From the NCBI GenBank assembly GCA_025062325.1, contig JANXAL010000142.1, positions 1 through 43,010 of the forward strand: DNA of 43,010 bases. The letters run 5' to 3'. Each line of letters opens with the position of its first letter. Position 1 is the stretch's first letter. The position numbers were made by a program, and so were the translations under genes. Origin of the DNA: Roseiflexus sp. GTDB taxonomy: Bacteria > Chloroflexota > Chloroflexia > Chloroflexales > Roseiflexaceae. Of the stretch, positions 1 to 43,010 are shown piece after piece. The notes under the pieces were generated by a model that saw only the letters and a program-made list of their open reading frames with translations, was not told the DNA's origin and did not search any database.

Positions 1-491
1 CCCTCCGGTTTCAATCCCCTTCATTGCGGGGCTTTTGTTTTTTGCGCCGCCCGGGAGGAAGAAATGTTCTTCGAAATCAAAGTTTCAATCCCCTTCATTG
101 CGGGGCTTTTGTTTTTTGCGCCGGGTGGGTGTGGGTGCTCACCCGGCGTTGAAAGTTTCAATCCCCTTCATTGCGGGGCTTTTGTTTTTTCGCCTCCGCG
201 CGGGGCGCATGGGCGGCGCGAAAGGCGCTGTTTCAATCCCCTTCATTGCGGGGCTTTTGTTTTTTCATCTCTTTGCGCGCTGTCTCGTTTGGAGAACGTA
301 TCTCGTTTCAATCCCCTTCATTGCGGGGCTTTTGTTTTTTGAGACAAACCTCCGCGGGGACGCGGTGGGGCTTTCTGCGTTTCAATCCCCTTCATTGCGG
401 GGCTTTTGTTTTTTCGCATCTCTTTGCGCGCTGTTTCGTTTGGAGAACGTATCTCGTTTCAATCCCCTTCATTGCGGGGCTTTTGTTTTTT
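1..491 (-). CRISPR. CRISPR array end, 7 repeats of 36 bp
   Basis: Seven identical 36-bp repeats lie at 8-43, 82-117, 155-190, 230-265, 305-340, 379-414 and 456-491. Each begins GTTTCAATCCCC on the plus strand and ends in CTTTTGTTTTTT. The six spacers are 37-41 bp. Bases 1-7 are the tail of another spacer, so the array continues to the left. On the minus strand the repeat ends in ATTGAAAC, the usual 8-nt 5' tag of crRNAs in type I and III systems, and contains a CCCC/GGGG stem. I therefore infer transcription on the minus strand with the leader right of 491. The last repeat on that side is not degenerate, which fits. No cas gene is in the window, so the subtype cannot be set. Spacers at 266-304 and 415-455 are almost the same sequence. 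Confidence 0.97.
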
Positions 492-932
492 CCCCTCTCA
501 CGACGCCCCTTATCGTCTGTGGCATCTGGACGCGCTCGGCGCATTGCGCCTCTGACCGGCTTGCCTGCGCCGTTTTGCGATTTTGGCGGGTGAGACGTAT
601 CATGACGCGGTATGAGCAGTATAGCAGGTCATTGCCGCCGAGGTCAAGCAGAATCGCTGCGCCGAATGCGGCTGTGACTTGGCAAGGTTGTACCCGGACT
701 CCGCCAGGCTCCGCTGCCGGACGAGACTCTGTCTGAGTGGCAATGCCTAAGTATGTACTGGTTGGCTTCGCATCTCTGCGCCATTGCGCTGCGGCGCGCA
801 GCGTCGGCAGGCTGCTGCATTACAAGCCGTTCGAGTGATGCTGCAGAAGCGCGGATGCCTTCACTCCCCTTCTCCAAGGATCTCAGGTTCGACGCACCGG
901 CGCAAAGATGCAGAGTTATCGTCACGAAACGA
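492..932. other. Putative CRISPR leader side and non-coding stretch
   Basis: No convincing gene lies here. If the array is read on the minus strand, the leader should start at 492, but no AT-rich leader or promoter is obvious. At 625-750 on the plus strand there is a short open stretch without a good start. It encodes a Cys-rich peptide with CAEC and further Cys residues that looks like a zinc-ribbon fragment, and it may be the tail of a decayed gene. GCATCTCTGCGCC near 770 and its near reverse complement near 899 form a loose inverted repeat before the next gene. Confidence 0.4.
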
Positions 933-1517
933 ATGAATATGTTCAACCACTTCGACATCCTGGCACCAGTGTACGAATGGGTGATCAGTCCGCCCGATCC
1001 GACGCGCCTGAAGACGTTGTTGCGACTGCCGACCGATGGATGGCTGCTTGATGCAGGCGGCGGCACCGGACGCGTTGCTGCGACGTTGCGCCCATTCGTC
1101 GGCGGGCTGGTCGTTGGCGATCAGTCGCTGCGTATGTTACGGCGCGCATACGAGAAACGGACATTGCACCCGGTGCGAGCGCAGGTGCAGCGACTGCCTT
1201 TTGTGGATGGCTTCTTCAGCCGTATTCTCGTGGTCGACGCGCTGCACCACTTCTCTGACCAGTCTGCTGCAGTGCGCGAACTGGCGCGGGTGCTTGCCCC
1301 CGGCGGCAGGCTGGTGATCGAGGAGCCAGACATTCATCGTCCTGCAGTCAAACTGGTGGCGCTGGCAGAACGTATGGCACTGATGGGGAGCACCTTCCTG
1401 GCGCCAGAGGTCGTGCGTGATATGCTGGCGGCACAGGGATTGCGCGCATGCATCGTAGAACGCGATCGCTTCTCAGCGTGGATCGTCGCTGACAAACCGT
1501 CTGGAGGAAGCCAATGA
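933..1517 (+). CDS. Class I SAM-dependent methyltransferase (UbiE-like)
   Basis: About 194 residues from the ATG at 933 (the ATG at 939 is equally possible). An upstream in-frame start at 753 would add about 60 residues that do not look like protein of this family. The start MNMFNHFDILAPVYEW matches the usual opening of UbiE-like enzymes. Motif I is LLDAGGGTGRVA. It is followed by an acidic end of strand 2 (VVGDQS), the post-I region ILVVDALHHF and the APGGRLVIEEPD loop. The substrate is unknown; a small isoprenoid quinone or another metabolite is typical for the family. The gene overlaps the next by 4 bp (ATGA), so translation is probably coupled and it heads a four-gene operon with a two-component system. 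Confidence 0.85.
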   Translation: MNMFNHFDILAPVYEWVISPPDPTRLKTLLRLPTDGWLLDAGGGTGRVAATLRPFVGGLVVGDQSLRMLRRAYEKRTLHPVRAQVQRLPFVDGFFSRILVVDALHHFSDQSAAVRELARVLAPGGRLVIEEPDIHRPAVKLVALAERMALMGSTFLAPEVVRDMLAAQGLRACIVERDRFSAWIVADKPSGGSQ

Positions 1518-2023
1518 GCGGCGTTCCTGTCTTTCCCCGGCGCTATTACGCCAGTCTGCGCCAGTTTCTGGCGGATATCGCCTGGTTGCTCCAGCATCGC
1601 GCTCACCTGCGACAGACGCGCGCCGTGCTCTCGCCAGCGTTCCGCGAGTGCCTGATGCTCGCTGTTACTGCGGTCAATCGCTGCCGCTACTGTTCGTTCG
1701 CGCATACCCGGATGGCGCTGGCGGCTGGCGTGTCGAACGCTGAGATTGCACAGATTCTCGATCAGACGTTCAGCGCCTGCCCGCCCGACGAAGCGCCAGC
1801 GCTAGCCTATGCGCAGCATTGGGCAGACACCGATGCCGCGCCTGATCCCGCAGCGCGTGAGCGCCTCTTTTGTGAGTATGGCGTGCTCCGCGCCCACGCC
1901 ATCGAGACAGTGCTGCGGATGATCCGGGTCGGAAACCTGCTGGGCAACACGTTCGACTACCTGCTGTTCCGTCTCTCCAGCGGACGCTTTGGATTGACCG
2001 ACGCTGACCGACGCCTGGTATGA
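1514..2023 (+). CDS. AhpD-like / carboxymuconolactone decarboxylase-family protein
   Basis: The protein has 169 residues. The hallmark is CRYCSFAHTRMALAAG at about residues 57-72, a CxxC pair followed three residues later by His. This is the redox-active signature of AhpD-type alkylhydroperoxidases in the CMD family. The preceding helix (ECLMLAVTAVNR) also fits. Family members reduce peroxides or relay electrons through the two cysteines; this protein's partner is not shown. It overlaps the methyltransferase and the response regulator by 4 bp each. The placement suggests a peroxide or thiol-redox function connected with the sensor system, which is inference. Length is normal for the family. 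Confidence 0.85.
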   Translation: MSGVPVFPRRYYASLRQFLADIAWLLQHRAHLRQTRAVLSPAFRECLMLAVTAVNRCRYCSFAHTRMALAAGVSNAEIAQILDQTFSACPPDEAPALAYAQHWADTDAAPDPAARERLFCEYGVLRAHAIETVLRMIRVGNLLGNTFDYLLFRLSSGRFGLTDADRRLV

Positions 2024-2709
2024 GTGCAACCGTCCTAATTATCGAAGACGAAGCCAGTATTCGTACCGTCGCACGCGCCTATCTCGAGCAGGCCGGGTTT
2101 CGCGTGCTGCTGGCGACCAGTGGACCGGAAGGCCTGGAACTGGCGCGCCGTGAGTGTCCCGATGTGGTTATTCTCGACCTGAACCTGCCGGGGATGGACG
2201 GAATGGAAGTCGCTGCGCGGCTGCGCCAGGAGTCGGATGTGTTTATCATCATGCTGACGGCGCGCAGCGAGGAGAGCGACCGGGTCGCCGGGCTGCGCAT
2301 CGGCGCCGATGACTACGTCATTAAGCCATTCAGCCCGCGCGAGCTGGTAGCGCGCGTCGAGGCAATCCTGCGCCGACGCCGCTCCGTAACCCCGGCGATT
2401 GACTCCACGCTGCGTTTCGCGCATGTGCAGATCGACCCGGACCGGCGCGAAGTCACGGTTGGCGATCAGGTCATCGACCTGACGACGACCGAGTTCGATG
2501 TGCTGCTGGCGCTGGCGCGGCGTCACGGCAGGGTGTTGAGCCGCGAACAGATCCTCGACATGGTGTGGGGAAACGATTTCTACGGCACCGACCGCGTGGT
2601 GGATGTGTACGTCGGGCAGGTGCGCCGCAAACTTGAAGCAGTCGCTGGCGTGCCGCTCATCCAGACGGTGCGCGGCGTGGGGTACAAGTTCATCGACACT
2701 GCAGTGTAA
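2020..2709 (+). CDS. Two-component response regulator, OmpR/PhoB family
   Basis: The protein has 229 residues. The receiver domain occupies about 1-120: the acidic pocket is IIEDE near residues 7-11, the phospho-acceptor is probably Asp53 in VVILDLNLPGMDG, the conserved Thr is in MLTAR, and the Lys is Lys102 in DDYVIKPF. A C-terminal winged helix (about 130-229) ends in VRGVGYKF, typical of PhoB-type DNA-binding domains. The start ATG overlaps the stop of the AhpD-like gene. The cognate kinase follows after 4 bp. It should act as a DNA-binding transcription factor; its targets cannot be read from the window. Confidence 0.96.
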   Translation: MSATVLIIEDEASIRTVARAYLEQAGFRVLLATSGPEGLELARRECPDVVILDLNLPGMDGMEVAARLRQESDVFIIMLTARSEESDRVAGLRIGADDYVIKPFSPRELVARVEAILRRRRSVTPAIDSTLRFAHVQIDPDRREVTVGDQVIDLTTTEFDVLLALARRHGRVLSREQILDMVWGNDFYGTDRVVDVYVGQVRRKLEAVAGVPLIQTVRGVGYKFIDTAV

Positions 2710-2713
2710 TCCC

Positions 2714-3796
2714 ATGGGGCTGTGGCGACAACTTCGCTGGCGCATTATTGCAGCGCAAATGCTCGTTGTGCTGGTCGGCGTTGTAACGCTGATCGTAACG
2801 GCGGACATTCTGGCGGCGCGCACGGTCGACCCGGCATTGCTGCCCGCTTTCGAGAAGGCAGTGATTCAGGCACTGGTTGTTGCTGCGCTGGCGGCAACGT
2901 TTGTCGGTCTGGGGGCAAGCCTGCTGCTGGCGCGTGAGATTCTGCGACCGCTCCGCCAACTGGCAGTCAGCAGCCGTCGGATCGCAAACGGGCATTATGA
3001 TGAACGCATACCTGTGCCTGCGAGCGACGAACTGCGCGATGTCGCGCAGAGCTTCAACCAGATGGCCGAGGCGCTGGCGCGGATTGAGCAGCAGCGCGTG
3101 ACCCTGATCGGCAATGTGGCGCACGAGTTGCGCACGCCGCTCGCCGGTCTCGAAGGGTACCTCGAAGGGTTGCTCGACGGCGTACTGCCAGGTGATCCCG
3201 AAACGATCAGCGCCATGCAGCACGAAGTGCGGCGCTTGCGGCGACTGGTCGACGACCTGCAGCACCTCTCGCGAGTCGAGGCAGGTCAGGTGACGATCCA
3301 GTCTCAGGTCTTCGATGTTGTGGCGCTAGCACAGCGTATCGTCGCTCAATTACAACCGCAGATTATCGAGCGGCGCCTGGATATGGTCGTCGAAGCGCCA
3401 GACGGAGCAGTTCTGGCATACGCCGATCCGGATCGAACGGCACAGGTGCTGGTCAATCTGGTCGGCAACGCGATTCGCTACACGCCGGAGGATGGCTGCA
3501 TTACCCTTCGCATATGCAGTGACACGACTCACATTCAGGTAGCGGTGGAAGATACCGGTATCGGCATTCCGGCAGAAGCGTTGCCCTACCTCTTCGAGCG
3601 TTTCTATCGCGTTGATCCGTCGCGCAGCCGGGCAAGCGGCGGCAGCGGGATCGGACTGACGATCGCGCGCCACTTGGCGCGGGCGATGGGGGGCGATATC
3701 ACGGCTGCCAGCCCTGGCATTGGGAAGGGGAGCACCTTTACTCTGATCCTGCCGCGTGGCACAGACGATGAGAGAGGCGAGCGCGACGCCTCGTGA
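2714..3796 (+). CDS. Membrane sensor histidine kinase
   Basis: The protein has 360 residues from the ATG at 2714 (MGLWRQLRWR); longer in-frame starts would run into the regulator gene. Two membrane helices lie at about 10-36 and 49-73 with a very short extracytoplasmic loop, so the signal may be sensed in or near the membrane. A HAMP linker follows (about 74-125). The H-box is NVAHELRTPLAG with the phospho-accepting His137. The ATPase domain has N-box LVNLVGNAIRYTP, G1 VEDTGIGIP and G2 GGSGIGLTIA. The architecture is that of a BaeS/ResE-type kinase. It lies 4 bp downstream of the response regulator and is almost certainly its partner. No terminator is evident after it. Confidence 0.95.
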   Translation: MGLWRQLRWRIIAAQMLVVLVGVVTLIVTADILAARTVDPALLPAFEKAVIQALVVAALAATFVGLGASLLLAREILRPLRQLAVSSRRIANGHYDERIPVPASDELRDVAQSFNQMAEALARIEQQRVTLIGNVAHELRTPLAGLEGYLEGLLDGVLPGDPETISAMQHEVRRLRRLVDDLQHLSRVEAGQVTIQSQVFDVVALAQRIVAQLQPQIIERRLDMVVEAPDGAVLAYADPDRTAQVLVNLVGNAIRYTPEDGCITLRICSDTTHIQVAVEDTGIGIPAEALPYLFERFYRVDPSRSRASGGSGIGLTIARHLARAMGGDITAASPGIGKGSTFTLILPRGTDDERGERDAS

Positions 3797-3908
3797 TAGG
3801 AACGCGGACTCACACGGATGCTACGGACCGACACAGGTGATGAGAGCAAGCGACCGAATCAGTGTTGGTCTGTCTTGATCCGTGTGAGCTCGCCCGGCGC
3901 CTGTAGTC

Positions 3909-4057
3909 GCGGGCTACAGTTGCGAAGCCCGCCTGCGCGGGCTGGATGGGGCTATAGTAGATTATTTTCTCAAAGATCATAAGCCGCAGGCTATTATTGC
4001 GAAGCCTGCCTGCGTGGGCTGGATGGGGCTATAGCGAATTATTCTCTCAAAAATCAT
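3909..4057. repeat. Tandem pair of about 77-bp intergenic repeats
   Basis: Two adjacent units, 3909-3985 and 3986-4057, share the order GC(G/A)GGCTA, TTGCGAAGCC, GGGCTGGATGGGGCTATAG and a tail TTCTCAAA(G/A)ATCAT. Each starts with a small stem formed by its first bases and the AGCCCGC/AGCCTGC that follows. There is no coding potential. The function is unknown; it looks like a duplicated REP-like unit. Confidence 0.85.
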
Positions 4058-4138
4058 CAGTCCTCGCTCAAGACGCGGAAGCCCCGCAGGGGCTTTCACG
4101 ATCTCAGCCAGGGCTTCTGCCCAGAGTGCGAATACTGT
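4058..4138 (-). repeat. Dispersed REP-like repeat A, copy 1 (reverse orientation)
   Basis: This roughly 80-bp segment is the reverse complement of the element at 9829-9910. Shared parts are CCTCGCTCA, GAAGCCCCGCAGGGGCTTT (a hairpin) and CTCAGCCAGGGCTTC, ending in GCGAATAC. Further copies lie at 9923-10022 and, partially, at 11863-11912. Confidence 0.8.
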
Positions 4139-4183
4139 CTGTCAAATCATGTCTACACCTCTACCTCAGCTCTGATTGCAATT

Positions 4184-4194
4184 TGTGCTATACT
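4184..4194 (+). promoter_or_regulatory. Possible extended -10 promoter for the sugar importer
   Basis: TGCTATACT at 4186-4194 reads as an extended -10 (TGn then TATACT). No good -35 is visible 17 bp upstream. It would give a leader of about 120 nt before the binding-protein gene at 4320. The remainder of 4139-4319 shows no gene. Confidence 0.35.
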
Positions 4195-4319
4195 TCTTCC
4201 ATCCATCCTCTAAACCGAACCAGGAGGTGCAGGCTCCGGGCGGTTGAGCACCGGCATGGCATGGATGGGTCATTCTCCGCGTGACCATTTTCCTCCGCAG
4301 TCTGAAAGGCAGGGATGCT

Positions 4320-5624
4320 ATGTTGACAACAAAGTGGTTGAAACTGTTCGGCGTCTTTTCGATCCTCGCGCTTGCGCTGGCTGCCTGCGGCGCGCCAGCG
4401 CCCTCCCAGCCGACCGCAGCTCCCGCACAACCGACGACCGCTCCGGCACAGACAGGCGGCAAGCTCGAAATTTTCAGTTGGTGGACAAATGCTGGCGAAG
4501 CCGACGGGCTGAACGCCATGTTCGAGCTCTACAAGCAGCAGAATCCCGGCGTGGAAATCATAAACGCCACCGTTGCCGGCGGCGCGGGCACGAATGCCAA
4601 GACCGTGTTGAAGACCCGTCTGCAGGGCGGTCAACCGCCGGATAGCTGGCAGGTGCACGCTGGCAAGGAATTGACATCGTATGTTGATGCCGGGCAAATG
4701 GTGCCGCTGACGCAGTTCTTCAAAGAGCAGGGCTTCGACAAGGTGATGCCGCCGAAACTGCTCGAGCAGATCACCTACAAGGGTGAAATCTGGTCGGTGC
4801 CGGTCAACATCCACCGCTCGAACGTCCTCTGGTACAACATCAAGATCTTCCAGGAGAATGGTCTGACCCCGCCCAAGACCATTGACGACTTCTTCAAGGT
4901 GGCTGAGGCGCTTAAGGCAAAGGGGATCATCCCGCTGGCGGTCGGCGGCAAGGACCGGTTCGAAACGCCGCACCTGTTCGAGAGCGTGCTGCTGGCGGTC
5001 TTTGGACCGGAGGATTATCCCAAGCTGTTCCAGCCCGGCGCCGACTGGAGCGATCCGCGCGTTCGCCAGGCTGCGGAAATCGCTAAACGGATGCTGGAGT
5101 ACTCCAACAGCGACCGCTCGTCGCTGGGGTGGGCTGACGCCGCGCAACTGGTGCTCGACGGCAAAGCGGCGATGACGATTATGGGCGACTGGGCGCATGG
5201 CTACTTCATCGGCAAAGGCGCGAAGGTCGGCGTCGATTACGGCTATGCCCCCGCGCCAGGCAACGAAGGCGTCTTCATGTGGCTGTCGGACAGTTTTGGT
5301 CTGGCGAAGGGCGCACCGAACCCGGAGCAGGCGAAGGCATGGCTGGCGCTGTGCGGCTCGCGTGAAGGGCAGGACGCCTTCAACCCGAAGAAGGGGTCCA
5401 TCCCGGCGCGCACTGATGCGGATGTGAGCCTGTACGACGAATACCTGCAGTACTCGATTAAAGCCTTCAGCAGCGAGAAGCTGGTTCCAAGCGTCGTCCA
5501 CGGCGCCGCTGCTCCTGAAGCGTATATGACTGAGTACGGCAACGCCCTGAACGTCTTCGCCAGCGACCTCGACGTTGATGCCGTGGTTGAGGCGCTGAAG
5601 GACGCCGCGAAAGACCTGAAGTGA
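4320..5624 (+). CDS. ABC sugar transporter, substrate-binding lipoprotein (family 1, MalE/UgpB type)
   Basis: The protein has 434 residues from the ATG at 4320, preceded by AGGCAGGG. The first 23 residues are a lipoprotein signal with lipobox LAAC and Cys23 as lipidation site. A Pro/Ala/Thr/Gln-rich linker follows (to about residue 45). The mature part starts GGKLEIFSWWTNAGE, the usual entry to carbohydrate-binding family 1 proteins; other landmarks are the region around YNIKIFQENG and GWADAAQLVLDGKAAMTIMGDWA. It should bind a mono- or oligosaccharide outside the membrane; the exact sugar cannot be told. It heads the operon with the two permeases downstream. A very stable stem-loop lies in the 75-bp gap to the next gene. 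Confidence 0.93.
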   Translation: MLTTKWLKLFGVFSILALALAACGAPAPSQPTAAPAQPTTAPAQTGGKLEIFSWWTNAGEADGLNAMFELYKQQNPGVEIINATVAGGAGTNAKTVLKTRLQGGQPPDSWQVHAGKELTSYVDAGQMVPLTQFFKEQGFDKVMPPKLLEQITYKGEIWSVPVNIHRSNVLWYNIKIFQENGLTPPKTIDDFFKVAEALKAKGIIPLAVGGKDRFETPHLFESVLLAVFGPEDYPKLFQPGADWSDPRVRQAAEIAKRMLEYSNSDRSSLGWADAAQLVLDGKAAMTIMGDWAHGYFIGKGAKVGVDYGYAPAPGNEGVFMWLSDSFGLAKGAPNPEQAKAWLALCGSREGQDAFNPKKGSIPARTDADVSLYDEYLQYSIKAFSSEKLVPSVVHGAAAPEAYMTEYGNALNVFASDLDVDAVVEALKDAAKDLK

Positions 5625-5641
5625 CCTCATACGTATGCAAC

Positions 5642-5681
5642 GGACGCGAAGAGACGTAGCGTGCTACGTCTCTTCGCGTCC
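5642..5681 (+). promoter_or_regulatory. Perfect 19-bp stem-loop between binding-protein and permease genes
   Basis: GGACGCGAAGAGACGTAGC at 5642-5660 is followed by GT and then its exact reverse complement at 5662-5680/81. Nothing T-rich follows, and the permease RBS (AAAGGAG) comes shortly after. It probably acts at the mRNA level, as intercistronic hairpins do in maltose-type operons by shielding the binding-protein message from 3' decay. That role is inference. Confidence 0.8.
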
Positions 5682-5699
5682 ATCCGCAAAGGAGCGCGC

Positions 5700-6692
5700 A
5701 TGCAACAAGCAGAAACGCTCAGCGCACGTCCCGCCCGTCGGGTGCGCTGGATGAACCGGGATCGAGCGATTGCACTGCTGATGATCGCTCCATCGGCGCT
5801 CGCGATCGCCGTATTCGTTTATGGATTCATCGGTTGGACCGCCTACATCTCGATGACCGACTGGCGGGGACTGGCAATATCCACGTCGTTCGTCGGGTTC
5901 GACAACTATCTGACGATCTTCAGCACGGGGCGATTCCAGACGAACATCCGCAACCTGATTGTCTTTACCCTCTTCTTTCTGGCGTCGTGCCTGGTCATCG
6001 GGCTGTTGCTTGCGGTGCTCGTCGATGCACGGATCCGCTTCGAGGGGTTCTTTCGCTCGGTCTACATCTTCCCGATGGCGCTGTCGTTCATCGTGACCGG
6101 CGTGGTCTGGCAGTGGTTGTTCGCGCCGGGCAACTGGCCCAATGATCCGACCGGCATCAACCTGCTGTTCAAGCAGTCGGGCCTGGGATTCCTGCAGGCG
6201 GCATGGACGACTGATACCAACGTTGTGCCAGGATGGCGCATCGAGGGGTTACGCACCCGGATCGGCATCCCAATGGCGATGATCCCGGTCGTTGTCGCAG
6301 CGGTCTGGCAGATGTCGGGGTTCGTGATGGCGATGTATCTGGCAGGGTTGCGCGGCATTCCCGACGAGATCAAGGAAGCGGCGCGGGTCGATGGCGCAAC
6401 TGAGTGGCAGGTGTTCCGCCATATCACGCTGCCGATGCTGCAGCCGATCACCCTGAGCGCGGTGATCATCCTGGGGCATATTTCATTGAAGATTTTTGAC
6501 CTGATCATCACAATGACCGGCGGCGCTCCCGGCAACAACACCGAGGTGCCGGGGCTGTACATGTATGAAATCACTTTCAAAGCCAACAAATTTGCCGAAG
6601 GCGCGGCAGTGGCGATGGTCATGCTGGTGGTGGTCGCGTTGCTGGTGGTGCCGTACCTGATCTACAACCGTCGGACAGAGGTGGAACGATGA
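5700..6692 (+). CDS. ABC sugar transporter permease, MalF/UgpA type
   Basis: The protein has 330 residues from the ATG at 5700, which has AAAGGAG at a good distance; an upstream GTG at 5661 lies inside the stem-loop and was not used. There are six or more hydrophobic helices, the first at about 25-48 ([20 protein letters not shown]). The EAA loop, which contacts the ATPase, reads [20 protein letters not shown] near residues 222-241. The family forms the channel with a MalG-type partner. The next gene overlaps by 4 bp. No ATPase gene accompanies the operon, so a shared MsmK/UgpC-type ATPase encoded elsewhere is expected. Confidence 0.94.
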
Positions 6693-7561
6693 GCAGTGTT
6701 GCCATACCCGCGCCGGGGCGACGGCGCATCCGCTGGTCGCGCGTGGTCGTTTATAGCCTCATTCTCGCTTTCCTGCTCTTCTTTCTCCTGCCAGTCTATT
6801 TGCTGCTGATCACCAGTTTCAAAAGCTTCGACCAGGTAAGCCTCAGCCGGATGTGGGACCTGCCGACGAGTTTTTCGCTCGAAAGCTTCAACCGCGCATG
6901 GAACGGCGGCGAGGGCGTCATCGGGATGCGCGGCAGTTTCTGGAACAGTGTGCAGATGGTCGTTCCGGCGACGGTCATCTCGTGCATCCTGGGATCGCTC
7001 AACGGCTACGTGCTGTCGAAATGGCGCTTCCCTGGCTCAGAAACACTCTTCACCCTGATTCTCTTCGGCATGTTCATCCCCTACCAGAGCATCCTGGTGC
7101 CGCTGGTTGAAGTGCTGCGCGAAATCCGGCTCTATGCCACGATCCCCGGCCTAGTCCTGGTGCATGTAGTCTACGGCATTCCGATTACGACCCTGATTTT
7201 CCGCAACTACTATGCTACCGTGCCGAATGAACTCGTGGAAGCCGCGAAGATCGACGGCGCCGATTTCTTCGGCATCTACCGCAGCGTGATGCTGCCGCTC
7301 TCTGCGCCGGGCTTCGTAGTGGTGGCGATCTGGCAGTTCACCTCGATCTGGAATGAGTTCCTGTTCGGCCTGATCATCACCAACGACCCGCAGTTGCGCC
7401 CAGTGACCGTGGCGCTGCAGAACCTATCGGGGAGCCAGTTCACGCAGTGGAACGTGCAGATGGCCGGGGCGCTGCTAGTGGCGCTGCCGCCGCTGCTGGT
7501 CTACATTTTCCTGGGGAAATACTTCCTGCGCGGGTTGCTCGCGGGGTCGCTCAAGGGGTAG
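6689..7561 (+). CDS. ABC sugar transporter permease, MalG/UgpE type
   Basis: The protein has 290 residues; its ATG overlaps the end of the MalF-type gene. The N-terminus is a short basic stretch, then the first helix ([20 protein letters not shown]). The EAA motif reads [20 protein letters not shown], near residues 181-200. The C-terminus [12 protein letters not shown] is typical of MalG-type permeases. It completes the membrane part of the importer encoded from 4320. The transported sugar is unknown. It ends 13 bp before the next gene, a foreign-looking restriction-type gene, and no terminator separates them. Confidence 0.95.
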
Positions 7562-7574
7562 AAGTCTGTATGAT

Positions 7575-8234
7575 ATGAAGAACGCTACTGATGAAGAGCT
7601 CGGCGCATGTACACCGGCGCCTGTTCGCCCGGAATGTTTCAATCATCAGTGCAACCTCCCTTACGGCTTGACCGCAAAGCATGTGCGTCGAGCGATGGAG
7701 GATTTCATCGATTTCTTGAGTCTCATGAATTCCCAGTTTTGCACGAGGGGAATGCCTCGTCTCGAACTGCTTCTCATGCCTGCTACATTTAGCGGTATGA
7801 TTGGAGAGTTCATTGCTGCCAGGATTCCAGAATACTGTACCGCCCTGGTCAAGAACCGATATCACAATGGGCATCCGGACTTGATCCCGCTCAGCAAATT
7901 CCCCGAAGGTGCAGTGCAATATGCACAAGAAGGAATTGAGGTAAAAGCGTCACGGTATACGTCTGGCTGGCAGGGACATAATCCAGAGTCTGTATGGCTT
8001 ATGGTATTCTGCTTTGACAGCAACACGCCCAACGAAGGGAACAAGAAAAGTTACAAGCCTCGTCCTTTTCGTTTTACGGGCGTCTACGCCGCTAAACTTG
8101 AGAAGAGTGATTGGTCTTTCTCTGGTCGCTCGGAGTCTAGCAGGAGAACGATCACTGCCAGTGTAACGAAAAGCAGTGCAAAGAAAATGAAAAATAACTG
8201 GGTGTACAAAGACTTAGGTAAGCCTAAGAGATAA
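7575..8234 (+). CDS. Putative type II restriction endonuclease, PD-(D/E)XK type
   Basis: The protein has 219 residues and no family was recognised by name. A PD-(D/E)XK-like active site can be read: GEFIAARIPEY (Glu78), then GHPDLIP with Asp102 and EGIEVKAS with Glu122 and Lys124, followed by a hydrophobic strand (VWLMVFCFD). The C-terminus is basic. The gene converges on a DNA methyltransferase gene and overlaps its 3' end by 21 bp, a normal arrangement for a type II restriction-modification pair. Base composition is visibly more AT-rich than the sugar importer just upstream, which suggests horizontal transfer. The start has only a weak ribosome binding site, so the N-terminus is uncertain. 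The recognition sequence is unknown. Function rests on motif plus neighbourhood. Confidence 0.68.
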   Translation: MKNATDEELGACTPAPVRPECFNHQCNLPYGLTAKHVRRAMEDFIDFLSLMNSQFCTRGMPRLELLLMPATFSGMIGEFIAARIPEYCTALVKNRYHNGHPDLIPLSKFPEGAVQYAQEGIEVKASRYTSGWQGHNPESVWLMVFCFDSNTPNEGNKKSYKPRPFRFTGVYAAKLEKSDWSFSGRSESSRRTITASVTKSSAKKMKNNWVYKDLGKPKR

Positions 8235-9158
8235 CTGCGAGTCTTTCGCCCCCAAGAGCGAAAGCTTGGGAACAGCCCGTAGACTCATCACATAGTATTC
8301 TCTGTTCTTCTCAATGCCAATCGCCGAATACCCGACCGCTTCCGCTGCAGCCAGAGTGGAACCTGAACCCATGAAGGGATCCAAAACGATGCCGTCGCCA
8401 AGCGGCAGGGACGCATACACAATCTGACGCAGGAACGATTGTGGTTTCAGGCTGGGATGGTTCGCAATCGCGCGTTCCTTTTGCGGCGTGCGTTCGCTCT
8501 CAATCACGTCTTCAAACGGATTACCATCAGGTTTGCGCCGCAATCCGCCGGTCTGGAACATTCTGAGACACTCGCCGACCGTCATATCTTTTGGAACGGG
8601 CTTGCGAAAGATGCCCCATGGCTCGTAACACCCGCGCGGCATCGAGCAAACGTCAGGAAACTCTTCTTCCGCGTTCTTTGGCCGATCACCACCGCGAAGC
8701 GTTCGGACCAGACGAATAACCTGACCGCGAAACTCAAGCCCGGCGTCGATAAGGGCAGCAAAAACGATTTGTGAGAGAAACACGTTTGACGCAATAAAGA
8801 CATGCGCGCCGGGGCGAAGAATCCGCAGCGTCAGACCGGCCCATTCGTAAAAGTATTCCTGGATACGCGCTCGCTCCCGGTCGTTGAGCGCCGTAAACCG
8901 TGGCAGAGGCGAACGGTTGTGGCCATCGAACGAAGGCGGGATGCGCCAGATGCCTCCGTGACCGTTCGAGCGCTTTTCCAGTTGGTCAGGATCGTATTCT
9001 TTGATCCCGTAGGGCGGATCAGTGACGATTGCATGAATGCTTTCAGCGGGCGCCCGTTGCATCCACTCGAAGCAATCGGCATAGATTGCCAGTGATCGCG
9101 TGAAAATGTGCGACTCGTAGTCGAGCGCATAGGTTTGTTTGAGGTCATCAGCGGTCAT
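8214..9158 (-). CDS. DNA methyltransferase, N4-cytosine/N6-adenine type (beta-class order)
   Basis: The protein has 314 residues. The catalytic motif IV is TDPPYG (residues 46-51) near the N-terminus, and the AdoMet-binding motif I LDPFMGSGST is near the C-terminus (about 259-268). This order defines the beta class of amino-methyltransferases. The central, less conserved segment (about 60-220) probably holds target recognition. It would protect DNA against the convergent nuclease-like protein. The ATG overlaps the 3' end of the Phd-like gene by 11 bp, so the two are co-transcribed and probably translationally coupled. The modified base and site cannot be read from sequence alone. Confidence 0.93.
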   Translation of the reverse strand: MTADDLKQTYALDYESHIFTRSLAIYADCFEWMQRAPAESIHAIVTDPPYGIKEYDPDQLEKRSNGHGGIWRIPPSFDGHNRSPLPRFTALNDRERARIQEYFYEWAGLTLRILRPGAHVFIASNVFLSQIVFAALIDAGLEFRGQVIRLVRTLRGGDRPKNAEEEFPDVCSMPRGCYEPWGIFRKPVPKDMTVGECLRMFQTGGLRRKPDGNPFEDVIESERTPQKERAIANHPSLKPQSFLRQIVYASLPLGDGIVLDPFMGSGSTLAAAEAVGYSAIGIEKNREYYVMSLRAVPKLSLLGAKDSQLSLRLT

Positions 9159-9411
9159 GCGATGTCACCTGGTCGTCAATCGTTTCGCCAAGTTCATACG
9201 TTGGGCTAATCTCCTTCAGCATCCGCGTTACCGTTGAGCGTTCCTCGTCGCTCGCTGCCAGTAACCGCTCAAAATCCGATAAACTGAGCAATATCGCCTG
9301 CGGCAGGCTGCGCCGCTTGATGACGTAGCGGGAGTCGTTCTGGATGACATCATCGAGCACACGCCCGAAATTGTTCTGCGCCACGGTTGAAGCGATCGTC
9401 TTCGTTGCCAT
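9148..9411 (-). CDS. Phd/YefM-like antitoxin-family DNA-binding protein
   Basis: The protein has 87 residues. The N-terminal half (MATKTIASTVAQNNFGRVLDDV, positions 1-22) matches Phd/YefM proteins, whose N-terminus binds operator DNA; the line RYVIKRRSLPQAILLSLSDFERL is the usual middle. The start has a strong GGAGG upstream. Such proteins normally precede a toxin gene and autorepress. Here no RelE/Doc-type toxin follows; the next gene, overlapping by 11 bp, is the DNA methyltransferase. It may therefore serve as transcriptional regulator of the restriction-modification module. This is inference; it could also be an orphan antitoxin that recruited a new neighbour. Confidence 0.85.
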   Translation of the reverse strand: MATKTIASTVAQNNFGRVLDDVIQNDSRYVIKRRSLPQAILLSLSDFERLLAASDEERSTVTRMLKEISPTYELGETIDDQVTSHDR

Positions 9412-9479
9412 CCCCCCTCCTCAATTGGCTATATTATCTTGTTTAGCCAGATTGTACAATGAAACTTGTGTGCTGTCAA
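9412..9479 (-). promoter_or_regulatory. Promoter with dyad operator candidate for the Phd-methyltransferase operon
   Basis: Read on the minus strand: -35 TTGACA (9479-9474), a 17-bp spacer, -10 TACAAT (9456-9451), then TGGCTA (9449-9444) and TAGCCA (9431-9426), forming 6-bp arms of an inverted repeat 12 bp apart at the expected transcription start. The ribosome binding site GAGGAGG follows directly. The dyad is well placed for autorepression by the Phd-like product. Confidence 0.75.
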
Positions 9480-9828
9480 GCGTCTTCGGATGAGGACGCG
9501 ACTGCGTTCGGATTGAAATGATATCTCTTAAGAGACAGCCCCTTTCGCTGTTGAATACGCCCGCATAGAGGCGCAAAGGTATAGGGATGACCTATCGCAT
9601 CGTTAGAGACAGCAATCGAGGGAATGAGACGTCTTTACAATGAGCAGTAGCTCGTGTACAATCTCATTAGTACCGTGTCGTTGCAAATATGCCTTCTATT
9701 CCCTCCGTTCCTGGAGTCGCTGTATTTCCATCTTATACAGGTAGAGCGGGGTCTTAGCCCATTTGTTCTAACTCGCACAGAAGGGTTTCGCTTGCCATAG
9801 TTCGCGTCTATGATGATTGAGAATTGAG
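9480..9828. other. Intergenic stretch without recognisable gene
   Basis: I see no supported coding region. A perfect 12-bp palindrome TCTCTTAAGAGA lies at 9524-9535, and AGAGACAGC recurs at about 9531 and 9604. Base composition is more AT-rich than most of the window. It may hold debris of decayed genes. Confidence 0.4.
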
Positions 9829-10150
9829 TCCGGTATTCGCGCCGCGCTGTGGGCTGAAGCCCTGGCTGAGGTCACAAAAGCCCCTGCGGGGCTTCTATGT
9901 CCTGAGCGAGGGCTTACTTAATAGTCCGGCATTCCTGGAAGCTGCGGGCCGAAGCCCCTAGCTAAGAATCGTGAAAGCCCCTCCGGGGCTTCCACGCCTT
10001 GAGCGAGGGCTTTAGCCCGCAGCTCAGAGAACGCGCGATGTGATAGCGCCAGTGTACTGGATTCATTTCCTCATTAGCCCGCAGCGCAGGGGTGCTGTGC
10101 GATGAAACTAGCCACGATTGCTGTCAAGCCGCTTTAGCCCGCAGCGCAGG
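9829..10150 (+). repeat. Dispersed REP-like repeat A, copies 2 and 3 plus short fragments
   Basis: Two roughly 80-100-bp units, 9829-9910 and 9923-10022, share AGTCCGG(T/C)ATTC, GGGC(T/C)GAAGCCC, a hairpin of AAAGCCCCT with AGGGGCTT and the end GAGCGAGGGCTT. The end fragment TTAGCCCGCAGCGCAGGGG is repeated at about 10074 and 10134. The reverse complement appears at 4058-4138 and partly at 11863-11912. There is no coding potential. Confidence 0.85.
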
Positions 10151-10283
10151 GGATGCTGGCATACCGGCTTTATTCATCGACTGCTATGCTCTGCAGCGAC
10201 AGAGGCCGTTGTCCGGTAGGTGATGGTGTTGGCGCGGATAAGCAAACGTGAGCGAGACGGTGCGGATTCCAGGAGGTAGAATG

Positions 10284-11231
10284 ATGAGCAGCGAAAAACT
10301 CGAAGCCTTGCTCGAACGGATCGCAGTTGCACTGGAGCGATTGGCGGATCAGTCAAACTCCCGTATTGTCGTCACTGAAGCCTCTCGCAGACGTTCTGCT
10401 GTTGAAGAGATCACTGATGACTTCAAGTCGAGCGCTAGTCCTCCGCCTTCGCCTATCCTGGAGCCTTTCCTCAACTCTCGAGGAATTCAGATCAAGTCCC
10501 GGCCCGCTGAAGACGCATCTGATCCCGTCATTGATAGCTTGTCGCTGTATCTTGGTGAGCGCTACGATGCCCTCTCCGGTCTTCTGAGCAAGATCAAGCG
10601 TGCAATGCAGACCGGAATGCCTATCACAGAAAGCCTGAAGGGGCGTTCTCAGCAAGATGTCAGCACTGTATGCCAGTTCTGCACTCGTCTTCACGAGATT
10701 GCCTTTCTCGAGCAGTATAAATACTTTCGATCGCCCACGTACCTGATTACGGCAAAGGCAACCACGCTGCCACGGGCTTAGAATTTCTTCAGCGGGCAAT
10801 GGCTGGAGCGATTCATTCTCCAGAAGGTCAAAGCTGTTCGTGCTCAGGTCGCTTCAGAAGTCACTGGTAAACTGGATTTCGAGTATCTGATCAATCCCCA
10901 GATCACTCTACCCAACGGCGACGACTTCGAGCTCGATATTCTGGCTGCCATAGGTTCGTCGATCTACTGGATTGAAGCGAAGTCTGGCGACTATCAGCAG
11001 CATGTGAGCAAGTATTCCAGGTTTGCCCGCCTGATTGGACTTGACCTCGAACACTCTTTCATAGTGCTGACAGATGTGCCTGATGATCGATGCACCGCGC
11101 TTTCGTCGCTGTTCTCGATGACGGTGTGTAATCTGCGGACTTTTGAAGAGAAGCTGTTGTCAATTGTACGCAATGACACCGCCCAGCAGAGCGCTGCTGC
11201 GGGCGATCTTCCGTACACAGGCGAGTGCTAA
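10284..11231 (+). pseudogene. PD-(D/E)XK nuclease-like protein interrupted by an in-frame TAG
   Basis: From the ATG at 10284 (AGGAGG at 10271-10276) the frame runs 165 codons to a TAG at 10779-10781, then continues open in the same frame to the stop at 11229-11231. The downstream part begins NFFSGQWLERFILQKV and contains ELDILAAIGSSIYWIEAKSGD. Here an Asp and a Glu-x-Lys sit on adjacent strands as in PD-(D/E)XK folds (similar in style to DUF1887/Card1-like nuclease domains). A single CAG-to-TAG change would explain the stop. Restored length is about 315 residues: a Glu/Arg-rich N-terminal helix, a middle domain and a C-terminal nuclease-like domain. It is probably a recent pseudogene; readthrough or two separate proteins is less likely because the second half lacks a start with a ribosome binding site. 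Confidence 0.8.
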
Positions 11232-11474
11232 CTAACATACCAGAGGAACAGAGCAGGCTCATCGCCCGCTCCGCTGAGTCGTATGCCTCGCTGTCGCCAA
11301 AGGCATGCACATCGGACAAATGCGCCGTCAGAGCGTGACGATGAATGTTATCAAGGGCAACATCACGTTTACAGTGTTTCCAGAATATTGATCTGTGTCC
11401 GGAATCAATCTACCTGAAGATTACAGGGAAACGTCCTGAAGATCTGTTCCCCTGACTGCGCGAGTTGCTGGCGT
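11232..11474. other. Non-coding stretch between two broken genes
   Basis: Only short open frames are present, for example MNVIKGNITFTVFPEY from about 11343, stopped after 16 codons. This looks like gene debris, but I cannot assign it to a family. Confidence 0.35.
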
Positions 11475-11733
11475 ATGCCCGAGATTAGCCGGTTCTTTGT
11501 ATCGTTGTCAAGATGTCTTCGACGACCATCCGCTGCCGCATTTTCACGCGCAATATGGCGAGCACAAAGCGGTGATCGATATCCATCCGCCGGTTGTCAT
11601 CGGCAGTCATCTGCCGCCGCGCGTGTCGGGACTGGTTGTTGAGTGGGCCTCGAGCCATCGTGAAGAGCTGCTCGTTCTGTGGGAGCGCGCCGCTCAACGC
11701 CAACCATTGTATCCATTGCCGCCGCTCACATAG
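11475..11733 (+). pseudogene. DUF4160 family gene, frameshifted
   Basis: The frame at 11475 opens with MPEISRFF, the standard start of DUF4160 proteins. Shortly after, the matching sequence continues in another frame (from about 11510) as VFDDHPLPHFHAQYGEHKAVIDI, the conserved heart of the family with its HxH. Comparison with the family suggests that one base is missing near TTTGTATC and another near ATGTCTTC. The rest stays open to 11733 and reads WERAAQRQPLYPLPPLT. DUF4160 genes often pair with DUF2442 in toxin-antitoxin-like loci; no partner was found. Confidence 0.7.
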
Positions 11734-11862
11734 AGAGCCGCTTGATACGCCCGCTTGCTTGAGCAGCCTGACTGTCGGAGATGTAGTTGATGCAGCACGG
11801 TGAAGTCTGGCGGGTCAATTGTGCCAGCGCTATTACGTCGCGCGTCCTCTGAGCTGCAGTCT

Positions 11863-11912
11863 AAAGCCCTTAGCAAGGTCTTCAGCCCGAAGCTTCCCGG
11901 CAATACCGGACT
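11863..11912 (-). repeat. Dispersed repeat A, partial copy 4 (reverse)
   Basis: The segment AAAGCCCTTAGCAAGG through TTCAGCCCGAAGCTTCC to AATACCGGACTA is the reverse complement of the left half of the elements at 9829 and 9923. The rest of 11734-11970 shows no gene. Confidence 0.6.
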
Positions 11913-11970
11913 ACTTTCTTTCATCAACGCCAGACGCAGAGCGAATGCCAGATTACTCTGCGAATATTCG

Positions 11971-13215
11971 TCAGTTGCCGGGCGCCAGGATAGACTTCGC
12001 ATTCCCCATTCGCCCCATCACCATTTGATACACTGCTGCCAATGGTACGTCGCGTTCGCGCGCGATGCGGGCGCAATCTTCATACTCCGGCGCTGCGCTA
12101 ATCAACTCGCCGCGCCACCATTTTCGCTTGACTCGCGCCGAACCCAGCGGCGTTGCAACTTCTATGACGTCCCGGTCACAGACATGTCGCTCGACGGTGC
12201 GCCGCCGCACCCCCAGCGTCGTTGTTTCACGCATGATCACTTCAACCGCCAGTTCTTCCAGATCGGCGGGCACGAGTGCGGCGAGCAGCATACCAGCGCG
12301 CCCCTTCTTCATCAGAATTGGCGTGCACCACACATCGAGGGCGCCAGTTGCGCGCAGCCGGTCAGCAGCATATGCGACCTGCTCCGCTGACTGGTCATCA
12401 ATGTTTGTTTCCAGCAGCACCAGGCCCTGCTCCCGAACGGCGCCGCGCTCTAGCGATGCCTGATGGGTGTGCGCCTCGACCGGCAGGTTCGGCGCCTCGT
12501 CGAGATCGCCCAGCCAGACGCGCAGGGCATTCGGGCGTTCCATCTGGCGTGCGCCGAAGCCATAGCCGACTGCGCGCAGGCGCATTGGCGGACGGCGAAA
12601 CGTCGCCAGCGCCGCCAGGATCGCCGCACCAGTCGGTGTCGTCAGCTCGAACGGCGTCTCATCAGGAGTGACCGGCGCGCCAGCCGACGCCAGAATTGCC
12701 AGGGTTGCGGGAGCGGGAACAGGCAAAAGACCGTGCGCAGCGCGGACCCACCCAGCGCCGAGCGGCAGCGGCGAGGCAAAGATCTGCTCGACGCCAAGCA
12801 GATCGAGACCAGCCACAACGCCAACAATATCGATGATCGCGTCGAGCGCGCCGACCTCGTGAAAATGGATCTGATCGACCGTCGTACCGTGGACCTGCGC
12901 TTCTGCCTCGGCAAGGATGGTAAAAATGCGGATACTGCGTTCGATGACCGCCGCAGGCAACGATGCTGCGCCGATGATTGCGCAGATATCCTCCAGGTTG
13001 CGGTGAACGCCGCCTTCTGGCGCAACAACGTGGGCGCGCGTGCCAGCGAGCGATCCGCGCACTTCGCGCGTGGCGCGTAGATCCCATCCATCAACGTTGA
13101 GGCGCTGCAGCGCCTCACGGAGCGCCTCAAGCGACAATCCGGCGTCCAGCAGCGCACCAAGCGCCATATCGCCGCTGATACCGGAGAAACAGTCGAAGTA
13201 AATGACCCGCGCCAT
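11971..13215 (-). CDS. larC: LarC, nickel-pincer cofactor nickel-insertion protein
   Basis: The protein has 414 residues. The N-terminus [20 protein letters not shown] is the family signature (formerly DUF111). Other marks are [29 protein letters not shown] and the C-terminal [14 protein letters not shown]. LarC inserts nickel into the pyridinium bis-thiocarboxylate mononucleotide cofactor used by lactate racemase and relatives, consuming CTP. In some lactobacilli LarC is made from two frames by ribosomal frameshifting; here it is one continuous frame. No larA, larB or larE is in the window, so the cofactor pathway must be completed elsewhere. It is transcribed toward the decay zone and shares its strand with the GGDEF remnant upstream. 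Confidence 0.93.
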
Positions 13216-13237
13216 GAATTACTTCCTGAACATGGTA

Positions 13238-13645
13238 TCAGAACGACGGCGACTCGGTGCGCATCCTCAGCGCCGCGTGAGCTTCACCTGCTGCACCAGC
13301 CAGCGAGAGCGTCTCTTCCACCAAAACGCAATTGCGTCTGCGCCGTTTGCTCTGATAGAGCACATGGTCAGCGCGCTCAAACAGGCTCAGCGGTGTGTCG
13401 TCCGAACGAGCGATCACGGCGCCGAGCGAGACTGTCACACGAACAGACGCAGTATCGACAGAGAGCGCACATTGCTCAATCAGAATGCGCAGGCGCTCTG
13501 CAAGACCACGCAGCATACCGGCGCCGACGTTCTGCGCCACGATAGCGAACTCCTCGCCGCCCCACCGCCCAACGGCATCAAACGCGCGCACGTTTCGTTG
13601 AGCAACCGTTTGTAGAATGCGTTGTCCATAGTGCGCCTTAGTCAC
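13238..13645 (-). pseudogene. 5'-truncated GGDEF (diguanylate cyclase) remnant
   Basis: The 135-residue open frame starts in the middle of a GGDEF domain: ILQTVAQRNVRAFDAVGRWGGEEFAIVAQ. The active-site loop GGEEF is intact, as is VTVSLGAV, but the N-terminal third of the domain with the metal- and substrate-binding DxxKxxND region is missing, and so is any sensor domain. The sequence upstream shows no continuation in any frame. The only start is a GTG without a convincing ribosome binding site. It cannot form a normal active cyclase and is best read as a remnant. Confidence 0.75.
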
Positions 13646-13777
13646 GAAGGGCGACGGCGCCTGCCCTTTGTCCGGTCAAGTATAGCATTTTTGGTACACG
13701 ACTGGAATGCAACAATCGTAGCGACTCTGATACAATATGGCTAACAATTGAGCATCGAGCGCGGTGGAGCACAAGGC

Positions 13778-14551
13778 ATGCGCATGATTCTATTGGGCGT
13801 CGGGACGGCAGTGCCGGACGTTGATCGCGACTATACGCACATGGTCTGGGAAGCGCCGGATGGTCTAGTGCTGATTGACGCAGGCGGCAGCACGTATCAA
13901 CGGTTGTTGCGCGCTGGCGTCAATCCGCGCGACTTGCGAGCGATTCTTTTGACCCACTCGCACGCCGATCATTTGAATGGCCTTCCCGGATTGCTTTTTT
14001 CGCTGAAACTTGCGGGGTACAACCGTCGCCTTCCGATCTACGGCAACGCACCGACCCTGGCAGTAGCCCAACGCATTCTCGAAGCGTTCGAACTCGAGGA
14101 GCATCAACCGGTCATCGACTGGATCCCGGTCGAGGCAGGCGATGAGATCATCCTTGACGGCGCGCCATATCGCATTCATACGGCGCCAACCGTCCATTCG
14201 CGCCCATGTCTTGCATTGCGTTTTAGTAGCGAAGATGGGCGCGCGCTGGTCTACTCCGCCGACACTGAGCCATGCGATGCGATGCGCGATCTGGCGCGCG
14301 GCGCGTCGGTGCTGATCCACGAAGCCACAACGCCTGAACCGTTCCCCGGTCATACATCGCCATACCAGGCGGGCGAAGTCGCGGCAGCCGCCGGAGTTGC
14401 GCGGTTGGTCCTCGTTCACTACAGCCCGCGCTGGACGATGAGCGCCGACCGCGCTATCGCAGAAACACGTGCGGCAGGGTTTACCGGCGAAGTCGAAATT
14501 GGACGAGAGTTCGCGTCATATGCGCTGCCGCCTGTTCAGCAGAGGCCATGA
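13778..14551 (+). CDS. Metallo-beta-lactamase-fold hydrolase, ribonuclease Z-like
   Basis: The protein has 257 residues from the ATG at 13778 (MRMILLGVGTAVP), with GGTGGAG upstream; a TTG at 13748 would add ten residues. The metal-binding motif is LTHSHADHLNG. Further ligands are probably His in VHSRPCLALRF, Asp in YSADTEPCD and His in LVLVHYSPR. The order and the GHTSPYQAGEVA helix resemble RNase Z/ElaC-like enzymes and arylsulfatase-type MBL proteins. Whether it matures tRNA 3' ends or acts on small molecules cannot be decided; it is shorter than typical RNase Z and I did not identify an exosite insert. It stands alone between a degraded GGDEF gene and a repeat field. Confidence 0.85.
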   Translation: MRMILLGVGTAVPDVDRDYTHMVWEAPDGLVLIDAGGSTYQRLLRAGVNPRDLRAILLTHSHADHLNGLPGLLFSLKLAGYNRRLPIYGNAPTLAVAQRILEAFELEEHQPVIDWIPVEAGDEIILDGAPYRIHTAPTVHSRPCLALRFSSEDGRALVYSADTEPCDAMRDLARGASVLIHEATTPEPFPGHTSPYQAGEVAAAAGVARLVLVHYSPRWTMSADRAIAETRAAGFTGEVEIGREFASYALPPVQQRP

Positions 14552-14563
14552 ATGATGGAGGCT

Positions 14564-14713
14564 ATGCATACGATGTCATTGAAGCATGCGCTGGCGCTTG
14601 CCGCATTGATTGCCGCTCACTTGACTGAGCGCCGCCACGCCCATGACGTCTGCACGACCTTCGACTCTGCTGATCACACGTCAATTGGCGTTCTCTCGTC
14701 AGGTTCGGGATGA
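14564..14713 (+). CDS. Possible small protein of 49 residues
   Basis: ATG at 14564 is preceded by GGAGG. The frame encodes MHTMSLKHALALAALIAAHL and then a polar tail ending GVLSSGSG. The first 20 residues are hydrophobic enough for a helix. No family was recognised, other frames in this region are also short, and it sits next to a repeat field, so it may be chance or a gene fragment. A second frame starts in an ATGA overlap at 14709. Confidence 0.2.
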   Translation: MHTMSLKHALALAALIAAHLTERRHAHDVCTTFDSADHTSIGVLSSGSG

Positions 14714-14829
14714 CCCGCCACGGCATCGCTGTATATGGCTTCGAGCGCGATGTGCGTCTGCAGCGCGTCATGGATAGCAGACAATGGGGAATCGGAGGAG
14801 GGCGAAAGATGTGGGCGCCTCACAAGTGC

Positions 14830-15895
14830 GGGTTTTTCCGGCAGACTCCCGCGCTGTGTCGCGCGTTTTAGGCATCGAGACGCCCCGTGCTCCTTCTCCC
14901 TTTGCGGAGGAAGGGAGCACGGGGGATAGTACGCCCACAGGTGGAGATTTTTCTGGCGATCCTCTGTGCTGACTGTCTATTTCAAGCATCAGGACGCCTT
15001 AGCTCCCCCTCTCTCCCCTGGTAGGAGAGGGAGACAGGGAGGATGATCACAAGTGTAGACTTTTCTGGCAGTCTCCCCGTGCTGATTGTCTGTTTCAGGC
15101 ATCAGGACGCCCTAACTCCTCTTCTCCCCCCAACCCCCCGCACGCGGTGGGCGCAAGGGGAAGTAGGAGAAGCTCACAGGTGTAGATCTTTTGGCAAGCC
15201 CTTCCGTTGCATCGCCCGTTTTGAGCGTCAGGATGTGTAAACTCCCCCTTCTCCCCTTGTGGGAGAAGGGGGTCGGGGGAATGAGGGGAAAAAGGGCGGC
15301 AGGACGCGGCAAATCCGCTTCGCACGTCAAAAGGCCTACACTAGAGAGGGGAAGGTATGGAGGTAGACTTTCCAGTACATTGCTGCGTCGGATCGTCCGT
15401 TTCAGGCATCAGGATGCCTAAATGCTTCCTTCTCCCCTCGTGGGGCAGTCTACACATGTTAGGTTTTCTGGCAAGCGCGTGTCTTGCATCGTTCGTTTTG
15501 GGCATCGGAACGCCCCAACTTCCTCACGGTTCGGGAGAAGGGGGCGGCTTACAAGTGTAGATTCTTAGTAAGAAGCTCTTACGTTGCATCGCCTGTTTCA
15601 GGTAGCAGGACGTCCCACCTTCCCCTTCTCCCCTTGTGGGAGAAGGGGGGAGAGATGAGGGACAAAAGGGCGTCAGGATGCGGCAGATCTGCCTCGCACG
15701 CCAACAAGCCCACACTAGAGAGGAAAAGGGCGGGGGATGCAGGCGAACAGGCGTAGCGATGCGGTAAACTAGCGTCGCATCCTGAATAGCCTACGCTTGA
15801 GAGCATGGGAGCGGGGAAGGGTGAAATGAGGAGGAAAAAAAGCGTCGAGACGCGGGAAAACCCGCTTCGCATCTCAAAAGCCTACGTCTGTGATA
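14830..15895. repeat. Cluster I of compound intergenic repeat B
   Basis: Several degenerate copies are strung together. Left modules read GTGTAGA, TTTTCTGGCAAGC and CGTTTCAGGCATCAGGACGCC (for example 15052-15111, 15179-15237, 15556-15614). Right modules read GCGTCAGGACGCGGCAAATC, CGCTTCGCACGTCAAAAG and CCTACACTAGAGAG (for example 15297-15349, 15670-15722, 15841-15891). Left and right are imperfect reverse complements, and a CCCCTTCTCCC/GGGAGAAGGGG hairpin lies between. No long protein frame exists. Cognate clusters are at 22398-22775 and 26277-26560. It resembles a non-autonomous palindromic element. Confidence 0.85.
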
Positions 15896-15927
15896 TGACC
15901 ATTACCGGATCGTAAGCCCTGGGTTCT

Positions 15928-18900
15928 ATGACACCGGTTTCTTACCTGTCTTCCGACATCCTGCCTCCAGCGGTTGCAGCCGTGGCGGAATATCCGCATC
16001 TCTATCACCAGACTGCGCATGCGCTGGAGGTGCAGACGCAACGCATTATCGAACGGTGCGCATCGTTCGTCTCACGTCCCGCTGCAGTAGCACTGCTCGA
16101 ACAGGCAGTGCACGATTGTGACAGGGGCATCATAGCGCTGGATTGTAACCATGGCGGCGGTGCAACGGCGTTGATCTGCTGGCTTGCCGCAACGCGCCGC
16201 TGGGCGTTCTGGCTGCCCGAAGATGATGCTGGCGGCGGTCTAGCGGCGCTCTGCGCTCAGATTCTGGCGCTCGCCAATCTGCCAATACCACTGGTTCCCC
16301 CTATCGCTTCACGCGACGCACTGACTCTCGAGCGTCTGCTCGCGGAAGCGTCAGAAGGGCGGCAGACTAGCGATCCGCTGATCATCGTCATTGGGCGCAT
16401 GCCAGACGACACTGATGTGCCTGTACCGCCTCCGCTGCCGGTCAGCCTTCCTCCCAGTGCTGTGGTCATAATGCCGACGACGCCGGATATCCAACAACCG
16501 GTGATTGGCGCGCATTTTGCTGCTCGTGTGCCGCTGCGGGCAGACGAAGCCTGGCTGGCGGAGATTGCCGCTCACCTGAGCGGAAATCGTCGCTTGGCAA
16601 CAATCCTGGCGTCACGCAGCCAGGGATCGCCGCTCTATCTTCGGCTGGCCATCGGGTTGCTGGCAGGTCGGATGCTCGATGCGAAACGTCTTCCCTACGG
16701 ACTAACCGAGCTGCATCAGCGCTGGTGGGAGGGATTGGACGCGCAAGGGCGCGCGCTGGCATACATCCTTGCCGCTGCCCGTGAGCCATTGCCGCTACCG
16801 CTGGCAGCGGCGCTGGCGGAATGCGCCGAAGCGACAGCGACGCGCCTGGTGCAGCGCTGGGGTCCGCTCATTGAGCGCACCGATGCAGGTATTCGGTTGT
16901 ACCATCGCGCCACACGCGCATTCGTCACCGCAATGTCGGACGATAACCTGGCATCCGCTCATGCACGCTTCGTCGAACTGACCCTTGCACAGTCGAACGG
17001 GACGCCAGAGCGGCCGGGCTGGCGGGACGAGATAGTGCTGAGCCGTGAATTTGCTCGCCACAGCGCCCTCGGCGGCGCCGCAACGCGCACGGCGATACAC
17101 AGTATCGTCCGGCGCGCATGGGTGCGCGCGCAGGAGCGCCGTACCGGCAATCTGAGCAACGCTGCCATCGACGGGTTATGGGCGCTGCGCGCAGCAGCCG
17201 AGACCGACTCGGCGCTCGAGTTGGTGCGCGCCGCAGCCCTGACCGGCGGGCTGACCTTTCTGGCGCGCAGTCTGCCGCCCCATGCACCCGCTGAAGTGCT
17301 CGCAACCGCTGTGGACCGTGGACAACCGCGTGATGCAACGATGAAGCGCATCCGGGCAATGATCGATCAGTTGCCGGATGGGCGTGACAAGGCGCTGGCA
17401 TTGCGCAACCTCGGCGAAGTCTGCTACGCGATGCGGATGCGTGCACAAGCAATGCGGATGCTCTCCGAAGCGCTCGACCTCGAAGCGCCTGGTCCTACCC
17501 GTCAGTGGCGCGACCAGCATGAAGAAACCCTCGTCGCGCTAGCGCGCGCTGCAATTGGCATTGGCGCGCCCGATACGGCGCTTGGCATCACCACACGCAT
17601 TGTCCACACTGAGCGACGCGGCATGATTGAAACCGAAGTCGTGCGCTGGCTGATCGCCCATGGACGATTGAGCCGTGCTGAAGAGGTAGCATACGCTATT
17701 GCGCACCCAGGAAATCATGACTGGGCAATGGCGGAAGTAGCGATTGCGCACGCGCATGCCGGCAATTATGAGCGTGCTAGCTTCGTGCTCGACACCCTGC
17801 GTACCGCCACGGCAGTTGCTTGGGTCACCGCCGAACTGGCGTGTGACGCAGCGCGGCGCGGCAGCCCGCACGTAGCCGATCAGGTGATGCGCCTGCCAAA
17901 CCCAACGCTACGCGACCGTGCGCTGGCCCAGGTGGCGCGCACGCTCATTGTGCAGGTCGCGCCGGAAACTGCGCTCGAAGTCGCGCGTATGATCGACGAC
18001 CACGAAACTCGCGCCCGTTGTCTGATCGATATGGCGCTCGACCATCCGCCGGTTGCGGCGCAGGCGCTCGACGAAGCCGCAACGGCCGCTATCGCTGTCG
18101 AAGGTGAGGAACGGGCATCGGTGATCGCGGCGCTGGCGGCGGCTGAAGCCGCCAGCGGGCAACTCGAGGTTGGTATGCGCATGGCGGCGCTGCTGCCCGA
18201 AGGGGAAGAGCGCGACCGCGCTCATTCGCGCATTGCGATTGCTCTGGCGCGCCGGGGCGACTACGCGACGGCTGAGACCGTCGCGCTGACTATTGCCGAT
18301 GAAGACGAACGCGGTTGGGCGCTCGACGAGCTAGCGCGCATCCTGGCATCGAACGGGCGTCACCGTGAGGCATTTGCGCTGGCGGCGCAGATTGGCGACG
18401 ACGCGGCGCGGGCGCGGCTCGAAGCCGACCTAACAATCGCTTGGGCGCGGTCTGGCGCAGCAGCAGCAGCCCATGCGCGCGCCGAGCAGATCGCTGTGCC
18501 CGCCGAGCGGGCGCGTGCACAGGCAGCGATTGCCCAACCGCTGGTCGAATCCGGTGCGCGAGCGCGCGTCTTCACCAGCATCGCCGATGTGTTGCCCCCC
18601 GACATGCGTAGTCGCTACTTGCTCGCCGCCGCACAGGCGCTTGCTGGCCATGGGTTGCCCGACGATGCTGAAGATGTAGCAAGGATTATCCCGCGACCGC
18701 TGGAACGTGCACGCGCCCTCGTCGCTACGGCGCACGCCGTCGCTAAACAGCAAGCCTTCCAACGCGCGCATTGCCTTCTCAGTCAGGCATTTCTGACCAT
18801 CGCCCCGCTTGGACGCACCGAGACGCTCCAATGCATCGGCTGGGCTGCCGACGCGCTGGCGCTGATCGGCGGCGCGGACCTGCTGCTGACTGCCGCTGCC

Positions 18901-18936
18901 GCCCTTGACGAGATCGACTCCTGGCTCGTTGAGTAG
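15928..18936 (+). CDS. Large STAND-like protein with degenerate P-loop and C-terminal helical repeats
   Basis: The protein has 1002 residues. Residues 47-90 align in style with the start of STAND/NACHT-type ATPase modules (FVSRPAAVALLEQAV, then the P-loop region). Where the family has GxxGxGKT, this protein has CNHGGGAT (residues 73-80), so the Walker A lysine is replaced by Ala. The Walker B-like strand PLIIVIGRMPDD (150-161) lacks the usual acidic pair at the strand end. Residues about 250-370 could be a winged-helix-like connector. From about 400 to 1000 the sequence is a solenoid of roughly 34-residue helical repeats rich in Ala and Arg (A..VA..I.D..ERA.AL..IA), TPR/HEAT-like. It is probably a scaffold or sensor that does not hydrolyse ATP in the normal way. 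Function is unknown. It converges with the NYN gene. Confidence 0.8.
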   Translation: MTPVSYLSSDILPPAVAAVAEYPHLYHQTAHALEVQTQRIIERCASFVSRPAAVALLEQAVHDCDRGIIALDCNHGGGATALICWLAATRRWAFWLPEDDAGGGLAALCAQILALANLPIPLVPPIASRDALTLERLLAEASEGRQTSDPLIIVIGRMPDDTDVPVPPPLPVSLPPSAVVIMPTTPDIQQPVIGAHFAARVPLRADEAWLAEIAAHLSGNRRLATILASRSQGSPLYLRLAIGLLAGRMLDAKRLPYGLTELHQRWWEGLDAQGRALAYILAAAREPLPLPLAAALAECAEATATRLVQRWGPLIERTDAGIRLYHRATRAFVTAMSDDNLASAHARFVELTLAQSNGTPERPGWRDEIVLSREFARHSALGGAATRTAIHSIVRRAWVRAQERRTGNLSNAAIDGLWALRAAAETDSALELVRAAALTGGLTFLARSLPPHAPAEVLATAVDRGQPRDATMKRIRAMIDQLPDGRDKALALRNLGEVCYAMRMRAQAMRMLSEALDLEAPGPTRQWRDQHEETLVALARAAIGIGAPDTALGITTRIVHTERRGMIETEVVRWLIAHGRLSRAEEVAYAIAHPGNHDWAMAEVAIAHAHAGNYERASFVLDTLRTATAVAWVTAELACDAARRGSPHVADQVMRLPNPTLRDRALAQVARTLIVQVAPETALEVARMIDDHETRARCLIDMALDHPPVAAQALDEAATAAIAVEGEERASVIAALAAAEAASGQLEVGMRMAALLPEGEERDRAHSRIAIALARRGDYATAETVALTIADEDERGWALDELARILASNGRHREAFALAAQIGDDAARARLEADLTIAWARSGAAAAAHARAEQIAVPAERARAQAAIAQPLVESGARARVFTSIADVLPPDMRSRYLLAAAQALAGHGLPDDAEDVARIIPRPLERARALVATAHAVAKQQAFQRAHCLLSQAFLTIAPLGRTETLQCIGWAADALALIGGADLLLTAAAALDEIDSWLVE

Positions 18937-19311
18937 GGCGAGGCGCGAGGCGCGAGGAAGGTTGCAGGCAGGTGTTGAACGTTGCACGTTGAACGTTGCG
19001 CACAGGGCGGCGGGAGGGTTGCAGGCGCGAAGATTCCAGGCGGAAGGGTGCGGAGTTGCCGGTAGAGCCATTGCACCGCAACGGCTCGAAACCGTTTTTC
19101 AGCCACATAACGCACCGGTAGTCGCTGTCGTGTGCTGGCAGCGACGTTGCACCGCAACGTCATAGAGCATTGCCCGTTGTCTGCGGCGCCGTAGGGTGGG
19201 GGTGCGCCGCTAGCCCGCCCGCAGCGAGCGGCGGGTAGGGACGCGCTGCTAACATGCCCGCAGCGCGGCCGCGAAACCGCACTGAAGGCACATTCCCGTC
19301 TGCATCAGAAA
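18937..19311. other. Intergenic stretch with short repeats and stem-loops
   Basis: There is no gene. GTTGAACGTTGCAC is repeated in tandem at about 18974-19000. TTGCACCGCAACG occurs twice, each inside an inverted repeat: GAGCC...GGCTC near 19065 and GACGTTGC/GCAACGTC at 19143-19161 (8-bp stem, 3-nt loop). The latter may terminate the converging genes, although no T-run follows. A GC-rich segment with GCCCGCAGCG motifs fills 19190-19290. Confidence 0.5.
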
Positions 19312-20544
19312 TTATGCGGCAGAAACAAAATCGTCTGCTATAGCTTCCTGTACTGCTTCTTTCTTGATAAGCATCTTTGCCTCGGCGATCAGATCGCTAA
19401 GCTGTTTGTCATCATAACTGCCATACAACAAGTTCCTTATAACCTCTGGTTCTTCCGCCATGTTGTTCTCCTGGAGAGCCGACAGCAACCTTGTCAGGAG
19501 AGCAATATCGACGTCACGCACAAAGTCCGCTTTCTCTACCGCTCTTAGCAGTTTTTCCTCCTGCGCATCTTCGGAGGTGGTGAGAATGAGGTTTGCTTTA
19601 TGCAGTATGGATAATGCTTTGTTGATGTCTGTCAAGGATGCATTGGTAGTCGAGGAAAGTATATCCTTCAATTCTGTTTTTGATTTTGGACCCAAGATAA
19701 GCACTTGTTTATACACGTCCAAAAGAACATCCTTTGGAACAGTGCGCCAATTCCGCTTTCTTAGAAGTCGACGATAAAGTTCTTCTCTGGATACCGATTC
19801 CTCAATACTGCTCACTGAAACCGCCTCTGTGCCTTGTAGAGAAGAGTCAGAAGCGGGATGGGCGGTCCAAACGCACGTTTGCGGATCAAAGTGCAACTTT
19901 ATAGTATCTACCTTCTTTAAGAAATCGGTAAAAGATCTGAAACCCAGCGTTTTCTCATCAAAGGAGCTATCTATGTTAATCATCGCATCCTTTATAGCGG
20001 AACAGGGAACTGGCCTTCCAAACGCTCGAAAAACTTTCTCTGCTAAATCAATAGCATCGTCAAGCGTAGATTGTTTCCTTTCTTTATCTGCGTCCGTATC
20101 GGTCTTCAGGTCGATGTATATGTATCTAGAGCAGGATGTCTTCACACATTCGCTGAGTGGAGATTTCGGTCCCACACCGACTACTTCCTTACCTATTTCT
20201 CTAAGCTTTCGAAAGAGCGGAGAAAAATCGGAGTCGCCGGTAGCGAGAACAAACCACCTTACATCCCGAAGTCTTAGAGCATGTTCCATAACATCGATGG
20301 TTAGCTGAATATCGGACGAATTTTTGCCGCTAACCGGATGATAATTATGAATCAGCTCAAATCCCTGTTGTACTAGTCCGAGCTGCAACTGCTGAAGATG
20401 GGAGTTTGACCAATTCCCATAAGCCCTTCTTACGATTGATTGTCCAATCGTGCTCATTTCCGCGACAATCTGCGCAGGTCCGTCGTTTTTCACCCAACTT
20501 GTCAGATTTTCAACATCTATAAAGATTGCAATTTTCTCCGTCAC
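19312..20544 (-). CDS. NYN-domain putative ribonuclease with OST-HTH/LOTUS-like domain
   Basis: The protein has 410 residues; the start is a GTG with GGAGG eight bases upstream. The NYN (PIN-like) domain spans about 1-150: IAIFIDVENL gives Asp10, SSDIQLTIDVMEHA gives Asp78 and Asp84, and LATGDSDFSPLFRKLREIG gives Asp104 and Asp106. These are the acidic residues expected for metal-dependent RNA cleavage. Residues about 164-235 look like an OST-HTH (LOTUS) RNA-binding domain. A further helical part, about 250-400, contains another winged-helix-like unit. Base composition is markedly more AT-rich than the neighbours, so recent acquisition is likely. LabA/DUF88-like proteins of this kind are poorly understood. 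It has no operon partner on its strand. Confidence 0.85.
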   Translation of the reverse strand: MTEKIAIFIDVENLTSWVKNDGPAQIVAEMSTIGQSIVRRAYGNWSNSHLQQLQLGLVQQGFELIHNYHPVSGKNSSDIQLTIDVMEHALRLRDVRWFVLATGDSDFSPLFRKLREIGKEVVGVGPKSPLSECVKTSCSRYIYIDLKTDTDADKERKQSTLDDAIDLAEKVFRAFGRPVPCSAIKDAMINIDSSFDEKTLGFRSFTDFLKKVDTIKLHFDPQTCVWTAHPASDSSLQGTEAVSVSSIEESVSREELYRRLLRKRNWRTVPKDVLLDVYKQVLILGPKSKTELKDILSSTTNASLTDINKALSILHKANLILTTSEDAQEEKLLRAVEKADFVRDVDIALLTRLLSALQENNMAEEPEVIRNLLYGSYDDKQLSDLIAEAKMLIKKEAVQEAIADDFVSAA

Positions 20545-21166
20545 TGCCTTTTCCTCCGTCAGTTCTGATTCTAAGACTCCTCTTTCATCGCCAGAGTTCC
20601 GCCACTGGCTCTATAGGCTGGAGCAAAATGTTGTGGTAGCTGTACCCAACGTGAGCACCCGGATAGATATTGTATCTACAGAATACGCGAAGTGATGACT
20701 GGAGGCCTTTGCTGTTGAGATCATAATTCAACTAGATCTTCCTGTCAAGAAGTCTGCTCACTCTAACTGCCCTTACCAGACAAACGTTCCGCTGCGCTTT
20801 CCTGACCAGGCGCCAGGCTATTTCCCAAACGCTGAGCGAAAATGGGCGATGATGGCCCGAACTCCTGGTGGAGACCTGAGCCTGATCCATCGCTTGGCCT
20901 CCCAAATGCTGATCGAAAATGGATGATGATGGCTGCATTACGTGCGCAACCGCTTCCATATGGCCACATTAGTAAGGCTACCCAAAAGGGCTAACGCAAG
21001 CGGTCTTCGCGCCAACCCTTTCGAGGAATGCCGCAGACTCTCCGTTCTCAGTTCTTGGTTCCGGGTTCTCTCACTTCCGTCAAACGCAGCGCGAACAGTG
21101 GTATCATGGCGCGTCTGACAGCCTTTATGGTCAATCCTTAAGGAACAACGGAAAGGCATTCGTTCC
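20545..21166. other. Divergent intergenic region between NYN and ino1 genes
   Basis: No gene was recognised. The left part continues the AT-rich character of the NYN gene, the right part carries the ino1 start region with GGAAAGG at about 21150. A pair of 33-bp direct repeats lies in the middle. No strong promoter hexamers with proper spacing were found for ino1. Confidence 0.4.
20824..20933. repeat. Two 33-bp direct repeats
   Basis: CCCAAACGCTGAGCGAAAAT... at 20824-20856 and CCCAAATGCTGATCGAAAAT... at 20901-20933 are alike over 33 bp with few mismatches; both end GATGATGGC. They are separated by 44 bp. They could be binding sites or remnants of a duplication at the edge of the acquired NYN segment. 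Confidence 0.75.
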
Positions 21167-22237
21167 ATGTCGAAGAAAGTCCGTGTTGCAATCATTGGCG
21201 TTGGCAACTGCGCCTCATCACTGGTGCAGGGGGTCGAGTACTATCGCAACGCTAGACCCGACGAGTTCGTACCAGGTCTGATGCACGTCAACCTTGGCGG
21301 CTACCACGTTGGCGATATCGAGTTTTCAGCAGCGTTCGACATTGCCGACACGAAGGTTGGCAAAGACCTCTCGGAGGCAATCTTCGCACCGCCGAACAAT
21401 ACGTATCGTTTCGCCCATGTGCCGTACCTCGGCGTGCCGGTGCATCGCGGGATGACCCACGACGGTCTGGGGAAATTGTTGAGCCAGAAGGTGCGCAAGG
21501 CGCCAGGTTCGACCGATGACATTGTCGGCATTCTACGCTCTACCCGCACGGATGTTGTGGTGTCGTACCTGCCCGTCGGCAGCGAAATGGCGACCAAATG
21601 GTACGTAGAGCAGATCCTGGAAGCCGGATGCGGCTTCGTCAACTGCGTGCCGGTCTTTATCGCCAGTCAGGCGTACTGGCGAAAACGCTTCGAGGATCGC
21701 GGGTTGCCGATCATTGGCGATGACATCAAGAGTCAGCTCGGCGCAACCATCACGCATCGGGTGCTGACGGCGCTGTTCCGCGAACGCGGCGTGCGCCTCG
21801 ACCGCACCTATCAGTTGAATTTTGGCGGCAACACTGATTTCTATAACATGCTTGAGCGTGAGCGCCTGGAAAGCAAGAAGATCAGCAAAACCAACGCCGT
21901 CACCAGTCAGCTCGATTACGACCTTCCCGATGATGCCGTGCACATCGGTCCGAGCGATTATATCCCCTGGCTGGAAGATCGCAAGTGGTGCTACATCCGC
22001 ATGGAGGGTACTACCTTCGGGAATGTGCCGATCAATCTCGAATTGAAACTCGAAGTCTGGGACTCGCCCAATTCGGCTGGCGTCGTGATTGATGCAGTGC
22101 GCTGCATCAAACTGGCGCTTGATCGCAAGATTGCTGGCGCGCTGATCGGTCCGAGCGCTTATTTCATGAAGACGCCGCCGCAGCAAATGACTGACCATGA
22201 GGCGCGGCGGCTGACCGAGGAGTTCATCGCCGGGTAA
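21167..22237 (+). CDS. ino1: Inositol-3-phosphate synthase
   Basis: The protein has 356 residues, the usual size for the short bacterial and archaeal form. The NAD-binding fold starts [22 protein letters not shown]. Conserved features include [19 protein letters not shown], the [15 protein letters not shown] segment, the [12 protein letters not shown] core and [17 protein letters not shown]. The enzyme converts glucose 6-phosphate to 1L-myo-inositol 1-phosphate with NAD as transient oxidant, the entry into inositol lipids or inositol solutes. GGAAAGG precedes the ATG at a somewhat long distance. It is a single gene with no neighbours of the same pathway in view. Confidence 0.96.
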
Positions 22238-22348
22238 GGTGCAAATGTACGCTTGACAATCGTTATGCGACAACGTAAGATAGGATCGCAATAGAGCGCT
22301 GGATAGCGCCATAATCCGTCAATGCAGATGTGACACGCCCCGGGTGTA

Positions 22349-22376
22349 TCAGACTTCGCAAGGACGAAGTTTCTGA
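22349..22376 (+). terminator. Stem-loop downstream of ino1, possible terminator
   Basis: TCAGACTTCG and CGAAGTTTCTGA pair around CAAGGA with a two-base bulge. It lies 112 bp after the ino1 stop. No T-run follows, so termination is only a possibility. Confidence 0.3.
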
Positions 22377-22397
22377 CAAGCCCTCACGGTGAGTCGC

Positions 22398-22775
22398 CTG
22401 CGTGCGGCATATTGTTCTGGCGATCCCCCTGCTGATCGTCTGTTTCAGACATCAGGATGCCTTACCTTCCACCTTCTCCCCTGGTGGGAGAAGGTGGCAG
22501 GGGGGATCTCACATGTGTAGATTTTTTCGGCAAGGCCTTACGCTGTATCGCCCGTTGTACGCATTAGGACGCGCACACTCCCCCTTCTCCCTCCCCAACT
22601 CCCTGCATGCGGGGGCGCGGGGTCCTGACGCTGAATGGAGCGGCGTCGAATCGCCCCAACTCCCCGCATGCGGGGGCGCGGGGGTGGGAGAAGCGGGAGA
22701 GGGGGGATGAGGGGAAAACGAGCGTCGAGACGCGGAAGATACGCTGCGTATCTGAACAACTCTATCCCTGAGAGG
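22398..22775. repeat. Cluster II of compound intergenic repeat B
   Basis: Left modules are at 22400-22462 (GTTTCAGACATCAGGATGCC) and 22510-22575 (GTGTAGATTTTTTCGGCAAG). A hairpin field of CTCCCC...GGGGGCG units follows, then a right module GCGTCGAGACGCGGAAGATA at about 22721, ending CTATCCCTGAGAG. It is the same architecture as 14830-15895. There is no gene. It ends shortly before the secreted-protein gene. Confidence 0.8.
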
Positions 22776-22852
22776 CAGGGAACGAGGAAAAGATCGTCGG
22801 GGCGCGGCAAGAACGTTCACATCAGTTCCACTGAATGGCTGAAGGAGGCGCC

Positions 22853-24823
22853 GTGTTCGTGATCGTCAGGAAATGCCGGGTATTCTCCTCTCTAACGGCG
22901 CTGCTGATTATGGCGTCGATGTGGATCGGCACTCTGGCGCAACCAGTCACTGCCCAGAGCGATCTGCGCTACTTTGCGGAAACCGGGCATTATTTGCGCG
23001 GCGCCTTCCGCGCCTACTGGGAGCGCAACGGCGGCCTGGCCATCTTTGGTTTCCCGATTACCGAGGAGTACCGCCGATCCGACGGGCGGATCGTGCAGTG
23101 GTTCCAGCGCGCCCGCTTCGAACTGGCGCAGGCCAATCCGCCGGTGGTACAGCTTGGGAATCTGGGGCGCGAGTTCACTGGTGATCGCATCTTCCCACAG
23201 GCGCCACCGCAACCGAGCACCTCGCGCGTCCGCTACTTCCCCGAAACCAACCACACCCTGCGCGGCCTCTTCAAGGAAACCTGGGAGCGGCGCGGCGGTC
23301 TTGCCATTTTTGGCTACCCGATTAGCGAGGAGATCTACGAGAATATTGACGGTCAGTGGACGCTGGTGCAGTACTTCGAGCGCCACCGTTTCGAATTACG
23401 CCTGTATCCGAGCCGCGTCGAGTTCGGTCTGCTCGGCGAGGCGCTGGCGCCGCCCCAATTGCGCGCTCCCTGGCCCCCTAACATCGCGCCCGATCAACCG
23501 TTGAATGAGGACGGCACACCATTCCCGCCTCCATTCCGCCCAGGGTTATTTGCGAATGCGCGCGTTATCGCCGAGGCGGATCAAACCTTCCGCATCGAAG
23601 GGGAGGGGTATCGCCCCGGCGAGCGCGTGCGCTTCTTGCTTTCCTCGCCGGAGTGCGAGTGTCGCCCTATAACGCTCGACGCCCAACCGCTGGCTGATGT
23701 CAACGGTTCGATCTCCTATGCGCAGGTGCGCTTCAGTGCACGCGATTATCCGCAGGGACGCTGGTACCTGACGGCGCAGGGGCAGACGAGCAATCGCACC
23801 GGAATTGCGCAGTTCTTCGTTGGCGTGACCCCGCCGGTCGGGCAACCCGGCGGGGTCTTCGTCGGCACTACCCCGCAGTCGGCAACGTTCGGTCAGGCAG
23901 TGATCGTCCAGGGAAGCGGCTTCCAGCCCAATGAACCGGTTAGCCTGTGGCTCACTGCGCCGGACCAGTCGGTGCGCGGCATTCCCGAGTCGCCGACTGC
24001 CGACGGCAATGGTTCGATCAGCGGTGCAAACATCCGGATCACGATTGATAACACCTTCCGCACTGGTACATGGTTCATTACAGCCCAGGGACGCAGCAGC
24101 GGTCGTCGGGCAATCGGAACGTTCCGCGTCGATACTGGCGCTGCGCCGCCGCCCTCGCTGCCGCCTGGCGATCCGGCGCGTCTCGGCATTCTCATCCACA
24201 ACGAACTGCGTGTCAGCGGCGCTGGCTCGATTACGCCGCTCGCTGCGCCGCCGGGATCGGGATTCATCTTCAACGCCAGCGGCTTCGATCCGAACGAAAA
24301 GGTCGGCGTCTGGCTGACGCGCCCGGCAGGAGCAGGTGTTGAACCAATTGATGAACGCCTGGTACAGCGTGAAGGGGGAAACGTGCGCGTCGCTTTCCGG
24401 GTGGAGCGCGATCAGCAGGGGATCTGGACGATCACCGCGCAGGGCGCCAGCACTGGGCGTGCCGTGACGGCGCCGTTCAAATTGACACGTGACTATGTCG
24501 CACCATTGGGAACGCCGCGCCCTGCCACCAGTCGCAACGCATCGGTCTCGCCTGCCGAGGGCGGGCAACGCACCACGTTCCGCCTGTCGGCGAGCGGATT
24601 CCGTGCCAATGAACTGCTAGAGTTCTGGGTGACATCGCCAGATGGTCTGTATGTGCTCAACACCCCGGTGCAGGCGGACAACCGTGGACGCATTGGCGTG
24701 TCGCCTGCGCTGGGGGTGCAACTCAGCGCACGCAATCCGACGGGAGTGTACGGGTACCACTATCGCGGTACGGTGAGCGGCGTGCGCGCTGATATCTACT
24801 TTACGTTCACGGGCGCGCCATAG
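22853..24823 (+). CDS. Secreted modular protein: two ERNGGLAIFG modules and four Ig-like repeats
   Basis: The protein has 656 residues from a GTG at 22853 with GAAGGAGG just upstream; an in-frame ATG at 22835 overlaps that RBS. A signal peptide is clear (basic start, hydrophobic SLTALLIMASMWIGTLA, cleavage after about TAQS). Two N-terminal modules of about 60 residues share FAETGH..RG.F...WERNGGLAIFG.PI and end in a QxFxRxRFE motif; they resemble LGFP-like repeats common in Chloroflexi exoproteins. Four C-terminal modules of about 100 residues follow, each with GSGF.PNE.V..W.T.P and W..TAQG..S.R, suggestive of Ig-like/TIG beta-sandwiches. No catalytic motif is visible. It is probably an exported adhesin or surface protein, which is inference. 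Confidence 0.85.
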   Translation: MFVIVRKCRVFSSLTALLIMASMWIGTLAQPVTAQSDLRYFAETGHYLRGAFRAYWERNGGLAIFGFPITEEYRRSDGRIVQWFQRARFELAQANPPVVQLGNLGREFTGDRIFPQAPPQPSTSRVRYFPETNHTLRGLFKETWERRGGLAIFGYPISEEIYENIDGQWTLVQYFERHRFELRLYPSRVEFGLLGEALAPPQLRAPWPPNIAPDQPLNEDGTPFPPPFRPGLFANARVIAEADQTFRIEGEGYRPGERVRFLLSSPECECRPITLDAQPLADVNGSISYAQVRFSARDYPQGRWYLTAQGQTSNRTGIAQFFVGVTPPVGQPGGVFVGTTPQSATFGQAVIVQGSGFQPNEPVSLWLTAPDQSVRGIPESPTADGNGSISGANIRITIDNTFRTGTWFITAQGRSSGRRAIGTFRVDTGAAPPPSLPPGDPARLGILIHNELRVSGAGSITPLAAPPGSGFIFNASGFDPNEKVGVWLTRPAGAGVEPIDERLVQREGGNVRVAFRVERDQQGIWTITAQGASTGRAVTAPFKLTRDYVAPLGTPRPATSRNASVSPAEGGQRTTFRLSASGFRANELLEFWVTSPDGLYVLNTPVQADNRGRIGVSPALGVQLSARNPTGVYGYHYRGTVSGVRADIYFTFTGAP

Positions 24824-24933
24824 CCGCCTCCCGCATGCTCAAAAGGCGGTGGAAGGCGCAAAAGCGCAAAATATTGTGGTCAAACAGCAATCTATGTGTC
24901 CTCGAGTCTTTGCACCCGACTCTGTAAATGCCT

Positions 24934-26124
24934 CTAGCGCGTAAACACGCGCCCTTTCCATTCGACTCCTTTGCCGCTACGAATCTGATGCAGCGCCTGC
25001 GCTGCCAGCGCAAAGTAGACCGCAGTGCCCAGCCCGTAGAGGATGCCCCAGAGGGGAGCGATGCGGAAGCGATAGTGAACGACCACTCCCCAGCAGAGTG
25101 CGCCGATGATCACCAACACGGCGCCTGCCAGCGTCAGCGCCTGCGCCAGCGCAGGATCACCGCCGAGCAGCGGCAGCGCCTGTCCAGCGATCAGCATATT
25201 CCAGGGCATTACCGCCATCAATCCCAGGCGCAGCCCCATCAATCCCGAACGAACGCCGCCGCTGCGATACCCGGCGACAGCATTCTTCTTCAAGCCCTCG
25301 ATGAGCGTCTCCCAGCCATTGTACATGCGAACTTCAAGCAGGTCAGGCGCAATGGCGGCGTCAAGCATGAATCCCGACTGCTTTACAATCCGCGCTAAGT
25401 CCATATCCTCCAGCACACTCCCGCGCACTGCGCGATGTCCGTCAACGGCAGTGTAGACGTCGCGCCGCACCATGATGCACTGACCGATTGCGAATGCCAG
25501 CGGCGATGATGGGTCGTTGACCCGGTCAAATGGATAGATCGCGGATATCAATCCGATAAACGGCGGCAGCACCAGTCGTTCCGCGAATGAGGTCAAATGA
25601 ATATGCGGCACCAGCGTGATCATGTCGCGCCCGGCGGTTGCACGTTCAACGAGCGCTGCCAGCAGCTCTGACTGCGGCTCGACATCAGCGTCGAGGAAGA
25701 GGAGCCACTCGCCGCGCGCCCGATTCGCGCCTTGCCAGCATGCCCAGCACTTGCCTGCCCAATCATGCGGCAACCCCTTCGAGGAAAGAATCGTAAGCGC
25801 TGGCAGACGTGTTGCAAACCTACGCACAACATCAACCGTCTCATCGGCGGAGTCGTCATCCACTACGATCACCTCAAAGGTCCGATACGATTGCCGTGCC
25901 AGTCCTTCGAGACAAGCGCCGATGCGGGCTGCTTCATTCCGTGCTGGAATAATAACTGTCACCAGAGGACCAGTATCGGGAAGATCGGGGTGTGGGTCGA
26001 GACGCGGCATGCGAACGGCGGCGATAACATCCTGAACATACCAGAGCGCCAGCAGTGCGCTGAAGAGCGCCAGTGGCAGCCAGGGCCAAACGTCGAGCTG
26101 GCGAATATCAAACACTGGCGCCAC
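24934..26124 (-). CDS. Membrane glycosyltransferase family 2, carotenoid/hopanoid type
   Basis: The protein has 396 residues with a GTG start and GAAAGG upstream. A membrane helix lies at about 15-35. The GT-A domain follows: VTVIIPARNEAARIGACLEG, VIVVDDDSADETVDVV, then LLFLDADVEP (the DxD metal site) and GSVLEDMDLARIVKQ (catalytic ED). Two or three helices close the C-terminus (about 300-380). This layout resembles CrtQ/HpnB-like enzymes; in Chloroflexi a related enzyme glycosylates carotenoids, so a role in pigment glucosides is plausible but not shown. A weak CCGCCT/AGGCGG hairpin sits between its end and the converging secreted-protein gene. Confidence 0.88.
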   Translation of the reverse strand: MAPVFDIRQLDVWPWLPLALFSALLALWYVQDVIAAVRMPRLDPHPDLPDTGPLVTVIIPARNEAARIGACLEGLARQSYRTFEVIVVDDDSADETVDVVRRFATRLPALTILSSKGLPHDWAGKCWACWQGANRARGEWLLFLDADVEPQSELLAALVERATAGRDMITLVPHIHLTSFAERLVLPPFIGLISAIYPFDRVNDPSSPLAFAIGQCIMVRRDVYTAVDGHRAVRGSVLEDMDLARIVKQSGFMLDAAIAPDLLEVRMYNGWETLIEGLKKNAVAGYRSGGVRSGLMGLRLGLMAVMPWNMLIAGQALPLLGGDPALAQALTLAGAVLVIIGALCWGVVVHYRFRIAPLWGILYGLGTAVYFALAAQALHQIRSGKGVEWKGRVFTR

Positions 26125-26276
26125 CCTTTCCAGGTATGCCGCAAGGAACGACCAGCGACGCCTTGCCTAGCATACGATATCGTGTGCTTCGCGGTTCTAT
26201 CTGCATTATACTACTGGAGAGCGCCACGGGATGGATGGGGAGCAGAGGACAAGAACCGAGAACTGAGGTTAGGGAT

Positions 26277-26560
26277 CCTCACAAGGGTAGATTTTCGGCA
26301 AGCCCTTCCATCGCATCGTCCGGTTTGAGCATTAGAACGCCCCAACTCCCCCTTCTCCCTCCAACCCCCCGCATGAGGGGGCGCAGGGGGGGTGGGAGAA
26401 AGAGGTCGGGGGGATAAGGGGAAAAAGGGCGTTAGGACGCGACAAATCCGCTTCGCACGCCAAAAAGCCTACACTTGAGAGTAGGGGAAGGAGGAGTAAA
26501 AAGAGCGTCAAGATGCGGCAAACCCGCTGCGCACACTAAAAACCTACATTTGAGAAGATT
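26277..26560. repeat. Compound intergenic repeat B, cluster III
   Basis: One clean element: left module with GGTAGATTTTCGGCAAGCCC and TTAGAACGCC, a central CCCTTCTCCC / GGGAGAAAG hairpin, and right module GCGTTAGGACGCGACAAATC, CGCTTCGCACGCCAAAAAGC, CTACACTTGAGAG. A second right module follows at about 26507-26560. The remaining 26561-26754 shows no gene; CAACGTGTAACGTTAC near 26582 resembles the short repeats at 18974. Confidence 0.85.
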
Positions 26561-26754
26561 AGGGATCGGGGATGAGCGCGTGCAACGTGTAACGTTACAA
26601 TCGCCACCTTCAACTTTCCTGCCCTCCACCTGTCATAACTCGCGCCTCTCGTCTTGCACCCCCCGCTCCGCACCTCTCGCTCCTTGCCTGAAACACACAC
26701 AGCGGCCATACACCAGACAACCGGCGCATGACCGCTGTTGCTTCCATTGGCACA

Positions 26755-27753
26755 CTAGACTGCAATACGTGCAGCGACTTCGGCGAGACGGGCTGCATAC
26801 CCCATCTCATTATCGTACCACGCAGCGACCGACAGGAAGGTATCACCCATCACCTGAGTCAGCGGCAGATCGACGATTGACGAATGCAGATCACCGACGA
26901 TGCGCGACGATGCCCACTCGTCCTCGAGCACATCCATAATCCCCTTGAGCGGCGGCTCGGAGGCGGCTTTGCGGAATGCATCATTCACAGCCTGCACAGT
27001 GACCGGTTTCTCGGTCACCAGGTTCAATTCAGCGATGCTACCGGTGCGCACCGGAACGCGATACGCCTTGCCGGTGATCTTCAGGTCCTTCCAGATGAAC
27101 TGCAGCGCGCGCGCTGCACCCGATGACGAGGGAATGATGTTCTCCGCCGCAGCCCACGAGTCACGGCGGTCCTTCATTGGTTGGTCGGTGAGCGATTGGG
27201 AGTTGGTGTAAGCGTGGACTGTCGAGAACAGACCGTGGCGAATGCCGAAGTTCTCCAGCACCACCTTAACGACCGGCGCCAGCGCATTGGTTGTGCAGCT
27301 TGCCATGCTGACGATCTTATGCCTTTCCGGGTCGAAGGTGTCGAGATTGATGCCCGCCAGCAGCACGGCATCGCAGTCCTGCAAGGTCTTGCTTGGCGCG
27401 CTGATGAGCACACGCTTCGCACCACGATCGAGGTGCTGCTGTGCTATATTGCGCACTGTCGCGCGACCGGTGCAGTCGACGACCAGATCGACCCCCAGCG
27501 CTGCCCAGTCAGGCAGTTCGTTCAGCGAGTTAAAGTACGGAATCTCGCGCCCGCCGATGATGAACTTGTTGTCGCCAGCGACAACTTCCTCGTGCCAGCG
27601 ACCGTAGTTGGAGTCCACTTCAAACAGGGCAGCGAATGTCGGGACGTCGCGGATGTCAGAGATGGAGACAGGAGTCCAGAGATTCTCTTTGAGAGCGACC
27701 CTCAACAGTGAGCGACCGATGCGACCGAATCCATGGATTGCGATTCGAGCCAT
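26755..27753 (-). CDS. gap: Glyceraldehyde-3-phosphate dehydrogenase, type I
   Basis: The protein has 332 residues from the ATG whose complement is at 27751-27753, with AAGGGGAG upstream; a longer frame to 27816 lacks support. The NAD-binding start is ARIAIHGFGRIGRSLLRVAL. The catalytic Cys153 is in SMASCTTNALAP and His180 in STVHAYTNSQ. An Asp follows the second strand (ISDIRD), which favours NAD over NADP. NIIPSSSGAARAL and the C-terminal AAWYDNEMGYAARL are typical. The enzyme oxidises glyceraldehyde 3-phosphate to 1,3-bisphosphoglycerate in glycolysis and the reverse in gluconeogenesis. It is transcribed divergently from glyA and has no pgk neighbour. Confidence 0.97.
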   Translation of the reverse strand: MARIAIHGFGRIGRSLLRVALKENLWTPVSISDIRDVPTFAALFEVDSNYGRWHEEVVAGDNKFIIGGREIPYFNSLNELPDWAALGVDLVVDCTGRATVRNIAQQHLDRGAKRVLISAPSKTLQDCDAVLLAGINLDTFDPERHKIVSMASCTTNALAPVVKVVLENFGIRHGLFSTVHAYTNSQSLTDQPMKDRRDSWAAAENIIPSSSGAARALQFIWKDLKITGKAYRVPVRTGSIAELNLVTEKPVTVQAVNDAFRKAASEPPLKGIMDVLEDEWASSRIVGDLHSSIVDLPLTQVMGDTFLSVAAWYDNEMGYAARLAEVAARIAV

Positions 27754-28248
27754 ACTACTCCCCTTTCTGTCTCTCATTCGTGGATCTGCAGTCGTGCCTG
27801 GCGAACGTTCATCCAATAGTATACATCATGTTTACGCAAGTGATTGTGAGTGAATATGGACATAGGCGAGATGACTGCCCCCGCGCGCATGCATCGCGGG
27901 CGGGAATGCGCGTGTGATAGAGAATGAATGCGGCAAAACGGGGCATCGCCATTATCGCAACCGAATTCCTTCTGAAGCACGAATATCGCACACCACTTCC
28001 TCTAGCGCCAACTACGTGCGCGCTCGCAGAAGCGCATCTGCGTCCCGACGAACAAAGCTCGCGTTCTCGCTGCGCCTCCTCCGCAGGACTCACCGGTGAT
28101 AAGCACAGCCTGGTTGCGCATATCGCACATTGTTTCTTGTTTTCCCACGCCGCTGTCGATACAGTATAATGTGACAGTTGCGCTTAGCAGACGTTGCGTT
28201 CATCACATTATATGACCGCATGCACGTACCCTGGAAGGAGATCAATCC
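27754..28248. promoter_or_regulatory. Divergent gap-glyA regulatory region
   Basis: No gene is supported in this 495-bp gap. A -10-like TATAAT lies at 28165-28170 for glyA, directly preceded by the palindrome CTGTCGATACAG (28153-28164), which may be an operator; no good -35 is present at standard distance. On the minus strand TATACT occurs at about 27823-27818 as a possible -10 for gap. I looked for a glycine riboswitch before glyA and saw none. Confidence 0.45.
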
Positions 28249-29559
28249 ATGTCTACGCTTCAGACCCTCTGGCGCACCGATCCCGCCGTTGCACGCATTA
28301 TTGACGGCGAGATGCGCCGTCAGCGCGACGGACTGGAACTGATTGCCAGCGAGAATTACGCTAGTCGCGCCGTAATGGAAGCGCAGGGATCGGCGCTGAC
28401 AAACAAATATGCCGAAGGATATCCGGGCGCGCGCTACTACGGCGGTTGCGAATGGGTCGATCAGGTGGAAGAGTTGGCGCGGGCGCGGGTTAAGGAGTTG
28501 TTTGGCGCAGAGTACGCCAATGTCCAACCGCACTCCGGATCGCAGGCAAATATGGCTGTGTATTTTACCTTCCTGCGCCCCGGCGACAAAGTGCTCGGCA
28601 TGCACCTGGCGCACGGCGGGCATTTGACCCACGGCGCCGCCGTCAACTTTTCGGGCCAACTGTACAACTTCGTAGCCTACGGCATCGACCCGAAAACCGA
28701 GCGTATTAACTATGATCAGGTCGCCGATATTGCGCGCCGCGAGCGCCCCAAGATGATCACAGTCGGCGCCAGCGCCTATTCGCGCGCCATCGATTATGCG
28801 ATCTTCCGCCAAATTGCCGACGAGGTCGGCGCGTTTTTGTTTGCCGACATAGCCCATCCCGCCGGGTTGATCGCCAAAGGATTGTTGCCTAGCCCCATCC
28901 CCTACGCCCACGTCGTCACCTCAACCACCCATAAAACGCTGCGCGGACCACGCGGCGGCATTATCCTGATGGGTAAGGACTTTGAAAATCCGTTTGGGCT
29001 GAAAGCGGCGAAGAGCGGTCGCACCCTGATGATGTCGGAACTGCTCGACAAGATGGTGATTCCCGGCGTGCAGGGCGGCCCGCTGATGCACGTTATCGCC
29101 GCAAAAGCGGTCGGGTTCGGTGAGAATCTGCAACCGGAGTTTGAAACCTACGCCCGCCAGGTCATTCGCAACGCGCAGACGCTGGCAAACGCCTTGATAG
29201 CGCGCGGCTACCACGTTCTTTCCGGCGGCACCGACAACCATCTAATGCTGATTGACCTGCGCAACAAGGGGGTCAGCGGCAAGGCAGCGCAGGAGGCGCT
29301 CGACCGTGCGGCTATCACGACTAATAGAAATGCCGTTCCCAACGATGACAAACCGCCGTCGATCACTAGCGGCATTCGGTTGGGAACGCCAGCGCTAACA
29401 ACGCGCGGTATGAAGGAACCGGAGATGGAACAGATTGCTGCGCTGATTGATGAGGTCATTACGCACATTAATGATGATCACGTCATCAATCGCGTGCGTG
29501 AAGAAGTATTTGCACTCTGCGCGCGCTTTCCTGTACCCGGTCTCGAACCCTCTGCATGA
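28249..29559 (+). CDS. glyA: Serine hydroxymethyltransferase
   Basis: The protein has 436 residues; GGAAGGAG precedes the ATG. Family landmarks are [11 protein letters not shown] (31-40), [16 protein letters not shown] (51-66), [22 protein letters not shown] (199-209) and the PLP-binding Lys229 in [14 protein letters not shown]. The enzyme interconverts serine and glycine with tetrahydrofolate, the main source of one-carbon units. Its last bases overlap an open frame leading to proC, which starts about 140 bp downstream, so both may be one transcript. No odd substitutions were seen. Confidence 0.98.
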
Positions 29560-29702
29560 AGCGCTGCGGTATTCTCCGCGGGTTGGGGCAGAGATGCAGA
29601 GACACAAAACGTCAGTTAGTTCATTTTTGTGCACTAATAATGCACCTGGACGCGAAATGCTCTGAAACAGACAGACGATATCTGGAACCAACGGGAGCAC
29701 CT

Positions 29703-30521
29703 ATGCTGCAAGACATACGGATTGCAATTATCGGCGCCGGGACCATGGGCGAAGCCATGATCAGCGGATTACTTAGGCAGAAACTCATTCCTGCCGATCA
29801 GATCGTCGCCACTGAACCGCGCGCCGAACGACGCGAGGAGATCGAACGGCGCTATGGTGTGCGCGTCACCAACGATAATGTGGAAGCGGTGCGTTGGGCG
29901 CAGGTGGCAATCTTTGCCGTCAAGCCGCAGACGGTGCCAAAACTGATGCCTGAACTGCGGGGTGCGGTGCATGACGGCGAGCTGATTATTTCCATCGCTG
30001 CTGGCGTTCCAATTCGCACGTATGTGCAGGGACTGTCGCATAGCGCAGTAGTGCGCGCAATGCCCAACACCCCAGCGCAGATCGGCGAAGGCATGACCGT
30101 CTGGACAGCGTCGGCATCCGTCAATGAGCAACAGCGCGGCTGGACGCGCGCGATCCTCGGATCGTTTGGGCGCCAGATGTTCGTTGACGACGAGTCGTAT
30201 CTTGATATGGCGACAGCGATCAACGGCACCGGTCCAGCATATGTGTTTATGGTGCTCGAAGCTATGATTGATGCAGGCGTCCATCTCGGATTGCCGCGCT
30301 ACATGGCGGAAGAACTCGTGCTGCAAACCATGCTCGGCTCGGTGCACTACGCCATGCAGAGCCGCAAGCATCCCGCCGAACTGCGGAATGGCGTCACCTC
30401 GCCAGGCGGCACAACTGCCGCTGCGCTCTACGAACTCGAGCGTGGCGGCTTGCGCACCGTCCTTTCCGATGCCATCTGGGCGGCGTACCGGCGTTCCGCT
30501 GAACTTGGCAAAACCATGTAA
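29703..30521 (+). CDS. proC: Pyrroline-5-carboxylate reductase
   Basis: The protein has 272 residues from the ATG at 29703 with GGGAG upstream; the open frame extends back to 29556 but the first 49 codons are not family-like. The NADP-binding start is IRIAIIGAGTMGEAMISGLL. Typical are VKPQT, SIAAGVPI, VRAMPNTPAQIGEGM and the C-terminal signature SPGGTTAAALYELERGG. It reduces pyrroline 5-carboxylate to proline, the last step of proline synthesis. It lies downstream of glyA on the same strand and converges with the SH3b gene, from which it is separated by 10 bp. Confidence 0.96.
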   Translation: MLQDIRIAIIGAGTMGEAMISGLLRQKLIPADQIVATEPRAERREEIERRYGVRVTNDNVEAVRWAQVAIFAVKPQTVPKLMPELRGAVHDGELIISIAAGVPIRTYVQGLSHSAVVRAMPNTPAQIGEGMTVWTASASVNEQQRGWTRAILGSFGRQMFVDDESYLDMATAINGTGPAYVFMVLEAMIDAGVHLGLPRYMAEELVLQTMLGSVHYAMQSRKHPAELRNGVTSPGGTTAAALYELERGGLRTVLSDAIWAAYRRSAELGKTM

Positions 30522-30531
30522 GCGCAAACGG

Positions 30532-32064
30532 TCACTGACCTACCGGCACGCGGCGCGCCACATCGGGATCGACGGTCAGCAGCGTGCGGTTGACCCAGCC
30601 GGTCACGCCACGGATATTGGTGATGCGGTACCAGTTGCCGTCGGGCGTCTTCGACAGCAACTGCACGGTTTCGCGCGCATTGACCTGGTCGAGCACCTGC
30701 GCCCGAAGGTTGGGCGCTGCGCGCACGTTTCCGCCATTGAACACAATGGCGGTCAAACCAGTCACCGGCGGCGCTGTTGCTCTCGGTGTCGGCGGGGGCG
30801 GCAGCGCCGCCACAGTTGCTGGCAATGGCGTCGGCACGGTCTCGCTCGAGACTGGCAGCTTACGCAGGTCGTTGGGTGCGATGGTCAGCAGGGTGCGACT
30901 GACCCACCCGGTGATCTGACGCTCGTTGATGATCTTGAGCCATGTGCTGTCGGCGTTGCGCGCCAGCAGGATCACGCTTTCACCTGCATTGATCTGATCA
31001 ATGACCAAGCCGCGCAGGCTCGGACTGGTGCGTACATTCCCGCCGTTGAACACTGTGGCCTGCGGCAGATTGTCAGGCATGGCGACCGGCAATTGCGCTG
31101 CCTGCTCTTGATCGACGATTAGCAGCGTGCGGCTGACCCAACCGTCAAGTCCTGCCGACGTGGAGATGCGGTACCATTCACCATCGATGCTGCGTTCAAA
31201 GAGCGTGACAACCTCGCCGGGCGTCAGGCGTCCTACCACTTCTGCATCACGATTGGGCGCCCGCCGGATATTGCCTACAATGGTCGCTGTACCGGTCAAT
31301 TCCTGTGTCGCCACAAGTGTGGGGGACGGTGCTGGCGTTGCAGGCGCAGGAGTTGCGGTGGGCGCCATTGCAGGCGCAGGAGTCGGTTCGACAGCCACAG
31401 CATAGAAATCGTTGAAAAACGGCTGCAGCACGTCGAGCGGCGCCGGATCGGATCGTGCAATCTCGCTGCTCGCTTCGCGCGCAATCGCAATCACCGTGTA
31501 CGTTTCGCTCTGACGCGGCGTTGGTGCACCGGAACGGCGGTCAAGCACTACCTGCGCTTCTCCGCTTAGCGGGTCCGGTTGCGCAATTGCTGTGTTCGGG
31601 TCAAACCAGGGAAACTCCTGATCGCCTTCGCGTATAAGCGCTGTTACCGTGGCGCCCGGCGGCAGGTTCTCGGTTTTGACAACCACCACAATTTTTCCTT
31701 TGCCAACAACCTCGGCACGTTCGATAGCAAGGCGCGGCGGTGGAGGCAGCGGCGTTGGCGTTGCGCCAGAGCCGCCAAATGGCGCGAACGTTAACGTCAG
31801 GACGGCAATCACGCCAATCAGAACAATCGGCGCAAGAATGACCAGCGCCTTGACCGCTGGCGGCGCAGCGCGGAATCGCTCTCCCGGGGTGCGCGGTTCG
31901 TCCTCTGGGAGCGATGTGTAATCGATCGTTGCGCCAATCCCGCCAATGTCAGGCAACGGCAGTTCATCCTGCTGGGCGGCGCGCCGCCGCCGAATGACAA
32001 TGAATGCTATGGCGGCGATCAGAAACGCTCCAACCACCAGTGCAATGATGATCTCCTGCGACAT
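30532..32064 (-). CDS. Membrane-anchored protein with three SH3b domains
   Basis: The protein has 510 residues. It begins with a membrane helix (IIIALVVGAFLIAAIAFIVI), followed by a basic stop-transfer RRRR. A second hydrophobic helix lies at about 72-94 (VILAPIVLIGVIAVLTLTF). A beta-rich region and a Pro/Ala/Thr-rich linker follow. Three bacterial SH3 domains close the protein (about 255-320, 330-395 and 435-510); each has the pattern NGGNVR.SP.LR..V...... and ends W.NRTLL / W.SRTLL. Such domains usually bind peptidoglycan or wall peptides, so it may sense or organise the cell surface. No enzyme domain is visible. Confidence 0.87.
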   Translation of the reverse strand: MSQEIIIALVVGAFLIAAIAFIVIRRRRAAQQDELPLPDIGGIGATIDYTSLPEDEPRTPGERFRAAPPAVKALVILAPIVLIGVIAVLTLTFAPFGGSGATPTPLPPPPRLAIERAEVVGKGKIVVVVKTENLPPGATVTALIREGDQEFPWFDPNTAIAQPDPLSGEAQVVLDRRSGAPTPRQSETYTVIAIAREASSEIARSDPAPLDVLQPFFNDFYAVAVEPTPAPAMAPTATPAPATPAPSPTLVATQELTGTATIVGNIRRAPNRDAEVVGRLTPGEVVTLFERSIDGEWYRISTSAGLDGWVSRTLLIVDQEQAAQLPVAMPDNLPQATVFNGGNVRTSPSLRGLVIDQINAGESVILLARNADSTWLKIINERQITGWVSRTLLTIAPNDLRKLPVSSETVPTPLPATVAALPPPPTPRATAPPVTGLTAIVFNGGNVRAAPNLRAQVLDQVNARETVQLLSKTPDGNWYRITNIRGVTGWVNRTLLTVDPDVARRVPVGQ

Positions 32065-32339
32065 CGAACGGTCCGGTCCTTTCGATACTTAATAAGCAGC
32101 GAAAGACACGCTCCTGGTACTGTGGGTATCATATGACAATCGTGCACAAGATGCAAGCGATGCATGTGATGCCGATGTTGAGAAACTGATCTATCTGTCT
32201 ACGAAGGTGTAAAATGGAGCAGGTGTTTTGTCTTTGCGGGACAACGGGCTGCTAGCGCGGTGTCTGCGCCATCCCTATATCACGCAGTTTCAGGAGCATG
32301 AACTGCCAGTGGCAGCGCGAGGTTTTCCACTACTGCCAC

Positions 32340-34385
32340 TCAGGGGATTGTAATCCTCGTCAACAACAGGGCATGATCGCCAGCATCCTCTGCGCGTTCG
32401 CCATCGGTGCGCAGTGGGAGCCTGACAAAGGTGTGCGGGTCATATATGCCCATCGCCAGGCGATATGTTCCCGCCGGAAGATCGGGCGGGAGCGGAACGC
32501 GGTGCAGGGTCGAAAAGAATCGTCCTGGACGCCACATCCGTGAGGGCCAGCGACCTGTATCGAGCGGCACGTCAATCTGCGCCACCCGCTCAGCCCTCTC
32601 ATTCAACACGTGAATAAAGAGAAAATAGTCAGCGCCGACCGGCGCATGCGCATGCCATTCCAAAGTGATGGTCAGCGCGTTGCTGGATCGGACTGCGGAT
32701 GCATCCAGGTCGTAGCCGAGCAGGTGGATAGCGTCGCCGAAATCGGCGCTCAGTGGGTACGCAACAGGCGGCGGGACGTGATAGACATACGCATAGTTGA
32801 TGCCGTGAATACGCACGACATGCAGCGGCGTCAGACGGTGGAATGGCTGGTGAAGTTCAGGACGTGTGTTGCGCTGCAACTGATCAATATAGGTGACCGC
32901 ATAATCAACCCGGCGCGGGTCTCGAATTGCCTGAAGCGGCGCGACTCCAGCCGGTGCAAATGGGCGTAAGACCGACTGATAGAACACTGCTATCGGACGA
33001 TCCCTGCCGTCGGGCTGCGACGCGATGAACGCCGCCGCAAGCTCGAGACCTTCGCCCCAACCAATAGGCAGGATCTGTTCTGCCATCGGTCCCCCGCCAA
33101 ACAGGGGACTGTAGTACGCCAGATAGTACGGGTAATACCCGTACAGGTTGGCGGCCAGCCCAGCGACGATAAGCGCATAGCCTGCGACGACGAGCCGCTG
33201 GGTTGGAACAACGACACCACGCCTGAGCCTGCGCCAGAGGAAATCGGCAGTGCGACATATCCCGGCTGCTGCCAGGATCGTCAACGCGGGAAAAACCGGC
33301 AGCGCATAGCGGTCGAACTTCTTTGCCATCACCGTGATCGCTGCGACAAAGAGAACAATAAAGACTGCCAGCAGCAGCAACCAGCGATTTGATCCGCTCC
33401 AGGCGCGTCTGCCGTCCGCTGCGGTAAAGCCGATCCAGAGCAGAACGCCGATCAGGGTCCAGGGCGCCAGGCGAAAAGCGATGACCACCAGATAGAAGAG
33501 CGGTCCCGGATCATCAACGGCGCGTCCCAGAAAAAAATTGCCCCAGGGGTGCGGCGCGCCGCCGTCGAGGAAGATCTCCTCCAATACCCGTTGTATCGTG
33601 TCCACCGGTCTGACCCACATTGCCGGCCAGAGCGCAACCCACATGACTGCTGCAACCCCGCCCCAGACAAACAACGGCAGGACGCAACGGAGCAGCGCAT
33701 TCACGAACGAGCGGATGTCACGTATCGTGTCCCGCTGTCGAATCAGCGCAATCAGCCCTGCCATTGGCGCAAGCAGAAGTGCAGGCGACTTTGTGAGCAG
33801 TCCCAGCCCAAACGCCGCGCCGCTGCCAATCCACCACGGCGAAGCGCTCAGGCTGCCTCCGGCATGCTTGAGTGCGATCAACATGAGCAACAGGCTCACG
33901 GTCATCAGTGAGGTAAGCGTTGCGTCCATGTGAAACAATTGTGAATGCGCCACGAGAAATGGCTCACCTATCCAGAGAAGTGCAGCAATCAGAGCGATAT
34001 GGACGCCAAACAGCCGCTTAAGGAGCGGGTATGAGATCGCAACAGCAAGCGCTGTCAGCACTGCTGCTGGAAGACGCATGAGGGTATAGAAGATGTCCCA
34101 GCCCTCATTGATGACTTCAGCCGCGCTCAGGGTTTCGTACATCCAGTGCCCTGCAATGCCGAGCCAGAGGGTTGTGATAGCCGGATGCCCGAAGTAGAAG
34201 GTATCGGCAAAATTGCCGGTAGAAAGAGCGGTGGCGAACCGTTTTGAAAGCGCAATCCAGTGGTATGCCTCATCAACGGTCAGAAAGGCGCCATTGGGCC
34301 AGCGTGCGATCATTGCTAGCAGAAAGATGACCATCGGCGCGACCGGCGCTGCATGGCGACTCAGAACGTGCTTGAAAGCTGCCAC
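32340..34385 (-). CDS. Integral membrane glycosyltransferase, GT39/ArnT-like
   Basis: The protein has 681 residues from a GTG at 34385 with GAAAGGA five bases upstream; the frame remains open to 34532 but runs into a repeat. There are about ten or more membrane helices. The first periplasmic loop carries the acidic pair in FLTVDEAYHWIALSKRF, as in protein mannosyltransferase and ArnT-type enzymes that use polyprenyl-phosphate sugars. Later parts include ALWPAMWVRPVDT and the FDRYALPVFPALTILAA segment. The C-terminal 150 residues form a soluble beta-rich domain. It probably transfers sugar to a protein, lipid or surface glycan outside the membrane; the acceptor is unknown. Confidence 0.85.
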   Translation of the reverse strand: MAAFKHVLSRHAAPVAPMVIFLLAMIARWPNGAFLTVDEAYHWIALSKRFATALSTGNFADTFYFGHPAITTLWLGIAGHWMYETLSAAEVINEGWDIFYTLMRLPAAVLTALAVAISYPLLKRLFGVHIALIAALLWIGEPFLVAHSQLFHMDATLTSLMTVSLLLMLIALKHAGGSLSASPWWIGSGAAFGLGLLTKSPALLLAPMAGLIALIRQRDTIRDIRSFVNALLRCVLPLFVWGGVAAVMWVALWPAMWVRPVDTIQRVLEEIFLDGGAPHPWGNFFLGRAVDDPGPLFYLVVIAFRLAPWTLIGVLLWIGFTAADGRRAWSGSNRWLLLLAVFIVLFVAAITVMAKKFDRYALPVFPALTILAAAGICRTADFLWRRLRRGVVVPTQRLVVAGYALIVAGLAANLYGYYPYYLAYYSPLFGGGPMAEQILPIGWGEGLELAAAFIASQPDGRDRPIAVFYQSVLRPFAPAGVAPLQAIRDPRRVDYAVTYIDQLQRNTRPELHQPFHRLTPLHVVRIHGINYAYVYHVPPPVAYPLSADFGDAIHLLGYDLDASAVRSSNALTITLEWHAHAPVGADYFLFIHVLNERAERVAQIDVPLDTGRWPSRMWRPGRFFSTLHRVPLPPDLPAGTYRLAMGIYDPHTFVRLPLRTDGERAEDAGDHALLLTRITIP

Positions 34386-34435
34386 ATTGCTCCTTTCACG
34401 ACCGGCTTTGCTGGCTGCAGCGCTTAGAAGGCGTC

Positions 34436-34530
34436 TCAAAAAGACGGACGCAAAGGCGCAAAGAGACCAAAGCGCGTCCCGTTGGTCACGAGACGTTGCG
34501 CCTCGCGTCTTCGCGTCCGTCTCTTTGAGC
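34436..34530. repeat. Inverted repeat with GACGCAAAGGCGCAAAG motifs
   Basis: AAAGACGGACGCAAAGGCGC at 34438-34457 and the matching TTGCGCC...CGCGTCCGTCTCTTT at 34495-34527 form an imperfect palindrome of about 90 bp. Elements with this motif recur in the genomes of many bacteria. It sits immediately upstream of the GT39-like gene. No gene lies in 34531-34657. Confidence 0.7.
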
Positions 34531-34657
34531 AATGCGGGAGATCAGGTCCGCAAACACTCGAAGGCATTCACACTTCGATAGCGTCACTACAGACCAGCGC
34601 ACCCAACTTCCGTTCACGGCGGATGTGCTGATGTGTGATGAGGATAGTGGATAACGG

Positions 34658-34906
34658 CTACCGATGCGTCTCGACCGATGAGTGCGCCTGCGCCGACTCC
34701 ACTTCGACGTCCTGCGAGTCGCCTGGCGACTCTGGTTTCACCCGCATGCCAAGGACGAATGTGCCTACGAGGAGCGCGCCCATCAATGCGAACACGGCAA
34801 TGGTGAGCGGCGACTCGCGTTTCATAAGTTCGTACCCTACTGCCACAAACGGCAGGATCATCAGCACGATGGCGAGTGCTGTCCACAGACGATCAAAGGT
34901 GTTCAT
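34658..34906 (-). CDS. Small membrane protein, two helices
   Basis: The protein has 82 residues with GAGG eight bases before the ATG. Two hydrophobic helices are clear (LWTALAIVLMILPFVAVGYEL and LTIAVFALMGALLVGTFVLGM), with a polar, acidic tail ending SSVETHR. No family was recognised. Two-helix topology and codon use suggest a real gene. It stands alone on its strand between a repeat and the transposase-like gene; no functional link to either can be argued. Confidence 0.6.
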   Translation of the reverse strand: MNTFDRLWTALAIVLMILPFVAVGYELMKRESPLTIAVFALMGALLVGTFVLGMRVKPESPGDSQDVEVESAQAHSSVETHR

Positions 34907-35117
34907 CGGTGATGCCTCAGATCTTTCCAGGATCGTTCCAAGCTATATGGTACCACACGCTGATCCCATCCGAATAACAGAGGGCGGGTGTTGTCATGAG
35001 GCAAAGCGATGCAATTCATCACGTCTTCTGGCCAATGCGGGCATGCTCGCGGACGCGCCTCGCTGCGACCAGAGGCGCGCTGCGATCTAGGATAGGCTTG
35101 TTCTCATTGCTGTTGCC

Positions 35118-36797
35118 CTAAGCCGCGTCACCTGCGTGGTAGATGTCTGGTGACAACATTAGAAGGTGCAGGACCCGCTTCTGAAGCAGCGACAGCGGCG
35201 TGGCGGAGCGGGGGAGGCGATGCGCTCCGGGAATGAGCATAATATCACGGAAGGCTTCAAGTAACCGCTCGCTGGTTGTCCGTGATAACGCCCGTTCATC
35301 GTCTATGGCGGACAGTAGCCCTTCCCTGATCAACTGGAGACGTGCAATGGTTTCCAGCAGTGCAAGGGTTCGCAGTCCCAGCGCGAGCAAGCGTATCAAC
35401 CCGATCTCTAATTCCGGGGTATGCACCTCGTGCGGTGTCAGCGACAGCGGTCGACCATGCAGGCGCTCGAACCCCGGGACCGGCGAGGCGGCGAGGGAGA
35501 GGGACCGATCCGCAGAAAGCTCTTGTTGAGGAATGTTGGAACCAAATATCTGCCATCCCAGGCGCTGGGTCGCCCGAGTGAGCGCATCGGTATCGGTTGA
35601 AACGGTCAACCGCACGTTGCGCTCAACGCGCACACCTGTCGGACGCCCGCGGTACCGGCGCACAAGCCGCTCCTCAATCTGCTCGGCGAAATTCAGGCGC
35701 AGAAGGCCACGCACCTGATAGCTGTCGAGGATAGCATTGGCAGCTTCCTGTACGGCATCCAGCGAGCGAAGGCGGCGCTTCCCACGCTTACGTTCGCACA
35801 GGGCCAGCAGCGCCTCCTCTGCGCGCTTTAGTCGTGTGCGAAGCGACTCTTCCAGCAGATGCGCCTGAACCGGTGCACGCATGGCAATTCGTCGCTCGTG
35901 CCATGAAACTGTTGTACCATCAATTTCAGCGCTTGCTGGCACATACCACTCGATGCCACGCACAGCCGACAGGTTAGCGTGATCGCTGTTACTCGCTGAA
36001 AAGAGCGCCGAGACATCCGGCAAGGAGCGATCGGTGAAAGAATGAGCGGGATCAACCAGCGCATCAGGAAGCAGGAAGAGATACTTGCCATTGCGCATAT
36101 GGATGGCGCCCCGAAGTTCAATAGCTGTCAGCGCATCCCCGACAAATCGATACGGCTGTCGCGGCAGGATGCGGGATATCTGTTCCAACATCTCAGTGAA
36201 TGATACGGCTGGAACGCGATCACCCGGGAAAGACCACGTCACGAGTGGCATGTTCGATGGATTGAGCGTTGCCAGCATGATCGAGGGGCGCAGAGTTCTG
36301 GCGCGCCGGTGATGCGTCTTGGCGATCTGAAGCGATCCGCGCGGTGAGATATGCCACGAGCGTCCTTCGTACAGACGCAGGTGCACCTGTTCAGCAGACA
36401 GCGTCCAGGTGCGCAGCGCATGCTGGTTCAGATCAGTCTCAATCGCCTGCCACCGCGCATTATGGCTCAGTCCGATCAGAACATCATGGAGTCGGTCAAT
36501 GCCAACATCGGCAGATGTGACTGGGCTGCCAGTACACCAGCGTAGCGTCTCCGGATGAGCCGAGACCCACTGTTGAACAGTGCTGGCTTTGTGATCGCTG
36601 CACGAAAGCAGATGCGCTAGCCAGACGACCGCGGTCCAACCGACGCTGAGGTTGCCCCAGTAAGCGCGCGTGGGGACGTGACGATCCAGTATCTGAGGAA
36701 TCCCCATTCGTCGCATATGCGCAATAAGCGTGGGGATGTCCTCACTGCGCTCAGTGGCAACGTGGTGAGTTTCCGGCCGTTCGTGGATGGAAAGCAT
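35118..36797 (-). CDS. IS1634-like transposase homologue with altered catalytic site
   Basis: The protein has 559 residues from the ATG at 36797; an in-frame start at 36857 is less likely because MLSIHERPETHHVATERSED matches the family opening. IPQILDRHVPT, LSVGWTAVVWLAHLLS, RWQAIETDLN, IMLATLNP and the YRFVGDALTAIE segment (compare VGDxKM) mark it as an IS1634-type DDE enzyme. Where homologues known to me have VRLDTTT with the first catalytic Asp, this protein has VHLRLYE, so the Asp is apparently Arg. The frame is otherwise undamaged over 559 codons, and I could not find terminal inverted repeats or a target duplication around it. It could be a dead but recent copy or a domesticated transposase. 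Confidence 0.82.
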   Translation of the reverse strand: MLSIHERPETHHVATERSEDIPTLIAHMRRMGIPQILDRHVPTRAYWGNLSVGWTAVVWLAHLLSCSDHKASTVQQWVSAHPETLRWCTGSPVTSADVGIDRLHDVLIGLSHNARWQAIETDLNQHALRTWTLSAEQVHLRLYEGRSWHISPRGSLQIAKTHHRRARTLRPSIMLATLNPSNMPLVTWSFPGDRVPAVSFTEMLEQISRILPRQPYRFVGDALTAIELRGAIHMRNGKYLFLLPDALVDPAHSFTDRSLPDVSALFSASNSDHANLSAVRGIEWYVPASAEIDGTTVSWHERRIAMRAPVQAHLLEESLRTRLKRAEEALLALCERKRGKRRLRSLDAVQEAANAILDSYQVRGLLRLNFAEQIEERLVRRYRGRPTGVRVERNVRLTVSTDTDALTRATQRLGWQIFGSNIPQQELSADRSLSLAASPVPGFERLHGRPLSLTPHEVHTPELEIGLIRLLALGLRTLALLETIARLQLIREGLLSAIDDERALSRTTSERLLEAFRDIMLIPGAHRLPRSATPLSLLQKRVLHLLMLSPDIYHAGDAA

Positions 36798-36938
36798 GGC
36801 GTTCAACTTGTCCCTCTGCGGCTTCAGAACGCTGCACGGCAGCTCCGATAGTAGCAATAGGAAATGAGCGCTCCCTTTTCGGTTTGCAGCTTCAAGATGA
36901 ATGTTTGTTAAGATATAGTTGCAGAGTATAATGATGGT

Positions 36939-38225
36939 ATGAGCACGTATCCATCACCTCCAGAATGCCATGTCTTGCCAGGCGGATTGCGGGTCTTGAT
37001 CGAACCGGTGCCGCACGCACGTTCGGTCTCGGTCGGCTGTTTCGTCGGAGTCGGCGCCGGTCACGAGGAGCGGGACGAGAGCGGGATTGCACATTTTGTT
37101 GAACACATGCTGTTCAAAGGCTCCCAACGCCGCCCATCGCCGAAGTTGATCGCCGACGCCATTGAAGGAGTCGGCGGGATCCTAGACGCCTATACTAGTT
37201 TTGAGTCGACGGTCTACTACGCTAAGGTTGCCGATATCTACTTCGACCGGGCGATCGACGTGCTTTCCGATATGCTGATTGCGCCGCGCTTTGATCCGAT
37301 CGACATTGAAAAAGAGCGTCGCGTTATTGCCGAGGAGTTGCATCAGACCGAGGATACGCCGTCGGAACTGGTGCATCTCTTGCTCGATGCGGCTATGTGG
37401 GGCGACCAGCCGCTGGGGCGGGACATTGCTGGCAGCGAAGAGACGATTGCGGCATTCACTGCCGAACAAATTGTGGCATTCTGGCGCACCCACTACACGA
37501 AGCGGAACATGGTTATTTCGATCGCGGGCCACGTTGAGGCGCCCCGCGCGCTCGAGGCAGTCGCTACCGCTTTTGCTGCGCTTCCCGAAGGAGCGCCGAG
37601 CGCCTGCCTGCCTAGTAAGCCGCCGCTGCCAGGTCCTGCACTAACGCTACGCCGCGACGACAACGAACAGGGGAATTTCTGCATTGGCTTTCGCGGCGTC
37701 GCGTATAACGACCCAGATCGCCGCGCGTTGCTGGTGCTGGACACGGTTGTTGGCAACGGTCCGTCGTCGCGCCTCTTCCAGGAAATTCGGGAAGAACGCG
37801 GGCTGGCGTACCACATTGGCAGTTACAGCCGTGAACATCACGACACTGGGAAGTGGGTCATCTTTGGCAGCGTCGATCCGCCGAACCTGGAAGAGTGCCT
37901 GGCAACCGTCATGGCCGAATTGCGGCACGTGCGCGACGAGGGGATCACTGCCGACGAACTTGCGCAGGTCAAGGAACAAGTCAAGGGTGGCATCCTCCTT
38001 TCACTGGAGGACACCTGGGCCATCGCATCACGCAACGGCTCCCACCAGCTGCGCTATGGGTGCGTCATTCCCATCGAGCAGGTGGTCGCCGAAGTCGAAA
38101 CTGTGTCGCGCGAGGATGTGCTCCGGGTTGCACAGCGGGTGCTACGCAATGAGCACCTGCATGTGGCGGTTATCGGCCCACACGAGGATGCGGCTGGCCT
38201 TGAAAAACTGTTGACGGTCGAGTAA
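36939..38225 (+). CDS. M16 family zinc metallopeptidase (insulinase/processing-peptidase-like)
   Basis: The protein has 428 residues. The inverted zinc motif HFVEH is at 52-56, and the third ligand is probably Glu132 in RRVIAEELHQTED, 76 residues on. The N-terminal VLPGGLRVLIEPVPHARSVSVG and the later GPSSRLFQEIREERGLAYHIGS are standard for the single-chain bacterial M16B form related to mitochondrial processing peptidase. It degrades peptides or processes small proteins. There is no signal peptide, so it should be cytoplasmic. A stem-loop follows 50 bp after the stop. Confidence 0.96.
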   Translation: MSTYPSPPECHVLPGGLRVLIEPVPHARSVSVGCFVGVGAGHEERDESGIAHFVEHMLFKGSQRRPSPKLIADAIEGVGGILDAYTSFESTVYYAKVADIYFDRAIDVLSDMLIAPRFDPIDIEKERRVIAEELHQTEDTPSELVHLLLDAAMWGDQPLGRDIAGSEETIAAFTAEQIVAFWRTHYTKRNMVISIAGHVEAPRALEAVATAFAALPEGAPSACLPSKPPLPGPALTLRRDDNEQGNFCIGFRGVAYNDPDRRALLVLDTVVGNGPSSRLFQEIREERGLAYHIGSYSREHHDTGKWVIFGSVDPPNLEECLATVMAELRHVRDEGITADELAQVKEQVKGGILLSLEDTWAIASRNGSHQLRYGCVIPIEQVVAEVETVSREDVLRVAQRVLRNEHLHVAVIGPHEDAAGLEKLLTVE

Positions 38226-38274
38226 CATGCATAGGCAGCGCGAGGGCTGGCTTAATCAACGCAAAGTAGCGGAG

Positions 38275-38305
38275 CGTCAGGGCGGGTCTCAGATCCGCCC
38301 TGACG
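38275..38305 (+). terminator. Stem-loop after the M16 peptidase gene
   Basis: CGTCAGGGCGG at 38275-38285 pairs perfectly (11 bp) with CCGCCCTGACG at 38295-38305 around a nine-base loop. It lies between the peptidase stop and the rnpB promoter. There is no T-run, so it may be a weak terminator or a processing signal. Confidence 0.5.
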
Positions 38306-38393
38306 GTGTCACAGCCAAGGATGATAGGTCAGATGAGCGGCGAAAGGCAGCGCGTGCTGCCGACCCTGACCGCGCCTTCTGACGCTCATTTGT

Positions 38394-38422
38394 TTGCATC
38401 CGCTCGCGAGACGTGTTACAAT
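38394..38422 (+). promoter_or_regulatory. Promoter of rnpB
   Basis: -35 TTGCAT (38394-38399), 17-bp spacer, -10 TACAAT (38417-38422). The expected start at about 38429-38431 is a few bases before the first paired base of the RNA (38437). Confidence 0.75.
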
Positions 38423-38436
38423 AGACGAGGATCATA

Positions 38437-38878
38437 CGTCGGCAACGTGCCGCCGCTGGAGCGACCCTTCAGAGGAACTTCCCGACTCCCCGCCCGCCGT
38501 AAGGCGGAACGTCGCCCCGCGAAACAACAAGCGGGGGCGCGTGGGTGGTAACGCTCACGTGACGCAAGACGGCAACAGAGAGCAGACCCGCCGATGGCCT
38601 CATTGGGGCTCAGGTGAGGGGTGAAAGGGTGCGGTAAGAGCGCACCGGCGTCGGCAGCAATGTCGGCGGCCAGGCGACTGCGCCGACGATGGGGAGCAAG
38701 GTGTGTGGGGCGGGCTCATCGAGTGGGAGCGGCATATGCCGCGTTCGCACCACCGCGTTCGCTCACACCGCAGCCGCGACGGTGAGGGCGGGTAACACCC
38801 GCCAGGCTAGGAGCGGCCCGCGCTGGGCGCGGAGAGAGATGGCGGCAAACAACAGAATCGGGGGTATAGTTGCCGACG
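38437..38878 (+). ncRNA. rnpB: RNase P RNA, bacterial class A
   Basis: Several universally conserved blocks occur in the right order: CAACAGAGAGCAGACC then GCCGATGGCC, GGGTGAAAGGGTGCGGTAAG then AGCGCACCGG, GGAGCAAGG, and ACAGAATCGGG near the 3' end. The ends pair: CGTCGGCAAC (38437-38446) with GTTGCCGACG (38869-38878) forms helix P1. The RNA is the catalytic subunit that removes 5' leaders from tRNA precursors. The P4 strand that is normally GAAAGTCC reads GAACTTCC here, with matching changes in the 3' strand. It has a promoter upstream and an intrinsic terminator downstream. Exact ends may differ by some bases. Confidence 0.95.
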
Positions 38879-38883
38879 CACAC

Positions 38884-38916
38884 GGGCGGAAGCAGCGCTT
38901 CTGCCCATTTCTTTTT
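38884..38916 (+). terminator. Intrinsic terminator of rnpB
   Basis: GGGCGGAAGC, loop AGC, GCTTCTGCCC (38884-38906) followed by ATTTCTTTTT. The stem has one mismatch; the T-rich tail begins at once. Confidence 0.85.
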
Positions 38917-39078
38917 GCGCTTCTTCCAGGCCTGACGAGAGATGCTAGTCGCGCTACAATAGCGCTTTCGTCTGAAACCCGTCGGAGTCGTCGTGCAACC
39001 CTTCCCGGTCCTCATCCCGCGGTGCATCGAACGTTTGTTATTGGTTCGTACCCGGAGCCTGTCCGCACTACTGTTCGC

Positions 39079-40208
39079 ATGGAATTATTCGCCTCCTTCC
39101 GGTATGGGCTCTTCTTTGCCGCCAGCCCGACGTTTTTCCCGATCATTCTGCGGCGCCTGTGGGGGCGACATCCTTCGAGCTTGCGCTGTACGTCATCTCC
39201 AGGTACATCGGTCAAACGCTCTCACCTTTGAGCCTGACGCTCCTCCGCCGCACATCGCCGTTACGCTTTTCAGTCGTTGCCTGATCATGCGGACGCGGTT
39301 TGCTCCTGTGCGGCGCGCTGCTCACCGGAGCGCCCTGGCTTCTGGCGCTCGCTGCCCTGTTCTGGATCGCCGAGGCGCTGCCATCTCCAGCATATGCGCA
39401 CATCATGCAGCAGATCTACCCGCCGCGCTATCTGGGGCGGGCGATGTCAGCCGTGCGGATCGAGGTCGCTGCCGTAGTGCTGGTCGCAACACCGATTACA
39501 GGGTGGGCGCTTGACCAGGTTAGGCGACAGCTCCTCTTCGCGCTGGCAGCGATCTTTGGCATAGCATTGAGCCTGGTCTTCTCGCGTGTTCGTCCGGTGG
39601 ACGGCGTAGCCGGGGCAACGAGCCAACCGGCGCTTCGGACGCTGTTCCCGATTGTGCGCCATGATCGACGATTTGCGCTGTATCTGCTGGTTCTGACGGT
39701 CTACGGGTTCGGCGCTGTTATGGCGCTGCCGCTCTACCCAATCGTGCAAGTGAGTCGGCTGCAACTTTCGTACACGACAATCGGCTACTTGAATCTGGTG
39801 CAATCAATCTTCTGGCCCGCGGGTTTCTTTGTTTGGGGACGACTGCTTGATTGCTACGGACCATTGTGGGTGCTGCGACTCAGCATTTTGCTGGCAGTCT
39901 TTGTGCCGCTAGCATATGTCTGGGCTGGCGACGCCTGGACGCTTCTGCCCGCCTTTATCTGTCAGGGATTGATGCAGGGCGGCTTTGAATTGGGAATTAC
40001 AACCGGTGTCATCGATCTTGCCGGGCGCGGGCGCGTGATGGAGTACACGGCGCTTCAGGCGGCGACGATCGGTGTGCGCGGCGTGCTGGCGCCGCTGCTT
40101 GGCGCGCTGCTCCTCGGTGCAGGTGTGTCCGAAACGTTGGTGCTCGGAATTGCCGTCGGGCTGGTCGTCATTTCGTGGATGCCGCTTGGCGCGATACGAT
40201 CGCCGTAG
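39079..40208 (+). pseudogene. MFS transporter pseudogene with one frameshift and one nonsense codon
   Basis: The frame starts at the ATG 39079 with MELFASFRYGLFFAASPTFF. Near 39161-39165 a run of five G seems to have lost one G: adding it joins the start to WGATSFELALYVISRYIGQT in the next frame. That frame meets a TGA at 39282-39284 (after RFSVVA) and then continues open as SCGRGLLLCGALLTG to 40208. The restored protein would have about 376 residues and about 12 membrane helices, as expected for a major-facilitator permease; PPRYLGRAMSAVRIE resembles the conserved loop between helices. The undamaged 3' part alone (from 39300) lacks the first two or three helices. Its substrate is unknown. 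It converges with the glycoside hydrolase-like gene. Confidence 0.8.
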
Positions 40209-40220
40209 CCCGGTTGAATC

Positions 40221-41606
40221 CTACAACTCCAGCCGAATATAGATCGGCGCATCGCTGACATCGAAACGAATCAGTCCGTCCCCCTCCCTATCCGAACAGT
40301 CAGTGGCGAGCGGAGTCGGGCGTTCGAGTCGGGAAATGCAGGTTGCCCGCTGTCCAGGGGAGACGACCAGCCCCCATCCTGCTTCGTCCTGGGCAGTGGG
40401 ACGCCAGAAGACGTAGAGCGGCGCGCCGTCTCGGGCAATGAAGTGAAGCATATGCGGTACGCCTTCCCGATCAAAGGGTGTATCGATCAGCGGCGGACCG
40501 GCATACGACGCGCCCTGAAGGAGCAGCGCTGCATTGCGGTAGGCGTAGAACGCCGGTCGCGGCGTCACGCCGTTGCTGGTGACATCTGCCAGATGGCTGT
40601 GCTGAAATCCCGCCCCCTGCTCCAGCAGGGTGTACCAGAGGATGCCGCGCAGATTTAATGCAATTGCCAGAGCATAAATTCGAGCGGCATAGTTTGCCTG
40701 CATCTGATAGTAATTGGGCGGGCAGGGCTGCCCTTCGGGACACACTTCAGCAACTTCCACGGCGGCGAGCGGCATCCATCCGAGACCGTATGCCGCCAGC
40801 ATCCGACGCAGACTCTGCGCTTTCAACGTCATACGCTCGGCGCTGCCCCAGCGCGTGTAACCGGAGAACCCAATGATATCGCACGTCAGCCCTCCTGTTT
40901 CGATCATACCGCGCAGAAAACCGAGCGTCTGTCGGTCGTCGGGCCAGAAATGCGCAAAATTGCCGCCAATGATCTGCGCTCCGGGATTGACCGAGCGGAC
41001 AGCATTTGCGAACACGCGCAGCGCCGCGCCATACGCATCGCCGCCGTACCATGGCGCAACGCCGGTGTTCCAACACCCGATGCCTTTCCCGTCGGCGACG
41101 GCAGGGGTAAAGTCGGGTTCATTCCAGAATTGCCAGTAGCGTACCGCACGATCGCCGCTGTGGTAGCGCGCCGCTGCAGCGGCTGCAAAACGCGCCAGGT
41201 CCGGGTAGGCTTCGGGCGCTACCGGGCTGCACGTGCGCCCTGGAAAGCGACGCGCCCACTCAGGCGCGATCTGCACCAGCACGACCGGCTCAACGCCAAC
41301 CGCACGCAGGCGGCGAATATTCTCCTCCAGCGCTGCTGCCGCTTCCCACGCATAAACGCCGCGCTGCGGTTCGATCGCGTCCCACACCAGATCACCAGCG
41401 CGCGCCCAGGTCGCAGGGATCGCTGGCAAGAGCGACTCGGCGCGCCTCCCCTGATGCACCCGCAGATCATACCCCAGCAACACGCGCGTGTCCGGCGCGC
41501 CGACCAGTGGCAAGTATGTGATAAACGTCGTTTCCTCCGAGTCAACTGCAGGTGATGATAGCGAGAGGAACATTAGAACGATAAAGATGAGGACAATCAG
41601 TCGCAT
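40221..41606 (-). CDS. Secreted glycoside hydrolase-like TIM-barrel protein
   Basis: The protein has 461 residues from the ATG whose complement is at 41604-41606; the frame extends further up to 41714, and the start is uncertain because no strong RBS is seen. The N-terminus is a signal or anchor (LIVLIFIVLMFLSLSSPAV). The fold looks like clan A: WARAGDLVWDAIEPQRGVYAWE on an early strand, then YWQFWNEPDF, where the Glu of NEP is the usual acid/base, and a likely nucleophile Glu in LAAVEVAEVC. A beta-rich C-terminal region follows. It resembles GH39/GH5-type proteins; the substrate is unknown. It lies divergently from the methyltransferase-glycosyltransferase pair, which suggests surface polysaccharide work. 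Confidence 0.78.
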   Translation of the reverse strand: MRLIVLIFIVLMFLSLSSPAVDSEETTFITYLPLVGAPDTRVLLGYDLRVHQGRRAESLLPAIPATWARAGDLVWDAIEPQRGVYAWEAAAALEENIRRLRAVGVEPVVLVQIAPEWARRFPGRTCSPVAPEAYPDLARFAAAAAARYHSGDRAVRYWQFWNEPDFTPAVADGKGIGCWNTGVAPWYGGDAYGAALRVFANAVRSVNPGAQIIGGNFAHFWPDDRQTLGFLRGMIETGGLTCDIIGFSGYTRWGSAERMTLKAQSLRRMLAAYGLGWMPLAAVEVAEVCPEGQPCPPNYYQMQANYAARIYALAIALNLRGILWYTLLEQGAGFQHSHLADVTSNGVTPRPAFYAYRNAALLLQGASYAGPPLIDTPFDREGVPHMLHFIARDGAPLYVFWRPTAQDEAGWGLVVSPGQRATCISRLERPTPLATDCSDREGDGLIRFDVSDAPIYIRLEL

Positions 41607-41779
41607 ACGAACCTGTTGCCAGCGTATCCCTGCGTGGCGTTCATCCGGCGCCGCAACCCACGGATAAGACATCTGCACCGCCCGGCGATCCGGCGCGTGA
41701 CTATCATACCGCATTCGACAGAAAGAAAACCAGGTTCAGTGTTACACATTCGTGACGACTGAAGTACGACCGACCATTG

Positions 41780-41814
41780 TGATATAATCGCTTCGCCCGT
41801 GCAAAGTAAGGAGG
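41780..41814 (+). promoter_or_regulatory. Extended -10 promoter and Shine-Dalgarno for the methyltransferase gene
   Basis: TGATATAAT at 41780-41788 is an extended -10 element with a consensus hexamer. No good -35 is present. AAGGAGG at 41808-41814, eight bases before the GTG at 41823, decides the start codon. Confidence 0.65.
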
Positions 41815-41822
41815 AGCCGACA

Positions 41823-42572
41823 GTGTCAGCAACGCGTGCACGTCAGCAGATCGAGCGGACGCACCACGACCGTGTCGCCTCACACGAGCGGCATGATTTT
41901 TATACGTGGGGAGCGCTCGCCGCCGCCGATGCACATGCGTACTCGCTGATCGGCCAACCGGTTGGCAGGCTGATGCTCGACCTGGGATGCGGCAGAGGCG
42001 ATCACGCTGTGTGCTTTGCGCAGTCGGGCGCATATGTTGTCGCTGTGGACCTGTCGGGCGGCATGGTTGCCGTGACGCAACGGCGTGCGATCGAGGCGGG
42101 AGTTAGCGACCGTGTCGCAGTTCAGCAGATGAGCGCCGAGTCGCTGGGATTCGCCGACGCCACGTTCGATTATGTCTTTGGGCATTCTGTTCTACACCAT
42201 ACTGACCTGGCAGCGACCCGGCGAGAAGTGTATCGTGTGCTCAAGCCTGGTGGTCGCGCCGTGTTCCTTGAGCCGCTTGACCACAATCCGTTGCTCAATC
42301 TGTTTCGACGCCTGACCCCATGGCGTCGCACGCCGACCGAGAAACCATTAAGCATGGCGGACCTGCACTTTTTTGCGGAACTGTTTGCGTATAGTTCACA
42401 TCGCGAATTCTATCTGCTGGCGCTGGGGGCGTTTTTGTTCGTCCCGCTGAACAACCGCGCGCTTTTTCAGCGTACGCTGCACCTGCTCAACGCTGTCGAT
42501 CAGCGGATGTTTCGCCTGGTTCCCGGGCTGCGTCGTTATGCGTGGGTGACGGTGTTGGAGTTGAGGCGGTGA
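41823..42572 (+). CDS. Class I SAM-dependent methyltransferase
   Basis: The protein has 249 residues from a GTG at 41823 chosen by its strong ribosome binding site. Motif I is LMLDLGCGRGDHAV, motif II ends VVAVDLSGGM, post-I region FDYVFGHSVLHHTD and LKPGGRAVFLEP are typical of the Methyltransf_11 fold. The C-terminal 90 residues contain hydrophobic stretches (FYLLALGAFLFVPLNNRALF) that may touch the membrane. It is likely to modify a sugar or lipid precursor, since its stop codon overlaps the start of a glycosyltransferase gene. The substrate is unknown. Confidence 0.87.
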   Translation: MSATRARQQIERTHHDRVASHERHDFYTWGALAAADAHAYSLIGQPVGRLMLDLGCGRGDHAVCFAQSGAYVVAVDLSGGMVAVTQRRAIEAGVSDRVAVQQMSAESLGFADATFDYVFGHSVLHHTDLAATRREVYRVLKPGGRAVFLEPLDHNPLLNLFRRLTPWRRTPTEKPLSMADLHFFAELFAYSSHREFYLLALGAFLFVPLNNRALFQRTLHLLNAVDQRMFRLVPGLRRYAWVTVLELRR

Positions 42573-43010
42573 AGATTCTATTTGTCGCGCCACGATTTCC
42601 CGACCCGCCAATCCAGGGCGATCGGTTGCGCGCGCGTCAGTTCTTGCGCGTGCTTCGTCGCTGGCACGCGATCACCCTCGTCACGCCCGCGACACCGGAA
42701 CCGCCAGACCCCGCCACTATCGCCGAGGTGTGTGACCAGTGGGTTCCGGCGCCTGAGTCGCGCTGGCGGGCATTGTTGCGTGTCGTGCCGCACATCGCTG
42801 GAACCCTGCCATTACAGACGGCGCTGTTCAGTTCTCCAGCGCTGATCCGCACCGTACACAACCTGGCGCGTTACCACTCATTCGATTTGCTCTACCTGCA
42901 CACGACACGCGTGGCGCCTGTGATTGATGCTGCGCCATTCCTGCCAAGGGCGATTGATTTCATTGACGCGCTGTCGCTTAACATGTATCGCCGCGCCCGG
43001 CTTCAGCGCA
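42569..43010 (+). CDS. Glycosyltransferase, GT4-like, N-terminal part (cut by window end)
   Basis: The frame starts at a GTG overlapping the TGA of the preceding gene (GTGA) and remains open for 147 codons to the window end. It begins with KILFVAPRFPDPPIQGDRLR, the usual first strand and loop of GT-B glycosyltransferases of family 4, and continues FLRVLRRWHAITLVTP. Later FDLLYLHTTRVAPVI and AIDFIDALSLNMYRRA resemble the group associated with exosortase/EpsH-type exopolysaccharide loci. The catalytic C-terminal half lies outside the window. Together with the methyltransferase it may belong to a surface glycan cluster that continues to the right. Confidence 0.82.
   Translation, partial: MKILFVAPRFPDPPIQGDRLRARQFLRVLRRWHAITLVTPATPEPPDPATIAEVCDQWVPAPESRWRALLRVVPHIAGTLPLQTALFSSPALIRTVHNLARYHSFDLLYLHTTRVAPVIDAAPFLPRAIDFIDALSLNMYRRARLQR

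Follow-up and report, generated by a model that had tools for sequence, protein, structure and literature searches.

A recoded P4 helix marks a putative derived RNase P RNA lineage that cuts across the Chloroflexota species tree

The Roseiflexus stretch analysed here, 43,010 nucleotides in length and hereafter called the window, encodes at 38437-38882 what is most probably the single working RNase P RNA of its genome, with a recoded P4 helix as the mark of one transferred, derived RNA lineage. This reading draws on sequence comparison, and cleavage together with RnpA would follow the normal two-metal route. As a kind, the window RNA is an RNase P RNA; as far as we checked, the new elements are the extent of the P4 recoding, the coherence of the lineage and the spread of that lineage. 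The original prediction of an RNase P RNA whose altered P4 letters compensate each other was borne out, as both strands are altered and pairing is kept. Beyond its view, an entire RNA lineage shows the P4 change as a fixed trait, and this lineage cuts across the species tree.

The rnpB locus and its P4 helix

The covariance match to RF00010 spans the whole model (1-367 of 367; 65.8 bits, E 1.2e-19). The gene had been proposed at 38437-38878; its start is confirmed, and its end lies close to the one proposed, with the model match extending to 38882 (Table 1). The score is below the curated RF00010 cut-off of 100 bits, so that a default Rfam scan of the window misses the gene. The cut-off is likewise reached by none of 60 relatives and, in practice, rnpB of the window's order is missed at default Rfam thresholds. 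Both the model alignment and the consensus fold contain the P13 and P14 hairpins; P15-P17 align poorly to RF00010, and a local hairpin stands at the start of P6. A promoter-like site and a terminator-like hairpin bracket the gene. Beside it, an ORF at 36939-38225 (+) has an HFVEH motif and, we assume, resembles an M16-type peptidase, and the neighboring ORF at 39300-40208 (+) is presumably transporter-like. At the left edge of the window (8-492, minus strand), a CRISPR direct repeat (RF01323) is present in seven copies.

Table 1. Coordinates of rnpB, its structural elements and its flanking signals in the window
Feature	Position	Strand	Basis and remarks
Promoter-like site TTTGCA - 18 - TACAAT	38393..38422	+	Two such sites in the region; shuffles 0.1
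Full-length rnpB (RNase P RNA gene)	38437..38882	+	RF00010 match 1-367 of 367
P1 5' strand	38438..38446	+	Pairs with 38869-38877; sequence and RF00010 model alignment
P4 5' strand, E. coli positions 66-74	38477..38485	+	ACUUCCCGA; U69 bulge at 38480
P5 5' strand	38486..38491	+	Pairs with 38691-38696; consensus fold, eight relatives
Local hairpin after P5, at the place of the E. coli P6 5' strand	38494..38507	+	Consensus fold; common to the variant lineage
P8 with the variant lineage's loop GAAACAACAA	38515..38536	+	Consensus fold and loop pattern counts
P5 3' strand	38691..38696	+	Consensus fold, eight relatives
UGG bulge in P15	38706..38708	+	Consensus fold and UGGG-after-GCAA counts
P4 3' strand, E. 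coli positions 353-360	38858..38865	+	UCGGGGGU
P1 3' strand	38869..38877	+	Sequence and RF00010 model alignment
Terminator-like hairpin, then T-rich tail	38884..38906	+	Region sequence

Both P4 strands were found where they had been predicted, GAACTTCC at 38475-38482 and ATCGGGGGTAT at 38857-38867, and the proposed pairs are correct: all eight are standard pairings, with the bulged U69 (38480) kept. Numbered by alignment to E. coli M1 RNA (L389), the helix consists of A66-U360 (38477 and 38865, respectively), C67-G359, U68.G358, the bulged U69, C70-G357, C71-G356, C72-G355, G73-C354 and A74-U353. Relative to M1, the 5' strand carries C67 (A in E. coli), U68 (G), C72 (G) and A74 (G), and the 3' strand U353 (C in E. 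coli), G355 (C), G358 (C) and G359 (U). Changes on both strands convert 67-359 from A-U to C-G, 68-358 from G-C to U.G and 72-355 from G-C to C-G. The commonly variable pair 74-353 also differs on both sides, and A66-U360, C70-G357, C71-G356 and the bulged U69 are unchanged. In place of the standard P4 letters, AAGUCCG / CGGCUU, the window RNA has ACUUCCC / CGGGGGU with pairing kept.

P4 across the order and the phylum

Our draw from the phylum comprised 399 genomes, of which 49, the window genome counted, belong to the window's order. The variant P4 is carried by 45 of these 49: GAGGAACTTCCCGACTC occurs within one mismatch in 39 genomes, and six further, Herpetosiphon-like genomes were read directly as GAGGCAACTTCCCG / CCAGAATCGGGGGTA. 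The Herpetosiphon-like RNAs (L214-L219) have one extra base (GAGGCAAC) in the joining strand just before P4, beside the metal site. For the remaining four genomes, RF00010 had none among the matches listed, and P4 is unread there. Across a separate collection of 84,980 species, a 21-mer carrying the same P4 was found exactly in 65 contigs. Their titles either give Chloroflexota or do not specify a phylum, with the exception of one labelled Singulisphaera; this contig appears to correspond to G020:C7, a genome of the window's family. Isolated hits in G129 and G003 C1:4045074 (single mismatch), along with the pattern hits L154, L155 and L232, were set aside as chance matches and not rnpB, on the grounds that an RNase P RNA lies elsewhere in the genome or that the hit yielded no RNA.

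Reading P4 from the fetched RNase P loci, with at least seven of eight pairs as the threshold, gave 218 distinct RNAs. P4 could not be read at eight loci: L067, L080 and L116 (contig edges or cut), the chance hits L154, L155 and L232, the partial L262, and L222, which was lost through one G fewer in its 3' G run. All eight pairs are kept in 218 of 218 RNAs, partly by selection, because the reader itself required at least seven; with one strand slid by one position, 56-57% of cells are paired. Seven of the eight pairs take at least two types with both strands changed, and only 66-360 is invariant. At 68-358, U.G (89 RNAs), U-A (11) and C-G (1) occur beside the standard G-C (117), and the U-A and C-G forms in other RNAs independently confirm the P4 register.

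Single flips were also recovered outside the variant lineage, namely C67-G359 (G159), G71-C356 (G178, G208), C72-G355 (G161) and A72-U355 (seven RNAs). In L186 (G159), L196 (G178), L257 (G208) and L261 (G161), a single compensated pair sets P4 apart while the rest of the RNA is standard or type C-like, and these changes are apparently independent of the variant lineage. L186 had raised the possibility that family f30 represents an intermediate lineage; this was rejected, as the 12 other f30 RNAs are standard and the C67-G359 pair of L186 is consequently an independent change.

The P4 bulge is U in 216 of the 218 RNAs and A in two. One of the latter, from G171 (f35, L198), reads AAUAUCC / CGGAGUU and additionally carries U70-A357; the other, from G461 (f101, L267), reads AUUACCC / CGGGGGU. 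The two RNAs, each known from one genome, come from different families of the same order and are exceptions to the rule of an indispensable U69. Each has its rnpB inside a tRNA cluster, a setting that argues for live genes. At the Ardenticatenia-like loci (L156, L104, L106, L114), conserved tRNA genes (Lys, Ala, Val, Met, His, Pro) form a cluster that includes rnpB. Counts of tRNA CCA near rnpB are mixed.

One RNA lineage and the species tree

Judged by its sequence features, the variant P4 appears to mark one derived, class A-like RNase P RNA lineage with a periphery of its own. A local hairpin after P5 is present in all 101 variant RNAs. The L8 loop GAAAC-N(3-4)-AA is found in 93 of them versus 12 of 117 others, and UGGG after GCAA in 90 versus 8. 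Conversely, GGGUWGGY, in our reading the signature of an L15 that binds CCA, is absent from all 101 and present in 42 of the 117 others. The UGG bulge in P15 of the window RNA possibly replaces the tRNA-CCA-binding GGU of L15.

In a 50-RNA tree built without the P4 columns, 23 variant RNAs, both bulged-A forms included, split off together (99/96), a branch present in 100% of 200 bootstrap trees; these RNA trees are short, with 210 columns and long branches. P4-masked profiles, derived from seven Chloroflexales RNAs, seven standard RNAs (E. coli included) and four type C RNAs, placed all 16 held-out variant RNAs with the Chloroflexales profile and all 16 held-out others with the standard or type C profile. 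Two f43 RNAs fit the variant profile weakly (15.4 vs 8.5 bits and 19.2 vs 6.5 bits). The tree of the 101 variant RNAs, in which bootstrap values are not fully settled and several branches are long, resolves the Chloroflexales (70 RNAs) as one clade (99/96) with the Ardenticatenia group (6 RNAs) as its sister (93/87). The 50-RNA tree had placed the Ardenticatenia-like f46 inside Chloroflexales, a position discarded in favor of this sister relationship. Much of the genome material consists of metagenome-assembled genomes.

The rpoB tree, covering 47 of 51 chosen genomes (G461 and G192 had no match, and fragments from G092 and G460 were left out), conflicts with the RNA phylogeny by distributing the variant hosts over at least four separated groups. 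These are the Chloroflexales, whose sister f6 (100/99) has standard RNA; f8; f40 with f43 and, without firm placement, f35; and a fourth group of f46, f64, f83, f93, f95 and f98, unresolved beside the standard f16, f49, f65 and f68. A single clade of variant hosts is rejected by rpoB (dlnL 499, p 2.3e-4). The RNA data, for their part, reject the grouping of Chloroflexales with f6 (p 2e-5), the unity of the G171 order (p 2e-3) and the fourth rpoB group joined to its standard neighbors (p 4e-5). The likeliest account is that one derived rnpB lineage moved horizontally and replaced resident genes, with Chloroflexales perhaps having received theirs from Ardenticatenia-like bacteria. We tentatively entertain, as a serious possibility, a broader interpretation, whereby the recoded P4 and distinct periphery would define a further structural lineage beside A, B and C in Chloroflexota, one that would have displaced the essential resident ribozyme several times by between-class transfer, and whereby the bulged A would work in the order of f35 and f101 as a substitute for the metal-binding bulged U.

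The same RNA could also have reached its present hosts with no transfer, if the ancestor of the phylum held two old rnpB lineages that were differentially lost (paralogy). The variant RNAs are deep and diverse and the rpoB forks partly unresolved, both of which suit such a history, as does G090 (f8), with two rnpB matches that are both of variant type by P4 strand. We nevertheless consider it unlikely, since it needs several independent losses, for instance in f6, and since no genome with a variant and a standard RNA together was found among the matches listed. The G090 pair itself (C161:106323-106692 and C33:4974-5346) is either a true duplicate or an assembly effect.

Far less credible than either horizontal replacement or differential loss is convergence, in which identical P4 letters would have arisen several times independently. 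Lone pairs do flip independently outside the lineage, as in G159, G178, G208 and G161, but the variant RNAs hold together in both the tree and the masked profiles with P4 left out, and they have an architecture in common.

The original prediction had named sequence error, with the standard P4 in close relatives, and an active RNA elsewhere in the genome as the outcomes that would undo it. The standard P4 was not found in the order, where 45 of 49 genomes have the variant and four are unread. Genome-wide (4.73 Mb, 97% complete), 38437-38882 is the sole RF00010 match, and RF00011 (type B RNase P RNA) gave no match at E 0.001. We found rnpA in 51 of 51 genomes searched, the window genome among them, and the RnpA of the window genome retains the RNR motif; protein-only RNase P (TIGR03875) was over cut-off in none of the same 51. 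The sub-cut-off RF00010 score might suggest a sequence error, a pseudogene or an RNA idled by another RNase P, but the chance of this is negligible: the same P4 recurs across the order and in independently sequenced genomes (65 contigs of another collection), which led us to reject sequencing error, the changes are paired within a conserved core, and neither a second RNase P RNA nor a protein-only enzyme over cut-off was found in the genome.

Catalysis and comparison with known RNase P RNAs

We infer that the window RNA would work with RnpA to cleave pre-tRNA, using two metals in the usual way; the catalytic metals would bind to the phosphate backbone of P4 and to the bulged base, not to the base-paired faces of 67 and 68. 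In the Geobacillus stearothermophilus ribozyme, according to the available text of the report, both catalytic metals are bound to backbone phosphates, MeA by A50, A389 and A390, and MeB by A50 and G51 (PMC13254310). These residues would correspond to E. coli 67 and 68 and to the adenines before the P4 3' strand. With the metals on backbone phosphates and the bulged U, the paired P4 letters would be free to change if the geometry stays. Because U69, C70-G357, the ACAGAA segment and the helix length are unaltered in the window RNA, its metal sites should be intact while the 67, 68 and 72 pairs change in step. In E. coli, U69 has been assigned a direct part in catalysis, which is more than 500-fold slower when this base is substituted and about 250-fold slower with C70U, as given in the accessible part of that study (PMC11221534).

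For R. castenholzii, Roseiflexus RS-1 and C. aggregans, the rnpB predictions of Bcheck are only partial, and the portions of that paper available to us contain no P4 account of these partial genes (PMC2996960). Likewise, we found no description of the P4 variant in the open literature searched, a body that lies apart from the classical comparative papers. Older PCR primers were placed on P4, so that such variants would stay hidden. The recovered RNAs amount to a natural series in which seven of eight P4 pairs are changed, singly or together, with pairing always kept, and in which the bulge itself is changed in two RNAs. The series distinguishes features required by the active site (geometry, backbone and bulge) from those merely inherited. 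Many P4 mutations of interest to chemists have already been run by nature, each natural variant has its own RnpA for testing, and the rpoB conflict makes transfer-based replacement of an essential ribozyme testable.

With class (type) A (RF00010; E. coli M1), the window RNA has in common the order P1, P2, P3, P4, P5, the S-domain with P13 and P14, the J5/15 segment GAGCAAG, and ACAGAA before the P4 3' strand. Unlike class A, it has P4 recoded at three pairs, a local hairpin at the start of P6, a different L8 loop, no GGGUWGGY in L15, and an RF00010 score under the cut-off. P13 and P14 are absent from types B and C. Both hairpins are present in the window RNA, and this, together with the tree and the masked profiles, rules out its assignment to type C. 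Type C RNase P RNA is documented from Thermomicrobium roseum and Sphaerobacter thermophilus (PMC7191817, PMC2858038), and, as far as the accessible text of the sources extends, it resembles the variant in its Chloroflexota hosts, its low RF00010 score and its having been missed by Bcheck. P Finder places the S. thermophilus RNA at 1710922-1711286 (PMC7191817), and our RF00010 match in G108 has the same coordinates; this RNA has a standard P4, shows neither P13 nor P14 when aligned, and is not part of the variant clade. The E. coli mutants U69A and C70U, as described in the available part of PMC11221534, concern the same helix in which f35 naturally has A69 and U70, and f101 has A69. The natural U70 of f35 pairs with A357, whereas the laboratory mutants are single changes and are slower in catalysis.
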